Shown here in pieces: positions 1 through 64,000 of a DNA stretch of 64,000 nt. Positions within the stretch are counted from its first letter, which is position 1; every line of letters starts with the position of its first letter. The translations under genes and the position numbers were made by a program. Source of the stretch: Anaerophaga thermohalophila DSM 12881 (GTDB lineage Bacteria; Bacteroidota; Bacteroidia; Bacteroidales; Marinilabiliaceae). The notes below the pieces were generated by a model. It was not told where the DNA came from and did no database searches. It saw only the letters and a list, made by a program, of their open reading frames with translations. The DNA lies in assembly GCF_000191885.1 (NCBI RefSeq), contig NZ_AEWI01000001.1, positions 1 to 64,000 of the forward strand, read 5' to 3'.

Positions 1-759
1 TCAAACTCAATATTCACTTTCCCTGTATTTGCATACTGCGAAATACCTCGCGAATAAAAGACATCCTGAAAAGCATGAAAAAATTCCTCTTTCAGTTTTC
101 CGGATGTGATGGCATCATTATCCCTGAATCTGAAGGTTTTAGAAGCCGGATCATATCCGGCAGGATGAGGAAGTGAACCATCCATCTCAAAATTAAACTT
201 TTGATTGTTAGCAACCAACTCGTTGTAAATATACTCATCAGAACAAACTCCTGTCAACTCTTTCAAAGCCTGTTCCAAAAATTTACTCTGAACTGAATCA
301 AGAAGATTATCTTTTACTAATTTGTCGATCAGGGGTGTCTGACTGACTGGGTCATAAGGCAAATACTCACCTCTAGCCAACACATTTCTGTCTGAATCAC
401 TATTATTACGGCTTCCTCCTGAAGAAGGCTGTATCGGAGGGGCAAAACTATTTTCAAATTCATAGCGCGTACGGGAATTCTGATAGTAATCCTCGTAATA
501 CCATATCGTTTCAGACACAATCCAGCAGTCGCTCCCTGCGTAGGAGGTATAAGCCTGCAAAACTGACATAAGTATTGGTACAGAAAACATATTCTAATTG
601 GGCAAATGCTTTCAAAGCCTTTTCTGATTCTGATTTCCCCGGAACCATCGGTATAAAACCACTTAATATTTCTCCACCCTTGTACTTCCACGCATTCACA
701 AAGCTTTTGGGGGCAATGCCAAAAAGAACAATGGAAACGAGCATGACAAAAATTGTCAC
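1..759 (-). pseudogene. Exported protein of unknown function, frameshifted, runs off left edge
   Basis: The minus strand reads open from about 759 to the window edge, but in two frames. The N-terminal frame (759 to about 545) has a hydrophobic start and then FCTNTYVSFAG. The downstream frame (about 560 to 1) continues with YTSYAGSDCWIVSETIWYY, a Ser/Asn-rich linker, and EEFFHAFQDVFYSRG near the edge. One lost base around 541-555 would join them as VSFAAYTSYAGSDCW. EEFFHAFQ resembles an HExxHxxQ zinc motif with the first His replaced by Glu, but that is weak. The family was not recognised. The predicted start (759 or 744) lies inside a family-A repeat. Sequence error and real decay are both possible. 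Confidence 0.5.
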
Positions 760-826
760 AAAAGAACATGTATATAATCAATCATGCGAGTTCCATTCGA
801 CCAATAACTTAAGTAAATTATAACGG
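731..826 (+). repeat. Family-A short repeat
   Basis: A copy of the directional repeat: it starts like ATGAAACGAGCATGAC (here ATGGAAACG...), passes through CATGCGAGTTCCATTCGACC and ends in AACGG. It is followed at 827 by ATGAAA, opening a 27-codon ORF of doubtful coding value. Read on the minus strand, its left part supplies the first codons of the frameshifted gene at 1-759. Confidence 0.8.
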
Positions 827-845
827 ATGAAAATAAATTTGAAAC

Positions 846-870
846 AGGCTGCTGACTTTTTCAGCAGCCT
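846..870. other. Hairpin in the dapB upstream region
   Basis: Perfect 10-bp stem AGGCTGCTGA/TCAGCAGCCT with a 5-nt loop and no T-tract. It resembles the CTGCTGA ends of the inverted-repeat element at 22883-23107. The 827-1341 gap otherwise holds a TATCTTTG box at 927-934, the B' element at 949-1089, a B-end fragment at 1106-1126 and AT-rich sequence with no recognisable gene. Confidence 0.5.
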
Positions 871-948
871 CTATTCAGCCGTCAGCATAGCACGTAATAT
901 CAACTATTAAAACCAATGTATTTTGTTATCTTTGCACTTTTCAGAATT

Positions 949-1089
949 GAGTGCAGTATAAAAAGCCTTTTGACCCCTAAATCCCCTAAAGGGGACTTTT
1001 TCAAACTGCTGATTTTTAGCAGTTCCCTTTAGGGGTCAGGGGTAAAAATGGTAAAAATCAGCAGTTTGAAGGCTTTTTATACTGCACTC
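949..1089. mobile_element. Family-B element, second core type (B'), with 6-bp target duplication
   Basis: A 141-bp element with near-perfect terminal inverted repeats (GAGTGCAGTATAAAAAGCC and its complement at the right end). It is flanked by AGAATT at 943-948 and again at 1090-1095. The core carries CCCCTAAAGGGG-type inverted segments and is unrelated to the usual B core. It has no coding capacity. A second B' copy lies at 41447-41588 in opposite orientation. Confidence 0.85.
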
Positions 1090-1105
1090 AGAATTAAAAT
1101 ATAAT

Positions 1106-1126
1106 ATGAACCCGGTCTAAAAAGCA
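1106..1126. repeat. Fragment of a family-B end
   Basis: TGAACCCGGTCTAAAAAGCA matches the GAGCCCGGTCTAAAAAGCAT terminus of family B, but the following bases do not continue the element. It is a truncated copy. Confidence 0.55.
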
Positions 1127-1341
1127 TTCATAAAATTTTCAGATGGTTAGATTTAAGTAATTGACTGGCTAAAGCTTAACAAACATAAGGCAGAAGTGGT
1201 AAATTTGGGAGAGAAAATTTTTTCGTCAAATACAAATTGCTTCCCTGCCTTCAGGTATATATATCTCCAAATCTTAAATCTAATAATCTGACTATTATAT
1301 CAAAACACTTAACAATTGAGAAACCATAAAAACCTTACAAT

Positions 1342-2061
1342 ATGAAAATAGCATTGATTGGATACGGGAAAATGGGAAAGGAGATTGAGAAAATAGCACA
1401 ATCAAGAGGACACGAGATTGTGGCCCGAATCGATCCGATTGCAACCGGCGAAAGTTTTGAAGACGGCGGTTTTGAGACAGCCGACGTGGCCATCGAATTC
1501 ACCACTCCCAAAGTGGCTTTTGCCAATTACCGAAAATGCTTTGAATACAATAAACCAGTGGTTTCAGGAACTACCGGGTGGCTCGATAAATTACCCGAAA
1601 TAAAAAAGGCCTGTAGTGAAGAAGGACAGACGTTTTTCTATGCATCCAATTTCAGTGTCGGGGTTAATATTCTTTTTGAACTGAACCGTTATCTCTCCAG
1701 GATAATGAACGATCGTGATGAATACGATGTAGAAATGACTGAAGTTCATCATACACAAAAGCTGGATGCTCCCAGTGGAACAGCCATTTCGCTTGCCGAA
1801 GATATAATTGAAAATATTGAGCGTAAGAAACAATGGAAGCTTAATAAGGCCGAAAAGGATACCGATCTTGTCATTAAAGCTGTCCGCGAAGGCCAAGTTC
1901 CGGGAATACATACCGTCAAATATGAATCGGATGTGGATGAGATCACCATTCACCACAGTGCTAAATCGCGTAAAGGATTTGCTCTTGGCGCGGTTCTTGC
2001 TGCCGAATTTGCTGCTAAAAACAAAGGTTTTCTCGGCATGAAGGACATGTTGAAGTTTTAA
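1342..2061 (+). CDS. dapB: 4-hydroxy-tetrahydrodipicolinate reductase
   Basis: Cytoplasmic NAD(P)H-dependent reductase of the diaminopimelate/lysine pathway. The 239-residue protein starts with a Rossmann loop (IGYGKMG, residues 6-12). It carries the family active-site stretch EVHHTQKLDAPSGTA at about 134-148, with His136 and Lys140 at the catalytic positions. Length is normal for the shorter Bacteroidota form. It begins a tight co-directional run: the signal peptidase gene starts 26 bp after its stop. A TATCTTTG box lies about 400 bp upstream, and family-B' sequence sits between that box and the gene. Confidence 0.96.
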   Translation: MKIALIGYGKMGKEIEKIAQSRGHEIVARIDPIATGESFEDGGFETADVAIEFTTPKVAFANYRKCFEYNKPVVSGTTGWLDKLPEIKKACSEEGQTFFYASNFSVGVNILFELNRYLSRIMNDRDEYDVEMTEVHHTQKLDAPSGTAISLAEDIIENIERKKQWKLNKAEKDTDLVIKAVREGQVPGIHTVKYESDVDEITIHHSAKSRKGFALGAVLAAEFAAKNKGFLGMKDMLKF

Positions 2062-2087
2062 CGGAATATTGAAAAAATTTTAAATGA

Positions 2088-3521
2088 ATGATTAAACTGA
2101 ATGATGTATCAAAAGCGAGCTGGATAAAGTTCAGCATTGCTGCCCTGGTATTTGTATTGTGGGTTATATGGATCGGAAATTTCTGGATTCTTCTGGGGCT
2201 TCCCGTTATTTTTGATGTTTACATCACGAAAATAGTCCCATGGGGCGCGTGGAAAAAGACAAAAGACGGCAGTAAACCCCCGGCATGGAAAGAGTGGCTG
2301 GATGCCCTGATTTTTGCTCTGGTGGCTGTTTACCTTATCAATGTTTTCTTTTTCCAAAACTACAAGATACCTACCTCTTCGCTTGAAAAATCGCTCCTGG
2401 TAGGCGATCACCTTTTTGTAAGCAAGATGAGCTACGGGCCCCGAATGCCCATTACGCCGCTCTCATTTCCATTGGTGCAGAATACTTTTCCCCTCATCAA
2501 TACAAAATCATATTTTGAGAAGCCGCACTGGGACTATAAAAGAATAGCAGGTTTTGGAGAAGTAGAACGTGGTGATATCGTTGTTTTCAATTTTCCCGCA
2601 GGTGATACAGTTGCTTATCTGAGGCCAAACCCGGCCTATTTTAACATCATTCGTGAAATTGGTCAGAGCCTGATGAGGCGAAATGGAAACTTAGCAACCG
2701 GTAACATAAGTGAATACGAATTGCGGCAAAAAGAACGCACTCTTGGAGCCGAATATGTAAAACAAAATCCTGATGAATTCGGAGAAGTCCTGTACCGGCC
2801 GGTAGACCGTCGTGACAATTACGTGAAAAGATGCGTTGCGCTTCCGGGCGACACCTTCGAAATCCGTCACAACAGGTTATACATCAACGGTGAAATGTTT
2901 GAGGAAGCCGAAGGCGTGCAACACAATTACAGCATCCTTACAAATGGCACTACCCTGAACCACAATTTTTATGAAAGACTCGACATCAGTGATCCCGAAC
3001 GATACGTTGGGCGAAGCGGACCATATTATTCCCTGCCACTTACCCGTTCCATGTTAGAGAAGGTAAAACAAATGCCCTTTATCGAAGACGTTGAAATTGA
3101 TGAAGAAAAACCAGACAGTTCCGTTCTTCAGGTATTTCCTTACAGCCGTTATTTTAATTGGAGCAGGGATAATTACGGACCGCTTGTTATCCCCAAAAAA
3201 GATGCGACCGTGCAAATATCACCCGAAAATATTCTCCTTTACGAACGCATCATAAGAAATTATGAGGGAAACACACTGGAATTTCGTGACGGAAAGATTA
3301 TTATAAACGGTGACCCTGCCGACACTTATACCTTTAAGATGGATTATTATTTTATGATGGGTGACAACCGTCACAATTCGGCCGATTCGCGCTATTGGGG
3401 GTTTGTTCCGGAAGACCACATTGTCGGAAAACCCATTCTGGTATGGCTTTCACTTGATCAGAACAAATCATTTCCAAGAAATATCAGGTGGAACAGGTTT
3501 TTTAAATACGCCGGAAAATAA
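2088..3521 (+). CDS. lepB: Signal peptidase I, large Bacteroidota form
   Basis: Membrane-anchored serine/lysine peptidase that removes signal peptides from exported proteins. In 477 residues there are hydrophobic segments near 14-48 and 72-90. The catalytic Ser is in IPTSSLEKSLLVGD (Ser98, with Leu where Met is usual). The general-base Lys is Lys247 in YVKRCVALPGD. The C-terminal box MGDNRHNSADSRYWG is intact. An insertion between Ser and Lys boxes makes it much longer than E. coli LepB, as is common in this phylum. Its stop codon overlaps the start of the next signal peptidase by 1 bp (TAATG), so the pair is probably translationally coupled. Confidence 0.95.
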   Translation: MIKLNDVSKASWIKFSIAALVFVLWVIWIGNFWILLGLPVIFDVYITKIVPWGAWKKTKDGSKPPAWKEWLDALIFALVAVYLINVFFFQNYKIPTSSLEKSLLVGDHLFVSKMSYGPRMPITPLSFPLVQNTFPLINTKSYFEKPHWDYKRIAGFGEVERGDIVVFNFPAGDTVAYLRPNPAYFNIIREIGQSLMRRNGNLATGNISEYELRQKERTLGAEYVKQNPDEFGEVLYRPVDRRDNYVKRCVALPGDTFEIRHNRLYINGEMFEEAEGVQHNYSILTNGTTLNHNFYERLDISDPERYVGRSGPYYSLPLTRSMLEKVKQMPFIEDVEIDEEKPDSSVLQVFPYSRYFNWSRDNYGPLVIPKKDATVQISPENILLYERIIRNYEGNTLEFRDGKIIINGDPADTYTFKMDYYFMMGDNRHNSADSRYWGFVPEDHIVGKPILVWLSLDQNKSFPRNIRWNRFFKYAGK

Positions 3522-4702
3522 TGTTTCGAACAACTTTAACAATTGTTGTTTCCCTACTGATCATAGCTGTTGGCTGGTGGTTCCGTATAATCCTGATACC
3601 ATTTGTCTTGCTGATTACCGTCTGGCTATACTGGCATTATCAGGAACCGGTTGATTTATTCCGGAAAAATCTCAAACAAAAACACCCGGATGTCTACCAG
3701 ATATTTCTGGGGGCTGTTATTCTTGGCACAGGGTTATTGGCTGGAACATTAATTTACCGGTTTGGCTTCGAATTGATTACGGTACCGTCGCCATCAATGG
3801 AGAAAGCCATTCAGTCGGGAGATTATATCCTTGTCAACAAGTTAATTCCAGGGCCGCGAAGATTCCCCGAAAAACCGGATAAATACTTCAGAATGGCCGG
3901 AATCGGTGAGCTGAAAAGAGGAGATATCATTTTGTTTAATTTTCCCGAAGGAGATACCATCCTTGAAAACCGGCCAGATGAAAGCTATTATTACCTGAAA
4001 AGGCATTACAACAATTTCGACAGGCTGAGAAAAATCAGAAACTGGGGAAACCTCCTCCCCCTGGGTGTAAAGGAGAGGCCACGTTTTGTTAAACGTCTCG
4101 TTGCCCTCCCCGGCGATACAGTTGAAATTAACACCGGTATTTTACTCATCAACAACAAAACAATAGACATAGCTCCGACTATCATCAAAAAGTTCAGATG
4201 GACAGGAGAAAAGGCAACATTTCAGACTGATGTCGACCAGAAATATATCATTAACCATTATCAATATCGTGGCAATATCGTAGCAGAAATGACAACAGGC
4301 ACTTTCAATAATCTGTCGTCCGAAATAAAATCACGATTCAATCCGGCCCTTCTCGAAAAAAATGTGCCCGATCCGCATACTTTTCCATTTCATACCTCAA
4401 TGGGATGGAATACCGATTTTATGGGCCCCGTAAAAATCCCCGCCAAAGGTGACACTATCCCTATAAACGAGGACAATTACCACATTTACAAAAGAGCCAT
4501 ACAAGTGTATGAAAAAAACGACCTTAAAAAGACAGACAAGGGTATCTATATTAACGGAAAACGCCAGGACAGTTACTGTTTCAAATTTAATTACTATTGG
4601 GTATTGGGTGACAACCGACCACACTCATTCGACAGTCGTTACTGGGGATTGTTACCCGAAAATCATATTATTGGAAAAATTCCGGAAATGTTTGTAAATT
4701 GA
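3521..4702 (+). CDS. lepB: Second signal peptidase I
   Basis: A 393-residue paralogue of the preceding gene. Transmembrane segments lie near 5-37 and 61-85. The catalytic Ser is Ser92 in VPSPSMEKAIQSGD, which is canonical, unlike the SL of the upstream copy. Lys191 is in FVKRLVALPGD, and the C-terminal box is LGDNRPHSFDSRYWG. All catalytic boxes are present, so both copies are predicted active. Divergence between the two suggests split substrate sets, which is inference. The start ATG overlaps the upstream stop. Confidence 0.94.
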   Translation: MFRTTLTIVVSLLIIAVGWWFRIILIPFVLLITVWLYWHYQEPVDLFRKNLKQKHPDVYQIFLGAVILGTGLLAGTLIYRFGFELITVPSPSMEKAIQSGDYILVNKLIPGPRRFPEKPDKYFRMAGIGELKRGDIILFNFPEGDTILENRPDESYYYLKRHYNNFDRLRKIRNWGNLLPLGVKERPRFVKRLVALPGDTVEINTGILLINNKTIDIAPTIIKKFRWTGEKATFQTDVDQKYIINHYQYRGNIVAEMTTGTFNNLSSEIKSRFNPALLEKNVPDPHTFPFHTSMGWNTDFMGPVKIPAKGDTIPINEDNYHIYKRAIQVYEKNDLKKTDKGIYINGKRQDSYCFKFNYYWVLGDNRPHSFDSRYWGLLPENHIIGKIPEMFVN

Positions 4703-4708
4703 TTTCTA

Positions 4709-4746
4709 TAAACTACTGACTACTGACTAAAAACTACTGACTAAAT
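4709..4746. repeat. Short tandem repeat (ACTACTGACTAAAA-type)
   Basis: Direct repeats of ACTACTGACT/ACTACTGACTAAAA between the signal peptidase and the LapA-like gene. Similar units occur at 35845-35878 and, inverted, at 54400-54478. Confidence 0.6.
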
Positions 4747-4769
4747 TACAACCTGTTAAGTTAAAGAAT

Positions 4770-5072
4770 ATGAAACGTAAAACTACATTCTCATTCTGGG
4801 GCTTTATCATCATTGCCCTTCTGTTGGTCTTGTTTTCCGTGCAAAACGCACAGGAAGTAGGTTTTAAATTTATCACCTGGAAAACACACTTATCACTTTC
4901 TGTTCTGCTGATCGTCGCATTTTTGCTGGGACTAATTGCCGGAGCCATTTTCTCGTTCCGAAGAAACCGCTCAATCGGAAAAGCTGAAACAGAAAAAATC
5001 CAAAAAGAGCAAACAGAAAAAACAGAAAAAATGGCGGAAAAAGAATTTGATGAACCTGACCATAAAAGCTGA
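4770..5072 (+). CDS. LapA-like (DUF1049) small membrane protein
   Basis: A 100-residue protein with two hydrophobic segments (about 8-24 and 42-66) separated by a short loop containing FSVQNAQEVGFKF, the hallmark of the LapA/DUF1049 family. The charged tail is rich in Lys/Glu (KAETEKIQKEQTEKTEK) and probably forms a cytoplasmic helix. Family members are inner-membrane proteins linked to lipopolysaccharide assembly in some bacteria; the role here is not shown. It follows the signal peptidase pair by about 70 bp. Confidence 0.8.
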   Translation: MKRKTTFSFWGFIIIALLLVLFSVQNAQEVGFKFITWKTHLSLSVLLIVAFLLGLIAGAIFSFRRNRSIGKAETEKIQKEQTEKTEKMAEKEFDEPDHKS

Positions 5073-5112
5073 CAAACTGTTGAGCTGCTGACGAATTAAC
5101 CAATTAACGATC

Positions 5113-5352
5113 CATTAAGAATGAGATTCTTCGCTTCGCTCAGAATGACAAGCAGCTAAGGTTAAGGTTGAGGTTGAGGTTGAGGTTGAGGTTGAGAGTT
5201 CACCACAGTTGACGCAGATGAACACAGATTATTTTTATTAACATCAATAAAAATCACATTTTAGTCTGTTTGCTTTTTTAGATTCTCCCCCTTCGTCAGA
5301 ATGACAAAGGGCCTCTTGTCATTCTGAGGAGATAACGACGAAGAATCTTTCC
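5113..5352. repeat. Composite repeat: palindrome C, (GGTTGA)n, repeat G, palindrome C
   Basis: The 5073-5385 gap holds no gene. In order: a half C palindrome (5125-5150, TTCGCTTCGCTCAGAATGAC), about six GGTTGA units (5159-5198), repeat G (5199-5280, with GTTGACGCAGATGAACACAG and an ATTTTTATT/AATAAAAAT hairpin), and a full C palindrome (5281-5347, CAGAATGACA...TGTCATTCTG). The same order occurs in inverse orientation at 20745-20945 and 35467-35661. Confidence 0.8.
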
Positions 5353-5385
5353 CAATTACCAATTAAGCTAAAATCTCTCAATAAC

Positions 5386-6024
5386 ATGTCCGGACAGATA
5401 CTAGTTTCTCAGGCCTGCTTCGGGCCTGTTCAATATTTTGTTCATCTTGGGAAAGCCGGTAAAGCAACCATTGAAAAGCATTCAAATTATCAACGTCAAA
5501 CCTATCGTAATCGCTATCATATTTTGGGAGCCAACGGCCCGCTGACTTTGTCGGTACCTGTAGAAAAAGGTAAAACTGTAAAGGTAAAAGACAGCCAGAT
5601 AAAAATTGCCTATCACAGCAATTGGCAGGCCAACCATTGGCGTTCTATCGTGTCGGCGTACAATTCATCACCCTTTTTTCAGTTTTACCGTGATGATATT
5701 GAACCCTTTTTTTCCAAAAAATACACTTATTTGTTTGATTTTAATCTGGAATCGACCCGTTTACTCTGCGAATTACTTGGAATAGAAACGGAAATTGTAG
5801 TGTCCGATGATTTCCTGAAAAACCCGCCTAACGATGTATTAGATTTGCGGGAAGTCATTCATCCTAAAAAGAACTTCAGGAAAGTGGATTCTACATTTAT
5901 CCCGGTGCCTTACAAACAGGTTTTTGACGAACGGCACGGATTCATTCCCAACCTAAGTATCCTTGACTTATTGTTTAATAAAGGGCCCGAAGCACTATTA
6001 GTTCTCAACTCCGGCATAAAATAG
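5386..6024 (+). CDS. WbqC-like family protein
   Basis: The 212-residue protein matches the WbqC family: ACFGPVQYFVHLGKAGKATI near the N-terminus, then YRNRYHILGANGPLTLSVPV and WQANHWRSIVSAYNSSPFF. Members are found in surface polysaccharide loci and elsewhere, and their biochemical activity is not established. There is no signal peptide, so it is probably cytoplasmic. It is followed by convergent minus-strand genes with a gap of only 28 bp. Confidence 0.85.
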   Translation: MSGQILVSQACFGPVQYFVHLGKAGKATIEKHSNYQRQTYRNRYHILGANGPLTLSVPVEKGKTVKVKDSQIKIAYHSNWQANHWRSIVSAYNSSPFFQFYRDDIEPFFSKKYTYLFDFNLESTRLLCELLGIETEIVVSDDFLKNPPNDVLDLREVIHPKKNFRKVDSTFIPVPYKQVFDERHGFIPNLSILDLLFNKGPEALLVLNSGIK

Positions 6025-6052
6025 AGAAAAAGACCGCTGGTAAAAGTCTCTT

Positions 6053-6503
6053 TTAATTTCCCATTTCCCATAACTCCAGCCCTTTTTCAATAATCTCATC
6101 ATGGTCAAAAGCAAGCGGAGGCAAGTTATTCAGGGGGAACCAGCGGGCCTCATCAGCATCATCATACCCGTTAACCAATGCCGTTTGTTCAAGAGATGCA
6201 AGGTAAGCAATGGTGATGGTCCGATGACGGGGGTCACGCCCCACTTTCCCAAAAGCGCCTATCTGTTTGAGTGAAATACCATTAAGACCGGTCTCCTCCT
6301 CCAACTCGCGATGAGCAGTAACTTCTATATCTTCATCGATGTTGGCAAAGCCGCCCGGCAAGGCCCACATCCCGTTCAAACGGTGGTTTCCCGCGTCTAA
6401 TCAGCAGAATACTCAGGTTCTCACGCCTGTCTCCTGCTAAAGCAACCACATCTGCAGTGACAGCCGGACGGGGATAATCGTAACAATATTTCTTTTTAGT
6501 CAT
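6053..6503 (-). pseudogene. NUDIX hydrolase, frameshifted
   Basis: The N-terminal frame starts at 6503 (MTKKKYCYDYPRPAVTADVV) and reaches ILLIRRGKPPFE. The C-terminal frame continues with NGMWALPGGFANIDEDIEV and the Nudix box GGF...AHRELEEETGLNG. A single extra base near 6372-6378 separates them; removing one G gives KPPFNGMWALPGGF, the family norm. The Nudix catalytic helix (REXXEE) is intact. This subfamily (NrtR/ADP-ribose-type Nudix domain) usually hydrolyses nucleoside diphosphate derivatives. It lies 41 bp downstream of the NlpC/P60 gene. The break may be a sequence error. Confidence 0.8.
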
Positions 6504-6543
6504 AATTTTAATCAATCTGCTGCATCTCCGGGAGACTTGAAAA

Positions 6544-7314
6544 TCAAATAACACGTTTGATGACTCTCAAATGATGCGAATATTTCCTGGTTTCGGCATT
6601 ATATATTCCCTGATGGTCAAGAGCATCTATCCTTACAGATCCGCTGGCATGAAGAATACGCCCCTGCCCGAGGCACACACCCACATGTACTATCTCGCCT
6701 TCTTCATTGTCGAAAAAAGCCAGATCACCCGATTTCGCCTCCTCCACGAAACTGACAACTTGTCCTGTCTCTATCTGCTGAGAAGCATTTCGTGGCATAA
6801 AAATTCCGGCTGTTTTGTATACAACCTGTACCAACCCACTACAATCGATGCCATAGAATGTTTTTCCGCCCCACAAATATGGCGCATTCAACAATCCGCG
6901 GGCTACCTCTTCAAGCTCAACTTTACTTTCGGGCATTGTCCCCTGCCAGTAGAATTCCCGGTAACCTATTCTGATGACGTTCCGGTCTTCACCATTAAAA
7001 ACAACCCGGCTTCCGGCGGTCAGGTACTGTACCGTTGAATCAGACTCCTTTACTACCTTAACAAACGGCCTCTTTACGATGAAACCTTCCGACTTTTCCC
7101 ACAGTTCTACATCCCTGTCATCAAGCTTTTCAATCAGCTTGTCATCAATCCATCCCTCATAGCCATCGTAACGCAGCCTGACATAGGCCCATTTATTCCT
7201 CCGTTCCAAAATATCAAAGCTTTCACCGAAAAGTATCTGAGTCTCCAGCCGGGATGATTCCGACGGTTCTGAGCGAACCGGAATAAATCCATAAGTACAA
7301 ATTGATCGTGGCAT
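6544..7314 (-). CDS. NlpC/P60-family cell-wall peptidase with SH3 domains
   Basis: A 256-residue C40 peptidase, expected to cut gamma-D-Glu-diaminopimelate bonds in peptidoglycan peptides. N-terminal SH3-like repeats (about 1-65 and 78-125) precede the catalytic domain. The nucleophile is Cys158 in YGIDCSGLVQVV, with His210 (IVHVGVCLG) and His222 (ILHASG). I chose the start at 7314 (MPRSICTYGF) because homology begins there; an upstream in-frame ATG at 7368 would add 18 unlikely residues. No clear signal peptide is seen with this start. Confidence 0.88.
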   Translation of the reverse strand: MPRSICTYGFIPVRSEPSESSRLETQILFGESFDILERRNKWAYVRLRYDGYEGWIDDKLIEKLDDRDVELWEKSEGFIVKRPFVKVVKESDSTVQYLTAGSRVVFNGEDRNVIRIGYREFYWQGTMPESKVELEEVARGLLNAPYLWGGKTFYGIDCSGLVQVVYKTAGIFMPRNASQQIETGQVVSFVEEAKSGDLAFFDNEEGEIVHVGVCLGQGRILHASGSVRIDALDHQGIYNAETRKYSHHLRVIKRVI

Positions 7315-7390
7315 ACAACATTTTTTATAAAATAAAACTGGAAATTGATTAATCAAAAAGTAAACCAAAAGCCACTAATAACAAATGAAG

Positions 7391-7525
7391 GCGATATAAA
7401 AAGCATATTTTTGTCAAAATCCAGGCGTTTTAAATTTTTGTGACGAAATTAACCCGTTGTTAATGAGAATTTAATAATTTCCGGCAACAACTGGCCTGAC
7501 AAAAAGAAACTTTTAGGAGTGAACT
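7391..7525. repeat. Degenerate family-B element
   Basis: Begins GCGATATAAAAAGCATATTTTTG and keeps the B core (CAGGCGTTTTAAATTTTTG, GTTGTTAATGAG), but its right end is diverged (AAACTTTTAGGAGTG). A similarly diverged right end occurs at 50462-50592. Confidence 0.6.
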
Positions 7526-7533
7526 TCATAATA

Positions 7534-7541
7534 TATATTTG
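7534..7541 (+). promoter_or_regulatory. Candidate -7 box for the 7TM-HD gene
   Basis: TATATTTG fits the Bacteroidota TAnnTTTG consensus. No good TTG box is present at the expected spacing. A family-B element (7571-7710) separates it from the gene at 7738. Confidence 0.4.
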
Positions 7542-7570
7542 TACTTTAATACGCGGAATCATATTGTATT

Positions 7571-7710
7571 GAGTGCGGTATAATAGCCTATTTTTGTCAA
7601 AATCCAGGCGTTTTAAATTTTCGTACCGGAGTTAACCCGTTGTTAATGAGCATTTAAAAATATAAAACAACAATGAGTTTGGCAACAAAGATGTTTTTTA
7701 GACCGGACTC
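7571..7710. mobile_element. Family-B element
   Basis: A 140-bp element with termini GAGTGCGGTATAATAGCC and TTTTTAGACCGGACTC and the standard core. The flanks TGTATT/ATTATT match at only 4 of 6 positions, so any target duplication has decayed. It lies in the predicted 5' leader of the 7TM-HD gene. Confidence 0.8.
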
Positions 7711-7737
7711 ATTATTTTAATCTGATCTATTGAAGAT

Positions 7738-9927
7738 ATGGGAAAAATTTTTTCAACAATAAAAGAAAATTCGGTATCCATTTACAGGGTCTTGATTTTT
7801 CTGACTGCAATAGCTATCGTGGTTTATATTCTGCCACGCGAGGGAAAATTTCCATACGAATATTCTAAAGGAAAACCCTGGAAGCACGAAATGTTGATCG
7901 CTCCCTTTGACTTCCCGGTATATAAAAGTCAACAGGAGTTGCAGAAAGAAAGAGACAGCATTCTTGCCAATTTCAGACCATATTTTGTTTTTGACACCCT
8001 CAAAGGAATAGAACAAATACACAGGGCTCTTTTGGATATTGAAAACAAAAAAGAAGAACTCACTAAAAATTATCCTTTTCTGGAACAACAAACGAAGGGG
8101 AATGATTCAACAGTTTGGTACCTTTTGAAAAATACATTGGAACGGGAATTGACATCAGTCTATTCAAAGGGATTGATACATTTGCCCGAAACATACGAAG
8201 ATGCCGACGATGCCTTTGAGCTTATTCTGATCAGGAACAATTTTGCAGAGCCATCCGGTTTGAGCGAATTTCACAATTATCAAAGAGCCTATCAGCAAAT
8301 ATCTTTGATGTTGTTCCGGCAGTTGCGCGATGCCTCTGATGTGGAAGATATCCGGCTTGACAATCTTATTTCCGATTTACAACTGAATAAATACCTGGAA
8401 CCGAATATAAAATATGATGCAGAAAGAACCTCGCGTGAAAGGGAAGCTGTCCTGAAGAACATCAGTCTCACCAGCGGGGTTGTATTGTCGGGACAAAAAA
8501 TTATTGACACCGGTGAGATAGTTGATGAAAAAACAGCAAAAATACTTGACTCCCTTAAAAAGGAATATGAAAGTTCCCTTGGAGGAGGCAGCGGCTATTA
8601 CTTCATTCTGCTGGGGCAGGTGTTGTTAACTTTTTTGTTTCTCACCATGATTTATCTCTTTTTGTTCTATTTCAGGAGAGATGTATACAACAATCTTCTT
8701 TCCATTACCTTCATCCTGCTAATGTTTATTGGAATGCTTTTGCTGGTTCGGTTGTCTCGACTTTTTGAATTTTTCCCGCTGTACATCATCCCTTTCGCCA
8801 TATTACCCATCATTATCCGTACTTTTTTTGAGTCACGACTTGCATTTTTTATGCATGTTATTACAATTCTGATGGCAGCCTTTTTCACCCGCAACAGTTT
8901 TGAATTTGTTTATATGGAGGTGCCCGTCGGACTGATCGCAATATTCAGTCTCTTCAGAATGGTGCGTCGCGAACAATTGGTTCGTACTTCGATCTTTATA
9001 GTTCTCACCTATTCTGCATTCTACAGTGCACTGGCTATATTGCAGGAAGGTAACCTTAAAAATATCGATATTTCCTTATACGGACAATTTCTGATCAATG
9101 GAGCACTGGTTTTCCTGGCATATCCCCTCATCTACATTTTTGAGAAAGCTTTTGGATTTATATCAGATGTAACACTTGTCGAATTATCAGACACCAACCA
9201 TCCCCTGCTTCGTCGGCTTGCCGAAAAAGCACCCGGATCATTTCAGCATTCGTTGCAGGTTGGTAATCTGGCACAGGAAGCCGTGTACAAGATTGGTGGC
9301 AATCCTCTCCTGGTAAGGGCCGGGGCTATGTATCACGACATCGGGAAGATCGTTTCGCCTATTTTCTTTACCGAAAATCAGAATACCGGTTTTAATCCGC
9401 ATGCAAACCTCGATCTCGAAAAAAGCGCTCAATCTATTATTCAACACATAGAAAACGGTGTGAAAATAGCCAGAAAACATAAACTACCCGAGCAAATTAT
9501 TGATTTCATCAGAACACATCAGGGAACCACGAAAGCCAGGTTCTTCTATAATTCATACAAAAACGAACATCCTGGTGAAGAGCCTGATGAAACCAAATTT
9601 ACTTATCCGGGACCCACTCCTTTCACCAAAGAAACTGCCATTTTAATGATGGCAGATGCCGTGGAAGCAGCATCCAGAAGTCTTAAGACATTCTCGGACG
9701 AAGAAATCGAAAAAGTGGTGGAAAATATTATCAACAGCCAGATAGAAGAAAACCAATTTGTAAATGCTCCCATAACATTCCGGGAAATAACCCAGGTGAA
9801 AGAAGTTTTCAAACAAAAACTGAAAAACATTTACCATGCACGGATTGAATATCCTGAAGTAAAGTCTGAGGTAAAAACATCCGAACATAATGAACCCCAA
9901 ACACCACCGGATAAACCCGATGAATAG
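7738..9927 (+). CDS. pgpH: 7TM-HD family cyclic-di-AMP phosphodiesterase
   Basis: A 729-residue membrane protein of the PgpH/YqfF type. It has an N-terminal transmembrane helix (about 14-32), an extracytoplasmic 7TMR-HDED domain (about 45-275), a bundle of about seven transmembrane helices (285-485) and a cytoplasmic HD domain. The metal-binding HD signature begins at FQHSLQVGNLAQEA (about 500) and includes MYHDIGKI (about 530) and IRTHQGTTKARFF. Known family members hydrolyse c-di-AMP. The C-terminal tail is Glu/Pro-rich. It is convergent with the chemoreceptor gene across a strong bidirectional hairpin. Confidence 0.93.
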   Translation: MGKIFSTIKENSVSIYRVLIFLTAIAIVVYILPREGKFPYEYSKGKPWKHEMLIAPFDFPVYKSQQELQKERDSILANFRPYFVFDTLKGIEQIHRALLDIENKKEELTKNYPFLEQQTKGNDSTVWYLLKNTLERELTSVYSKGLIHLPETYEDADDAFELILIRNNFAEPSGLSEFHNYQRAYQQISLMLFRQLRDASDVEDIRLDNLISDLQLNKYLEPNIKYDAERTSREREAVLKNISLTSGVVLSGQKIIDTGEIVDEKTAKILDSLKKEYESSLGGGSGYYFILLGQVLLTFLFLTMIYLFLFYFRRDVYNNLLSITFILLMFIGMLLLVRLSRLFEFFPLYIIPFAILPIIIRTFFESRLAFFMHVITILMAAFFTRNSFEFVYMEVPVGLIAIFSLFRMVRREQLVRTSIFIVLTYSAFYSALAILQEGNLKNIDISLYGQFLINGALVFLAYPLIYIFEKAFGFISDVTLVELSDTNHPLLRRLAEKAPGSFQHSLQVGNLAQEAVYKIGGNPLLVRAGAMYHDIGKIVSPIFFTENQNTGFNPHANLDLEKSAQSIIQHIENGVKIARKHKLPEQIIDFIRTHQGTTKARFFYNSYKNEHPGEEPDETKFTYPGPTPFTKETAILMMADAVEAASRSLKTFSDEEIEKVVENIINSQIEENQFVNAPITFREITQVKEVFKQKLKNIYHARIEYPEVKSEVKTSEHNEPQTPPDKPDE

Positions 9928-9942
9928 AGGTATTAACCATTT

Positions 9943-9984
9943 ATTTAATGTAGAGACGCACGGCCGTGCATCTCTACATTAAAT
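9943..9984. terminator. Bidirectional palindromic terminator
   Basis: A 42-bp palindrome with 21-bp arms (ATTTAATGTAGAGACGCACG against its complement, one mismatch), centred between two convergent genes. Flanking A/T tracts suit termination both ways. A second small hairpin, CACGGT/ACCGTG, follows near 9996-10012. Confidence 0.75.
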
Positions 9985-10025
9985 AAAATTACATTACACG
10001 GTTGCGACCGTGCGACTCAGCAAAA

Positions 10026-11990
10026 TCAATACCGCTCATAATCGTCATCATCCTCCCCAAAATCATTTTCACCAAACTCCTTATCAAAACCTTTTGATGG
10101 CTTGTTTCGTGGAACTGAGCCGTCACCGGGAGTCTTACCTTCCGACTGCTGACCGGATTCTTCATTAGCAGTTGTTGCGGATGAAGCAATCTCTTCCTTA
10201 GCAATGTCACCGTTTGCTTCATCGCCCTCCTCAAGCCTGAATACAGAAATAGCTCTTTGGAGACGATCGGACAATTTATCAATTCTTTGGGCGGCCGAAT
10301 TAATTTCTTCCGAGTTGGCAGCATTTCGCTGTGTCACCTGATTCAGTTGCTGTAACGCATTATTAATTTGTTCAACACCCGACAGCTGTTCGAGCGATGC
10401 TACAGAAATCTCCTGTATCAGACCAGCAGTTTTTTCAATTTCAGGTGCCAGAGCCAATAACATCTCACGGGCACTACGTGATGAATTAATGGTTTGTCCG
10501 GATACTTTATTAATCTCATTGGCAGCTTGTTGACTGCGCTCTGCCAGTTTTCGTACTTCAGCGGCAACCACCGCAAATCCGCGTCCCTCTACGCCTGCTC
10601 TGGCAGCCTCTACAGCAGCATTCAATGCCAGAATATTGGTTTGGAAAGCAATATCACCAATGACAGATATCTTGGAGGTAATTTCTTCCAGATATTCAGC
10701 AGCTTTTTCCGATATCTGATTGCTTTCATTCATGTCTTTCGCAGCTTTCTGAGCAATCCCTTCAGTTTCTTTGGCATTATCGGTATTTTGCTGGATATTG
10801 GCATACATTTCTTCCATTGATGAAGACACTTCTTCGGCCGCCGAAGCCTGCTCATTGGCACCTTCAGCCAGTTCGGTAGATTCGCGCATCAGGCTAGAGC
10901 TGGCTTCAACCATCTCCTTCGCACCGTTTCTGATATCAGAAATAATGGTTCGCAGATTATTGACCATATTGTTCAGAGCAATGCTTAAACGACCTACCTC
11001 ATCTTTCCTGTCTGTATCGAAACGAACAGACAGGTTACCTGCAGAGACCTTCTCAGCCAGCCCGATACCTTCCAGAATCGGATTGGCAATAGAACCCGGC
11101 AGATATAATGCAAGCCCGAGCCCCATAAGCAATAAAAGAATAAGCGCAAAGATGATAAGCTGCTGAACGTTGTCAACAATGCGTGCACTCTGATTGCCCA
11201 TGGCCTTGATGTCGCCCTGCCCCATATCTGATATTGACCGGACATCCCACATGATGCTTTTGGCCATCTCAAAACGCTGAACTTCAGCTATGCGGGCATT
11301 CTGATAGCTATCGATAAAAGAATTTGCAGAAGCAATAAATGATTGCATCGTCTGTTTTAAATCCGCCGGAAGATAAACAGAAGAAACCCGTCTGCTAAGA
11401 ACATCCAAAGCCTCCAATTCTTCATCCAGAGCAACGGCTTCCCGTGAGTAATCTTTGGCCTGAATTTTCCCCCAGATACCAAGGGCTTCATTGATAATCC
11501 TTTGATAAGTAATATTTCCCCGATAATCGTCGGCCGCATCTGCAAGCGCCTCTCCCAAACTACGCATCAATTCGCGGTAATTGGCCGCAGTGGATTGGAA
11601 TGACTGATAATCGTCATATTTAGATGCGTATCGTTCCATTTCTGCCTTCAGAGAATTAAAAATTTCGCTTCTGGGGCCTTCTCCCTCTATCTCTATCAGG
11701 TTATTTAACGCCACCATCATTTGGTCGTAATAGCGGTCAAAAACCACATGAAAATACGGAATGGAAGTAAAATCATACGACCGGGTTACTTCAGTCAGTC
11801 GTCGCCAGTTTTGATCAACAAGACTGGCCTCGTTAACAGTGGGAATGTACTTTTCGGAAAGGTCTTTTACGCCCTTTCCGATATCAAACAAGCTGTAAAG
11901 AGTAAAACCGCCCATCAACAAAGTAAGTAATAATACTCCCGCAAGACTTCCGCGAATTTTTGTACTGATTCGTAAATCTTTCCAATTCAT
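10026..11990 (-). CDS. Methyl-accepting chemotaxis protein
   Basis: A 654-residue transmembrane chemoreceptor. An N-terminal helix (about 14-34) is followed by a periplasmic four-helix-bundle region (about 35-275), a second membrane helix (about 277-299, [20 protein letters not shown]), a HAMP domain (about 300-352) and the signalling coiled coil. The hairpin tip with [23 protein letters not shown] is intact. The C-terminal 50 residues are acidic and Ser/Gly-rich with no CheR-binding pentapeptide. It is transcribed divergently from a sugar-binding lipoprotein gene, which could feed it ligand signals; that link is inference. Confidence 0.94.
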
Positions 11991-12174
11991 AGTATGTCCG
12001 GATATTTAATTATCAAAGCAGTCTTGGATTCCAATAACCGGAATCATGACAAATGCTCATCAAAAGTTTAAAAAAAATCAATCATTTCAAAACAAAGAGT
12101 CAAAAAAAACGTAATTTAGCTTGACTCTATCAGGTATTATCTATTAGGTTGTTCATTAATAAAAGTACTAAACT

Positions 12175-13191
12175 ATGATGAAACGATTATTACTATTTAT
12201 TCTTCCTGTTTCTTTTATACTGATTGCAGGGCTATCGGGTTGCGGAAAAAAAGAACAAATAAAGATGGGATTTCTTTATAGCTCGGATGTAACCATACGT
12301 TTTAATAAAGAAAGCAAATTCTTTAAAGAACGTGCCGAGCAACTCGGAGCAGAAGTAATGATTGCCCATGCAAAAGACAATGATGCATTGCAATACGAGA
12401 AAGCCATAGAAATGATGGAACAGGACATTGACCTGCTTGCCCTTATTGCTGTCAATGTAAATACAGCCGAAAACATAGTAAAAGAAGCCAAAGCCCGTGA
12501 TATACCGGTTCTGGCTTACAACCGGCTGGTTTCCAATTGTGAACTTGATGTTTACATTTCGGGAAACAACGAACAACTGGGGAAAGATATGGCCGGTTAC
12601 GTTGTTCGTCAAAAACCAAAAGGGAATTATGTGATACTTAACGGCGACCGTTTCGACAGAAATGCAGTGGAACTGATGGCCTCAATAGAGGAAACATTGA
12701 AACCCCATGTTGAATCAGGTAATGTTAATGTTCTGTACAAAACCTATATCGAAAACTGGAACCCCGACCATGCCGCATTTGAGCTCGATCAGATACTATC
12801 ATCCTATCCGCAAAAAGTCGATGCCGTTATTTCCTGTTTCGACGGTATGGGTGTAGCCTGTATTGAAGTTCTTGAAAAATACGGGCTGGATGGAGAAGTC
12901 ATCGTGACAGGCCAGGATGCCCAGATTGAATCATGCCGTCGAATCATTGAAGGAACTCAACACATCACTCTTTACCATCCACTCAGGGACATCGCTTACA
13001 AGGCTGCCGAGGTAGCCGTGGACATTGTAAATGGAGTAAAACTGGAAAAGAAATATGATATCAATTATGTGAACAATGGTTATATGGATGTCCCGACAGT
13101 TCAGATCAACTCCATCCCGGTAACAAAGGAAAATATCGATGAAGTCCTGATTGAGAGCGGTTTTTACCAACGGTCGGAAATCTATCAGTAA
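12175..13191 (+). CDS. XylF-like periplasmic sugar-binding lipoprotein
   Basis: The 338-residue protein has a lipoprotein signal peptide (lipobox LSGC, Cys23) and a periplasmic-binding-protein fold typical of D-xylose/ribose-type binding proteins. Visible hallmarks are IKMGFLYSSDVTIRFNKESKFF, PVLAYNRLVSNCELDVYISGNN, YVILNGDRFDRNA and VIVTGQDAQIESCRRI. No ABC permease or ATPase is adjacent. A solitary binding protein next to a divergent chemoreceptor may work in sugar sensing rather than uptake. ATG at 12178 is an alternative start. Confidence 0.85.
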   Translation: MMKRLLLFILPVSFILIAGLSGCGKKEQIKMGFLYSSDVTIRFNKESKFFKERAEQLGAEVMIAHAKDNDALQYEKAIEMMEQDIDLLALIAVNVNTAENIVKEAKARDIPVLAYNRLVSNCELDVYISGNNEQLGKDMAGYVVRQKPKGNYVILNGDRFDRNAVELMASIEETLKPHVESGNVNVLYKTYIENWNPDHAAFELDQILSSYPQKVDAVISCFDGMGVACIEVLEKYGLDGEVIVTGQDAQIESCRRIIEGTQHITLYHPLRDIAYKAAEVAVDIVNGVKLEKKYDINYVNNGYMDVPTVQINSIPVTKENIDEVLIESGFYQRSEIYQ

Positions 13192-13221
13192 AAAGCTCTT
13201 TTTGTAGATTTTTAGATATGT

Positions 13222-13375
13222 GGTTATTAGGTTATTAGGTTATTAGGTTATTAGGTTATTAGGTTATTAGGTTATTAGGTTATTAGGTTATTAGGTTATT
13301 AGGTTATTAGGCTATTAGGCTATTAGGTTATTAGGTTGTTGGGTTGTTGGGTTATTAGGTTGTTGGGTTATTAGA
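13222..13375. repeat. 8-bp tandem repeat (GGTTATTA)n
   Basis: About 19 near-perfect copies of GGTTATTA just after the sugar-binding gene, degenerating into GGGTTGTT variants. The units are contiguous with no spacers. The rest of the 13192-14497 gap contains elements B, C, E, A and F and no recognisable gene. Confidence 0.9.
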
Positions 13376-13510
13376 CGCTTAGGGCAGAAAACTAACCAAC
13401 ATGTTGTTTAAGTTGACTAAATCCCCCAAAGGGGCTTTTTTTCAGGCTTGTCCTGAAAAAACGTAGTACCTTATCTCTGATTTTGTTGTATTTTTTGGCA
13501 AAATATTTAT

Positions 13511-13653
13511 GAGCCCGGTCTAAAAAGCATCTTTGTTGCCAAACTCGTTGTTGTTTTAAATTTTTGCATCCTCATTAACAAAATAAGTTAACACCGATAC
13601 AAAAATTTAAAACGCCTTGATTTTGACAAAAATATGCTTTTTATACCGCACTC
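13511..13653. mobile_element. Family-B element with exact 6-bp target duplication
   Basis: Termini GAGCCCGGTCTAAAAAGCAT and ATGCTTTTTATACCGCACTC, 143 bp. It is flanked by ATTTAT at 13505-13510 and 13654-13659. Confidence 0.88.
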
Positions 13654-13831
13654 ATTTATAAAAAGGCTGCGCCATTTGTTGTTTGAATCACCGAATTTGC
13701 GCGAATTAACACGAATTTAGTCGCATCTTTGATGCGATAGTCATTCGTGTTATTCGTGTCATTGACAACATCATAATTGATTTTCTAAGGTGTTCTCGAA
13801 CTCCTTCCAGTCGTTTCATCAGTATAAAGAA

Positions 13832-14126
13832 AGATTCTTCGTCGTGCCTCCTCAGAATGACACTGAGCGCTCTGTCATTCTGAGCGAAGCGAAGAATCCA
13901 ACACCAATTAAAGTATGATAAAATGCATCATTACAATAACTTAGACTGATTTTATACGGATAAAAATGTTAGGATTGTTAAATTGTCAGCTAATGTAACA
14001 AAACTTATAACATTCTAACAACTAATGCATTGACAATATTAACAACTTTAACGATTCTAACAATTCTAACAGCCGTAACAATTTATTAAAAGTAAGATAA
14101 AATGAGCATGACAAGGTTTAGCACAA
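13832..14126 (+). repeat. Mosaic repeat: C palindrome, family-A 3' module, repeat E, A 5' fragment
   Basis: C palindrome at 13832-13898, then the long-form tail (AATTAAAGTATGATAAAATG...GACTGATTTTATACGG, to 13959), then repeat E (13966-14098, rich in CTAACA/TGTTAG motifs), then a family-A 5' end that folds back on itself (GCATGACAAGGTTT/AAACCTTGTCATGC). It is the same module order as 58401-58754 but no gene follows. Confidence 0.75.
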
Positions 14127-14140
14127 ACCTTGTCATGCTT

Positions 14141-14196
14141 GCAAAATTTAAAACAACAATGAGTCTGGCAACAAAGATGCTTTTTAGACCGGTCTC
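14141..14196. repeat. Right half of a family-B element
   Basis: GCAAAATTTAAAACAAC...TTTTTAGACCGGTCTC matches the right end of B. The break with the A fragment to its left is at the same internal B position where family A sits at 36494 and 40495. Confidence 0.65.
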
Positions 14197-14315
14197 ATAA
14201 ATCAATATCTCAGACTTCGGCATATAGCTACATTTCAGTTCTTTTTTATTGTGCTTCAGCAATTGTTTTTTTATTTCAGATAATGAATAGATAACTTTGC
14301 AAATCGAATAATTAA

Positions 14316-14426
14316 TGTCTGTTCATAAACTGTGTTACGCTTGACGTCAAAATACTCATTTACAAAAAGTAAACTCAGCTTTTGGCGGCTTCGCAAGCCT
14401 TGCAACCGGCACTTTCTGAACAGACA
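14316..14426. mobile_element. Repeat F, short element with inverted ends
   Basis: A 111-bp element with perfect 10-bp terminal inverted repeats TGTCTGTTCA/TGAACAGACA. An inverted, partly eroded copy occurs at 35117-35216. No coding capacity and no clear target duplication. Confidence 0.7.
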
Positions 14427-14497
14427 CATGAGATTTGATACAATTTTCCCTGACTTAATAGACGAACACTAATTACAGCAATAAATTCAAAAAGACT

Positions 14498-15575
14498 ATG
14501 AACAGAAGCCTTGAACTGCTTAAAATATTCGGACTTCTCGGAATCTTACTCATAACATCATGTAATGAAAGAAGTTCCGGGGAAAAAGAGCAGATGCCTG
14601 TGGTAAAAACCGCTCAGGTAAAATCTTTTCATAATCTGTTATCTAAAAGCTATCCCGCCCGCATAAAGGCATCGTCAGACATCAGGCTCTCTTTCAGGGT
14701 AGCAGGACCTTTGTCAAAAGTTCTGGTGGAAGAAGGAGAATATGTCGAAAAAGGACAACTGCTTGCAACAATTGACCCGCGCGATTACGAACTCCGTTTG
14801 AAAGGGACTGAGGCTAAATACCGGGAAGTTAAAGCCGAAACAGAGAGAATAACTGCTCTGTACAAAAAAGGGAAAGTATCTGAAAATGATTACGATAAAG
14901 CTGTTTCAGGACTTCAACAAATCACGGCACAGTATGAAGCTCATAAGAATGCTCTGAACGATACCCGTTTAACGGCACCTTTTGCCGGGAATGTGACAGA
15001 CGTATTTTTTGACACGCATGAGATGGTCAATGCGGGAATGCCGGTAATTGCCCTGATAGATACCCGACAATACGAAATTGTTGCCCATCTGCCCGCCAAT
15101 GACTATCTGAAAAAAAACAATTTCGTTGATTTTCGTTGCCACACTGTCAATCACCCCGGAAAAGAATGGCCTTTGACTTTAAAAGGCATTGTGGCAAAAG
15201 GAAATGTTAACGGACTGTATCCTGCCCGCTTCATGCTTTCAGAGCCTGAAAAAGTAGAAATATTGCCCGGCATGAGCGCAAGGGTAATCATTCAGTACTC
15301 AACAGATGATAACGGTTTATTATCGGTACCATCCACAGCAGTATTTAAAAAGAATGGGCAATCGCTTGTATGGAAGCTGGACAAGGAAAGCCTAACAGTT
15401 AAATCGGTCACAGTAAAAATAGTCCGCATCGATGCAGAAGGCAATGCCATTTTTAAAAGGTAACCTTAAGCCCAACGATGTAGTAGTTAGTGCCGGCATT
15501 CATTCGATCCGGGAAGGACAAAAAGTTAAACAACTGGAACCTCCGGCCAAAAGCAATATTGGGGGATTGTTGTAA
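14498..15575 (+). pseudogene. RND efflux periplasmic adaptor (HlyD/MFP family), frameshifted near the end
   Basis: Lipoprotein (lipobox ITSC, Cys22) with the adaptor architecture: a barrel-sandwich half (VLVEEGEYVEKGQLLATIDPRDYELRL), an alpha hairpin (80-145), the second lipoyl half (RLTAPFAGNVTDVFFDTHEMV) and beta-barrel. The main frame stops at 15461-15463. The missing C-terminus (GNLKPNDVVVSAGIHSIREGQKV...) continues one frame over to 15575. Removing one A from the AAAA at 15455-15458 restores AIFKGNLKPNDVVV. It heads the efflux set with the pump and TolC gene. A sequencing error or very recent mutation is likely; the truncated form would lack about 38 residues. Confidence 0.88.
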
Positions 15576-15801
15576 ACATTAGCCCATTAGATTCATAAAT
15601 ACAAGATGATTCGCAGAGATGTGGAATAATGCATCTTATCAGAGATAATTCTCTAATCACAAAAAACTGATTGCAACTTATTACAAAATTTAAACGGAGT
15701 ATTGTTTGTCAGAACAAGATTCTAAAGAAACAACCGATTCCTAACCAGGACAAGCCGGAACTAAAGAAAGTTATTGAGTTAAAATTTTCATTATCTGACT
15801 G

Positions 15802-18800
15802 ATGACAGAATTTGCCTTTAAAAACAAAATACCATTCTACTTTTTTCTGATAGTCCTCGCTCTCGGGGGTGTATTATCATTCCGGTCGATGAGCAAGCTG
15901 GAGGACCCTGAAATTAAAGTAAAACAAGCGCTGGTTGTAACGGTCTATCCGGGTGCCTCGGCTCATGAAGTAGAGCTGGAAGTAACCGATGTTCTTGAAA
16001 AGGCCATTGGTACCATGGGCGACCTGAAGCAAACCGAATCGCGCTCGGAACCCGACTATTCGGAAATCAAGGTGGAACTCGATCCTACAGTTGACGCCGA
16101 TGAAATTGAACAAAAATGGGACATTCTTCGAAGAAAAGTCAACCGTGCTGCTGCTGATCTCCCATCAGGTGCGCAACATCCAATAGTGGTAGACGACTTT
16201 GGAGATGTATACGGGCTTTTCTATGCCATGACCTCTGACGGTTTCTCCTACGAAGAGATGCATGATTATGGTCTGCTGGTAAAAAAGGAAATAGAAGACA
16301 TTCCGTCAGTAAAACGTATAGAAATATATGGTGATCGCAATCCCTGCATTAACATCAATATTAAACAAGACAGGATGGCCAATCTGGGTGTTCATCCTGC
16401 CGAAGTTCTATCCACTCTTCGCGACCAGAACGAAACGGTTTATGCAGGATATTTCGAAGCCGGGAGCGAGCGGATACGGGTGGATGTCAACAACGATTTC
16501 GATAATCTCAATGACATACGCAATCTTATTATCCAGGGGCATGAAAACGATCAGGTACGACTTGGTGATATTGCAACCGTCGAAAAAACACTGGAAGCCC
16601 CTTACAGAGAGGCGATGCGATATAATGGCATGCCTGCCATCGGCATCTCTGTCTCAATGCAATCGGGCGAAAACATTATTGAACTTGGTAAAACGGTAGA
16701 TAAAAAGCTGGTTGAACTAAAAGCGAAACGCATCCCGGCAGGAATAGAGTTCAAAAAAGTGTTTTTCCAACCCGAGAAGGTTGATAATGCCATATCGACA
16801 TTCATGTTTAACCTGGCTCAATCCGTTGCTATTGTCGTGCTGATACTAATGCTGACAATGGGTTGGCGAAGTGGATTTATTATAGGCAGCGGTCTTTTGC
16901 TCACCATCCTTGGTTCTTTCGTGATACTTAACCTCTTCAACGGAACGCTGCAACGGGTTTCCCTGGCCTCGCTCATCGTTGCTATGGGAATGCTTGTGGA
17001 TAACGCCATTGTGATTGTTGACGGTATATTGGTGGACTTACAGAGTGGCATGAAAAAGAAAAAGGCTTTGGTAAATACTGCACGGAAAACCGCCTGGCCG
17101 CTCCTTGGAGCTACATTGATTGCCATTTTTGCATTTTTACCCATCTTTTTGTCACCGGATACTTCGGGCGAATATGTCAGGGATTTGTTTATAGTCCTCG
17201 CTGTTTCTCTCCTGCTGAGTTGGATTCTGGCACTGACGCAAGCGCCGGTAATGGCCAATAAACAGTTTAAACGATCAAAAATACGAAAGCACGATGACAA
17301 GAAACCTTACAGCGGGAAAATATATACTTTTCACCGAAAAAGTCTCAGCTATTTGCTCTATCATAAAACAGTGGCCATTATAGTTGTAACCATTCTTCTG
17401 GCCGGAAGTGCGTTGCTTTTTCCGCTAATCCCGCAAACATTCTTTCCCGACCTGAGCTACAATCAGTTATACATCGAATATGACATGCCGTCCGGAACCA
17501 GGATTGAAAAAGTTGACAGTGATCTTGCCGAAATTGAGAAGTATCTGCTTGCTCAGCCCGAAGTTACCAATGTCACTACAAGCCTGGGCGGGACGCCTTC
17601 ACGGTACAATCTGGTTCGTTCCATTGCCGAACCATCGATGAGTTACGGGGAACTCATTGTGGATTTTACTGACGAAGAAGTCCTGAAAGAAAAACTTCCG
17701 GAAATTCAGGATTACCTGATAAATAATTATCCTCAGGCGTATGCAAGAGTAAAACGGTACAACCTGATGTACAAAAAATTCCCAGTCGAGGTTGTTTTTA
17801 CAGGTCCCGATCCGGCAGTTCTTAAGGATCTCACCCGTCAGGCAAAAGAAATTATGGAAGAGGAACCGGGAGCTATCCTGGTGACCGACAATTGGGAGCC
17901 TGCTTCCAAAGTACTGGTGGCCCGCTATCGTCAGGAAATGGCCAGAAGATCGGGACTTTCGAGGCCAGACCTGGCTCTCTCGCTACTTACTGCTACCGAA
18001 GGGCTTCCGATTGGAGCTTTTTATGACGGCACCCGTGCCATTCCAATTTATGTAAAAAGTACAGACAATGACGGAGAGCAGGTTGATAATCTGGAAACGG
18101 CGCCGGCATTCAGCGTTTTGCCATCGGTGAATAATTTTAACCCGCAAACGATAAAAGGAATCATGTCGGGAACCACCTCTTATGAAGAAATTCTGGAGTC
18201 AACACTTAGTGCAGTTCCAATAAATCAGGCCGTAAAGAGTATTGATGTAGAATGGGAAGAACCGGTTGTAAGACGCTACAATGGACGACGTGCCATAAAA
18301 GCCCAGTGTAATCCGGCGCCGGGACTCACCGCCGACAATGTTAGAAACCGTATTCTGGAAAAAATTGAAGCCATTGAGTTACCCGTTGGCTATCGGATAG
18401 AGTGGCAGGGAGAATACCAGGCCAGTTCGGAATCTCAACAATATTTGTTCATGTATCTTCCTCTGGCCATTGTTCTGATGATTGCCGTACTAATCGCCCT
18501 CTTCAATGACTATAAGAAGCCTTTAATCATCATCTTCAGCCTACCGCTTGCCTTCATTGGCATAGTGATTGGAATGTTGCTCACAGGTAAAGAATTCGGA
18601 TTTATGGCCATAGTTGGAACACTCGGTCTGATGGGAATGATGATTAAAAATGGTGTTGTGCTGCTCGAGGAAGTGAGACTACAAATTAAAGACGGCAAAA
18701 ATCCATTCATTGCCGTTATGGATGCCTCAACATCAAGATTACGACCCGTCATGATGGCATCTTTAACAACCATTATGGGAATGATTCCTCTCATCAACGA

Positions 18801-18951
18801 CGATATGTTCGGTTCAATGGCTGTTACCATGATGTCGGGGTTGCTGGTCGGAAGCGTCATCACCTTAATGATGATGCCCGTACTTTATGCCTTGTTTTAT
18901 AATATTGTTCACCCATTGAGTAAAAAAGCCAAAAAACAAAACTATGTCTGA
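15802..18951 (+). CDS. RND efflux pump, inner-membrane permease
   Basis: A 1049-residue member of the AcrB/HAE-like RND family, moving substrates by proton exchange. The N-terminal transmembrane helix (11-29) is followed by the porter domain (SKLEDPEIKVKQALVVTVYP). There are transmembrane blocks at about 335-490 and 870-1035, with the first including GMLVDNAIVIVDGI (proton-relay Asp near 400). LGLMGMMIKNGVVLLEEV marks the second half. It is complete and sits 226 bp after the adaptor, with a TolC-family gene following. The substrate cannot be inferred. Confidence 0.95.
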   Translation: MTEFAFKNKIPFYFFLIVLALGGVLSFRSMSKLEDPEIKVKQALVVTVYPGASAHEVELEVTDVLEKAIGTMGDLKQTESRSEPDYSEIKVELDPTVDADEIEQKWDILRRKVNRAAADLPSGAQHPIVVDDFGDVYGLFYAMTSDGFSYEEMHDYGLLVKKEIEDIPSVKRIEIYGDRNPCININIKQDRMANLGVHPAEVLSTLRDQNETVYAGYFEAGSERIRVDVNNDFDNLNDIRNLIIQGHENDQVRLGDIATVEKTLEAPYREAMRYNGMPAIGISVSMQSGENIIELGKTVDKKLVELKAKRIPAGIEFKKVFFQPEKVDNAISTFMFNLAQSVAIVVLILMLTMGWRSGFIIGSGLLLTILGSFVILNLFNGTLQRVSLASLIVAMGMLVDNAIVIVDGILVDLQSGMKKKKALVNTARKTAWPLLGATLIAIFAFLPIFLSPDTSGEYVRDLFIVLAVSLLLSWILALTQAPVMANKQFKRSKIRKHDDKKPYSGKIYTFHRKSLSYLLYHKTVAIIVVTILLAGSALLFPLIPQTFFPDLSYNQLYIEYDMPSGTRIEKVDSDLAEIEKYLLAQPEVTNVTTSLGGTPSRYNLVRSIAEPSMSYGELIVDFTDEEVLKEKLPEIQDYLINNYPQAYARVKRYNLMYKKFPVEVVFTGPDPAVLKDLTRQAKEIMEEEPGAILVTDNWEPASKVLVARYRQEMARRSGLSRPDLALSLLTATEGLPIGAFYDGTRAIPIYVKSTDNDGEQVDNLETAPAFSVLPSVNNFNPQTIKGIMSGTTSYEEILESTLSAVPINQAVKSIDVEWEEPVVRRYNGRRAIKAQCNPAPGLTADNVRNRILEKIEAIELPVGYRIEWQGEYQASSESQQYLFMYLPLAIVLMIAVLIALFNDYKKPLIIIFSLPLAFIGIVIGMLLTGKEFGFMAIVGTLGLMGMMIKNGVVLLEEVRLQIKDGKNPFIAVMDASTSRLRPVMMASLTTIMGMIPLINDDMFGSMAVTMMSGLLVGSVITLMMMPVLYALFYNIVHPLSKKAKKQNYV

Positions 18952-18984
18952 ATTGATGAAACGACCAAGGTAAAGGTGTTGCAA

Positions 18985-19174
18985 CAATAGATTGTTAGAT
19001 TGTTAGATTGTTAGATTGTTAGATTGTTAGATATAAAATGTTAGATTGTTAGATGTTAGATTGTTGGGAATGTTAGCTAATGTAATAAAACTTATAACAT
19101 TCTAACAACTAACACATTAACAATATTAACAACTTTAACAATTCTAACAGTCTTACCAATTTATTGAATGTAAG
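18985..19174 (+). repeat. TAGATTGT tandem repeat and repeat E
   Basis: The 18952-19271 gap holds tandem TAGATTGT units (18988-19060), repeat E (GTTAGCTAATGTAATAAAAC... to about 19174) and a family-A copy up to 19271. The E segment contains complementary TGTTAG and CTAACA motifs. Similar E copies are at 13966, 58530 and 61153. Confidence 0.75.
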
Positions 19175-19271
19175 ATGAAACGAGCATAACAAAGTTTGTC
19201 ACAAAAGTTGATGTATATGATTCAATCATGCGAGTTACATCCGACCAATAACTTAGATAAATTTTATACTG
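19175..19271 (+). repeat. Family-A short repeat abutting the tolC-family start codon
   Basis: A 97-bp copy starting ATGAAACGAGCAT and ending AAATTTTATACTG. The next three bases are the ATG of the TolC-family gene. Confidence 0.85.
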
Positions 19272-20702
19272 ATGAAAATTCTATTATATACTTGGTTTTT
19301 GTTGATTTTAAGCAACTTTACTGTCGCATCGCAGGTAAAACTTGACCGCGATAAATGCAGGGAAATGGCCCTTGAATATTCGCGACAGTTACAACTGTCG
19401 CAAAATCAAAAAGAGCAGGCACTTCTGGACAGAAAAATTGCAAAAGCCGGTTATTTACCAAAATTCAGTGCCTCCGGAACGTATCTCTATAAACCGGATG
19501 CACTGGAGTATTCTCTTGAAGGTGGTTATTTACCTACCTACATCCCCGACGATCAGGGTATAATGCAACCCAACCTCATGCAAAACCCGGTTACCGGACA
19601 ACCCGTTACCGGCCCCGATGGAAATCCTGTATTCAACATGTATGCCAATATGCCCGACATGAACATTAACGTGGGACTTGAAGGCGTTACCATGGCCGGT
19701 GTCGAAGTGCAACAGCTCGTTTACATGGGAGGAAAAATCCGAGCCGCGAACAAGTTGGCAAAGACAGGGGTTGATATAGCCAGCCTCCAGATTGAACAAT
19801 CTGTTGCTGAAGTACTGGTCAAAACAGATAAGGCCTTTTATCAACTGGTTGCGGTACAATCAAAGAAGACTGCAGCGAAGGAATATAAAACACTTTTGGA
19901 CTCACTTGTTTCCAACATTAAAGCAGGCATGGAAGAGGGAATCGCTACAAGAAATGACCTGCTCAAAGCACAGGTAAAAAGAAACGATGCCATTCTGATG
20001 GTTCAAAAGGCTCAAAGCGCGGAAAAACTGGCTGCAATGAACCTATGCCGAATTATCGGGCTGCCGCTTCAGTCTGATATCTCTGTTACCCTGCCGCAAA
20101 AAGATTCGCTTTTAAGTGTGGAACTAACGGATAGCGTGAACAACATAAATCGTCGTCCCGAATACCAAATGCTCAGCAAAGTCATCGATATAAAAGAATA
20201 TGAAGCTAAAATGGCACGTGCTGAAATGCTTCCCGAAGTTGGGGTTTCGGCCGGTTATCATTATTTTGACGGACTTGAACTTAACGGCAAGGGCAACGAT
20301 GAAATGTCATTTATAGCGCTGGCATCAGTAAAAATCCCTGTCTTTAAATGGTTCGAAGAACGTAACAAGCTTACTAAGGCAAAACTTGAGGCCCGTGCTG
20401 CAGAACTTAATCTTGAAGAAACAGAAAAACTCCTTCAACTCGAAATTGCTCAGGCAAAATTTAATCTCGAAGATGCTGTTAAACGATACGAATTAACCCT
20501 GACTGCTCTCGAGCAGGCAGAAGAAAACCTGGAAACCAGCCGTCAGCAATACGAAGAAGGACTGGAAACCCTGGTTAACCTTCTCGAAGCTCAGGCCCAA
20601 TGGCAGGAAGCGCAAAGCGAACATATCGATGCCAGAACATCGGTTAAACTGGCTGAAACAAAGTATCTGAAGGCAATCGGTGAACTTAATAAAACAGACT
20701 GA
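19272..20702 (+). CDS. TolC-family outer-membrane efflux protein
   Basis: The 476-residue protein has a signal peptide (MKILLYTWFLLILSNFTVAS) and two long alpha-helical repeats of the TolC fold (about 25-240 and 275-470, for example LTLTALEQAEENLETSRQQY and GLETLVNLLEAQAQWQEAQ). It is expected to form the outer-membrane channel of the RND system encoded just upstream. Its start codon immediately follows a family-A repeat; the signal peptide supports this start. Confidence 0.93.
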   Translation: MKILLYTWFLLILSNFTVASQVKLDRDKCREMALEYSRQLQLSQNQKEQALLDRKIAKAGYLPKFSASGTYLYKPDALEYSLEGGYLPTYIPDDQGIMQPNLMQNPVTGQPVTGPDGNPVFNMYANMPDMNINVGLEGVTMAGVEVQQLVYMGGKIRAANKLAKTGVDIASLQIEQSVAEVLVKTDKAFYQLVAVQSKKTAAKEYKTLLDSLVSNIKAGMEEGIATRNDLLKAQVKRNDAILMVQKAQSAEKLAAMNLCRIIGLPLQSDISVTLPQKDSLLSVELTDSVNNINRRPEYQMLSKVIDIKEYEAKMARAEMLPEVGVSAGYHYFDGLELNGKGNDEMSFIALASVKIPVFKWFEERNKLTKAKLEARAAELNLEETEKLLQLEIAQAKFNLEDAVKRYELTLTALEQAEENLETSRQQYEEGLETLVNLLEAQAQWQEAQSEHIDARTSVKLAETKYLKAIGELNKTD

Positions 20703-20744
20703 AGTTAAACGACAGGCTGAAGCCAGAAGTATTGGGCATAAGGC

Positions 20745-21005
20745 ATGGAAAAAGCAAACAGACTAAAATGTTATTTTTATTAATGTTAATAAAAATAATC
20801 TGTGTTCATCTGCGTCAACTGTGATGAACTCTCAACCTTAACTTCAATCTCAACCTCAACCTCAACCTCAACCTCAACCTTAACCTCAACCTCAACCTCA
20901 ACCTTAACCTTAGCTGTTTGTCATTCTGAGCGGAGCGAAGAATCTAAGAGCAATTAAAGTATGATAAAATGCATCATTACAATAACTTAGATTAATTATA
21001 TACGG
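20745..21005 (+). repeat. Repeat G, (AACCTC)n, half C palindrome and family-A tail before the kinase
   Basis: The 20703-21005 gap holds repeat G (20745-20832, inverse of 5199-5280), an AACCTC-type tandem (20833-20909), a half C palindrome (20919-20945) and the long-form tail AATTAAAGTATGATAAAATG...TTAATTATATACGG, which ends directly at the ATG of the histidine kinase. It has the same layout as the 3' part of the long A form at 35407-35742 (minus). Confidence 0.8.
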
Positions 21006-22091
21006 ATGAAAAATGAACCGCAACATATACCGAAAGAATTTAAGAATCCGAAAATTTCAATAACTGATAAGGGGGTATGGCCAACAGTCAGTCGTTTTGT
21101 GATCGTATCATCCATCGGATTACTGGTCATTGCCTTTGTTTTTCTGTTATATGGTGAAAGCCCCGATATGTTGAATAATCCGCTTCCTTTCATTTTGTCG
21201 GTTCTGTCGTTTAACCTTGCCAGCGAAGGAAACATTATTATCAACCGTTATCTTGATAAAAAGTCACCCTGGTTCTTTAGCATTTCACGTCGGATAAAGA
21301 AACAACTTTTATGGAGTTTCCTGTGGACGGTCTGCGTAGTTATTGTTTCGTTTATGGCTTTACCCGATCATATTCTTGAAGGCCCCTATTTCAGAAGATC
21401 GGCCGTTTTGGTGATAACATTCGGACTGATATTCGTTCTTATTTTCAACAGCACATTGTTTATCCGGAGTTTTCTGCTCAACTGGAGGAAATCCCTAATC
21501 GAGGTAGAGGCATTAAAACAAGCCAAAATGCAATCGGACTATAAAGTATTGCAAAATCAGCTGAACCCTCATTTCCTGTTCAACAGTTTTAGTACACTCA
21601 TTTCCGAAATTTATTACAATCCGTCACAAGCCATAGAATTTACTCAGAAGCTGGCCGAAGTTTACCGTTATGTACTCCAAAAAAGAAATGAAATAACAGT
21701 TCCATTGCATGAAGAACTTGATTTTCTAAATGATTTCGTCTTTCTTCATAAAAAGCGAATGGGAAATGCATTGGTTGTTAATATAAATATCTCCGAACAG
21801 TATACCGACCATCACATTCCTCCCCTTTCCCTCCAGCTGCTCATTGAAAATGCCATTAAACACAACTGTGCCTCCGAACAAAATCCACTGGTCATTACTG
21901 TTGAAACTACCGAAAACAGGCAGCTGAAAATATGTAACAGTCTTCAGCCCAAAAGAACAGTTCACTCCACCGGTACCGGCTTCGATAACATTGTACAACG
22001 ATATAAAATGCTTACCGGAGAAGACATACGGGTTAGCACAACACCGACACACTATTGCATTGAACTACCTCTGCTCCTGGATGCAGAATAA
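21006..22091 (+). CDS. LytS/YehU-type sensor histidine kinase
   Basis: A 361-residue membrane kinase with about four transmembrane helices (25-50, 58-75, 98-122, 135-158). It then has a cytoplasmic His_kinase domain with the phosphoacceptor His in QLNPHFLFNSFSTLI. The ATPase N-box is PLSLQLLIENAIKHN, and a GTGFDNI glycine box follows. It forms a two-gene unit with the LytTR regulator 12 bp downstream. No obvious sensor domain beyond the membrane helices. The start ATG is the end of a repeat tail. Confidence 0.92.
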   Translation: MKNEPQHIPKEFKNPKISITDKGVWPTVSRFVIVSSIGLLVIAFVFLLYGESPDMLNNPLPFILSVLSFNLASEGNIIINRYLDKKSPWFFSISRRIKKQLLWSFLWTVCVVIVSFMALPDHILEGPYFRRSAVLVITFGLIFVLIFNSTLFIRSFLLNWRKSLIEVEALKQAKMQSDYKVLQNQLNPHFLFNSFSTLISEIYYNPSQAIEFTQKLAEVYRYVLQKRNEITVPLHEELDFLNDFVFLHKKRMGNALVVNINISEQYTDHHIPPLSLQLLIENAIKHNCASEQNPLVITVETTENRQLKICNSLQPKRTVHSTGTGFDNIVQRYKMLTGEDIRVSTTPTHYCIELPLLLDAE

Positions 22092-22103
22092 AATAAATAT
22101 GTC

Positions 22104-22874
22104 ATGAATATACTGATTGTTGAAGATGAAATCCCTACCCGGCGTTTACTGGCGGATATGATAAAGAAGATAAAACCGGCATGGAAGCTGACCGGAACTA
22201 CAGGAAGTCTGAAAGAAACGATCGATTTCTTCAGATCCCATCCTCAACCCGATCTGATTTTCATGGATATTCAGCTTTCGGACGGCAGCAGTTTTGAACT
22301 GTTTAAACAGGTTGATATCAAAAGTCCGGTGATATTCACTACCGCTTACGATGAATACGCGATACAGGCATTTAAAGTCAACAGCATTGACTATTTACTG
22401 AAACCAGTTAACGAAAAAAAGCTGGAAGAAGCCATCAGCAAATATGAAAGGTTTTTCAGCATGCAACAACAGGCACCACCGTTATTAACAGACTATCAGT
22501 CTGTCGCAGAAATGGTGGCCTCGGGCAGAAGAAACTACAGAATACGTTTGCTGGTGAACCTTCCCGATGGTTTTCAAAAATTAGACGTCAAAAATATTGC
22601 CTGGTTTGTAAGCTCCAATAAAATAACCACCGCCTTCACCTTTGAAGGGCAGCATCACATCATTGATTTTACCCTTGACAAGCTTGACAAAGAACTTGAC
22701 CCCATGAAATTCTTCAGGGTTAACCGGCAATACATCCTGAACATTGAAACCATACATAAAGTCGAAAACTGGTTTAATGGCAAACTGATCGTGAAAACCC
22801 GGCCCGAAAACAAAGAAAAAATCGTGGTTAGTCGTGAAAAAGCGAAAAGTTTTAAGGAATGGATTAATCAATGA
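22104..22874 (+). CDS. LytTR-family response regulator
   Basis: The 256-residue protein has an N-terminal receiver domain (about 1-120; acidic pocket VEDE, phosphoacceptor Asp in IFMDIQLSDGS, conserved TTAYDEYAIQAF and Lys in LLKPV). Its C-terminal LytTR DNA-binding domain (about 150-255) includes FFRVNRQYILNIETI. It is the cognate partner of the upstream histidine kinase. Targets are not evident; the efflux genes upstream are plausible but unproven. Confidence 0.94.
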   Translation: MNILIVEDEIPTRRLLADMIKKIKPAWKLTGTTGSLKETIDFFRSHPQPDLIFMDIQLSDGSSFELFKQVDIKSPVIFTTAYDEYAIQAFKVNSIDYLLKPVNEKKLEEAISKYERFFSMQQQAPPLLTDYQSVAEMVASGRRNYRIRLLVNLPDGFQKLDVKNIAWFVSSNKITTAFTFEGQHHIIDFTLDKLDKELDPMKFFRVNRQYILNIETIHKVENWFNGKLIVKTRPENKEKIVVSREKAKSFKEWINQ

Positions 22875-22882
22875 GTCTACTT

Positions 22883-23107
22883 ATTGGGACTGCTGAAGTA
22901 GGCTGGCATAAGTGTTTTGAGCCTTTTTGAAGAGGGTGTCTAAAGAGTAATTCTTTGAAAAACCGAATTCAATCCTTGCTGTCGCAAGTATTGTTTTCAA
23001 TTAGTTACACGGAGGTGCACGGAGCACATCACAAAGAAAAACGGACTTTTCAGACAGCCTCTTCCCTCACTTATTTGAAAACTATTGACTTTTTCAGCAG
23101 TCCCAAT
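22883..23107. repeat. 225-bp inverted-repeat element between two stop codons
   Basis: Perfect 15-bp outer arms (ATTGGGACTGCTGAA and complement at 23093-23107) and a nested pair GAGGGTGTCT/AGACAGCCTC (22932-22941, 23052-23061). It starts 9 bp after the regulator stop and ends 7 bp before the stop of the convergent acyl-CoA dehydrogenase. No ORF of note. Confidence 0.7.
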
Positions 23108-23113
23108 TACAGA

Positions 23114-24829
23114 TTAAGCTTCCTGTATTTGTTTGAAATAGCCCAGATCGTTGAGCGATGAATTAGCTATAAATTCAGCTCTGGCACGATTTTCTGCTCT
23201 TCCGATACGGATAAATATCTCCGTTGAATTTCGGAACTTATCATCACGTTCGGTATCAAGCAAAAGCAGATATCCCATGATGATATGACCGGCCATCTCT
23301 ACCAGGCGACGTGCATGGAAATCAAGATATTCATTGTCCTTTACTTCCACTACGCTTTTCACGGCACGCTCATATTCTTCGGTCATACCTATCAGAGTAC
23401 GGCGGAAGCCGTGCAATTCGGGTCTGAGCGGCATGGCCTCAAACTCACGTATGCGTTTCAGGTAAACTTCGGTAGTAACGCCCCGAATAGCTGCAACAAC
23501 CTGAAGCTGGGTAGTTCCTTCATAAATGGTAGTAATTCGGGCATCCCTGTAGATGCGTTCAATAGGATAATCCTTCATAAAACCACTACCTCCGTGAATT
23601 TGAAGAGAATCGTAGGCAAGCTGGTTGCAATATTCACTGCTCATTCCTTTCAAAAGCGGAGTGAAGAAGTCGGCCAGACGTTGATAGTACTTCATCTCCT
23701 GCCGTTCCTCCTTAGTCAATTGACGCTTTTCTGAAAGGTGCATGTAAGCTTTGTAAATATCTACGTAACGGCTTGTTTCGTAAAGTAATGTACGTGATGC
23801 ATCCAGCTTTGCTTTCATGGTAGCAAGTATTTCGTATACAGCGGGAAATTTGATGATGGGTTTGTCGAACTGCTTCCGTTCTTCAGCATAAGCCAAAGCT
23901 TCACGATAAGCTGCTTCACTGATACCTACCGATTGAGCACCAATTCCCAGGCGTGCACCATTCATCAGAGCCATTACATATTTGATCAGCCCCATCTTGC
24001 GATCACCTACCAGCTCGGCAGGAGCATTGTTAAATACCAACTCGCAAGTGGGCGACCCCTTGATACCCATCTTATTTTCGATACGCCTTACCTTAACCGC
24101 TTTATGATTCCTGTCATAAATGAACATAGAAAGACCGCGTCCATCTGTCGTTCCGGGCTCCGAACGGGCCAGCACCAGTGAAATATTTCCATCCCCGTTG
24201 GTAATGAACCGCTTCACACCATTAAGATACCACTTCCCCTCTTTTTCATTATAGGTAGCCTTCAACTGGACGGACTGAAGATCGGAGCCGGCATCCGGCT
24301 CGGTCAGAGCCATTGCAGCGGTTTCTCCCCTGGAAATTCGTGGGAGATAACGCATCTTTTGATCTTCATCGGCAAACTCGTGAATGGTTTCGGCACAGTC
24401 CTGAAGTCCCCAGATATTCACGAAACCGGCGTCGGCACGCGACACCAGATCGGCAGCCATACTATATGGGACAATCGGAAAATTAAGCCCCTCATATTCC
24501 CGGGGGAGCGTAATGCCCATTAAGCCGGCCTTAACGAGAGCATCCAGATTTTCCCGGGTACCTTTGGCATATACTACTTCGTTATTTACAATCTTTGGTC
24601 CTTCCGTATCGACATCCTCGGCATTGGGTGCCACAATATCGCCACATATCTCACCCACTATTTCGAGAACTTTTTCATAACTGTCCATCGCATCCTCATA
24701 GTCGAGCGGGGCATAATCGTATTTGTCCCTGTCCTCAAAGTTGTTTTCTTTAAGGGCAACAATCTTTTTCATCAAAGGATGTGTCAGATGAAATTTGAGG
24801 TCCGGATTATCTGTAAAAAAATTAGCCAT
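23114..24829 (-). CDS. Acyl-CoA dehydrogenase family protein
   Basis: A flavoprotein of about 571 residues with the acyl-CoA dehydrogenase fold and an extra C-terminal extension of about 150 residues. Visible motifs are AMALTEPDAGSDLQSVQL (FAD/substrate contact), YLNGVKRFITNGDGN, ERKQFDKPIIKFPAV and QIHGGSGFMKDYPIERIYRD. The start at 24829 (MANFFTDNPDL) is preferred to an upstream ATG at 24862. It is downstream of etfA/etfB on the same strand, which supplies its electron acceptor, so a fatty-acid or acyl-CoA oxidation role is likely. The acyl substrate is unknown. Confidence 0.93.
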   Translation of the reverse strand: MANFFTDNPDLKFHLTHPLMKKIVALKENNFEDRDKYDYAPLDYEDAMDSYEKVLEIVGEICGDIVAPNAEDVDTEGPKIVNNEVVYAKGTRENLDALVKAGLMGITLPREYEGLNFPIVPYSMAADLVSRADAGFVNIWGLQDCAETIHEFADEDQKMRYLPRISRGETAAMALTEPDAGSDLQSVQLKATYNEKEGKWYLNGVKRFITNGDGNISLVLARSEPGTTDGRGLSMFIYDRNHKAVKVRRIENKMGIKGSPTCELVFNNAPAELVGDRKMGLIKYVMALMNGARLGIGAQSVGISEAAYREALAYAEERKQFDKPIIKFPAVYEILATMKAKLDASRTLLYETSRYVDIYKAYMHLSEKRQLTKEERQEMKYYQRLADFFTPLLKGMSSEYCNQLAYDSLQIHGGSGFMKDYPIERIYRDARITTIYEGTTQLQVVAAIRGVTTEVYLKRIREFEAMPLRPELHGFRRTLIGMTEEYERAVKSVVEVKDNEYLDFHARRLVEMAGHIIMGYLLLLDTERDDKFRNSTEIFIRIGRAENRARAEFIANSSLNDLGYFKQIQEA

Positions 24830-24909
24830 TGTTTCTCTTTTATTAATCAGACGCAGAATCAAAAAAACCGGTTCCGGTCCGAAATCCTACATTCAGATAT
24901 TACCTAAAA

Positions 24910-25929
24910 TTATTTGGTATTTTTCCTATATGCCTTAATCAGTTTGGGAATGGTTTCCATTACATCGCCGGTAATAACAAAATCAGCGATTTTATTAATG
25001 GGTGCAGACGGATCGTTATTAATGGCAATCACCATAGACGACTCCTCCATTCCCGCGGTATGCTGTATCTGCCCGGAAATACCGCAGGCAATATACAACT
25101 TGGGCCGTACAGTGACACCCGTCTGTCCCACCTGACGGTCGTGTTCGGCAAAACCGGCATCCACGGCAGCCCGGGAAGCGCCAACTTCGCCACCCAATAC
25201 TTCGGCAAGTTCGTAAAGAATAGAAAAGTTCTCCTTTGATCCCATACCATATCCACCGGAAACGATAATTGAAGCGTTCTTGATGTTGATCCGGTTCTTT
25301 TCAATATGACGTTCGATGATCTTAACGACCGTATCCTCAGGTTTCAGGTATTTCTGAACATCAATAACTTTTACCTCTCCTTTGTGTGTTTTGGAAAAGA
25401 CCTCTTTCTTCATCACACCTTCCCGTACTGTAGCCATTTGCGGCCGGTGGTCGGGATTGATGATTGTGGCAACAATATTTCCACCAAAAGCAGGCCGAAT
25501 CTGATACAAAAGATTTTTATAGTGTTTTTTGGCTCTTTTATCTTCATGATCGCCAATTTCGAGAGCGGTACAATCAGCTGTGAGTCCGCTTTGCAGGGCA
25601 GAAGAGACCCGTGGCCCCAGATCACGACCCATGGTTGTTGCCCCCAATAAAGCAATCTGTGGCTTCTCTTTTTTAAAGAGTTCAACAACAACCGATGTAA
25701 AGGGCAATGTAGTATATGGTTCCAGGCGCTTATCATCCCCGATATGCACCACATCGGCACCATAAGGGAAAATCTGTTCCTCAATGCCCTTCAAATTGTG
25801 TCCCAAGGCAATAGCCTCCAGCCGGCAATTCAGCTGATTGGCTAAAGAACGACCTTTGGTAAGGAGTTCCAGACTCACATCAGCCACTTTCCCATCCTCT
25901 ATTTCACAAATAACAAATATATTGTCCAT
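24910..25929 (-). CDS. etfA: Electron transfer flavoprotein, alpha subunit
   Basis: A 339-residue ETF alpha subunit. The C-terminal FAD-binding domain has VGASRAAVDAGFAEHDRQVGQTG, LYIACGISGQIQHTAGM and SMVIAINNDPSAPINKIADF. It forms a heterodimer with EtfB and passes electrons from acyl-CoA dehydrogenases to the quinone pool via ETF-quinone oxidoreductase (not in this window). It lies 34 bp after etfB and 80 bp before the dehydrogenase, consistent with one operon. Confidence 0.97.
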   Translation of the reverse strand: MDNIFVICEIEDGKVADVSLELLTKGRSLANQLNCRLEAIALGHNLKGIEEQIFPYGADVVHIGDDKRLEPYTTLPFTSVVVELFKKEKPQIALLGATTMGRDLGPRVSSALQSGLTADCTALEIGDHEDKRAKKHYKNLLYQIRPAFGGNIVATIINPDHRPQMATVREGVMKKEVFSKTHKGEVKVIDVQKYLKPEDTVVKIIERHIEKNRINIKNASIIVSGGYGMGSKENFSILYELAEVLGGEVGASRAAVDAGFAEHDRQVGQTGVTVRPKLYIACGISGQIQHTAGMEESSMVIAINNDPSAPINKIADFVITGDVMETIPKLIKAYRKNTK

Positions 25930-25963
25930 TTTATATTCGATTTTAATTTTAACTTCTGGCCGC

Positions 25964-26836
25964 TTAGCCGAGGGTATGATTGGCTATTAATTCTTTAACA
26001 AGTTCTTCAATCTCTTCATCATTGGCCTGTATATGCCTGGATTCCTTAGCCTGGAAAACCACATTTTCGATTTTTTTCACCTTGGTCGGCGATCCTGAAA
26101 GTCCCAGTTTTTCTCTATCACTTTCAATATCGTCAACACTCCACTCGTCAATATTCAGATATGGCCGGTCATTGGTGAGATCAATATAATCTTCCGACCG
26201 GTTCTGCCGCTCAGTTACAGTTTGTGCATGCTTGAATTTCATGACCAGTTTGGCATTACGCGGACGGCAGGGAGCTGCGGAACCGTTAATGGTAACAACA
26301 GCAGGCATAGGACATTCAATAGTTTCTACACCACGCTCCAGTCGCCGTTTCAGGGAAATTTTGCCTTTTTCTGCACTATATATTTCTTCGCAATAAGTAA
26401 CTTGCGGAAGGCCCAGCTTTTCTGCTACCTGTGGTCCAACCTGGGCAGTATCGCCGTCGATGGCCTGACGGCCGGCAAGAATAAGGTCATAATCCTTTAT
26501 TGCCCTGATGGTACAAGACAAGGCATAAGATGTGGCCAGCGTATCTGATCCTGCAAAAGCACGATCGGTCAACAAAACACCACCATCGGCACCACGGAAT
26601 AAGCCTTCGCGGATGATATCGGCCGCCCTTCCCGGCCCCATGGTCAGCAAGGTAACTTTAGTTCCCGGGTATTTATCTTTCAACCTGAGGGCCTGTTCCA
26701 AAGCATTCAGGTCTTCCGGGTTGAAAATTGCCGGTAAAGCAGCCCGGTTCACCGTGCCGTCGGCTTTCATGGCATCCTTGCCCACGTTGCGGGTATCGGG
26801 CACCTGCTTGGCAAGAACAATAATGTTTAATCCCAT
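25964..26836 (-). CDS. etfB: Electron transfer flavoprotein, beta subunit
   Basis: A 290-residue ETF beta subunit: MGLNIIVLAKQVPDTRNVGK start, NPEDLNALEQALRLKD, ILAGRQAIDGDTAQVGPQVAEKLG and the AMP-binding region. I chose the ATG at 26836 over 26893 because family homology begins there and a promoter -7 box lies at 26882-26889, inside the longer version. First gene of the etfB-etfA-dehydrogenase unit. Confidence 0.96.
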   Translation of the reverse strand: MGLNIIVLAKQVPDTRNVGKDAMKADGTVNRAALPAIFNPEDLNALEQALRLKDKYPGTKVTLLTMGPGRAADIIREGLFRGADGGVLLTDRAFAGSDTLATSYALSCTIRAIKDYDLILAGRQAIDGDTAQVGPQVAEKLGLPQVTYCEEIYSAEKGKISLKRRLERGVETIECPMPAVVTINGSAAPCRPRNAKLVMKFKHAQTVTERQNRSEDYIDLTNDRPYLNIDEWSVDDIESDREKLGLSGSPTKVKKIENVVFQAKESRHIQANDEEIEELVKELIANHTLG

Positions 26837-26881
26837 TTTGTATAATGTGTTTAAATTTGATAATTCGCTTTTAACGAAGCA

Positions 26882-26915
26882 CAAATATAACAAAAGAGAT
26901 TATTCTCCAAACAAA
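26882..26915 (-). promoter_or_regulatory. Candidate promoter of etfBA-dehydrogenase operon
   Basis: On the minus strand: TTTG (26912-26915), 22 bp, then TATATTTG (26882-26889). This is close to the Bacteroidota TTTG-N19-21-TAnnTTTG pattern. It would start transcription about 40 bp before the etfB ATG. Confidence 0.55.
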
Positions 26916-27055
26916 GCCGGTTTTACTCACAATTTACTATCTAAATACATAAAATACAGCCGTTAAGAGAAAACCAGATAAATGGATCAGTAAACATCAA
27001 AACATCAGTCGTTTACAACAATTTTTTACAAACAATAGTATCGGAATATCTAAAA

Positions 27056-27272
27056 GTGTAAAATTGTTAGAATATGATAATTTTTATCTGGTCTTAATAA
27101 TATGTTGGATTGTTAGAGTGTTCGGGGGGTAGGGTTGTTAACACTCTAACAAATTTAACAAGCTAACACTCTAACAATATGACTATTGACTATTGACCAA
27201 CCACTATTGACTAACCACTATTGACTAACCACTATTGACTAACCACTATTGACCAACCACTATTGACTATCC
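27056..27272. repeat. Repeat-E-like segment and 14-bp tandem repeats
   Basis: The 26837-27273 gap holds the etf promoter, an AT-rich stretch with complementary GTTAGAGTGTT/AACACTCTAAC segments (27110-27175), and about six units of CCACTATTGACTAA (27180-27268). No gene was seen. Confidence 0.65.
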
Positions 27273-27273
27273 T

Positions 27274-30200
27274 TCACCCTTCCACCAAAAACCTCGCCCC
27301 ACGTTGAAAATAACCACCATTGTCGCGAATGTCTGAAATCAGCCGTCCGTAAATCTCGTCGTGTCCCAAAACGGCTTCGTTACCGGTAAGGATGATCTGT
27401 TTACGTGCACGGGTGAGCGTAACGTTGAGTTTGCGGTCAACAACGGCAGGTTCCAGGCCCGTTTCGGTTTTGTTTTCGATGATTACGCGGCTCTGTGCCA
27501 GAAAGTCAAGTTGGGAGGGACTGTTCATACATAATGAGACCAGGATGAAGTCTTTCTGACTACCCTGAAAACGTTCCACGGTATCCACCTGTAACGTATC
27601 AAAACACCCGAAACCGGCCATTTCCATGTGCTCCCTTATGTTGGCGATCTGATTACGGTAGGGCGTAATAATGCCTGTCCGGTCGCCCATTTCGAAGTCA
27701 TCCCGGAAACCATGTATTTCTCTGAGTATCTCCAAAACCTTACATATTACCTTTGCCTCTGTGGTATTATATTTCTCTGAAATTTCGCGAACCGAAAAGG
27801 CCGAAGGAATAAATACCACCCGCTGCGATGCGATCATCCGGGTCAGTTCTCCCTCAACTCTATTGTGTTCCGGACACAAAGGCGCTTGCTGATGAGAAAG
27901 CGCAGCAGGTTTCAGCTTGTTGTTGTAAAAATGCCGGTTGGGAAATTCTGCCAGGTCGGGATGCATGCGACCCTGAAAAGTAAGTTCGCCCCAGGCATGA
28001 TCCCAGCCGTTTTTCTTGCAGAGATGGAGCAATCTCTCAAAGTAGGAGTTGCGGCGATCGAAAAGGCCGATCGCATGCAGACGGGGATCATTAATTTTCG
28101 ACTCCTGCGGCGATTGTGTCACCACGGCAGGCAATTGCCGTTCGTCACCAATCAGCACAAACCGGTTAACACGACCCAGCAAGTGAATGATGTTCGGCTC
28201 GAGAATCTGGGATGCCTCATCTACTATGGCGATGTCGAATTTTTTAAGATCAAAAAGTTCGGGCTTACCCAAAATTGATGACAATGTTCCGGCAAATAAA
28301 CGGGTTTTTTCTATAAGATGACGAATCTCTCTCCGATTTTTAAGATCATTGATCTTATTATCCAGCAACAGGTCTTCATGCTCAGGGTCACAGCCCAACG
28401 ATGAGCCAATCCGTATCATCTGGTCATCAACCATGCCACGAACCGAAGAGCACATCTCATCAACCGCGCGATTGGTATAACTGACCAATAAAACATTGAG
28501 CGAGGTTTGGTGATACAGTTCCTTTACAAACCGTTTGAGAAAAAGGTTGGTTTTTCCAGTTCCAGGGGGCCCCACCAGCAAGTAGTAATCGGTGGCATGC
28601 CAGGCAGCCGACAACACTTTGTTTTGTTCTTCACGGCTCTCTTCAAGGTATTCCGTTTCAGCTGAAGTGACAAATTGTTTTATTGCGTGCCCGTTGTACT
28701 CAGGGGCCTTCAGTCCCAGTAACAATTCCCGGCGGGCCGGCGGCATCTTCAGAAATTCGATGAGACCCGACTGCATCTGCTCAAAATTATTGTCGAGCGA
28801 GTCGTGTTCCAGCACCCAAAACTCATAACTGTCAAAGTAGTCTAGCGAACTTTGTTTCTGCCGCAAACGAACGGTTACCTCCTCGTTGGTCAACCGTTCA
28901 ATGGAACATTTCAGGACACGGTGTTGGGTGGCCAGCGACCGCTCGTCAACATGCGGATAGAGCACACAGATATCGCCCCGCCTGAAATTGATAAAACGAT
29001 TAATTCCAGCAGGCCGGCTGAGAGTAATACAAGCATTCTTATGGTTGGCGTTATTGATCTTGATTTTCAGATTGCGCAATTCGTTGAAAGCATCCTCATC
29101 GGTCAGGTCGGTCTTGTTCCACAGGGCTGATAATCCTTTGGTGTATTCGCCATCGCCAACCTTACTCAATATTTTTTCACGACTGATAAACGATGAGAAC
29201 GCAAAATAATATTGCTTTTCGAGCGGTGTGATCTTTTCAAGAATGAGTTTTCTGAAGTCAAGAAACTTAGCAAAGAACCATGAAAAACGCTGATCGGCGA
29301 GATTAAGTCCGTATTTTCTGACATCAATATCACAAAAAAAACTTTTCAAAAAAAGGATAAGGTTCTTTATCGGCAGCCAGCAGATATTCCCATGCCACAA
29401 TCTGATTCCTGACATTGATAATCTCCCTTTCAAAGCTCCTGAAGTGCGACACGTAACGCAATGCTTCGCCCTGGTTGGGTGATGAAGAATAAAGAACAGC
29501 ATTGAAAATTTTTTGGGGATGATGTCCCAGAACGCGCTGAGCCATCATGTTGTACATGCGTACCTGTGCTGTATGATCTTCCGCCACGACCGAGGGGTTA
29601 TTCGAAGGAAACGGGAGTTTACCCGATTTCAGCTCAATAATTTTTGACTGATAATGATCGTTCTCCGAAGGTGTCTCATCAAACAGGTCCATTCGTCCCT
29701 GAAGCCCTAATTCCGGGCTCATCAACGAAACTTCCAGATTGCTTTTTGTACGGTTAACGGGTCGATGGTCGCCTTTTTGAAAATCCTCATTCACGATACG
29801 GCGCAGATTATTAAACTGCTCCTCTAGTTCATTAAAATAATTTTTGTCAATACCCTCGAGCGAAGTATACGGAAGCGGAAACACCCTGAAAGAGTCCAGC
29901 AAGACCTGCTGAAACTCTTTATTTGAGCCATCTTCATCGTTGATCAGCTCGTCAAAAAAAAGGTTGGCCACATTCCCTTTATGGATGGCCTTCGTGAGCT
30001 TACGAATTTCGGAACGTCCGATAAAAAAAAGTTCAAAAGCCCTGATTCTCTTACCCTGAATATTTTGAAAACACTTTGCCACCGAGGTAACATCAAGCAG
30101 ATAATCGGGCTCCAGAATGATGAGGCCGGGTACCACTTTGCCATCGTCATTGCGATGCGTTTCGAGCAGTTGAAGTTGCTGACCCGGCCGCATCAACTCC

Positions 30201-30763
30201 ACCGATGGTGTTAACTCATCGTTAACATTTTTAATACCGTACAAAACCACCACGGGAACCGAATCTCCTTCCACATCGGGTTGTACCAGAAGCTCCTTTT
30301 TGTCGGGATCGATTTTAAGCAACATGCCACGAAACCCTTTCGGATTAACATGGTATTGTTTCTTATACTCCTCCCCTGTTTCGTTTTCTTTATGCTGATA
30401 AAGCTTTTCTATTTCATCCGGCACCTCCGCTCCGAAAAAACGACCGTAGGCCCCGGCAAGAACTTTTAAACTTCTGAGATACTCTTTCTCTGATGGCTCA
30501 TAATGATCTTTAATAACCTTATTGGCAAATATCCTGAACTCGTGCAATCGCTGCTTCTGGTCGTTCCCGGTTTGCAGTTTATTACAAACATAATCGAGAC
30601 GTCCGAACAGATTCGAAAAAGTTATCCCGTCATCCCGGCTCAAATATTTGCAGCATTGTTCCAGCGAAATTCGCAACCGCTTCACCTTACCGGATAACGT
30701 CAGTGCATCATTCTCATCAATAGCAATCAGGTTGTCGAAAAAGTAACGAGCAGGGTCAGTCAT
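27274..30763 (-). pseudogene. Dna2-like PD-(D/E)XK nuclease fused to SF1 helicase, frameshifted
   Basis: Two overlapping frames form one protein of about 1160 residues. The N-terminal 470 residues (30763 to about 29340) contain a Cas4/RecB-like nuclease core: GRMDLF, IIELKSGK and QVRMYNMM. The rest is an SF1B helicase: Walker A GPPGTGKT, IAIVDEASQ, VLIGDERQLPA, TVERFQGSQKD and LNVTLTRARKQ. The frame changes at an eight-base A run (29334-29341); seven bases would give EKFFCDIDVRKYG. It is probably a DNA repair or replication-intermediate enzyme. It follows DPP IV by 12 bp on the same strand. Homopolymer error and phase variation are both possible. Confidence 0.85.
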
Positions 30764-30775
30764 GAATGAAAATTC

Positions 30776-32971
30776 TTACAGGTTATTGAAGATATAACGA
30801 CTCATCATATCGTAAAGATGGTGACGAGTATTTCCGCCATAAATGCTGTGATTCCGGTTTGGATAAACAAACATATCGAATTGTTTGTCGGCCTGAATCA
30901 GCTTTTCGGCATATTCCATGGTGTTTTGAAAATGCACGTTGTCATCGGCACTTCCATGAATCAGAAACAGTTTGCCGCTAAGGTCCCCGGCCATGTTAAT
31001 GGGACTGTTGTTGTCATATCCTTTCGGATTCATCTGCGGGGTTCGCATAAAACGCTCGGTGTAAATGGTATCATAATAACGCCAGTTGGTCACCGGTGCT
31101 ACGGCAATGCCCACCTTAAACAGATCGCTCTTGCTCAAACAGATGGACGACATGTAACCCCCGAAACTCCATCCCCAGATGCCAATCCTTGAAGCATCCA
31201 CGTAAGGCAGGGAACCCAGGTAGCGGGCAGTTTCAATCTGATCATCCGACTCATAACGCCCCAGTTTCAGGTAAGTCGTTTTCAGAAATTCTTCTCCACG
31301 GGCACCTGTACCTCGTCCGTCAACACACACAATCAGGTAACCGTTCGATGCCAGGTATTGCTCCCAGTTCATCTGCCAGCGATCAAGAACTTCCTGCGAG
31401 CCAGGTCCGCTGTATTGCGACATCAACACCGGATATTGCATACTCTTATCAAAACCAACGGGTTTGATCATATATCCATTCAGTTCAACCCCTTCGGATG
31501 TCTCAAAAGTGAAGAATTCCTTTTGAGGAATTTCATATTCAGAAAGTTTCTCTTTTAAGGCACTGTTGTCTTCAACCACCCTTACCAGATCGCCGTCATT
31601 TTCATAAACGGCTATTTGAGGAACTTCCGAAGAAGACGACCAGGTGTTGATAAAACAGCTGAAATCACTGCTGAATTTAGCACTGCTGTATCCTTTGGCA
31701 GGGGATAAACGTTTCAGGTCTTTCCCTTCCATGTCAACAGAATAGATTTCACGTTGCAGGGGAGATTCTTTAGCTGCCTGAAAAAAGAAAACTTCATTGT
31801 CGGCATCGAAACCATAAAAATCGGTGATCTCCCATGAGCCGGAGGTTACCTGGCGAATCTGAATGCCCGCCATGGAATAAAGATGAATATGGTTGTAGCC
31901 GTCTTCCTGTCCCACATAGACAAAATGGTTACCATCCGGAAGAAACCGGATATTATCGAGAACATTTTCAGCAATGTATTTGTCTTCACGCACCGTCAGC
32001 AACACGTTACTAACACCCGATGCCGGATTGGCCACATATAATTCAAGCTCATTCTGAAGACGGTTGAGTTTGATGATCCCCAATTTGTCCGGATCGGGCG
32101 TCCATCTGAGGCGGGGCACATAGGCATCTTCCGGATTTCCAATATCCATGGTTTTGGTAGTGCGGTTTTTTACGTTGAAAACATGCACCGATACCTTTGA
32201 ATTTTCCTCTCCCGCTTTTGGATATTTATATTCGTAACGTCCGGGATACAACGCATACTCTTCCCTTTGGGGATACATTCCCTGGTAAAGCGGAAACGAA
32301 TATTGTCTGACAGCCGATTCATCGAAACGAACGAATGCAAGGTCTTCACTGTTAGGGGACCATTCAAACGCGCGGTTGTAGCCAAACTCTTCTTCATAAA
32401 CCCAGTCGGGAATACCGTTGATGATCCTGTTTTTTTCACCATCGTCGGTTACGGCACTGGTGGTACCAAAACGCAGCTTTTTCAGGTAAATATCATTGTC
32501 TTTCACATACGCAACCATCTGGCTGTTGGGTGAAAAAGCCGGCACCTGCTGTTTGCCCTCATCGGCAAGTGGTATCAACTCCCTGTATCTCCTGTCGTAG
32601 ACGTAATAACGGGCGAGAAAAGAACGACGGTAAATACGTTCAACATCGTTGTAAACGAGTATTTTGCTTTCATCAGGACTAAATTCGTAGCCGGTAATAT
32701 GCTTAACCGAATCGGGATTTCTTTTGATATTACCGGTATCAAAAATCACCTCTTCCTTTTTCCCTGTTTTGTAGGAATATTTCACAATTTTCGTTCCGTC
32801 TTCTTCAAGAATGGTATAGTACCGGCCATCGTTCATCGGCTGAAGCCCGGCGATTGATTGGGGCTGAAATGTTCCCTTGCGGGTGAAATCTTCCAGCTCA
32901 ATATTTTTGGTTTGTCCGAAAGATAATGTACAAAAAACAGAGAGTAGAAAAATATAAGTTATGTGCTTCAT
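30776..32971 (-). CDS. S9 family prolyl dipeptidyl peptidase (DPP IV-like)
   Basis: A 731-residue exported serine peptidase that removes Xaa-Pro dipeptides. The signal peptide is MKHITYIFLLSVFCTLSFGQ. An eight-bladed beta-propeller (about 35-480, with the substrate-binding Glu pair in VYEEEFGYNRAFEWSPNS) precedes the hydrolase domain. The nucleophile Ser is in GIWGWSFGGYMSS, Asp in HGSADDNVHFQN and His in NRNHSIYGG. It is complete. Its 5' region carries B and tandem A repeats before a candidate minus-strand -7 box near 33394-33401. Confidence 0.95.
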   Translation of the reverse strand: MKHITYIFLLSVFCTLSFGQTKNIELEDFTRKGTFQPQSIAGLQPMNDGRYYTILEEDGTKIVKYSYKTGKKEEVIFDTGNIKRNPDSVKHITGYEFSPDESKILVYNDVERIYRRSFLARYYVYDRRYRELIPLADEGKQQVPAFSPNSQMVAYVKDNDIYLKKLRFGTTSAVTDDGEKNRIINGIPDWVYEEEFGYNRAFEWSPNSEDLAFVRFDESAVRQYSFPLYQGMYPQREEYALYPGRYEYKYPKAGEENSKVSVHVFNVKNRTTKTMDIGNPEDAYVPRLRWTPDPDKLGIIKLNRLQNELELYVANPASGVSNVLLTVREDKYIAENVLDNIRFLPDGNHFVYVGQEDGYNHIHLYSMAGIQIRQVTSGSWEITDFYGFDADNEVFFFQAAKESPLQREIYSVDMEGKDLKRLSPAKGYSSAKFSSDFSCFINTWSSSSEVPQIAVYENDGDLVRVVEDNSALKEKLSEYEIPQKEFFTFETSEGVELNGYMIKPVGFDKSMQYPVLMSQYSGPGSQEVLDRWQMNWEQYLASNGYLIVCVDGRGTGARGEEFLKTTYLKLGRYESDDQIETARYLGSLPYVDASRIGIWGWSFGGYMSSICLSKSDLFKVGIAVAPVTNWRYYDTIYTERFMRTPQMNPKGYDNNSPINMAGDLSGKLFLIHGSADDNVHFQNTMEYAEKLIQADKQFDMFVYPNRNHSIYGGNTRHHLYDMMSRYIFNNL

Positions 32972-33007
32972 GCTTAATTTAATAAATTATTTTTTGGTCA
33001 TTATTAT

Positions 33008-33148
33008 GAGCCCGGTCTAAAAAGCATCTTTATTGCCAAACTCAGTGTTGTTTTAAATTTTTGTATCCTCATTAACAACAAGTTAACTCCGATACAAAAA
33101 TTTAAAATGCCTGAATTTTGACAAAAATATGATTTTTATACTGCGCTC
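33008..33148. mobile_element. Family-B element upstream of DPP IV
   Basis: A 141-bp element with termini GAGCCCGGTCTAAAAAGCAT and TTTTTATACTGCGCTC and the standard core. The flanks TATTAT/ATCATT do not form a clear duplication. It starts 36 bp upstream of the DPP IV start codon. Confidence 0.8.
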
Positions 33149-33193
33149 ATCATTTTTTCTGTACAACTAAAAAAGACCACACAAAAATTTCAT

Positions 33194-33387
33194 CAGTATA
33201 AAATTAGTCTAAGTTATTGGTCTGATGGAACTCGCATGATTGAGCTTTATACATGTTCTATTGTGACAAACTTTGTCATGCTCGTTTCATCCGTATAAAA
33301 TTAGTCTAAGTTATTGGTCTGATGGAACTCGCATGATTAAGTTTTATACATGTTCTTTTGTGATACACCTTGTCATGCTCGTTTCAT
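33194..33387 (-). repeat. Two tandem family-A short repeats
   Basis: Two head-to-tail 97-bp copies (33291-33387 and 33194-33290) on the minus strand, both pointing toward DPP IV. The second is followed by ATGAAA at 33193-33188. This ATG opens only a short ORF, with the B element beyond it. Confidence 0.85.
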
Positions 33388-33605
33388 GGTACACAAAAAT
33401 AATCACATTTCAGGATTTTCCGAAAACAGTTTTAGTGTGTTACTCCTAAAATAGGAGTTTTCGGCAAAATATTTTCTAATGTTATCTAAAAATGACTACG
33501 CCATTTTCTGTCCGGGATCAACGAATTGCGCAGCAATTACCTTATCAGGCCAATTCTGATTTGATTTATTATAACTTGTTGGTTCTGCTTGTCCAGGTTA
33601 GATTT

Positions 33606-33633
33606 TACAACAAAGATGCTTTTTAGTCAGGGT
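33606..33633. repeat. Fragment of a family-B right end
   Basis: CAACAAAGATGCTTTTTAGT followed by CAGGGTC matches the right terminus of B. Sequence to its left is unrelated. It lies at the end of a decayed coding stretch. Confidence 0.5.
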
Positions 33634-33635
33634 CA

Positions 33636-33881
33636 TGTACATAACAATGCCGCGACGAAAGCACGCTTTGAAGCTCCCCATGCGGATAAAAGGAACCATC
33701 CTGATACCATACCAACAGTAAATATACCAATAAATACTCCAAAAATTTGTCAGGTTTGACCGGTCGAATAGCAATATCCCGTGATCAGACGGGTCACAAA
33801 AGTGATCTGGTCAGATATACAGCCCGGTACTAACATTGTGATAACGCTCACAATAACAGCATGAAAGGGTTTTGACTCCAT
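33636..33881 (-). pseudogene. Decayed membrane-protein gene fragment
   Basis: The minus-strand frame from 33881 reads MESKPFHAVIVSVITMLVPG, then one in-frame TGA after STGQT, then GVFIGIFTVGMVSGWFLL and SAWGASKRAFVAALLC, before running into a B-end fragment. The hydrophobic pattern suggests a membrane protein, but the family was not recognised. It looks like a remnant, truncated at the repeat. Confidence 0.45.
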
Positions 33882-34087
33882 AATTCATCTACTTTTTTAT
33901 ATATTTTTCACACTCAAACATGACCAAAAATAAAAAAAAGGTTGTTTCTTTGCAGTCAATAGATTTTATCCTGATCAAAAGACAAGTCAGGATAATTGTA
34001 ATGCAACTTCTTTTATTTTCATTGGATTGCCCTTACAACACTTCTATTAGTTTTATTTTTTTTTTTACTTATTACACATTTAAATTT

Positions 34088-34399
34088 ATGAATCTTTTTG
34101 TAGCTAAGTTAAGCGCCGCTACCACCAGCGACGACTTAAATGATTTGTTTGCCGAATACGGCGAAGTAGTGTCCGCTAAAGTAATAATGGACAGAGACAC
34201 CGGGGCATCCAAGCGTTTCGGTTTTGTTGAAATGAAAGACGAGGAGTCGGCTCAAAAGGCCATTAAAGACCTCAATGAATGTCTTTTTGACAACAGCCCG
34301 ATTGTAGTTAAGCAAGCCCGCCCGAAAGGTGAAGGCAGAGATGGTGGTCGTGACCGTTCATTCGGTAACAACAGAAACCGGGGAAATCGCAGATTTTAA
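34088..34399 (+). CDS. Small RNA-binding protein with RRM domain
   Basis: A 103-residue protein with a single RNA recognition motif: RNP2 NLFVAKLS at 2-9 and RNP1 KRFGFVEM near 43-50. A short basic Gly/Arg/Asn tail (GRDGGRDRSFGNNRNRGNRRF) follows. Such small RRM proteins act as RNA chaperones or cold-response proteins in cyanobacteria and Bacteroidota; the role here is inferred. The ATG at 34088 is chosen because the domain begins immediately. An upstream in-frame ATG at 33920 would add a non-conserved, T-run-encoded stretch. Confidence 0.9.
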   Translation: MNLFVAKLSAATTSDDLNDLFAEYGEVVSAKVIMDRDTGASKRFGFVEMKDEESAQKAIKDLNECLFDNSPIVVKQARPKGEGRDGGRDRSFGNNRNRGNRRF

Positions 34400-34402
34400 C
34401 AT

Positions 34403-34525
34403 AGTGTTGTTGAAGACAACACTGTATAGGTGATTTCAAAAAAATAAGGTCAGATAATATTTTGCTTTTCCTTCCTTTGGACGGATTTCCAAGCCAAAAT
34501 ATTTCCTGACCTTTTTATTTTTTTT
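34403..34525. terminator. Hairpin and bidirectional terminator after the RRM gene
   Basis: A small stem AGTGTTGT/ACAACACT (34403-34423) follows the stop codon. A larger structure (34441-34520) comes next: arms AAATAAGGTCAGATAATATT and the complementary AAATATTTCCTGACCTTTTT, with A and T tracts outside. It serves the RRM gene and the convergent YhcH gene. Confidence 0.75.
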
Positions 34526-34530
34526 GCAGC

Positions 34531-34989
34531 TTAGCCGTCAATCCTGATCTTTCCAACCAGCTTCCTGACCCTCGAGGGTATACCATCGGTTATCATCGCT
34601 TTATGAATCTCTCCGGGGAAAAAGATCACAAAACTACCCTTGGGATGATTTACATCCATACCGTCACTCCCGGCAAACAGAGTACAATCCTTTTCTTCAT
34701 CATAGGGGACTTCCACATCCATTTTGTATTCTTCGGCATACTTAATTTTTTCTTCGCCTTCGAGTAAATAATGAATGTCTATGTAACGTTCATGCGACTC
34801 CCATACGGCCTCTTCCTCCAATTTGGTTTTCTGCTCCATCAAATTCACAAAAACATCAGCGCCATTCAATTCAACACGGCCTTCTTTAAATTCAGTCATG
34901 TCAAAATTCTCCATGTAATCAAGCACAATTTCAAGCGCCGGATGTATCATGTAATAGCGTGCTGCATTCTCAAATGTGTCTATAATCAT
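34531..34989 (-). CDS. YhcH/YjgK/YiaL family protein
   Basis: The 152-residue protein matches the YhcH/YjgK/YiaL (beta-galactosidase beta-subunit-like) cupin family: ESHERYIDIHYLLEGEEKI, FAGSDGMDVNHPKGSFVIFFPGEIHKAMI. The conserved His/Glu/Asp residues likely bind a metal. Members are associated with sialic-acid and other sugar metabolism, and catalysis is not well defined. It is a stand-alone gene. Confidence 0.9.
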   Translation of the reverse strand: MIIDTFENAARYYMIHPALEIVLDYMENFDMTEFKEGRVELNGADVFVNLMEQKTKLEEEAVWESHERYIDIHYLLEGEEKIKYAEEYKMDVEVPYDEEKDCTLFAGSDGMDVNHPKGSFVIFFPGEIHKAMITDGIPSRVRKLVGKIRIDG

Positions 34990-35116
34990 AATTTTGATAG
35001 TTAAATATAAGATGATTAGATATTTAGATATAAGATGATTAGATATCTGATTACCACCTAAGTTCTTGCAGGCAAGAATTTGGGTATCAACAAATATATT
35101 TCTATTTTACAACATT

Positions 35117-35216
35117 TGTCTGTTCAGAAAGTGCCGGTTACAAGCCTTGCGAAACCGCCAAAAAAGAAGTTTACTTTTCGTAAACGAGTACTTGTCGACA
35201 AGTATAACACAGTAAA
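35117..35216. repeat. Repeat F, eroded inverted copy
   Basis: TGTCTGTTCAGAAAGTGCCG...CGCCAAAAAAGAAGTTTAC matches 14316-14426 in inverse orientation. The far terminus is lost. It includes a perfect 14-bp palindrome ACTTGTCGACAAGT near 35189-35202. Confidence 0.65.
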
Positions 35217-35247
35217 TAGTACTTTATGGCCAGAAAATATTATAGAT

Positions 35248-35391
35248 GAGCCCGGTCTAAAAAGCATCTTTGTTGCCAAACTCGTTATTGTTTTAAATAT
35301 TTGCATCCTCATTAACAACAAGTTAACTCCGGTACAAAAATATAAAACGCCAGGATTTTGACAAAGATATACGTTTTTTTATACTGCACTC
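35248..35391. mobile_element. Family-B element with near-exact target duplication
   Basis: A 144-bp element with termini GAGCCCGGTCTAAAAAGCAT and TTTTATACTGCACTC. Flanks are ATAGAT (35242-35247) and ATAAAT (35392-35397), 5 of 6 matching. Confidence 0.82.
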
Positions 35392-35406
35392 ATAAATAAA
35401 TTTCAT

Positions 35407-35742
35407 CAGTATAAAATTAGTCTAAGTTATTGGAATGATGCAACTTATTATACTTTAATTAATGGTAGATTCTTCGCTCCGCTCAGAATGACAAACAGCT
35501 AAAGTTGAGGTTGAGGTTGAGGTTGAGATTAAGGTTAAGAGTTCACCACAGATTACACAGATTGACACAGATTTGACAATTATCAATCAGAGAGAGATTC
35601 TTCGCTTCGCTCAGTGACAGGATGCCCGGTGTCATTCTGAGGAGGTAACGACGAAGAATCTGTTCCCTGTTTTTGGTTTCTTTGATGATTAGAGGTTAAT
35701 TATACATATTCTTTTGAGACAAACCTTGTCATGCTCTTTTCA
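35407..35742 (-). repeat. Long-form family-A element with internal C-G-(AACCTC)n-C
   Basis: On the minus strand: an A 5' module (AGAGCATGACAAGGTTTGTC), a linker (ACCTCTAATCATCAAAGAAA), C palindrome (35595-35661), repeat G (about 35545-35580), AACCTC tandem, half C palindrome (35467-35492), then the tail ending TAATTTTATACTG, followed by ATGAAA (35406-35401). The rest of the 34990-36825 gap holds the F and B copies, AT-rich sequence, a fragmentary hydrophobic minus ORF (35940-36083), a TATATTTG box and the composite B element. Confidence 0.75.
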
Positions 35743-35939
35743 ACAATATAAATATTTTTTCTTTATACCGGCAAACTGTGGTGTTGCAGGGGTTGGTAAA
35801 AAAAGCTAAAACGCAAAGACGTATGTTGTGTTTATAGTTCACACTACTGGCTACTGACTAAAAACTACTGACTAAATTGCTTATATCTAAAAATCTGATA
35901 ATCTATTAAGGCAATCTTTGCCATGCTCGTTTCATAAAT

Positions 35940-36083
35940 TTATATGACCTGGCTTAAATTTGCAACCCGGTTGATATGAAAATCATTACCAAATATCTGG
36001 ACTAGCCTGAAATGCCAACTCCATACCAATCCAACGAACATGGCGAGGGGTGCCGCAACATGAACATGGATAAATGCCTGCAT
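35940..36083 (-). pseudogene. Possible gene remnant encoding a hydrophobic peptide
   Basis: A 47-codon minus-strand frame reads MQAFIHVHVAAPLAMFVGLV, then a Trp-containing segment, and ends next to an A-repeat fragment. The amphipathic/hydrophobic character looks more like a decayed membrane protein than chance. No family was recognised, and it might be non-coding. Confidence 0.3.
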
Positions 36084-36354
36084 CCTGGTTATCCTAAAGC
36101 TTCAGGAAGCAATAACTTTGATATAAATATGGACAATGGATACCCCAAAGAGAAGATGGTTCTATGAACTAACACCAATTAGTTTGCATACAACAAATTT
36201 AAAATAAAAACCTTTCTCACACAAAACATCAAGGCAACCTGGATTCGTCCAATATATTTCATAAAATACTAACAATCTATTTATTATCTCATATATATTT
36301 TTTCGTTTTTTCCTTTGACCAGCTCATCAGATTTCGAAATCCAAATATTTTAAC

Positions 36355-36362
36355 TATATTTG
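36355..36362 (+). promoter_or_regulatory. Candidate -7 box for ablA
   Basis: TATATTTG fits TAnnTTTG. It lies 464 bp before ablA, with a composite B element (36438-36766) between. No matching -33 box was seen. Confidence 0.35.
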
Positions 36363-36437
36363 TGGCGCAGAAACAATCTGCAATGTTCTTTCTAATTCTT
36401 AATTTGACTGATTCATAAAATATCGTGTTAAAATGTT

Positions 36438-36766
36438 GAGCGCGGTCTAAAAAGCATCTTTGCCGCCAAACTCATTGTTGTTTTAAATTTTTGAACTGAG
36501 CATGACAAGGTTTGTTACAAAAGTTGATATATAAAATCAATCACGCGAGTTTTATCCGACTTTAAAAATAAATTTCATACAGATGAAACGAGCATGACAA
36601 AGATTGTCACAAAAGAGAGTATGTATAAAGCTCAACCATGCGAGTTCCATTCGGCCAATAACTTAGATAAATTTCATACGGATGAATCCTCATTAACAAC
36701 AAGTAAAATCCGGTACAAAATTAAAATGCCTTGATTTTGACAAAATATGCTTTTTATACTGTACTC
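36438..36766. mobile_element. Composite family-B element carrying two tandem family-A units
   Basis: Termini GAGCGCGGTCTAAAAAGCAT and TTTTTATACTGTACTC. The core is interrupted after AAATTTTTG (36493) by two A units (to about 36685), then resumes with ATCCTCATTAACAACAAG. The insertion point is the same as in the copy at 40439-40676. Flanks do not show a clear duplication. Confidence 0.82.
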
Positions 36767-36825
36767 ATAACAGGATATTTACAAAATGAACAGTTAATAA
36801 CCGATTATTCACCAAACTGAATATT

Positions 36826-38154
36826 ATGGCAATTTTCACAGCAAATCAACAACGAATTGCAAACAAGATTGATTCGTCATCCGAATTATCGAATTGGCGT
36901 GACTGGAAGTGGCACCTGAAACATTCGATAAAAACCATTGACAAATTTGAGGAACTGACGGGAATAAAGTTTTCGGCCGACGAAAAGAAACAGCTTGAAG
37001 AAACCAAAGGAAAATTTCCACTCTCTATTACACCCTACTACCTGTCTCTTATTAAAAAAGAAAATTTCCGGAACGATCCCATTTACAAGCAATCCTTTCT
37101 CGATAACAGGGAATTAAAAGTGACCGCATACGAAATGGGGGATCCACTATCCGAAGACACCGATAGTCCGGTTCCCGGCATTACACATCGGTATCCCGAC
37201 CGGGTTTTGTTCCATGTCAGCAATGTGTGCGCTATGTATTGCAGGCATTGTACCCGTAAACGTAAGGTCGGCGACAAAGACTTTGTGCCGGGAAAATCAC
37301 AGATAGAGATTGGATTGGACTACATCCGTAAAACGCCACAGGTACGCGACGTGTTGTTGTCGGGAGGTGACCCTTTCTTACTTTCGGACGATTATCTCGA
37401 CTGGATTCTGACCGAACTCGAAAAAATTGAACATGTACAGGTAGTCCGTATCGGAACAAGAACACCAGTGGTTTTGCCTTACCGCATCACCGAAAATCTG
37501 GTAAACATGCTGAAGAAGCACCATCCCCTGTGGATAAACACACATTTTAATCATCCCAGGGAAATCACTTCATCATCGAAAGAGGCCCTTCGAAAACTGG
37601 CAGATGCCGGAATACCATTGGGTAATCAGTCGGTTCTTCTGGCCGATGTTAATGACTGTCCCCGTATTATGAAAGACCTGGTGCATAAATTAGTGGCCAA
37701 CCGGGTACGTCCCTATTATCTGTATCAGTGCGACCTGTCGGAAGGTTTGTCGCATTTCCGTACGCCCGTTGGTAAAGGCATTGAAATTATTGAGAGTCTG
37801 ATTGGACACACCAGTGGTTTTGCCGTACCCACATACGTGATTGATGCACCCGGCGGCGGCGGTAAAATTCCGGTAATGCCTAACTACATCATTTCATGGT
37901 CAACCAACAGAGTTATTTTGCGTAACTACGAGGGCGTTATTACTTCTTACAAAGAGCCCGATAACTACAGTCCGACAACATGTAACCGTGATTGTGAAAA
38001 TTGCAATCTGGAGTTGGATTTACAGGAAGGCTATGAAGAAAATGCCATTGGCATCGAAAAGCTTCTTTCCGATTATGATGAAGCCATATCATTGGTACCA
38101 TCGGACAATGAACGGATTCAAAGAAGAGGAGATAACAATAATGGACAAGAGTGA
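36826..38154 (+). CDS. ablA: Lysine 2,3-aminomutase
   Basis: A 442-residue radical-SAM, PLP-dependent enzyme converting L-lysine to L-beta-lysine. The [4Fe-4S] motif is CAMYCRHC (Cys135, Cys139, Cys142). The GGDP motif lies in [10 protein letters not shown] and the PLP-binding Lys347 in [11 protein letters not shown] Cys-rich C-terminal region ([11 protein letters not shown]) follows. The next gene overlaps by 14 bp and encodes a beta-lysine acetyltransferase. The pair therefore most likely makes N-epsilon-acetyl-beta-lysine, a compatible solute, rather than fermenting lysine. Confidence 0.95.
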
Positions 38155-38965
38155 ACGCATCGGACAATCGACCATTCAACACGGTAGTGAAAGCAACCGC
38201 GTCTATTTAATGGATTTGTGGCCGTCCGATTTTCCCGAAATTATCGAAAAGATGGACACCCTGGCAAAAACCCAAGGGTACACCAAACTATTTGCCAAGG
38301 TGCCATCCCGTTTCGGGCCGCAATTCCGTATGGCAGGTTATGAAACGGAAGCCATAGTTCCGGGCTTTTTTAACGGTATCGAAGACGCCTTGTTCGTCGT
38401 GAAATATAATGACCCGGAACGCAGAAATCCCGACAAAAAGGAGATGGAACTTTTTCAGGAATTACTCCTGTCCGACATAAATGCCGATGCTCCGGAATTA
38501 GACAATTCCCATGTTTTGAGACTGTTAACCCCCGAAGATGCAGGGGAGATGACAGCGGTATTTTCGCAGGTATTCGACAGCTATCCTTTCCCGATTTTCG
38601 ATGCCGGTTTCCTTAAAAAAGAGATGCATGAAGAAACCCGTTATTTCGGGGTTTTTCAAAATGGAGAACTGGTGGGGATAAGCTCGGCCGAATGTAATGA
38701 AAGGCTAAAGAATGCTGAAATGACTGATTTTGCAGTACTCCCATCTCAAAGGGGGAAAAAAATCGCCATTCATCTTCTCAGAGCTATGGAGGATTACCTG
38801 ATGACGCAGGGTTTTAAATCGTTTTACACCATAGCCCGGTTAAAATCACCCTCTATGAACAAAACGTTCATGAACAACCATTATCGTTATACAGGTACCC
38901 TGGTCAACAATACGCAAATTGCCGGGCAAATAGAAAGCATGAACGTATGGTATAAAATCGTTTAA
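38141..38965 (+). CDS. ablB: Putative beta-lysine N6-acetyltransferase
   Basis: A 274-residue GNAT-fold protein matching Abl[21 protein letters not shown] near the N-terminus, a GNAT core at about 125-265 ([41 protein letters not shown]) and an acetyl-CoA loop [14 protein letters not shown]. The start at 38141 (MDKSERIGQ) is preferred over a longer frame opening at 37988 within ablA. It overlaps ablA by 14 bp, which implies translational coupling. The product would be an osmolyte. Confidence 0.92.
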
Positions 38966-39035
38966 CACCTGAGCTCAAACAATCAGCCGGTCTTCTGCCG
39001 AAAAGTAATTTTTTAACCAAACAAATCTGGTTACT

Positions 39036-40432
39036 ATGCATATAGCCGACTTCATTATCATCTTCCTGTATTTAGCTGCGATGTTAATGGTTGGACTATG
39101 GTTCCACCGGAAAAATGAAAATACGGAAGACTTTTTTGTAGGCGGTCGCAAAATGACGCGGTGGCACCTCGGACTATCGGTTGTAGCTACAGATGTCGGG
39201 GGCGGTTTTTCAATTGGTCTTGGCGGACTTGGTTTTGTTATGGGATTATCGGGTTCATGGATTTTATTTACAGGTTTGGTGGGTGCCTGGCTGACGGCCG
39301 TTGTCCTCATTCCCAGGGTATACAAAATCGCATTCACAAGTAAGTTCCAGACCTTTCCCCAGCTGCTCAGTCATCATTACGGGAAAAATGTGGCCTTTTG
39401 GGCGGGCATTATCAGCGCCATTGGCTACCTTGGATTTACCAGCAGCCAGATACTGGCCGGCGCAAAACTTACAGCAGGTACCATCGACGGCCTTTCTGTT
39501 AACAATGCTGCTCTGATCATGGGAGTAATTGCCGTTGTCTATACAGCTTTAGGAGGCATCAAAGCCGTTATATATACCGACACCGTTCAATGGGCAATAC
39601 TTCTCTCGGGGCTGACCTTTGTGGGCGTTCCTTTTGCACTACACAGCGTAGGTGGTTTAGATGTGCTGCGCGAATCCGTTGATAAGGAAATGCTACAATT
39701 AACCAATATCAAAGGATCAGTAATTGTTAACTGGGCATTTTCCATTATACCTATCTGGTTTATCGGGATGACACTTTATCAGCGAATATATGCTGCATCA
39801 TCCAGGAAAGAAGCACAAAAAGCATGGTTTCTGGCCGGATTATTTGAATATCCGGTAATGGCGTTCCTTGGCGTATTTCTGGGGCTAATGGCAAAAGTAT
39901 CGATTGACCAGGGAGTGATACCCGGTGCAGAAGCTGCAACAATAGACAGTGAAACGGCAATGCCCATGATGTTAAAATATATCCTGCCAACGGGTGCACT
40001 CGGAATAATCCTGGCATCTTATTTCTCAGCCATCCTGTCCACCGCCGACAGTTGTCTGATGGCATCGTCGGGAAATTTTGTCAGTGATATTTTTAAAATA
40101 AAAGATCGGACAGCACACTGAAAGTATCACAGATAATGACATTTGTTTTAGGCGCTTTAGCATTGACACTTGCCCTGTATATGCCAAGTGTCCTGGATTT
40201 AATGCTGTTGTCCTATTCATTTATGGTAAGCGGATTGTTTGCACCGGTAATAGGTTTCATTTTCTTTAAAAACCCGAAGCCCAATGCAGGTCTTCTTTCT
40301 ATGGCTGCAGGTGCTGCCGTTTTCGGATTCTTTCATTTCTCAGGCATACCTCTCCCATGGGAATTTGACCCCGTTGTTCCCGGAGTATTGGCTTCGCTGA
40401 TCACCTTATTCATCGTTCAGAAGTGGAAATAA
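39036..40432 (+). pseudogene. Sodium/solute symporter (SSS family), frameshifted
   Basis: Two frames together make a protein of about 465 residues with about 13 membrane segments. N-terminal hallmarks are ADFIIIFLYLAAMLMVGLWF, NTEDFFVGGRKMTRWHLGLS and ALGGIKAVIYTDTVQWAILL. The first frame stops at 40119-40121 after SGNFVSDIFKIKDRTAH. The last helices (STLKVSQIMTFVLGALAL onward) are one frame away, joined if one base is missing near 40110-40113. It follows ablAB by 70 bp, so transport of an osmolyte or amino acid is plausible. Substrate unproven. The break may be a sequence error. Confidence 0.85.
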
Positions 40433-40438
40433 AGAACT

Positions 40439-40676
40439 GAGCCCAATCTAAAAAGCATCTTTGTTGCCAAACTCGTTGTTGTTTTAAATTTTTGAAACGA
40501 GCAGGACAAGATTTGTCACAAAAGAACATGTATAAAACTCAATCATGCGAGTTCCATTCGACCAATAATTTAGACTAATTTTGTACGAATGAATCCTCAT
40601 TAACAACAAGTTAATTCCGGCACAAAAATTTAAAACGCCTGGATTTTGACAAAAATATGCTTTTTATACTGCACCC
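40439..40676. mobile_element. Composite family-B element with one A unit and exact target duplication
   Basis: Termini GAGCCCAATCTAAAAAGCAT and TTTTTATACTGCACCC. One family-A unit (about 40495-40592) sits at the same internal position as in 36438-36766. It is flanked by AGAACT at 40433-40438 and 40677-40682. Confidence 0.88.
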
Positions 40677-40714
40677 AGAACTTAAACGCAGATGCTTCGT
40701 GTCAGTGACTGCTT

Positions 40715-41212
40715 TTAATTCTGGTCATTACCTCCTTCAGGCTCGAAATCACCGGTAATAAGAGGCATCTCATCGTTTGCTGTGCTTTCAATTTCAAGCA
40801 TTTCAATCAAAAGATCCAGTGTGTTTCCAATTCTTTCAAGTTCCTCTTTTGAGAGACCCTTTAGTTTTTCATCGAGACGTTGCTGAAGCAGATCGGGCGT
40901 CTGCTCAAGCAGGGCATCTCCGGAAGAAGTAAGCGCAATATGCATCACCCGTTTATCACCCGACTTGGGTAAACGGGCCAGAAACCCTTTTTTTTCGAGT
41001 CTGCCGATAATCCCTGTAACCGTGCTCGAATTCAGATTCAGGTGGTCGCGAATGGATTTCTGTGTGGCCTGATAACCGGGTGAATTTTTCAGATATTCAA
41101 GACACAGAATCTGCGGAATACTGACACCAAAGTCTTTCTGTACTTTCTTCGACTCGAGGTTAATCGAACGGACAATTCTTCTGATTTTAATCAAAATATC
41201 CTTGTAATCCAT
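40715..41212 (-). CDS. MarR-family transcriptional regulator
   Basis: A 165-residue winged-helix regulator: YQATQKSIRDHLNLNSSTVT (recognition helices), GIIGRLEKKGFLARLPKSGDKRV (wing) and dimerising helices at both ends. The acidic C-terminal tail is unusual in length. Neighbouring genes give no clear target. Confidence 0.92.
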   Translation of the reverse strand: MDYKDILIKIRRIVRSINLESKKVQKDFGVSIPQILCLEYLKNSPGYQATQKSIRDHLNLNSSTVTGIIGRLEKKGFLARLPKSGDKRVMHIALTSSGDALLEQTPDLLQQRLDEKLKGLSKEELERIGNTLDLLIEMLEIESTANDEMPLITGDFEPEGGNDQN

Positions 41213-41246
41213 TTTATTACAATTGATTATAGAAACAGGTCATTGG

Positions 41247-41297
41247 GATTTTAAAACGCCTTGATTTTGACAAAAATATGCTTTTTATACCGCACTC
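41247..41297. repeat. Partial family-B element
   Basis: TTTTAAAACGCCTTGATTTT...TTTTTATACCGCACTC, the right third of a B element, upstream of the MarR gene. Confidence 0.65.
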
Positions 41298-41446
41298 TTT
41301 TATATTTTACATAATCTATAAACATAAGAGCCCTTCAGGCTCCGTATTCCTCAAACAAAAAGGCGGGACCCGGAAGTGAGTCATAAGTTTATAGAACAAA
41401 GTATATCAAGATTCTACGAATCGTCTTACATTTTATATCTAAAAAT

Positions 41447-41588
41447 GAGTGTAGTATAAAAAGCCTTCAAACTGCTGATTTTTACCATTTTTACCCCTGA
41501 CCCCTAAAGGGGAACTGCTAAAAATCAGCAGTTTGAAAAAGTCCCCTTTAGGGGATTCAGGGGTCAAAAGGTTTTTTAGACTGCACTC
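41447..41588. mobile_element. Second B' element (alternative core)
   Basis: Termini GAGTGTAGTATAAAAAGCC and TTTTTTAGACTGCACTC, 142 bp. Its core is the inverse complement of the 949-1089 copy (CTGATTTTTACCATTTTTAC, CCCCTAAAGGGG). Flanks are AAAAAT and AAAGAT, 5 of 6 matching. The 41213-41612 gap otherwise holds a partial B and AT-rich sequence. Confidence 0.82.
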
Positions 41589-41612
41589 AAAGATCCAATG
41601 CCCGATTCATTG

Positions 41613-42392
41613 TTATAGAACCAGCAAATTCTCTTTCAGCCGGTAAATTTCAGCAGGTTCATACCTGCTGGTCAATCTTACACAATGCTTTGCATTCAAC
41701 TCACTAAATGCTTCCAACGCAATTTCGGGCCGGTTATTTTCAGCCGATAAATGAGAAAGAAAAACAACTTCCAAATGTTCCGATCCGTAATGCTTTAGTA
41801 ATTCAACGGCCTGATTGTTTGATAAATGCCCGTATTCCGAAGCTACCCTGTTTTTAAGATACCAGGGATAAGGCCCGTTCCATAGCATATCTTCGTCGTA
41901 ATTCGACTCAAGAAAGACAGCATTACAGGCTGAAAAATGCTCCGTCACGTTCCGGCAAGGTTCGCCAATGTCTGTCATTACGCCGACATTGGTCCCTTCA
42001 TACTCTATCCTGAAACTACACGGTTGAGCAGCATCATGCTGTTTGGAGAACGTATGGATTCTAAACCCCCCGATATCAACCACATCCCCCGGTTCAAAAT
42101 TAACAATTTTCGCAGGACGATCGGGACGCCAGCTTTTTTCAAAAGTTGCCGTGGTTATGTAAACTGGTACATTCAACTGCTTACTCAAAACCCTGACACC
42201 CCGAAAGTGGTCGGCATGTTCATGCGAAATGAAAACAGCCCGTATTTTTGTTGCATCTATCCCCCGCACACGCATACGTTCCATCACCTGCCGTCTGCTT
42301 ATCCCGACATCGACAAGAACTGCATCTTTTTGGTTTCCAATATAATAACAATTACCGTTACTTCCCGAGGCCAGAGCGCATATTTCTAACAT
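41613..42392 (-). CDS. MBL-fold metallo-hydrolase (YycJ/WalJ-like)
   Basis: A 259-residue metallo-beta-lactamase-fold protein with the dinuclear zinc signature FISHEHADHFRGV, a later DIGEP, and HLSNNQAVELL / VVFLSHLSAENN near the C-terminus. The ASGSNGNCYYIG start is typical of the YycJ/WalJ group of predicted nucleases or exonucleases. Cytoplasmic. It is the last gene of a minus-strand pair, 67 bp after the B3/B4-domain gene. Confidence 0.9.
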   Translation of the reverse strand: MLEICALASGSNGNCYYIGNQKDAVLVDVGISRRQVMERMRVRGIDATKIRAVFISHEHADHFRGVRVLSKQLNVPVYITTATFEKSWRPDRPAKIVNFEPGDVVDIGGFRIHTFSKQHDAAQPCSFRIEYEGTNVGVMTDIGEPCRNVTEHFSACNAVFLESNYDEDMLWNGPYPWYLKNRVASEYGHLSNNQAVELLKHYGSEHLEVVFLSHLSAENNRPEIALEAFSELNAKHCVRLTSRYEPAEIYRLKENLLVL

Positions 42393-42459
42393 ATAATATT
42401 ACAATTAGTACAAGTTATTGGCCTGACAAAACTCTTCCCGGGCTATCGGGACTCGTTTC

Positions 42460-43128
42460 TTACTTTATTTGAAATTCAGGCGAAGCACCTTTTACGTACT
42501 TTATTAACAAATCAGATAATAACTCAAGGGCTGCTTTCAATCTTTCACTGTCACCGTCAAAAGCAGGGATAATCATCAACACCCTTTCAGTATCCTCATC
42601 AATAAGAGTGCGTACCGAATCGCTGGTGGGCGTTCCAAAAGCGCCCTTATCATCCCTGAAAACCGGAAGGTTCTCGATATTCAATTGACCTCTTCCAATG
42701 CCTTCATAAAGTTCTCCGGCATTACCAATCCCTAAGGAAACGTCTCCCTCAATCTTGTCAAAATCGTAACCACAAATAGAATAACCTGTTCGAACCGATG
42801 CAAGATTCAGACAATCTACCACGGAATTGACGTGATAAAGTCCTTTTCCTTTACTTATCCTGCGCAACAGCGACTCAGCAGCAGGCCTGTACCGGTTAGG
42901 ATCTTTCCCGAGTGCCTTGTAGGCATCCCTGGCGCTTTTCACAGCCTCCATATTCCTGATGGTTTCAGCATCAAGCAGCCGGGCCGGTTGTTCTGTCTGC
43001 TCATCCAGTACGGAAACAAGATTCTCTCCGGAAGGTGTCACCAAAACAGGAGAATAGAGTATTCCCAGTTTAAGATTTGGCAATTTGTTATGAAGCAAAG
43101 TTTGAATTTCAATCTGTGGTAAGGGCAT
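42460..43128 (-). CDS. B3/B4 tRNA-binding domain protein
   Basis: The 222-residue protein consists of the B3/B4 domain of phenylalanyl-tRNA synthetase beta chain as a free-standing unit: SARDAYKALGKDPNRYRPAA, LYHVNSVVDCLNLASVRTGY and ENLPVFRDDKGAFGTPTSDS. Stand-alone B3/B4 proteins are thought to act in editing mischarged tRNA, but this is not established for this branch. Complete. Confidence 0.88.
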   Translation of the reverse strand: MPLPQIEIQTLLHNKLPNLKLGILYSPVLVTPSGENLVSVLDEQTEQPARLLDAETIRNMEAVKSARDAYKALGKDPNRYRPAAESLLRRISKGKGLYHVNSVVDCLNLASVRTGYSICGYDFDKIEGDVSLGIGNAGELYEGIGRGQLNIENLPVFRDDKGAFGTPTSDSVRTLIDEDTERVLMIIPAFDGDSERLKAALELLSDLLIKYVKGASPEFQIK

Positions 43129-43231
43129 ATCAACCTTTGATTTGGCTTTTTACGAATGTGCTAAAATACCAATTTTTTCAGATATAGAAATGTTTTTCTG
43201 TGCCGGAGTTCAAAATCCCCCGCCCTTTTTG

Positions 43232-43239
43232 TATTTTTG
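43232..43239 (+). promoter_or_regulatory. Candidate -7 box before the HAD remnant
   Basis: TATTTTTG fits TAnnTTTG, 25 bp before the remnant start codon, so the promoter region may outlive the gene. Confidence 0.4.
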
Positions 43240-43263
43240 GTGCCTTACAAAATCAATTCTGCG

Positions 43264-43498
43264 ATGCCACAAAAAATGCCCGTAAAACCGGAAGCCTTTT
43301 TGTTCGACATGGATGGCGTATTATACAAATGCGCCACTGGGCATTGAATCGGCCGTTAATGCGGGAATCTATACCATAGCCATCAATACCGGGCCCCTCG
43401 AAAAAGAAACGCTCAAGAAGGCCGGAGCCGACAAAGTTGTTGACACAACAGAACAATTACAAAAATTCCTGCATAACATCATACCAACAGACCGTTAA
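43264..43498 (+). pseudogene. HAD-superfamily phosphatase remnant with internal deletion
   Basis: The start reads MPQKMPVKPEAFLFDMDGVLY, the HAD nucleophile motif. The sequence then jumps, in another frame, to YTNAPLGIESAVNAGIYTIA and the C-terminal end (NTGPLEKETLKKAGADKVVD). About 120-150 residues, including the cap domain and motifs II-III, are missing between them. It resembles a beta-phosphoglucomutase-type enzyme reduced to its two ends. Not functional as written. Confidence 0.82.
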
Positions 43499-43533
43499 AT
43501 TTTCTCCTAAACCAAAAATGCGTAACAGCTTCT

Positions 43534-44076
43534 TTATTTCACCAGTTTAGAAATGGCTTTAAACTGTTCCGTACCGGAATAACGGCAAAGTTCAAAAAGG
43601 ATTGATTCGTAACTCGTCACTAATACACCTTCCTGAACAAGACGGGTTATAGCAATGCGCTTGTTCTCAGGGTTACGGGAAGCGACGCAATCCTCTACCA
43701 CTATAGGACGAAAGCCCCTCTCTTTCAGGTCGATTGCCGTTTGAAGCAGACAAATATGCGCTTCAATACCGGCAAGAATGATGTCCCGCTTTGAAGAGAT
43801 TTCGATCTTCTCCATAATTCCGGGATCGTCGCAACAACTAAAAGCTGTTTTTTCACTGGGCGGATAATCTTTTACGAGCCTGGCCAGCGAAGGGATGGTC
43901 TCTCCCAGTCCTTTTTTATATTGCTCAGTAACGATAACCGGGACATTCAGCAATTTAAAGCCATCCACCAATATCGAGATGTTCTGTTCCAATTGCTGAA
44001 ATTCATGAATATGCGGAAACAATTTTTCCTGAACATCCACAACCATAGCCAAAGCATTTTCTTTTAATATTCTCAT
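43534..44076 (-). CDS. Isochorismatase-family cysteine hydrolase
   Basis: A 180-residue protein of the YcaC/isochorismatase-like group. Catalytic Asp lies in MVVDVQEKLF, Lys in PSEKTAFSCC and nucleophilic Cys in LAGIEAHICLLQTA. The substrate is unknown; relatives hydrolyse amides. It overlaps the SIS-phosphomannomutase gene by 4 bp on the same strand, so it is translated with it and is the last gene of the long minus-strand run. Confidence 0.9.
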   Translation of the reverse strand: MRILKENALAMVVDVQEKLFPHIHEFQQLEQNISILVDGFKLLNVPVIVTEQYKKGLGETIPSLARLVKDYPPSEKTAFSCCDDPGIMEKIEISSKRDIILAGIEAHICLLQTAIDLKERGFRPIVVEDCVASRNPENKRIAITRLVQEGVLVTSYESILFELCRYSGTEQFKAISKLVK

Positions 44077-46232
44077 AACAATCCAAATCTTTTAAAAGCA
44101 GACAAATCAAGGTTTTCAAATCTTCCGAAAAAGTCGAACAGTTCTTCTGCAATCTTCTGAACACCACCGCTCTCATTCGATTCAATATTGAGTGCCAGAA
44201 CAGGATCATGTAATGACAAACGCAGCAAGAACCATCCATCCTGCCCTGGCCCCGAGCATTTAACACGAACACCTTCATAATTCTCGGGAAGTAAATCCCA
44301 GTTGCTCTTATTTCCTGCCATAATGCCTGTTTCGGAAATAATATCGGAACCCGCCTGAATATAATCGGAAGATGTTATCATCAAACGAACCTCGCAGCTA
44401 TCAACAGAATCAGGCAAATCTTTTATCAATTCATTCAACCGTTTACCCTTTGAACGTAAATTGGCAAGGGTTATAATCAGTTTTATTGCCGTATAAGCGC
44501 CATCATCAAGAAAATAATTCTCTTTAAAAGCGGCATGACCGGATGTTTCTATGGCAAGCCAGGTCTCCTGACCAATCCCGTTTAGCCGTACTGCTTCATT
44601 GATGACATTTTTATATCCCCGTTGATACCGATGGTGTTTACCGCCAAGATGTTCATTGATAAACCAGGATAATCCGTCTGACGTTATGGAATCCGTAACT
44701 ATGGTACTTTCGGGATGCTCCTTTAAAACGATGGCAGACATCAGGGCGATCAATGAATTACGATTGACGGGCTTACCGGTATCATCAACAAAACCTGTGC
44801 GGTCGACATCAGTATCGAAAATAACACCCAAATCGGCGTTTGATTCTTTGACCTTATTAGAAAGAGAAACAATGGCTGTTGTATCTTCAGGATCAGGGGC
44901 ATGATTGGGGAAATCACCGTCCGGTTCGAGAAACTGAGATTCAGAAACATCAGCTCCCAGAGATTGAAGTACTTCGGTAGCAAAAAAACCTCCACATCCG
45001 TTGCCTGCATCAACAACGATTTTCAATCCTTCAAGAGGTTTGTCGTACACTTCTGCGTGTTTAACGCCCTTTTTAACAACATCGGAAAGATACTCCGAAT
45101 AAGTTTTCATAAAATCCTCGCGCACGATACTCCCTTTGTGCCTGACTTTATGAGGATTATTTTCGGCTAATTCCAGAATTTCGTTGATATCATTCTTATC
45201 AAGTCCGCCTTCAGAAGTAAAAAATTTCAGTCCGTTGTGGTTTTGAGGGGCATGACTCCCGGTAATCATTATTCCGGCATCAACGGGATTGTCGCCAAGC
45301 TGAGTCGACATAAACATTGCGGGGGTGGATGCAAGTCCGAAATCCACGACATCGGCACCAGCCACAGTCAACCCTTTGCAAAGCGCCTCCGACAACTCTG
45401 CTCCGCTATGCCGGCAATCCCGCCCCACGGAAATTCTCAGTTTGTCTTTCCCTGAAAAATATGTCTGCAACCAAATAACGAAAGCACGCCCGAGTTTTTC
45501 TATCACTTCAGGGCCAAAGTTCACCTGTTCTCCTTTCAGACCTTTGCGGGCAATGCCACGAATATCTGATCCATTGTGTAACGCTTTAAAATTGAATTGT
45601 TCCATACCAGTTATTTTATTTTTTTCAAGAACAGCAGCTTTTCGCGATTTGTCGCCAAGATAACCGCCATGGTGCCTCAATGCGTAATCGTGATTGGTAA
45701 ATCCTATCCGCTTCATCAGTAATACCACGAGTACATCGCCTATAACAGTCATCGTTGTGGTTGAAGTAGTGGGTGTAAGTCCCAGTGCACAAACTTCGGG
45801 AGGGTTACCTGTAAAGATACAGGCTGTTGCAGCCTCTGCTAGTAAAGAATCCTTATTCCCGGTGATAACGACAAAAGGGATATCGGGTCTCAACCCTTTT
45901 GCCAGGTCAACGAGTTCAAGAATTTCTCTTGTTTTCCCCGAGTTAGAAATCAGTAGCATAACATCGTTTTCCTGAATGATTCCCAAATCGCCATGCTGGG
46001 CTTCGCTGGGATGCAAAAAAACGGACGGTGTCCCGGTACTGCTGAATGTAGTGGCCATATTATTGGCAATCTGGCCTGCCTTACCCATCCCGCTGGTAAT
46101 TAGTTTACCCTTTTTTTTATGGACATACTCGTATATTAAATCGACGGCTTTCCCGAATTCGTCGGTAACCGGAATGGAAGCAACCGCTTTAGCTTCAGCT
46201 TCCAAAAGAGACTGTATTTCCTGTTTCTGCAT
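44073..46232 (-). CDS. Fusion of KpsF/GutQ-type SIS isomerase with phosphomannomutase/phosphoglucomutase
   Basis: A protein of about 719 residues. Residues 1-200 are a sugar isomerase domain of the arabinose-5-phosphate isomerase group (TSGMGKAGQIANNMATTFSS, LHPSEAQHGDLG, LGLTPTTSTTTMTVIGD) without CBS domains. Residues 220-719 are a full alpha-D-phosphohexomutase: phosphoserine loop ITGSHAPQNHNGLKFF, metal loop FDTDVDRTGF, sugar loop IETSGHAAF and phosphate-binding C-terminus. Start at 46232 (MQKQEIQSLL); an ATG at 46298 would overlap selD. A Kdo or activated-sugar role is inferred. Confidence 0.9.
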   Translation of the reverse strand: MQKQEIQSLLEAEAKAVASIPVTDEFGKAVDLIYEYVHKKKGKLITSGMGKAGQIANNMATTFSSTGTPSVFLHPSEAQHGDLGIIQENDVMLLISNSGKTREILELVDLAKGLRPDIPFVVITGNKDSLLAEAATACIFTGNPPEVCALGLTPTTSTTTMTVIGDVLVVLLMKRIGFTNHDYALRHHGGYLGDKSRKAAVLEKNKITGMEQFNFKALHNGSDIRGIARKGLKGEQVNFGPEVIEKLGRAFVIWLQTYFSGKDKLRISVGRDCRHSGAELSEALCKGLTVAGADVVDFGLASTPAMFMSTQLGDNPVDAGIMITGSHAPQNHNGLKFFTSEGGLDKNDINEILELAENNPHKVRHKGSIVREDFMKTYSEYLSDVVKKGVKHAEVYDKPLEGLKIVVDAGNGCGGFFATEVLQSLGADVSESQFLEPDGDFPNHAPDPEDTTAIVSLSNKVKESNADLGVIFDTDVDRTGFVDDTGKPVNRNSLIALMSAIVLKEHPESTIVTDSITSDGLSWFINEHLGGKHHRYQRGYKNVINEAVRLNGIGQETWLAIETSGHAAFKENYFLDDGAYTAIKLIITLANLRSKGKRLNELIKDLPDSVDSCEVRLMITSSDYIQAGSDIISETGIMAGNKSNWDLLPENYEGVRVKCSGPGQDGWFLLRLSLHDPVLALNIESNESGGVQKIAEELFDFFGRFENLDLSAFKRFGLL

Positions 46233-46290
46233 TATTTTGTTTTTCTTAAAGTTATCGCAAAATAACAAAAAAGACACAAAGACCTTAACA

Positions 46291-47340
46291 TTACTCAAGG
46301 TATATTGATTTGCGGGTTTTAGGTATAACCTCCCCTATTACGGATGCCTGGTTATGAATATTCGCTGATCTCAGATCATTAAGAACATCCTGTGCTTTAT
46401 CCGGAGGAACGCACATCAATAATCCACCGGAAGTCTGAGCATCAGCAGCCAGCATTTTCAGATGGGGTTCCACAAGCTTTGCAACATGAAGATGCGGTTG
46501 TACATAACTAAGGTTCCTGAATGATGCACCGGGAATACAACCATCATTTGCCAGCTGGTCTGCCTGATCGATAATGGGTAAATCACGACTTTTAATCGCC
46601 AGACTCACATTACCGGCTTCAGCCATTTTAAGGGCATGTCCTAACAATCCGAATCCGGTAATATCTGTTGCACAACGTACCCCATGACGAACCATGACAT
46701 CTCGCCCAAAATTATTCAGAACTTTCATTTGTTCAATGCCGTTACGGTAGGCATCTTCGCGAACCATGTTTAACCGTTGTGCCGCAACCAGCACTCCTAT
46801 TCCAAGCGGTTTGGTAAGTATCAATACATCACCGGGTTTTGCAGCAGCATTGGTAATCAGCTTGTCGGGATGAACCGTACCAACAACCGCCAGTCCATAC
46901 TTGGGAGGATGATCTTCAATGGTATGCCCGCCCATTATCAGACATCCGGCTTCCTTTACCTTACTTTGTCCTCCAGCCAATATTTTTTCAAAAACCGATA
47001 TCGGCATCTGAGCAGATGAAAACATGAGCAGGTTCAGAGCCAGCAAAGGCGCCCCACCCATAGCATAGACATCACTCAGCGCGTTGGCAGCAGCAATTTC
47101 CCCGAACTCGAAAGGATCGGAGCAAATTGGAGGGAAAAAATCTGTAGTGAAAATAAGGGCGGTCTCATCATTTAGTTTATATACTCCGGCATCGTCATGA
47201 GTTTCGATATCAACCATAATATTCGGATGCTGCATCTGCGGGAGTTTAGACAAAATTCCCGCCAGCTCGGCAGGGGGCAATTTAGCCGAACAGCCACCAT
47301 ATTCAACGGTTTTAAGCAAATCTGTATCCTGACTGCTCAT
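46291..47340 (-). CDS. selD: Selenide, water dikinase (selenophosphate synthetase)
   Basis: A 349-residue enzyme making selenophosphate from selenide and ATP. The N-terminal catalytic pair Cys17 and Lys20 lies in YGGCSAKLPP, matching the E. coli positions. ATP/Mg residues are in TTDFFPPICSDPFEFG and NALSDVYAMGG. LIMGGHTIEDHPPKYGLAVVG and TDITGFGLLGHALKMAE complete the fold. It overlaps the DUF3343 gene by 4 bp. In this cluster its product feeds MnmH for 2-selenouridine in tRNA; no selA/selB is seen nearby. Confidence 0.96.
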   Translation of the reverse strand: MSSQDTDLLKTVEYGGCSAKLPPAELAGILSKLPQMQHPNIMVDIETHDDAGVYKLNDETALIFTTDFFPPICSDPFEFGEIAAANALSDVYAMGGAPLLALNLLMFSSAQMPISVFEKILAGGQSKVKEAGCLIMGGHTIEDHPPKYGLAVVGTVHPDKLITNAAAKPGDVLILTKPLGIGVLVAAQRLNMVREDAYRNGIEQMKVLNNFGRDVMVRHGVRCATDITGFGLLGHALKMAEAGNVSLAIKSRDLPIIDQADQLANDGCIPGASFRNLSYVQPHLHVAKLVEPHLKMLAADAQTSGGLLMCVPPDKAQDVLNDLRSANIHNQASVIGEVIPKTRKSIYLE

Positions 47341-47555
47341 AAATCCTCCTTATTATGTATTTCAAATTGAATGTTGTTTTCTTTTAAAACCACTTTACAC
47401 TTTTCTGTGTTTTCTGCCTCCACCTCCAGGCACATACCACATTCCGATGAAATATGTTCCGGAACCGGAAGTACACGGCAAGCGATATCGTGCTGACGGC
47501 ATAGTGCATCCGCCTTCATGACCTTATGCACGTTTGTAAATAATAATATCGGCAT
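47337..47555 (-). CDS. DUF3343 putative selenium/sulfur carrier
   Basis: A 72-residue protein matching DUF3343: the N-terminal ILLFTNVHKVMKADALCRQH and a CGMCLEVEAEN motif with two Cys spaced CxxC. The family is often found with selenium-utilisation genes and is thought to deliver Se or S, though the biochemistry is unproven. It lies between the aminotransferase and selD. Confidence 0.85.
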   Translation of the reverse strand: MPILLFTNVHKVMKADALCRQHDIACRVLPVPEHISSECGMCLEVEAENTEKCKVVLKENNIQFEIHNKEDL

Positions 47556-47659
47556 TGGCGAAATGTTAGACGTTTGAAGTTCGAGTTTTGATGTTCGAGG
47601 TCGGGAAACAGAAGGTTAAATAAAACCTTCCAGTACACGGGACGATAAAATCGGGAAGC

Positions 47660-48790
47660 TTACTTCAATACCTCCTCAAGTACATCTCCCAGCTTCTCCA
47701 GATCATCATTGGTATGCCATGGAGAAAAAGCAAAACGAGCCGACCCCGTGGGAAATGTATCCAGATATTTATGCGCCTGTGGAGCACAGTGTAATCCCGA
47801 ACGTATCTCGATTCCAAATTTGTCATAAACCCGCCGGGCAATGGTTGACGGAGGGTAAGCACTATGTGCTATCGAAAACAGGCCTCCCTGATGTTGAAAA
47901 TCATCCGCACCCAAAATCCGAACATCTTTTATCCGTCTGAGCCGTTGAATCAATTCCTTAAATTTTTCTCTTGTCCATTCCTGCTTGGGACGATGATTTA
48001 ATGCCGCCAGTAATCCGGATAAACCTACCGTGTTATGGGTTCCGGCTTCATATTTATCGGGGGAAAACTGCGGCATTTCAAAACTTTCGGAACGACTCCC
48101 TGTACCGCCGAAAAAAAAAGGTGACAACTTTTCCGGATTCCTCACAAAGAATCCACCCGTGCCGGTGGGACCAAGAAGTCCCTTATGTCCTGTAAACGCA
48201 ATAAAACCGGCGCCCCACTTATCTCCTTGAACGGGCTCATTGCCAAGCGATTGCGTCACATCTACAACCAAGGGAATTTGTCCGGTATATTGCCGAAGCT
48301 CATCCACGGGTTGCAAAACACCATTAACATTACTTTGGTGATTAACAATGATTAAACGGGTTTTGGAGGATATTACTTCCGGAACTTTTTCGGGAATAAT
48401 CCGACCGTCGGTTCCCGCCGGCAACAATTTCCAGGTAACATCAGCTTTTTCTGAAAGCCTTTGCAAAGGGCGCATCACGGCGTTATGTTCCAGCGGTGAA
48501 ACCAACACTTCGCATCGATGTAAATCCAAACCCGAAATTATTGCATTCAAACCAACGGTTGCATTGGCAGTAAACACAATGTTACCTGATTCTGAAACTC
48601 CCAGCATTTCACCAATGGCATTGCGGCACTGCTCAACAATCATTGAAGTCTGATAAACACGTCCGTAAGCAGCACGGCCATAAGTGCCTCCCAACTTGCG
48701 GAGAAATTCATCCATCGCTTTACCGACTTCAACCGGCTTTGGCCAACTGGTACTGGCATTATCAAAATATGTATTGGAAAATGTTATCAT
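47660..48790 (-). CDS. Cysteine desulfurase-like class V aminotransferase
   Basis: A 376-residue PLP enzyme of the cysteine desulfurase / selenocysteine lyase group: N-terminal YFDNASTSWPKP, PLP Lys in FTGHKGLLGPTGTGGFFV, and the persulfide Cys in RSGLHCAPQAHKYL. In the selenium cluster it probably releases Se (or S) from selenocysteine/cysteine for SelD. It starts 5 bp after yedF and ends about 100 bp before the DUF3343 gene. Confidence 0.92.
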   Translation of the reverse strand: MITFSNTYFDNASTSWPKPVEVGKAMDEFLRKLGGTYGRAAYGRVYQTSMIVEQCRNAIGEMLGVSESGNIVFTANATVGLNAIISGLDLHRCEVLVSPLEHNAVMRPLQRLSEKADVTWKLLPAGTDGRIIPEKVPEVISSKTRLIIVNHQSNVNGVLQPVDELRQYTGQIPLVVDVTQSLGNEPVQGDKWGAGFIAFTGHKGLLGPTGTGGFFVRNPEKLSPFFFGGTGSRSESFEMPQFSPDKYEAGTHNTVGLSGLLAALNHRPKQEWTREKFKELIQRLRRIKDVRILGADDFQHQGGLFSIAHSAYPPSTIARRVYDKFGIEIRSGLHCAPQAHKYLDTFPTGSARFAFSPWHTNDDLEKLGDVLEEVLK

Positions 48791-48795
48791 CTTTT

Positions 48796-49416
48796 TTACA
48801 GATATATAACATGTCCGGCCTCAGCAAGTATATTGGCAATTTGGTACATGTTGCTGATACGACCAACTGCCACTTTCTCTTTTGCTTCATAAAAGTCCAC
48901 ACAAGTGCCGCAAACAATTACGGTTACCCCTTTGTCTTCCAGTTCACCCAAAGCGATGGCAGTGTCGGTATCCTTCAACGCCAGATTGATGCCACCGTTA
49001 TACATAATTATATGGGTGGGTAAATTATCCATCCCTTTGAGGGCATTAAAATATCCACGGATTAACAAACGTCCCAATTCTTCATCGCCTTCTCCCATCC
49101 GGTAGCTTCGGGCTACCACGACGTAATCGTCTGAAGGTGCAGGCACTCCGGGAGCAGAACAATAAGCTTCCGGATTTTTTTCAGATTTTTCGGGCGATTC
49201 AGGTGGCTTTGTTGCTTCCACCAAATACTCCCCTCCTTTTTGTTCGGCCACAGGATTGGCTCCCAGATCGGACAAAAAGCTCATCAGGTTTTGAAAAGAT
49301 GTTTCATTGTCAGAAATCACCAGAATTTTTTCGCCTTCCTTTACTTCCCTCAAGCCGTTCCGGGCCATAATGAGGGGTTCAGGACAAAGTTTCCCTTTGG
49401 TATCTATTGTAAGCAT
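48796..49416 (-). CDS. yedF: Selenium-associated sulfurtransferase-like protein
   Basis: A 206-residue two-domain protein. The TusA-like N-terminus has the CPxP motif (TKGKLCPEPLIMARN, Cys11). The C-terminal DsrE-like half has the conserved pair VIVCGTCVDFYEAKEK. This domain pair defines the selenium-metabolism YedF family, of unproven chemistry. It overlaps the end of mnmH by 38 bp and precedes the aminotransferase by 5 bp. Confidence 0.94.
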   Translation of the reverse strand: MLTIDTKGKLCPEPLIMARNGLREVKEGEKILVISDNETSFQNLMSFLSDLGANPVAEQKGGEYLVEATKPPESPEKSEKNPEAYCSAPGVPAPSDDYVVVARSYRMGEGDEELGRLLIRGYFNALKGMDNLPTHIIMYNGGINLALKDTDTAIALGELEDKGVTVIVCGTCVDFYEAKEKVAVGRISNMYQIANILAEAGHVIYL

Positions 49417-50434
49417 AACTCAATTTAGATTTTATTTTCACTGCCGAAGCATCCGGCTTATCCTCATTCTCTTTAATAACCAAAAAAGGCTTCTTCCTTT
49501 TGGCCAATGAATTGGTATACCCTTTATCGTAATATTGCAAAGTGATATCCGCAACCTTTCGGTAGTTTCCACAATCGAGTGCTTCAAGCGCCTCTTTTGT
49601 ACGCAAACCACCCAGTCGCTTCTCTATCTTTTTTACCGATTGTGCCAGCAACTCCTTACCAAAACAGCCATATTCCTTTACAAGTCTGTCAAGTCGTTTT
49701 TCACGTTCCAACTCGAACATCACCAGGGGCGAATCCATCAATATTCCGAACAACATATCCGGAATAAAAACCCGTCCTATGTTGTGACTTTCACCTTCGA
49801 CCCATATAAAGCGTTCCGGATCAAAGTGACGAAGAACATCATGAATATCATTCTCAAACTGTTCACTGGTAGGTTGCTTCTTCTGGCCCAGGGCTCCAAA
49901 GGCCGATCCTTTATGATTGGCAAGGCCTTCAAGGTCGAGAACCTGTTCCCCCTGATCAGCAAGTGCCTTTAAAACATCGGTTTTACCGCTCCCGGTTGGT
50001 CCGCCCAAAACAATAAAATTCCATTTCCCTTGTTTCAGCATCTCCCTGAAGGAAGCCCTGTATGCCTTGTAACCCCCTTCCAGCAGATAAGTGTCAATCC
50101 CCACCGTCTCAAACAACCACGCCATACTGGCACTTCTCATTCCACCCCTCCAGCAGTGGACAAGTAATTTTCCTTCAACGGCAAGCTCCAAAGCTTTTTT
50201 AGCCATTTGTGACATTACAGGACCAACAAACTCCAAACCTTTAAGAATGGCATGATTCCGTCCCTGTTTCTTGTATATAGTGCCAACAACAGCTCTTTCT
50301 TCATCAGAAAAAAGAGGCAAATTCACTGCACCCGGAATATGTCCTTTTGCATGCTCGGAAGGTGTACGAACATCTACAACCGGATATTTCTCAGAAGCCT
50401 TTAAGAATTCGTATGGTGACAAAGAATTTGCCAT
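49379..50434 (-). CDS. mnmH: tRNA 2-selenouridine synthase
   Basis: A protein of about 351 residues that replaces sulfur at wobble U34 of certain tRNAs with selenium using selenophosphate. The N-terminal rhodanese domain has the active Cys in LLVHCWRGGMRSASMAW. The P-loop domain has FIVLGGPTGSGKTDVLKAL. It heads the selenium operon (mnmH-yedF-aminotransferase-DUF3343-selD). ATG at 50434 is chosen; one at 50440 is also possible. A degenerate B element sits upstream, between this gene and the QueF-like gene. Confidence 0.95.
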   Translation of the reverse strand: MANSLSPYEFLKASEKYPVVDVRTPSEHAKGHIPGAVNLPLFSDEERAVVGTIYKKQGRNHAILKGLEFVGPVMSQMAKKALELAVEGKLLVHCWRGGMRSASMAWLFETVGIDTYLLEGGYKAYRASFREMLKQGKWNFIVLGGPTGSGKTDVLKALADQGEQVLDLEGLANHKGSAFGALGQKKQPTSEQFENDIHDVLRHFDPERFIWVEGESHNIGRVFIPDMLFGILMDSPLVMFELEREKRLDRLVKEYGCFGKELLAQSVKKIEKRLGGLRTKEALEALDCGNYRKVADITLQYYDKGYTNSLAKRKKPFLVIKENEDKPDASAVKIKSKLSYAYNRYQRETLS

Positions 50435-50461
50435 AAACAATATAAATTACTATGTCTGATC

Positions 50462-50592
50462 CTAAAAAAACTATTTTTGTCAAGGTTGAGTTACGGAATT
50501 TTTTGAACCGGAGTTAGCTAATTGTTAATGAGAATTTAAAAATTTCCTACAGCAATGAAATTGACAAAAAATCTTTCCAGGAGTGGACTCAT
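50462..50592. repeat. Degenerate family-B element
   Basis: TTTTTGTCAAGGTTGAG...GAACCGGAGTTAGC...AATGAGAATTTAAAAATTTC matches B loosely. Its right end CTTTCCAGGAGTGGACTC resembles the diverged end at 7391-7525. Confidence 0.55.
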
Positions 50593-50595
50593 CAC

Positions 50596-51036
50596 TCAAA
50601 GTGTAACATTCCAGGTATCGTCCATGTGATTCTTCCAATCGCTGTATTTTTCAGCTCCTCCCCTAACTTTCCAGTCGGAATCAACTGTAAGACGCGAACT
50701 TATGCCTCCTCTTGGATTACAAACCATAACAATGCGAATGCGATCGGGATTATATACCTCCATTAGATGATCATAAAAAATATTTATCAAACGCTCATAG
50801 GAAACAGTAATATTTCTCAAAGCGTGAACATACATCTTGAGTGATTTAAGCTCAATAATTTTATCAGTCGGATAAAACGTGATGTACACATCTGCAAAAT
50901 CGGGTTGATCCTTCACCCCCAAAAAAGTAAACTCGGGGATTTTTATCTTTATTTCATAAGCCTCCCTGGTTGGATTGGGAAGCGCTTTCAGAACACGCTT
51001 GTCGATGTCTTTGTAGGTCAATGTTTTTCCTGTCAT
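50596..51036 (-). CDS. QueF-like protein lacking the catalytic cysteine
   Basis: A 146-residue T-fold protein aligning with type I QueF (7-cyano-7-deazaguanine reductase). QPDFADVYITFYP, IIELKSLKMYVHALRN and CNPRGGIS all align. The family's FTSLCPxTGQPDF, whose Cys forms the thioimide, reads FTFLGVKDQPDF here, a Gly (codon GGG) and one residue shorter. The His-Glu pair is Tyr-Glu. It is therefore unlikely to reduce preQ0 as QueF does; it may be a paralogue with another activity or a binding protein. It lies between mnmH and rlmD. Confidence 0.85.
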   Translation of the reverse strand: MTGKTLTYKDIDKRVLKALPNPTREAYEIKIKIPEFTFLGVKDQPDFADVYITFYPTDKIIELKSLKMYVHALRNITVSYERLINIFYDHLMEVYNPDRIRIVMVCNPRGGISSRLTVDSDWKVRGGAEKYSDWKNHMDDTWNVTL

Positions 51037-51102
51037 TATCAGTTACTTTTTATTTTTTTCTGATGCAGATGCAAAGTTAATAATTTAAGAGAAACAAAAA
51101 TT

Positions 51103-51134
51103 TTGGCGAATGTAAGGTGTTTCACATATCTTTG
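51103..51134 (+). promoter_or_regulatory. Promoter of rlmD
   Basis: TTG (51103-51105, within TTTTG), 21 bp, then TATCTTTG (51127-51134). This fits the Bacteroidota TTG-N19-21-TAnnTTTG pattern. Expected transcript start about 51141, 20 bp before the GTG start codon. Confidence 0.65.
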
Positions 51135-51160
51135 CGGCCGGAAACCTGAAAAATATATTT

Positions 51161-52570
51161 GTGGGACGCTCAAGAAGAAACAAACCATTACTGGAAAGAG
51201 TGGTAATCAGCGACATAGCTGCCGAAGGAAAAGCTTTGGGAAAAGTAAATGACACAGTAGTTTTTGTTCCCCTGGCCGCCCCTGGCGACGTAGTTGATGT
51301 ACAGGTCACAAAAAAAAGAAAAAGATATTACGAAGGAAGGCCGGTACGGTTCCATCACCTTTCCGACATCCGCACAGAACCTTTTTGCAGGCACTTTGGG
51401 ATATGTGGCGGATGCAAATGGCAACACATTCCCTATAACGAACAATTAAAGTTCAAACAACGGGAAGTATGGAACAATCTTAAGCGCATCGGGAAGGTTG
51501 AATTGCCCGAAATATCACCCATCCTGCCATCCCCCGAAGAACGTTTCTACCGCAACAAACTGGAGTTTACCTTCTCCAACAGGCGCTGGCTATCGCCCGA
51601 AGAGATGGAATCGGATGAAATTATCAGCAACAAAAACGGACTGGGGTTCCATATACCAGGAATGTTCGATAAGGTAATCGATATTGAAGAATGTCATCTT
51701 CAACGCACGCCCTCGAATGAGGTAAGACTTGCCGTCCGAAATTTTGCACTTGAAAATAACTGGCCATTTTTCGATCTGAAAACTCAGGAGGGCTTTTTGC
51801 GTACGCTTATCATCCGCACAAGTAGTACGGGAGAAGCCATGGTTATTATCGTTTTTTATCATGATGATAAAAAGAAACGAGAACAGCTTTTCGAACATCT
51901 CATTAAAAAATTCCCGGATGTTACATCATGGATGTATGTAATCAATGAAAAAGCCAACGATACTATAACAGACCTGAAGGTTCATCTCTTCTCAGGAAGG
52001 GATCATATCTTTGAAGAAATGGAGGGACTGAAATTTAAAATTGGCCCAAAATCGTTTTACCAGACCAATTCTCTCCAGGCGTACAATTTATATAAAGTCG
52101 CCCGCAGTTTTGCAGGTCTTACAGGCAACGAAACCGTTTATGATCTTTACACAGGAACAGGAACCATAGCCAACTTTATAGCCCATAACGCCAGAAAAGT
52201 TATTGGCATTGAATATGTTCCCGAAGCCATTGAAAATGCAGAAGAAAATTCAGAACTGAACGGGATTTCAAACACCAGATTCCTGGCCGGCGACATGAAA
52301 GATATATTGACGTATGATCTGTTTGAAAAAGAAGGCTTCCCCGATGTTTTGATCACCGACCCTCCACGCGCCGGAATGCACGAAGATGTAGTAAGAACCA
52401 TTTTGAATGCAGCCCCCGAAAAAGTGGTATATGTCAGTTGCAACTCCGCCACTCAGGCACGCGATATTAACCTTCTGGATGCACGCTATAAAGTCAGCGC
52501 ACTGCAACCGGTAGATATGTTCCCTCATACCCACCATGTGGAGAATATCGCCCTGTTGGAAAGAAAATAA
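51161..52570 (+). CDS. rlmD: 23S rRNA (uracil-5-)-methyltransferase, RlmD/RumA family
   Basis: A 469-residue SAM-dependent methyltransferase. The N-terminal TRAM domain (about 1-60) precedes an iron-sulfur Cys motif (CRHFGICGGCKWQH, about 77-90). The SAM motif is TVYDLYTGTGTIANFIA. DPPRAGMHEDVV and VYVSCNSATQARDINLL carry the catalytic Cys. The start is GTG at 51161, supported by the promoter position. The exact target uridine is inferred from the family. Confidence 0.93.
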   Translation: MGRSRRNKPLLERVVISDIAAEGKALGKVNDTVVFVPLAAPGDVVDVQVTKKRKRYYEGRPVRFHHLSDIRTEPFCRHFGICGGCKWQHIPYNEQLKFKQREVWNNLKRIGKVELPEISPILPSPEERFYRNKLEFTFSNRRWLSPEEMESDEIISNKNGLGFHIPGMFDKVIDIEECHLQRTPSNEVRLAVRNFALENNWPFFDLKTQEGFLRTLIIRTSSTGEAMVIIVFYHDDKKKREQLFEHLIKKFPDVTSWMYVINEKANDTITDLKVHLFSGRDHIFEEMEGLKFKIGPKSFYQTNSLQAYNLYKVARSFAGLTGNETVYDLYTGTGTIANFIAHNARKVIGIEYVPEAIENAEENSELNGISNTRFLAGDMKDILTYDLFEKEGFPDVLITDPPRAGMHEDVVRTILNAAPEKVVYVSCNSATQARDINLLDARYKVSALQPVDMFPHTHHVENIALLERK

Positions 52571-52654
52571 GAAAACACATCGGATTTTAGTGATCTTTCC
52601 ATTTTTTTCATTACCTTTTGATAACTATTGTAATTACCAAATAATCAAAAAGCC

Positions 52655-53368
52655 ATGAGTAACGAGCATTATATCGAACACTATGGAAACCTGCTGAAAC
52701 AGGAGACTTTACGTACACTTGAAGACAAAATCTGGCCGAATACCTTTGTGCTGGAAGCTCCAGAACCATTTCCGGGTTTCTATAATTATTATTCCGATCA
52801 CCCGGTTGAAAGCAAACCACTATACCTTTATTTGGTACTAAAAAAATTGTACACGCTCGAGGATATTACCCGGGCCACACAGAACATTCAAAAATATTTC
52901 AAAACCGATTTTAATGCAACTCCGGGTGTTGTTCACATTTTTAACCGGAAGATTGATGTCATCCGGGTAAGACATCTGGATAATTTTTCTCAGATAATCG
53001 ATTTGCAAAGAGGTTACATGGATGAGGGGATTGAATTCAAGAGCAAACCCAACAGAAAAGTTGAAGGTCCGGCAATTATCAGGATTAAAAAATTCTTCAT
53101 TCTCGAAGAAAAACAACCAGGTATATTCTTCGACATGGTAGAAAAAGACCATGGTTATTTCCTGATTCCCAAACAGATTACCTGGAAGCATTTCGAAAAT
53201 ATTACAAAGCAGGTAAAGTTTAACTGGGACAGACCATTTTTCGACGCAGCCATCGGGCATTTCCATGTCAAATTCGGAATTCAGGATATGATCCGCATCT
53301 ATTATCCCGAAATGAGCGAAGACTATCTCATCGAAGTCAGAAAAAAATATCTTGAACGAATAAAATAA
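52655..53368 (+). CDS. Conserved protein of unknown function
   Basis: A 237-residue soluble protein with no recognised domain, no signal peptide and no membrane segment. It is rich in aromatic and charged residues (PGFYNYYSDHPVESKPLYLY, WKHFENITKQVKFNW). Codon use and length suggest a genuine gene. It follows rlmD by 84 bp and may share its transcript. Its likely terminator (53544-53576) has been pushed away by a family-B insertion at 53394. Confidence 0.75.
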   Translation: MSNEHYIEHYGNLLKQETLRTLEDKIWPNTFVLEAPEPFPGFYNYYSDHPVESKPLYLYLVLKKLYTLEDITRATQNIQKYFKTDFNATPGVVHIFNRKIDVIRVRHLDNFSQIIDLQRGYMDEGIEFKSKPNRKVEGPAIIRIKKFFILEEKQPGIFFDMVEKDHGYFLIPKQITWKHFENITKQVKFNWDRPFFDAAIGHFHVKFGIQDMIRIYYPEMSEDYLIEVRKKYLERIK

Positions 53369-53393
53369 TTACAGAGCAAACATTAACAATTAT

Positions 53394-53535
53394 GAGTACA
53401 GTATAAAAAGCATATTTTTGTCAAAATCAAGGCGTTTTAAATTTTTTGTGCCGGAGTTAACTTGTTGTTAATGAGGATGCAAAAATTTAAAACAACAACG
53501 AGCTTGGCAACAAAGATGCTTTTTAGACCGGGTTC
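53394..53535. mobile_element. Family-B element with exact 6-bp target duplication
   Basis: Termini GAGTACAGTATAAAAAGCAT and TTTTTAGACCGGGTTC, 142 bp, with the standard core. It is flanked by AATTAT at 53388-53393 and 53536-53541. Confidence 0.88.
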
Positions 53536-53543
53536 AATTATAT

Positions 53544-53576
53544 AATGCAGCATTATTCCCTTTTGCTGCATTTTTT
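53544..53576 (+). terminator. Rho-independent terminator
   Basis: Stem AATGCAGCA/TGCTGCATT with an 11-nt loop followed by TTTTTT. It is placed directly after the B element and just before the next gene, so it probably once ended the 52655-53368 transcript. Confidence 0.6.
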
Positions 53577-53582
53577 ATAGTT

Positions 53583-54368
53583 TTGAAAGAAAAAATGCAA
53601 CATTTCGGCAGATTCAAAAATGTGCTGTTTATTCTTCTTTTAGCAGGCTTTATTTCCACATCGTGCCAGCATCAGGAAAAGCCACATTTTTCATCATCGG
53701 AGATTATAGAACTGGATAGCAGTATTGCCGCCTCTCCTCAGATTGAGTCCTACATCGCACCTCTCCGCGATTCAGTTGAAACAATCATGAACGAGATAAT
53801 CGGGCAGACTAAAAAGAAAATGTTTCCCAAAAAACCAGGAACAGCGCTCTCGAATTTTATTGCCGACCTGCTTCGCGATGCGGCAAAAAACGAAATTCGG
53901 AAGAGCAATAAAGGAAATCTGCCGCTTATTTCTGTTATCAACATAAATGGACTTAGGGCCCCATTGCCTAAAGGAAACATTACTGTCGGAAATATTTACT
54001 CGTTGATGCCTTTTGAAAACCAGTTGGTCATTTTGAAGTTATCGGGAGAAGAAATCACTGAATTGTTCAATCACATCGGAACTTCGGGTGGTGACGGCAT
54101 AGCCGGCGCAACTTTCACTTTCAGGAATCAGCAGGTTCTGAACCCGAAAATTAACGAGAACCCCTTGAAAAACGGCCAATTCTATTATGTAGCGACATCA
54201 GACTATCTCGCCAGCGGTGGCGATCATTATACCATTTTCACCAAAGCTTCTGAAAAACATACATCGAAACATAAAATAAGAGACCTTATTATTTCACACA
54301 TCCGCGAGCTGACAAGTCACGGCATAATAATAAACCCAACGGATGAAAAAAGAGTTATTCTGGAATAA
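53583..54368 (+). CDS. 5'-nucleotidase C-terminal domain lipoprotein
   Basis: A protein of about 261 residues (257 if started at the ATG at 53595; 53583 is a TTG). The lipoprotein signal ends at ISTSC. The mature part is the substrate-binding C-terminal domain of UshA-type nucleotidases: ALSNFIADLLRDAAKNEI, INGLRAPLPKGNITVGNIYS, LPFENQLVILKLSGEE-like and ATSDYLASGGDHYTIF. The metallophosphoesterase half is a separate gene 690 bp downstream (55057), so the two probably combine in the periplasm. Confidence 0.88.
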   Translation: MKEKMQHFGRFKNVLFILLLAGFISTSCQHQEKPHFSSSEIIELDSSIAASPQIESYIAPLRDSVETIMNEIIGQTKKKMFPKKPGTALSNFIADLLRDAAKNEIRKSNKGNLPLISVININGLRAPLPKGNITVGNIYSLMPFENQLVILKLSGEEITELFNHIGTSGGDGIAGATFTFRNQQVLNPKINENPLKNGQFYYVATSDYLASGGDHYTIFTKASEKHTSKHKIRDLIISHIRELTSHGIIINPTDEKRVILE

Positions 54369-54399
54369 CACGTTCCAACAGATCGTTAGATGTATAGAT

Positions 54400-54478
54400 A
54401 TAGTTTAGTCAGTAGTTTTTAGTCAGTAGTTTTTAGTCAGTAGTTTTTAGTCAGTAGTCAGTAGTCAGTAGTCAATAG
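54400..54478. repeat. Tandem repeat (TAGTTTTTAGTCAG)n
   Basis: Four to five units of TAGTTTTTAGTCAG grading into GTCAGTA units. The 54369-55056 gap otherwise contains AT-rich sequence (54480-54744) with no evident gene and the A/C repeats. Confidence 0.75.
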
Positions 54479-54744
54479 TGGAGATTTTCAGGCACTGATA
54501 CACTCAAGAAACTACCCAATGCACATAAATATCATTTTGAAAAGCTTATGATTTTAGTTAGATAAAAGTAACCGAGAGGCAGAAGTAATAAGTTTTGTAG
54601 AAAAGAATATATCAGTTTGTTCTGAAAATTTGCCAGCTTAGCAAACATCTGACCCAATACAATAAGTGATTGATATAAATCTATTTTCATCTTGAGTTAA
54701 ATAAAAGTATCTGACAACCTGAAGGCAGAAGAAAAAACGACCAA

Positions 54745-55056
54745 ATGAAACGAGCATGACAAGGTTTGTCACAAAAGAACATGTATAAACACCATCTAAC
54801 CTCTAATCATTCTAAGAAACCAAAAACAAGGAACAGATTCTTCGTCGTTACCTCCTCAGAATGACACTGAGCACTCTGTCATTCTGAGCGGAGCGAAGAA
54901 TCTAACATCAATTAAAGTATGATAAGTTGCATCGTTCCAATAACTTAGACTAATTTTATACTGATGAAACGAGCATGACAAGGTTTATCACAAAAGAACA
55001 TATATAAATCCTTGCATGCGAGTTCCATCCGACCTTAATAAATAAATTTTATACGG
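54745..55056 (+). repeat. Long family-A element followed by a short one, ending at a start codon
   Basis: Long form 54745-54963: ATGAAACGAGCATGACAAGG start, linker (CTCTAATCATTCTAAGAAAC), full C palindrome (54835-54903), tail ending CTAATTTTATACTG. Short form 54964-55056 follows head-to-tail and ends AAATTTTATACGG, immediately before the metallophosphoesterase ATG. Confidence 0.85.
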
Positions 55057-55965
55057 ATGAAACATAATCGTAGACAATTCATAAAAACACTCATAGCCGG
55101 AGGGATGGCAACAGCCCTTCCTTTCCGATCTGTGGGTGGAAATAACAATCATTCTCTCACCATTTTACATACCAACGACGTACACAGCCATCTTGATCCC
55201 TTCCCCCCGGATCATCCGGAATTTCCCAATATAGGTGGATTTGCCCGGCGTGCTGCCTTAATAGAACAATTGCGAGAGAAACATCCGAATCTGATATTGG
55301 TTGATGCAGGAGACATATTTCAGGGGACACCCTATTTCAATTTCTTCGGAGGGGAACCCGAATTGAAACTGATGTCGGACATGAGATATGACGCCGCTAC
55401 CATTGGAAATCATGAATTCGACAATGGCCTGACTCACCTTGCCGACCAAATGAAACATGCCAAATTCCCCTTCATTTGTACCAATTACGATTTCAGTGAC
55501 ACCATTTTAAAAGGGAAAACACTTCCGTGGAAAATCATTGAAAAAGGTGAATTCAGAATTGGCTTATTAGGTCTGGGAATAAATCCGGACGGATTGATCT
55601 CACCATCCAATTATGAAGGAATGAAATGGCTCGACCCGGTACAAACGGGAGAAGAAACAGCCCGTTTCCTTAAAAAAGAAAAGAAATGCAATCTTGTAGT
55701 GGCCATCTCACATCTCGGATACGAGAGTACTCCCGACAGGCCTGAATCGGATATTAAAACTGCCCGGCAGACCTCATCAATCGATATTATTATTGGCGGA
55801 CATACTCACACGTTCATGAAAAAGCCGGATATAATAAAGAACAAAGACGGGCAGGATGTAATCATTAACCAGGTTGGATGGGGAGGCGTAATGCTGGGGC
55901 AAATCGATGTTTCAATGACCCGGGAACAACCCGAAATTTTGGCAACTCAGCATTTCATCAGATAA
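55057..55965 (+). CDS. Tat-exported metallophosphoesterase (5'-nucleotidase N-terminal half)
   Basis: A 302-residue calcineurin-type phosphoesterase with a twin-arginine signal (NRRQFIKTLIAGGMATALPF). Metal ligands are ILHTNDVHSH, VDAGDIFQGT, TIGNHEFDNG, AISHLGYEST and IIGGHTHTFM. It lacks the nucleotidase C-terminal domain, which is encoded separately at 53583-54368. The start codon is the one following the family-A repeat, and the Tat motif confirms it. Confidence 0.92.
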   Translation: MKHNRRQFIKTLIAGGMATALPFRSVGGNNNHSLTILHTNDVHSHLDPFPPDHPEFPNIGGFARRAALIEQLREKHPNLILVDAGDIFQGTPYFNFFGGEPELKLMSDMRYDAATIGNHEFDNGLTHLADQMKHAKFPFICTNYDFSDTILKGKTLPWKIIEKGEFRIGLLGLGINPDGLISPSNYEGMKWLDPVQTGEETARFLKKEKKCNLVVAISHLGYESTPDRPESDIKTARQTSSIDIIIGGHTHTFMKKPDIIKNKDGQDVIINQVGWGGVMLGQIDVSMTREQPEILATQHFIR

Positions 55966-56016
55966 AAACAAAGGAACACCGTTGTAATGCCCCTTTTGCC
56001 TAATTATTTTATCCAG

Positions 56017-56496
56017 CTATTCAATAGGCAATTGCCGCTTAAATGACTCATCAAGAGAAATAATGGTCTCGGTTGAAGAAATTCCGGGTATATTTTGAAG
56101 CCGGTCGTGTAAAATACGTTTCAGATGTTCGTTGCTCCTGGCAAAAATCTTGATAAACATTGCATATTCCCCGGTGGTATAATGACATTCCACAACCTCT
56201 GGAATTTCTTCGAGCATTTTAACCACTTTGTCGAACAAGCTGGCCTTTTTTAGAAAAATCCCAATAAAAGCACAGGTATGATAACCAATTTTGCCGGGAT
56301 TAATAATAAATTCAGACCCCTTAATAACACCCATATTCATCAATCGCTGAATACGTTGATGAATAGCTGCCCCTGACACCTTACATTCCCGGGCTACTTC
56401 AAGAAATGGAATTCGTGCGTTTTGAGTGATCATCGACAAAATTTTTTTGTCGAGACTATCAATCTGTAAATTGCTCTCCATATCAAAAAATGACAA
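56017..56496 (-). CDS. Lrp/AsnC-family transcriptional regulator
   Basis: A 159-residue regulator with an N-terminal winged helix (KILSMITQNARIPFLEVARE, SGAAIHQRIQRLMNMGVIKG) and a C-terminal RAM ligand-binding domain (VVECHYTTGEYAMFIKIFAR). The first codons MSFFD may be extra; ATG at 56481 is an alternative start. Target genes not evident; divergent or neighbouring amino-acid genes are absent. Confidence 0.92.
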   Translation of the reverse strand: MSFFDMESNLQIDSLDKKILSMITQNARIPFLEVARECKVSGAAIHQRIQRLMNMGVIKGSEFIINPGKIGYHTCAFIGIFLKKASLFDKVVKMLEEIPEVVECHYTTGEYAMFIKIFARSNEHLKRILHDRLQNIPGISSTETIISLDESFKRQLPIE

Positions 56497-56627
56497 ATGT
56501 TAGAATTTAAAAGTTTTCCTGCTTATTTAATAATGATTCTTGTCGAATTTAGAATTAATTATCCAATATTCCAACAAAATATGCATAAAAACAGGTGGTA
56601 ATAAATTATAAACTTTCAATTTCACTT

Positions 56628-57914
56628 TTAATTTGAAAAACTTCCAACCAATTCTTTAAAATCATCGCCACTCGGGTTTTGAAACACGCGAAGCTCAAAC
56701 AGCGGAATAATGGCCAGTATATGGTCGAAGATGTCGGCCTGAACACTTTCATATTTAGCCCACTCCTGTTCTCCGGAAAAAGCGTATATCTGCACAGGCA
56801 GGCCTTTCTCAGTGGGTGCCAGGTGACGTATAATAAGCGTCATTTTCTCATTAATCTTGGGATGATTAGCCACGTAATTCTCAAGATATTTTCTGAAAAC
56901 GCCCAGGTTGGTCATTCTTCTTCCGTTAACAGGAAGCGACTCATCAATATTGTGTGTGCGGTTGTACTCTTCAATCTCTTTCTGCCGCTGATCGATGTAG
57001 TCCTTTAAATGATGTATTTTCCTGAACTTTTCGAGCATCTCGGGAGTACAAAACTTTACACTACGAATATCAATGTGTACGGCCCGGGCAATTCTTCTTC
57101 CACCCGACTCTTCCATTCCCCGCCAATTAACAAAAGAGTTGGAAACCATAGCATAGGTGGGGATGGTGGAAATGGTTTTATCCCAGTTGCGTACTTTCAC
57201 CGTATTGAGTGTTATTTCCATAACCGTGCCGTCAGCATTATGACTGGGCATCGATATCCAGTCACCAACTCGTACCATCCGGTTTGCCGAAAGCTGTATC
57301 CCTGCCACCAATCCGAGAATAGAATCTCTGAAAACCAACATCAGAACAGCCGCCATAGCACCCATTCCGGCCAGAATGGAAAGAACCTCTACATTAAAAA
57401 TAATAGATACTGCAACAAGCACTGCTACAATTATGGCGATCAAATGAATTACCTGAAGATATCCTTTAATAGGTCTTTCATGCGCAAACGGAAAAGTATT
57501 GTAAATATCTTCAAAAGCATTGAGCAATGCTCTGAAGCTCATTACAATTACCGCCGTTAAATAAAGCGAAACAACATCCTGAAAAATCTTCAACTTTTCA
57601 GGATGATCGCCCCAGAACCAATCCGAAAGAAGATATATGACTATTACAGGAGCCAGGTGAGACAAACGGTGAAAAACCTTTCGCTGAACCAGAAAATCAT
57701 CCAACTTAGATTTTGTTCTTCTTACCATTCTGATGACCGCAAAAAGAAAAAACCTTCTTGCTATAATGTACGCGAGATAGGATAATAACAGTATTATCAA
57801 TCCCGATACCAGGAATTCGATAACTCCAATCCAATAATCAGAAATATTCAATGGCTCGACTTGCTGATAAAACCATTTTGAAAACCAATCTGATTTTGCA
57901 CTTACCTCATCCAT
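56628..57914 (-). CDS. Mechanosensitive ion channel (MscS family, YbdG-like)
   Basis: A protein of about 428 residues. Transmembrane helices lie near 26-55, 80-98, 120-140 and 158-185. The pore helix and beta domain follow: VEVLSILAGMGAMAAVLMLV, DSILGLVAGIQLSANRMVRV, GDWISMPSHNADGTVMEITL. The C-terminus is long and cytoplasmic. Protects against osmotic downshock. The start at 57914 (MDEVSAKSD) is preferred; ATG at 57953 would add 13 residues. Confidence 0.92.
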   Translation of the reverse strand: MDEVSAKSDWFSKWFYQQVEPLNISDYWIGVIEFLVSGLIILLLSYLAYIIARRFFLFAVIRMVRRTKSKLDDFLVQRKVFHRLSHLAPVIVIYLLSDWFWGDHPEKLKIFQDVVSLYLTAVIVMSFRALLNAFEDIYNTFPFAHERPIKGYLQVIHLIAIIVAVLVAVSIIFNVEVLSILAGMGAMAAVLMLVFRDSILGLVAGIQLSANRMVRVGDWISMPSHNADGTVMEITLNTVKVRNWDKTISTIPTYAMVSNSFVNWRGMEESGGRRIARAVHIDIRSVKFCTPEMLEKFRKIHHLKDYIDQRQKEIEEYNRTHNIDESLPVNGRRMTNLGVFRKYLENYVANHPKINEKMTLIIRHLAPTEKGLPVQIYAFSGEQEWAKYESVQADIFDHILAIIPLFELRVFQNPSGDDFKELVGSFSN

Positions 57915-58012
57915 TTTTATACAATTCAAAAAATTATACATATATTTATGCATCCCTGGTGATAATCAGGAAAGCTCAAAATCGGGTAAACGTTCAAGAA
58001 ACAAACAAATAT

Positions 58013-58151
58013 GAGCCCGAACCAAAAAGCATCTTTGTTGCCAAACTCATTGTTGTTTTAAATTTTTACCTCCTCATTAAACGGGTTGACTACTGTACAA
58101 AAATTTAAAACGCCTTAATTTTGACAAAAATATGCTTTTTATACCGTACCC
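58013..58151. mobile_element. Family-B element
   Basis: Termini GAGCCCGAACCAAAAAGCAT and TTTTTATACCGTACCC, 139 bp, standard core with small deletions. Flanks AAATAT/ATACAT match at 4 of 6 positions. Confidence 0.78.
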
Positions 58152-58178
58152 ATACATTTTAAATTGAATTTTATACCG

Positions 58179-58754
58179 ATAAAACGAGCATGGCAAAGTT
58201 CCCCACAACAAGAATATGTATAAACACCATCTAAACTTTAATCATCAAAGAAACCAAAAACAGGAAACAGATTCTTCGTCTTGCCTCCTCAGAAAGACAT
58301 TAGACAGTCTGTCATTCTGAGCGGAGCGAAGAATCACATCAGTGGTAAAGAGTCTTTGAATGATAAAAAACGGCTAAAGGAACTTGTTGTAACAAGGGAA
58401 AGATTCTTCGTCGTTACCTCCTCAGAATGACACTGAGCGCTCTGTCATTCTGAGCGGAGCGAAGAATCTAACATCAATTAAAGTATGATAAATTGCATCA
58501 TTCCAATAACTTAGACTAATTTTATACGAATAAAAATGTTAGGATTGTTAAACTGTTAGCTAATGTAACAAAACTTATAATATTTTAACAACTAATACAT
58601 TAACAATATTAACAACTTTAACAATTCTAACAGCCGTAACAATTTATTAAAAGTAAGATAAAATGAGCATGACAAGCTTTGTCACAAAAGAACATGTATA
58701 AAACTCAATCATGTGAGTTCCATTCGACCAATAACTTAAGTAAATTGTATACGA
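58179..58754 (+). repeat. Long family-A element, repeat E and short A, ending at a start codon
   Basis: The 57915-58754 gap holds the B element and then this mosaic: A 5' end (58181), linker, two C palindromes (58269-58335, 58401-58470), tail to 58529, repeat E (58530-58660), short A (to 58754, ending AAATTGTATACGA). The M64 peptidase ATG follows directly. No gene was seen in the gap. Confidence 0.82.
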
Positions 58755-60047
58755 ATGAAAATCCGTTTTCGAATTTTATTATTGCTCTTTTCATATTTCT
58801 TTACGACAGGAGCAAGTACCATAGGACAGACACAACATCATTTCAACTACCGGCAAACGCTTAGAATTGATTTTGTGCTGTCAGGAGATCATGAGCAACA
58901 GCAATCTGCTATTGCAGTATATAAAAAATCACCTGGTTACAGTGCCGGCCAAAATCAAAACACTCCATCTTTCGACTATGGAACTTACAGACTGGTCCTT
59001 CTAAATCCTCAAACCGATGATACCCTTTTTCTCAAAGGATTTTGTACTCTGTTTGAAGAATGGAGGACAACCGAACAGGCCGGAAAGGTATCCCGCGCTT
59101 TTGAACAAACCGTTGAAGCGCCCTGGCCAATTTCTAAAGTCCGGATTTTGATTGAATTCAGAAAAAAAGACGGTCAATTTGTTACACTCATCAATGAGTT
59201 GTTCTCTCCCAAAGAGACTGTTCCTGTAACTCAGATAATTCCTGATGAAAATCAGGCTGAGATAATACACGGCATCAACAATCCTGACGAACAAGCCGAT
59301 CTTCTCATCCTTGCTGAAGGGTACACCAAAGATGAAAAAGAAAGCTTTTTGCACGATGCAAAAAATATAACCGATTACCTTTTCAGTATTGCACCCTATA
59401 CGAATTTAAAAGACAAAATAACGGTCAGAGCATTACATACAATATCTGCAGAGGCAGGAACCGATGATCCTGTCAGAAATATCCGGAGAGAAACAGCAAT
59501 GAACAGTTCGTTCAACACATTCGGTTCCGACCGCTACCTGGAAAGTTTCAGCACATGGACAATATATGATTATGCCGCCGGAGTACCGCATGATCATATC
59601 ATTGTGCTTGTAAATACTTCAAAATATGGTGGTGGCGGGGTATACAATCATTTCTCAATTGTGTCGGCCCGGCACCCGTCATCGCCCGAAGTGTTCGTGC
59701 ACGAAACAGGACATGGGCTGGCCGGACTTGGCGATGAATATTATTATAACGATTCTCCTATCCCCGATTTTTTCGATAAAGAAAGTGAACCATGGGCGCC
59801 AAACCTGACAACCCTGGTAAATTTTGACATCAAATGGAAACATTTGGTGCCGGATACTGTTCCAATTCCAACACCCCCAACTCCAAAATATAAAAATGTC
59901 ACCGGAGTTTTTGAAGGTGCCGGCTATTCGGCAAAAGGAATCTACCGCCCGGCACTCAACTGCAGAATGAAGTCGAACGAAGCCGAAGGATTTTGTGAAG
60001 TTTGCCGCCAATCAATAAAAAGAATTATTAATTTTTACGCACAATAA
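58755..60047 (+). CDS. M64-family (IgA peptidase-like) zinc metallopeptidase
   Basis: A 430-residue exported protein: signal peptide (MKIRFRILLLLFSYFFTTGA), an N-terminal beta-rich domain (about 25-150), and the M64 catalytic domain. The zinc site is VFVHETGHGLAGLGDEYYY, with further landmarks ADLLILAEGYTKDEKESFL and LVNTSKYGGGGVYNHFS. The name comes from the founding IgA protease; the substrate here is unknown. Cys-containing C-terminus (CRMKSNEAEGFCEVC). The start is placed exactly after a family-A repeat and fits the signal peptide. Confidence 0.93.
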   Translation: MKIRFRILLLLFSYFFTTGASTIGQTQHHFNYRQTLRIDFVLSGDHEQQQSAIAVYKKSPGYSAGQNQNTPSFDYGTYRLVLLNPQTDDTLFLKGFCTLFEEWRTTEQAGKVSRAFEQTVEAPWPISKVRILIEFRKKDGQFVTLINELFSPKETVPVTQIIPDENQAEIIHGINNPDEQADLLILAEGYTKDEKESFLHDAKNITDYLFSIAPYTNLKDKITVRALHTISAEAGTDDPVRNIRRETAMNSSFNTFGSDRYLESFSTWTIYDYAAGVPHDHIIVLVNTSKYGGGGVYNHFSIVSARHPSSPEVFVHETGHGLAGLGDEYYYNDSPIPDFFDKESEPWAPNLTTLVNFDIKWKHLVPDTVPIPTPPTPKYKNVTGVFEGAGYSAKGIYRPALNCRMKSNEAEGFCEVCRQSIKRIINFYAQ

Positions 60048-60059
60048 TAATATAACACT

Positions 60060-61055
60060 ATGAATTATCTTGCCAACGAAAAGCGCTACGAAACAATGAA
60101 TTACCGCCGTTGCGGAAAGAGCGGCATTAAACTGCCGGCCATATCGCTTGGCCTGTGGCACAATTTCGGCTCTGTGGATGTTTTTGAAAATGGTCGTAAA
60201 ATTTTGCATCATGCATTCGATAACGGAATTACACATTTTGACCTGGCCAACAATTATGGTCCGGTTCCCGGCAGTGCGGAAGAAAATTTCGGGCGCATTT
60301 TAGCTACCGATTTTAAACCCTATCGCGACGAAATGATTATTTCAACAAAAGCCGGCTACCTGATGTGGCCGGGCCCTTATGGCGAATGGGGTTCCAGAAA
60401 ATATTTGCTGGCCAGCCTTGATCAGAGTCTGAAGCGAATGGGACTCGACTATGTGGATATTTTTTACTCTCACCGTCCCGATCCCGACACCCCCCTCGAA
60501 GAAACTATGGGTGCACTGGCTCAGGCGGTAAAACAGGGAAAAGCGCTATATGCCGGAATATCCAACTATAATGCCGAAATGACGCAAAAGGCCGAAAGCA
60601 TTCTTCGTGATATGGGAATACCATTACTGATCCATCAACCACGGTACAATATGCTTGACCGCTGGGTTGAAGAAGACGGCCTTCTGGATGTTCTTGGGAA
60701 AAGAGGCGTCGGTTCCATTGTATTTTCCCCGCTTGCCCAGGGATTATTGACCGATAAATACCTGAAAGAAATTCCTGCCAATTCAAGAATGGCCAACCCG
60801 CATGGTTTCCTGCAACGTGAAGCATTAACACCCGAAATTCAGAAAAAACTGAACAAACTTAACGATCTTGCAGCCCAAAGAGGTCAGTCTCTTGCCCAAA
60901 TGGCTCTTGCCTGGCTGTTGAAAGACAACCGTATCACCTCGGTACTGGTCGGAGCCAGCAGTGTAAACCAGTTAAGTAACAATCTGGAGGCGCTTAACAA
61001 TCTTACCTTTTCCGATGAAGAACTCAAAAAAATCGAAGAAATATTGAAACAATAA
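60060..61055 (+). CDS. Aldo/keto reductase, YghZ-like
   Basis: A 331-residue NADPH-dependent reductase of the YghZ (L-glyceraldehyde 3-phosphate reductase) group: YRRCGKSGIKLPAISLGLWH, THFDLANNYGPVPGSAEENF (catalytic Asp and Tyr), VDIFYSHRPDPDTPLEETM and SVLVGASSVNQLSNNLEAL. The N-terminal MNYLANEKRYETM stretch matches the family, supporting the ATG at 60060. It lies 12 bp after the peptidase gene. Confidence 0.93.
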   Translation: MNYLANEKRYETMNYRRCGKSGIKLPAISLGLWHNFGSVDVFENGRKILHHAFDNGITHFDLANNYGPVPGSAEENFGRILATDFKPYRDEMIISTKAGYLMWPGPYGEWGSRKYLLASLDQSLKRMGLDYVDIFYSHRPDPDTPLEETMGALAQAVKQGKALYAGISNYNAEMTQKAESILRDMGIPLLIHQPRYNMLDRWVEEDGLLDVLGKRGVGSIVFSPLAQGLLTDKYLKEIPANSRMANPHGFLQREALTPEIQKKLNKLNDLAAQRGQSLAQMALAWLLKDNRITSVLVGASSVNQLSNNLEALNNLTFSDEELKKIEEILKQ

Positions 61056-61072
61056 ATCTGCTATCATTCTTC

Positions 61073-61118
61073 CCCCTTGCAGAATAAAGATTATTCTTCT
61101 ACTGCAAGGGGAATTTTT
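61073..61118 (+). terminator. Rho-independent terminator after the aldo/keto reductase
   Basis: Stem CCCCTTGCAG/CTGCAAGGGG (61073-61082, 61102-61111) followed by AATTTTTG. It ends the M64-aldo/keto reductase transcript. Confidence 0.75.
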
Positions 61119-61123
61119 GCTTA

Positions 61124-61516
61124 CTAAAACGAGCATGGCAAAGATTGTTGTAAAATTGTTAGGACTGTTAGATTGTTAGGATTGTTAGCTACTGTAATAA
61201 AACTCATAACATTCTAAAAACTAAAAATTAACATATTAACAACTTTAACAATTTATTAAATGTAAGATGAAACAAGCATGACAAGGTTTGCCTTAATAGA
61301 TTATTAGATTTTTAGATTTAAGATTTAAGATAAAACGAAAATAACGGGCTTTACCTCAATAAAGACAAGTATAAATTCTTGCATGCGAGTTCCATCCGAC
61401 CTTAATAAACAAATTTTAAACGGATGAAACGAGCATGACAAAGTTTGTCACAAAAGAACAGGTATAAACCCTTGCATGCGAGTTCCATCCGACCTTAATA
61501 AACAAATTTTATACGG
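61124..61516 (+). repeat. Family-A fragments, repeat E and two tandem short A copies
   Basis: The 61056-61574 gap holds the terminator, an A 5' fragment (61124-61150), repeat E (61153-61264), a second A 5' fragment, a diverged A copy (61330-61423) and a full A copy (61424-61516). The last is followed by an ATG opening only seven codons; the next real gene starts at 61575. Confidence 0.78.
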
Positions 61517-61547
61517 ATGAAACCTTTAAATAAACCTTAACTGATGC

Positions 61548-61555
61548 TATCTTTG
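61548..61555 (+). promoter_or_regulatory. Candidate -7 box of the ABC-F gene
   Basis: TATCTTTG, matching TAnnTTTG, 20 bp before the start codon. No clear TTG box upstream, where the family-A repeat ends. Confidence 0.5.
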
Positions 61556-61574
61556 CCAAAAACAGACAAAGTTT

Positions 61575-63443
61575 ATGGCCAATATACTCTCAGTTGAAAA
61601 CGTCACTCACCATTGGGGCGATATCCGGCTTTTCAACAACCTCTCTTTTGGTCTCGACGAAGGAGACAAAGCCGCCCTGATAGCACGAAACGGAACAGGA
61701 AAAACCACACTTCTCAACATTTTGGCGGGGGTTCTGCCTTCCGACGAAGGACAGGTTACTATAAGAAAAAATATTACACTCGGATACCTTGAACAAACAC
61801 CCCGATTTACCCCCGAACTAACAGTACTGGAAACGCTTTTCACATCCAACAATGAAACGGCCCGTATCGTTAAGCTGTATGAAAAAGCTGTAGCAGAAAA
61901 TGACCACGAATCCCTTCAGGAATTGCTGCCAAAAATGGAGCAACTTAATGCCTGGAGCTATGAAGAAAGAGCCAAACAAATACTCTCACAGTTAAACATC
62001 AACCGGTTTGACCAACCCATGGAGCAACTTTCAGGAGGACAAGTCAAGCGGGTAGCCCTGGCAGCAGTATTGATCACAGACCCCGATTTTCTGATACTTG
62101 ACGAACCTACCAATCACCTTGATCTGGATATGATTGAATGGCTGGAAGATTACCTGAAACGAAGCCGAATGACTTTACTGATGGTTACGCACGACCGCTA
62201 TTTCCTTGACCGTGTGTGCAATGAAATTTTTGAGCTTCAGGACGAAACCCTCTTTCAATACAGAGGTAATTATGCCTACTATCTGGAAAAAAGACAGGAG
62301 CGCATCCATCAGAAAAACCAGGAAGTGGAGAGGGCGCGTAACCTCCTGCGAAAAGAGCAGGAATGGATGAACCGACAGCCTCAGGCAAGAGGAACAAAAG
62401 CAAAATACCGGATTGATGCATTTCATGACCTGAAAAAAACGGCTTCTCAAAACACGCAGGAACAAAGCATGGAAATTAATATTGGTTCGGCACGACTGGG
62501 CCGGAAAGTTCTGAATTTATATCATGTAAGTAAAAGTTTCGACAATCTGAATCTTATTAAAGACTTTTCATACAAGTTTGTAAGAGGAGAAAAAGCCGGT
62601 ATTATCGGGAAAAACGGAACCGGCAAATCAACCTTTCTCAACATCCTGACAGAAGAACTTCAACCCGACAGTGGATATGTTGAACCCGGGGAAACTCTCG
62701 TAACAGGCTATTACCGACAGGAAGGAATGTTGCCGGATGAAAACAAACGGGTTTTGGAAGTGATTACCGATATTGCCGACCAGGTAAAACTCGGGAAAAA
62801 TCATTCGATGTCTGCTTCCCAATTCTTACGCTATTTCATGTTCCCCAACGAGATGCATAATGTAAGGGTACAGAAACTAAGTGGTGGCGAAAAAAAACGT
62901 CTCTATCTGATGACAATATTAATGAAAACCCCTAACTTTCTGATACTCGACGAACCTACCAACGATCTGGACATTCTTACCCTCAATGTTCTGGAAGATT
63001 ACCTTCAGCAATTTGACGGTTGTGTCCTGGTGGTTTCGCACGACCGTTATTTTCTCGATAAGGTAACCGACCATCTGTTCATTTTTGAAAGAAACGGAAC
63101 CATAAAAGACTTTCCGGGAAATTATACAGATTACCGCGAACAGATGGCAAAGGAGCTTCAGGAAAAAAGAGCCGCGACATCAGCCGGGCAACAACCCAAA
63201 AAACAAAAACCTGCCCGTTTGCCAAACAAGAACAAACTTACCTTCAAGGAGAAAAAAGAAATGGAGAGCCTTGAACAACAAATTGAAAAACTGGAAGACC
63301 AAAAAAAAGAACTGGAAGACCAACTCAACTCAGGTTCTTTATCGGGCGATGAACTGCTCAAAACATCTTCAACCCTTGGCAACCTGATGAAAGAATTGGA
63401 TAAGTGTGAAATGCGCTGGTTGGAATTAAGCGAAAAGGAGTAA
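61575..63443 (+). CDS. ABC-F family ATPase (Uup-like)
   Basis: A 622-residue soluble protein with two ABC domains. The first has Walker A ARNGTGKTT, signature LSGGQVKRVALA and Walker B ILDEPTNHLDLDMI. The second has GKNGTGKSTF, LSGGEKKRLYLM and ILDEPTNDLDILTL. A P-site-type linker lies between them, and a Lys/Glu-rich C-terminal coiled coil (about 540-620) is typical of Uup. ABC-F proteins act on ribosomes or in DNA transposon excision control (Uup); no resistance role can be inferred. Promoter box directly upstream. Confidence 0.93.
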   Translation: MANILSVENVTHHWGDIRLFNNLSFGLDEGDKAALIARNGTGKTTLLNILAGVLPSDEGQVTIRKNITLGYLEQTPRFTPELTVLETLFTSNNETARIVKLYEKAVAENDHESLQELLPKMEQLNAWSYEERAKQILSQLNINRFDQPMEQLSGGQVKRVALAAVLITDPDFLILDEPTNHLDLDMIEWLEDYLKRSRMTLLMVTHDRYFLDRVCNEIFELQDETLFQYRGNYAYYLEKRQERIHQKNQEVERARNLLRKEQEWMNRQPQARGTKAKYRIDAFHDLKKTASQNTQEQSMEINIGSARLGRKVLNLYHVSKSFDNLNLIKDFSYKFVRGEKAGIIGKNGTGKSTFLNILTEELQPDSGYVEPGETLVTGYYRQEGMLPDENKRVLEVITDIADQVKLGKNHSMSASQFLRYFMFPNEMHNVRVQKLSGGEKKRLYLMTILMKTPNFLILDEPTNDLDILTLNVLEDYLQQFDGCVLVVSHDRYFLDKVTDHLFIFERNGTIKDFPGNYTDYREQMAKELQEKRAATSAGQQPKKQKPARLPNKNKLTFKEKKEMESLEQQIEKLEDQKKELEDQLNSGSLSGDELLKTSSTLGNLMKELDKCEMRWLELSEKE

Positions 63444-63544
63444 CTAAATATTCTTACCGTCTGTCCCAAAACTTAGAAATTAGCAGTTTTACAAAGCTTT
63501 TTCCATACATCAGTGATATTTTTTGCGATTTTTTCAACAATCTG

Positions 63545-63575
63545 TTGTTTGGAATAGAATAAATATCTATTTTTG
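63545..63575 (+). promoter_or_regulatory. Promoter of the pheA leader
   Basis: TTG (63545-63547), 20 bp, TATTTTTG (63568-63575). This matches the Bacteroidota consensus and places transcription start near 63582, about 25 bp before the leader-peptide ATG. Confidence 0.7.
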
Positions 63576-63606
63576 CCATGGTTAAAAATAAAAAGCAATA
63601 CTTATC

Positions 63607-63696
63607 ATGTTACAGCATGCCTGTTCATATTTCTTTTTCTTCTTTTTTTATTTTTTTGGTTCATCAACCAGAAGGGGCAGGCTCATGCATAAATAA
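63607..63696 (+). CDS. pheA leader peptide, Phe/Tyr-rich
   Basis: A 29-codon ORF with the run YFFFFFFYFF at residues 8-17, followed by GSSTRRGRLMHK and TAA. Ten consecutive aromatic codons match the neighbouring prephenate dehydratase gene's end product. It is a regulatory peptide, not an enzyme. An overlapping frame (63578-63766) is longer but has a weaker Phe bias. Confidence 0.85.
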   Translation: MLQHACSYFFFFFFYFFGSSTRRGRLMHK

Positions 63697-63753
63697 ATCA
63701 AAAATTCGGAGTTACAAAATATGCGTCCCGCCCCTTCAGGCGGGATTTTTTTT
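63671..63753 (+). promoter_or_regulatory. pheA attenuator (antiterminator/terminator)
   Basis: The terminator has stem TCCCGCC/GGCGGGA (63726-63732, 63739-63745), a 6-nt loop and eight T (63746-63753), 10 bp before pheA. GAAGGGGC (63671-63678), which lies within the end of the leader ORF, is exactly complementary to GCCCCTTC (63730-63737) in the terminator, with further flanking pairs. The two pairings exclude each other. A ribosome stalled at the Phe/Tyr codons would leave 63671-63678 free and allow readthrough. Confidence 0.85.
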
Positions 63754-63762
63754 ATCTGTACT

Positions 63763-64000
63763 ATGAGTAAAAACAAAACCATACAAGTCGCCATTCAGGG
63801 TATCCCCGGAGCCAACCATGAAATAGCCGCCCGGGCCTATTTCAAAGACAAAGAAGTGGAAGTTGTACCCTGCCACACTTTTCAGGAAGTTTTTGATGTC
63901 ATGCAGTCAAATCCAAAGATTCTTGGTATCATGGCAATCGAAAACACTCTGGTCGGTAGTTTGCTGCCCAATTACACTATGTTAAGAGAATCGGGCTTTA
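63763..64000 (+). CDS. pheA: Prephenate dehydratase, N-terminal part
   Basis: ATG at 63763; 79 codons visible before the window edge. VAIQGIPGANHEIAARAYF and the ILGIMAIENTLVGSLLPNYT stretch (with the catalytic-region NT motif) identify prephenate dehydratase, which makes phenylpyruvate for phenylalanine synthesis. The rest, including any ACT domain, is outside the window. Controlled by the attenuator described above. Confidence 0.9.
   Translation, partial: MSKNKTIQVAIQGIPGANHEIAARAYFKDKEVEVVPCHTFQEVFDVMQSNPKILGIMAIENTLVGSLLPNYTMLRESGF

Follow-up and report, generated by a model that had tools for sequence, protein, structure and literature searches.

A probable leader-peptide attenuator with mixed Phe and Tyr codons upstream of pheA in Anaerophaga thermohalophila and related Bacteroidia

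The window, by which we mean the complete stretch of 64,000 nucleotides analysed here (Anaerophaga thermohalophila DSM 12881, contig NZ_AEWI01000001.1, positions 1–64,000), ends inside pheA, the gene for prephenate dehydratase, which is preceded by a short open reading frame rich in phenylalanine and tyrosine codons and by a terminator hairpin (Table 1). In locus L046 the genes 3′ of pheA are those for a class I/II aminotransferase, a DAHP synthase fused to chorismate mutase, a prephenate dehydrogenase and an MnmA-like protein, the prephenate dehydrogenase assignment being weak but above the Pfam cut-off (30.4 versus 26.5). An operon with both pheA and a prephenate dehydrogenase gene can serve the synthesis of Phe as well as that of Tyr and thus fits the mixed codons of the leader; the guess of an earlier, sequence-only reading, that the Tyr codons point to shared control of the two pathways, would be in line with this gene content. 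Among the best 80 of 540 named loci, 71 have 3.9 kb or more of downstream DNA, and in 61 of these the genes follow one another as pheA – aminotransferase – DAHP synthase – prephenate dehydrogenase; the others lack the last gene only (7), have pheA alone (2) or have pheA and the DAHP synthase gene (1).

Some further observations were made on the neighbouring genes. In L046, pheA and the aminotransferase gene are separated by a gap of 276 nt (L046:4685–4960), which possibly holds an internal promoter or is left over from an insertion. A span of 5.5 kb includes two MnmA-like genes, one 3′ of the aromatic genes (L046:8020–9093) and above the NCBIfam MnmA cut-off, the other (L046:12268–13518) MnmA-like as judged by eye from its translation. 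Upstream of the leader, at 61575–63443 of the window, there is a gene for an EttA/Uup-like ATPase of the ABC-F family, which scores 434.8 against a cut-off of 380 with the ribosomal protection-like ABC-F model.

Table 1. Features at the 3′ end of the window (positions are those of the window)
Feature	Position	Strand	Basis
Candidate −33 element TTTG	63548–63551	+	sequence; consensus
Candidate −7 element TATTTTTG (TANNTTTG)	63568–63575	+	sequence; conserved box in relatives
Leader ORF, 29 codons + stop	63607–63696	+	sequence and ORF list; counterparts in relatives
Region 1, outer part (would pair with region 2 without a covering ribosome)	63619–63626	+	fold
Control codons, ten consecutive Phe/Tyr (8 Phe, 2 Tyr)	63628–63657	+	ORF translation; shuffle test
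Region 1, inner part (last Phe codons + GGTT)	63653–63661	+	fold
Region 2 (core 63671–63678, antiterminator strand)	63666–63682	+	exact complement of 63730–63737; covariation; permuted partners
Region 3, terminator 5′ arm + loop	63725–63738	+	sequence, terminator scans
Region 4, terminator 3′ arm + U-tract	63739–63753	+	sequence, terminator scans
pheA, prephenate dehydratase, 306 aa from this start	63763–64000 (runs past window end)	+	PF00800, 185.4 bits

The leader reading frame, with its ATG at 63607 and its stop codon at 63694–63696, encodes the peptide MLQHACSYFFFFFFYFFGSSTRRGRLMHK, in which the Phe/Tyr run occupies codons 8–17; the 29-codon leader with ten consecutive Phe/Tyr codons described in the sequence-only reading is thus found at the locus. 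When 63444–63762 was dinucleotide-shuffled 3000 times, the best ATG reading frame contained Phe or Tyr at 7 of 10 consecutive codons, as compared with 10 of 10 in the real leader. It should be noted that translation in Bacteroidota mostly begins without Shine-Dalgarno pairing.

Between the leader and pheA lies a terminator with a stem of 8 pairs and a loop of 6 nt (63725–63746), followed by a T-run at 63746–63753. Terminator scans found two such sites versus a shuffle mean of 0.3, the second being this hairpin as read from the minus strand. The segment 63671–63678 (GAAGGGGC) is over its 8 nt the exact reverse complement of 63730–63737 (GCCCCTTC), which lies across the terminator's 5′ arm and loop, as had been claimed for the antiterminator from the letters of the window. 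Two details of that earlier description had to be corrected: the terminator is present, but its stem begins at 63725 rather than at 63726, and pheA does follow directly downstream, but 9 nt rather than 10 bp after the T-run. Absent from that description was an alternative stem in which 63619–63626 and 63653–63661 (region 1) pair with 63666–63682 (region 2), and which masks the antiterminator strand in the fold of this part of the window. The fold of 63583–63757 has a z-score of −2.86, 1 of 200 shuffles being equally stable, and the duplex of the leader up to the end of the run with region 2 has a z-score of −2.2.

The arrangement is conserved and occurs in many related bacteria from gut and sea. 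The first 79 residues of PheA were matched in 44 of 61 genomes (the own genome and those of the family and the order), and among the 42 of these loci with upstream DNA there are 40 that have a reading frame with at least 7 Phe/Tyr codons out of 10 and two that have one with 6; this set overlaps the set of named genomes, and its leader cut-off is looser (6 of 10). The scan of the named genomes covered the best 80 of 540 loci, hence is biased towards near relatives, and found a leader with at least 7 of 10 in 74 of the 78 loci with upstream DNA. The leader-bearing records include some named Marinilabiliaceae, Bacteroides, Phocaeicola, Prevotella, Paludibacter, Dysgonomonas, Barnesiella and Muribaculaceae. 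Below the cut-off are L077 with 6 of 10 and L120, L138 and L154 without any such leader. The sequence-only reading had named relatives without the aromatic reading frame as evidence that would count against it: among these 78 loci three are of this kind and a fourth has a broken frame, the 74 others having kept the leader. The three are pheA loci of Bacteroidales metagenome-assembled genomes, and a similar short upstream reading frame is common to all of them. The fourth belongs to the sister strain A. thermohalophila Valhall (L003/L077), in which the Phe run lacks one base relative to that of the window and the frame from the conserved ATG consequently shifts and continues through region 2 and the terminator; this could be a sequencing error in the T-run or a genuine change.

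In other families of the class Bacteroidia it is present in 5 of 13 loci (L159, L165–L168) and was not seen in the remaining eight (L073, L157, L158, L160–L164), and none of 29 pheA loci in the phylum outside the class has it, the maximum there being 4 of 10 Phe/Tyr codons. These 13 and 29 loci were picked from the listed matches with strong Pfam scores and are not a random sample.

For comparisons of structure, 136 loci were reduced to 132 with enough upstream DNA, to 117 with an ATG leader of at least 6 of 10, to 114 with a terminator and finally to 103 distinct leaders. Not included in the 103 are four loci with less than 200 nt of upstream DNA, five leaders with a GTG start (L115, L127, L131, L137, L141), ATG being required, three leaders without a scanned terminator (L021, L100, L146), of which L021 and L100 do possess a hairpin, its T-run being short, and 11 duplicates. 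At least two Tyr codons are present in 100 of the 103 distinct leaders. This bears on another explanation of the locus, namely that a U-rich tract in front of an ordinary terminator happens to read as Phe codons. The run is indeed T-rich, and from U-rich DNA some Phe codons are expected by chance; yet none of the 3000 shuffles equalled the real leader, Tyr codons are almost always mixed in, and the leader is kept among loci whose stems differ while it is missing from all 29 loci outside the class. The conservation seen in these sequences already contradicts a chance origin, which we consider practically negligible.

A promoter had also been proposed upstream of the leader. The TTTG and the TATTTTTG listed in Table 1 are 16 nt apart and match what we take to be the Bacteroidota promoter type TTTG/TANNTTTG, so that a candidate of this type is present, but a sigma-70 scan gave nothing beyond chance (2 sites versus 1.5 in shuffles). 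In the relatives, 96 of the 103 distinct leaders have TANNTTTG in the 80 nt preceding their ATG, the rate in shuffles being 0.088; of the 103 boxes, 72 have a TTG about 15–24 nt on their 5′ side, this being a raw count, the shuffles concerning the −7 box alone.

The pairing of region 2 with region 3 (2:3) was compared over the 103 leaders in three ways. First, the duplex of region 2 with the terminator arm of its own locus is more stable than expected with p ≤ 0.05 in 81 and with p ≤ 0.01 in 55 of the 103, p being above 0.05 in 22. Second, the own-partner duplex has a mean of −15.95 kcal/mol versus −11.30 kcal/mol for permuted partners, and in 0 of 2000 permutations was the value as low. Third, covariation was counted, separately in two groups of 43 and 60 rows split by locus number, because a joint alignment of all 103 shifts the two groups by one column in region 2. 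The 43 rows are mostly from the family of the window (L027 is from another), the 60 rows are the remaining leaders, and kinship was ignored in these counts. In the 60 rows, 2:3 is paired in 83.2% of the cells, the best slid version reaching 48.2%, and there are 58 double-change cells versus 25.7 in shuffles; in the 43 rows the corresponding values are 85.5% versus 62.2% and 21 versus 8.0. None of 300 shuffles matched the paired percentages or the double-change counts in either group. Two other measures for the 60 rows were not above shuffles: how many pairs show a double change (reached by 148 of 300 shuffles) and how many extra pair types there are (reached by 87 of 300). A telling example from the 60 rows is the pair of columns 25 and 109, which is GC in 24 rows and AT in 21. 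The terminator stem (3:4) is paired in 94.9% of the cells in the 60 rows and in 99.7% in the 43 rows. The 1:2 duplex is moderately above shuffles, its z-score being below −1.64 in 59 of the 103 distinct leaders. What the sequence-only reading had asked of the relatives, a conserved aromatic reading frame upstream of pheA and compensatory changes in the stems, has thus turned up: reading frame, terminator and complementary segment are kept, and there are compensatory changes in 2:3.

The effect of a ribosome on these pairings was modelled. In transcripts ending before region 4, a ribosome placed on the run gives a 2:3 probability above 0.5 in all 103 leaders, and a ribosome placed on the stop codon gives one below 0.2 in 85 of them (0.00 in the window), 2:3 being incompletely blocked in the other 18. 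This does not mean that the models single out the actual region 2. Indeed, with region 2 shuffled the modelled 2:3 probability still averages 0.77, and the result with placed ribosomes is therefore a matter of consistency rather than of specificity. Without a ribosome the modelled truncated transcript forms 2:3 with a probability of 0.998 in the window and with a median of 0.96 over the 103 leaders; in the window this predicted behaviour does not fit the 1:2 step that would be expected for an untranslated leader. Equilibrium folding of the full-length transcript gave the window the expected terminator probabilities (0.00 with a stalled ribosome, 1.00 with a ribosome at the stop codon), and over the 103 leaders the required switch was seen in only 22 with a mid-run stall or 23 with a stall at the last codon. 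As a test of the switch, equilibrium folding was therefore dropped in favour of the truncated transcripts: once complete, the terminator mostly prevails, a stalled ribosome notwithstanding. The attenuator as modelled thus needs co-transcriptional folding in most relatives; known attenuators likewise depend on the order of synthesis. Because equilibrium and truncated-transcript folding discriminate poorly, the best evidence for the putative switch is that from the duplex, permutation and covariation tests.

Taken together, tandem codons for the products of the operon, an intrinsic terminator as judged by sequence and an antiterminator with compensatory changes are the features of a leader-peptide attenuator, and we propose, with a probability of roughly 0.9, that the element is a ribosome-mediated transcription attenuator which senses charged tRNA-Phe and tRNA-Tyr and controls the operon for the terminal steps of Phe and Tyr synthesis. 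With Phe and Tyr plentiful, the leading ribosome would reach the stop codon at 63694 and cover region 2, regions 3 and 4 would pair, and transcription would end near 63753. With Phe or Tyr in short supply, the ribosome would stall in the run and cover region 1, the core of region 2 (63671–63678) would pair with region 3 before region 4 has been made, and the polymerase would read into pheA. In a leader that is not translated, regions 1 and 2 would pair, which should leave the terminator free to form. What we infer from this arrangement is that the leader is translated, that ribosomes stall in it, that ribosome and polymerase are coupled and that each of the two amino acids evokes a response. 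The mixed run predicts a dual sensor, and the attenuator is apparently bivalent for Phe and Tyr. The ribosome-stalling attenuation suggested by the sequence-only reading is in agreement with this proposal in that all parts are present and the proposed sequence tests came out favourably.

It could be argued that the leader is translated and stalls ribosomes, but acts via mRNA stability, Rho loading or re-initiation at pheA. Re-initiation has been proposed for short leaders, those of Bacteroidetes included (PMC4833913), though at distances that are shorter (peak at 11–14 bp) than the 66 nt found here. Such routes would, moreover, leave unexplained why an intrinsic terminator lies between leader and pheA in 114 of the 117 ATG leaders scanned and why region 2 and the terminator have co-evolved, and we regard them as highly improbable.

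Transcription attenuation by a translated leader has also to be weighed against sensing of the amino acid or the tRNA by a riboswitch, a T-box or an RNA-binding protein, with the reading frame being incidental. Riboswitches, as is generally known, also use alternative hairpins. However, no Rfam family reached its gathering score in any of the ten stretches tested (that of the window, those of six relatives with pheA, and those of his, trp and ilv in the own genome), and the conserved feature is the in-frame Phe/Tyr run, the sequences of the stems being variable. We therefore consider a sensor of this kind highly improbable. The element is a candidate RNA family, not recognised by Rfam in those ten stretches.

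The type of mechanism is known. The enteric pheL-pheA system (Rfam RF01859, Phe_leader) follows the same logic, with a Phe-rich leader, a terminator and an alternative antiterminator in front of pheA. The window scores 22.6 bits with RF01859 versus a gathering score of 55, and its element is outside this enteric family. The two also differ in that here Tyr codons are mixed in and the operon additionally contains prephenate dehydrogenase and DAHP synthase genes. To our knowledge the enteric Phe leader has Phe codons and no Tyr codons.

Within the phylum, Bacteroid-trp (RF01692, entitled “Bacteroidete tryptophan peptide leader RNA” in Rfam) shows that leader-peptide elements of this kind were already known in Bacteroidota (PMC2864571), with Trp instead of Phe/Tyr; the stretch 63400–64000 gave 15 matches at E values of up to 10, none of them to this family. 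The transcriptome of F. psychrophilum hinted at leader-peptide attenuation of amino-acid operons, and in Flavobacteriaceae there are conserved 5′ elements upstream of pheA and hisG, that of pheA being without an Rfam hit; the section that reports them gives for the pheA element no Phe/Tyr leader, codons, stems or distribution beyond Flavobacteriaceae (PMC9723704). Bacteroid-trp and the Flavobacteriaceae pheA element are therefore precedents. In a study of five genomes from 2019, two candidate uORFs with Phe and Tyr codons were described before shikimate metabolism genes; by their names none of these genomes is from Bacteroidota, and the likeness is one of description (PMC6429828). A map of Bacteroides thetaiotaomicron mentions long 5′ UTRs whose short ORFs are suggestive of such leaders (PMC7366714). 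In the literature searched, which included few subscription papers, we found no account of a pheA leader across Bacteroidales. A comparative prediction of amino-acid attenuators by Vitreschak et al. in 2004 reportedly mentions Bacteroidetes/Chlorobi, and Lopatovskaya et al. are said to have made comparative predictions of leader-peptide attenuators in 2010.

The pheA leader does not stand alone in its genome. Upstream of hisG there is a His-rich leader (MNFSVQHYAHHHFYLL; L174, C207), upstream of trpE a Trp-rich leader (MNNTFYNIWWWRHFLLLLTG; L175, C210) and upstream of ilvD a leader rich in Ile, Leu and Val (MNLFLSLILVNIIILVGQPGRSENGV; L178, C189), each followed by a hairpin and a T-run, the three being candidates from the sequence of this one genome. 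By eye, an arm of the ilvD hairpin matches the end of the leader, and the trp leader scores 33.1 with Bacteroid-trp, the gathering score of which is 49. A threonine leader was not seen in the 350 nt upstream of two homoserine dehydrogenase genes of the same genome. Leader-peptide attenuation thus seems, from these sequences, to be used for several operons in A. thermohalophila. It is, as a whole, about an even bet that the Phe/Tyr attenuator is bivalent, has been passed on vertically since early in the ancestry of the class Bacteroidia, controls all of the terminal aromatic pathway as one unit and is part of a set for Phe/Tyr, His, Trp and Ilv.

For 74 of the 78 nearest named loci, Bacteroides, Prevotella and Phocaeicola included and all from the best 80 of 540, the element is the likely regulator of the Phe/Tyr operon. 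If the attenuators work as drawn, ribosome and RNA polymerase should be closely coupled over the short leaders. The mechanism only works if a ribosome follows the polymerase closely, and conserved attenuators therefore make transcription-translation coupling in Bacteroidota testable.

A last observation concerns the choice of Phe codons. In the 103 distinct leaders the longest T-run averages 6.03, as compared with 7.27 after the Phe codons (TTT/TTC) of each leader were permuted, the T-runs of the real leaders being shorter with p = 8e-12 in the Wilcoxon test, in which kinship was ignored. The arrangement of TTT and TTC perhaps reflects selection against slippage of the polymerase or against termination, and if this is true, the codons of the leader show selection against long T-runs.
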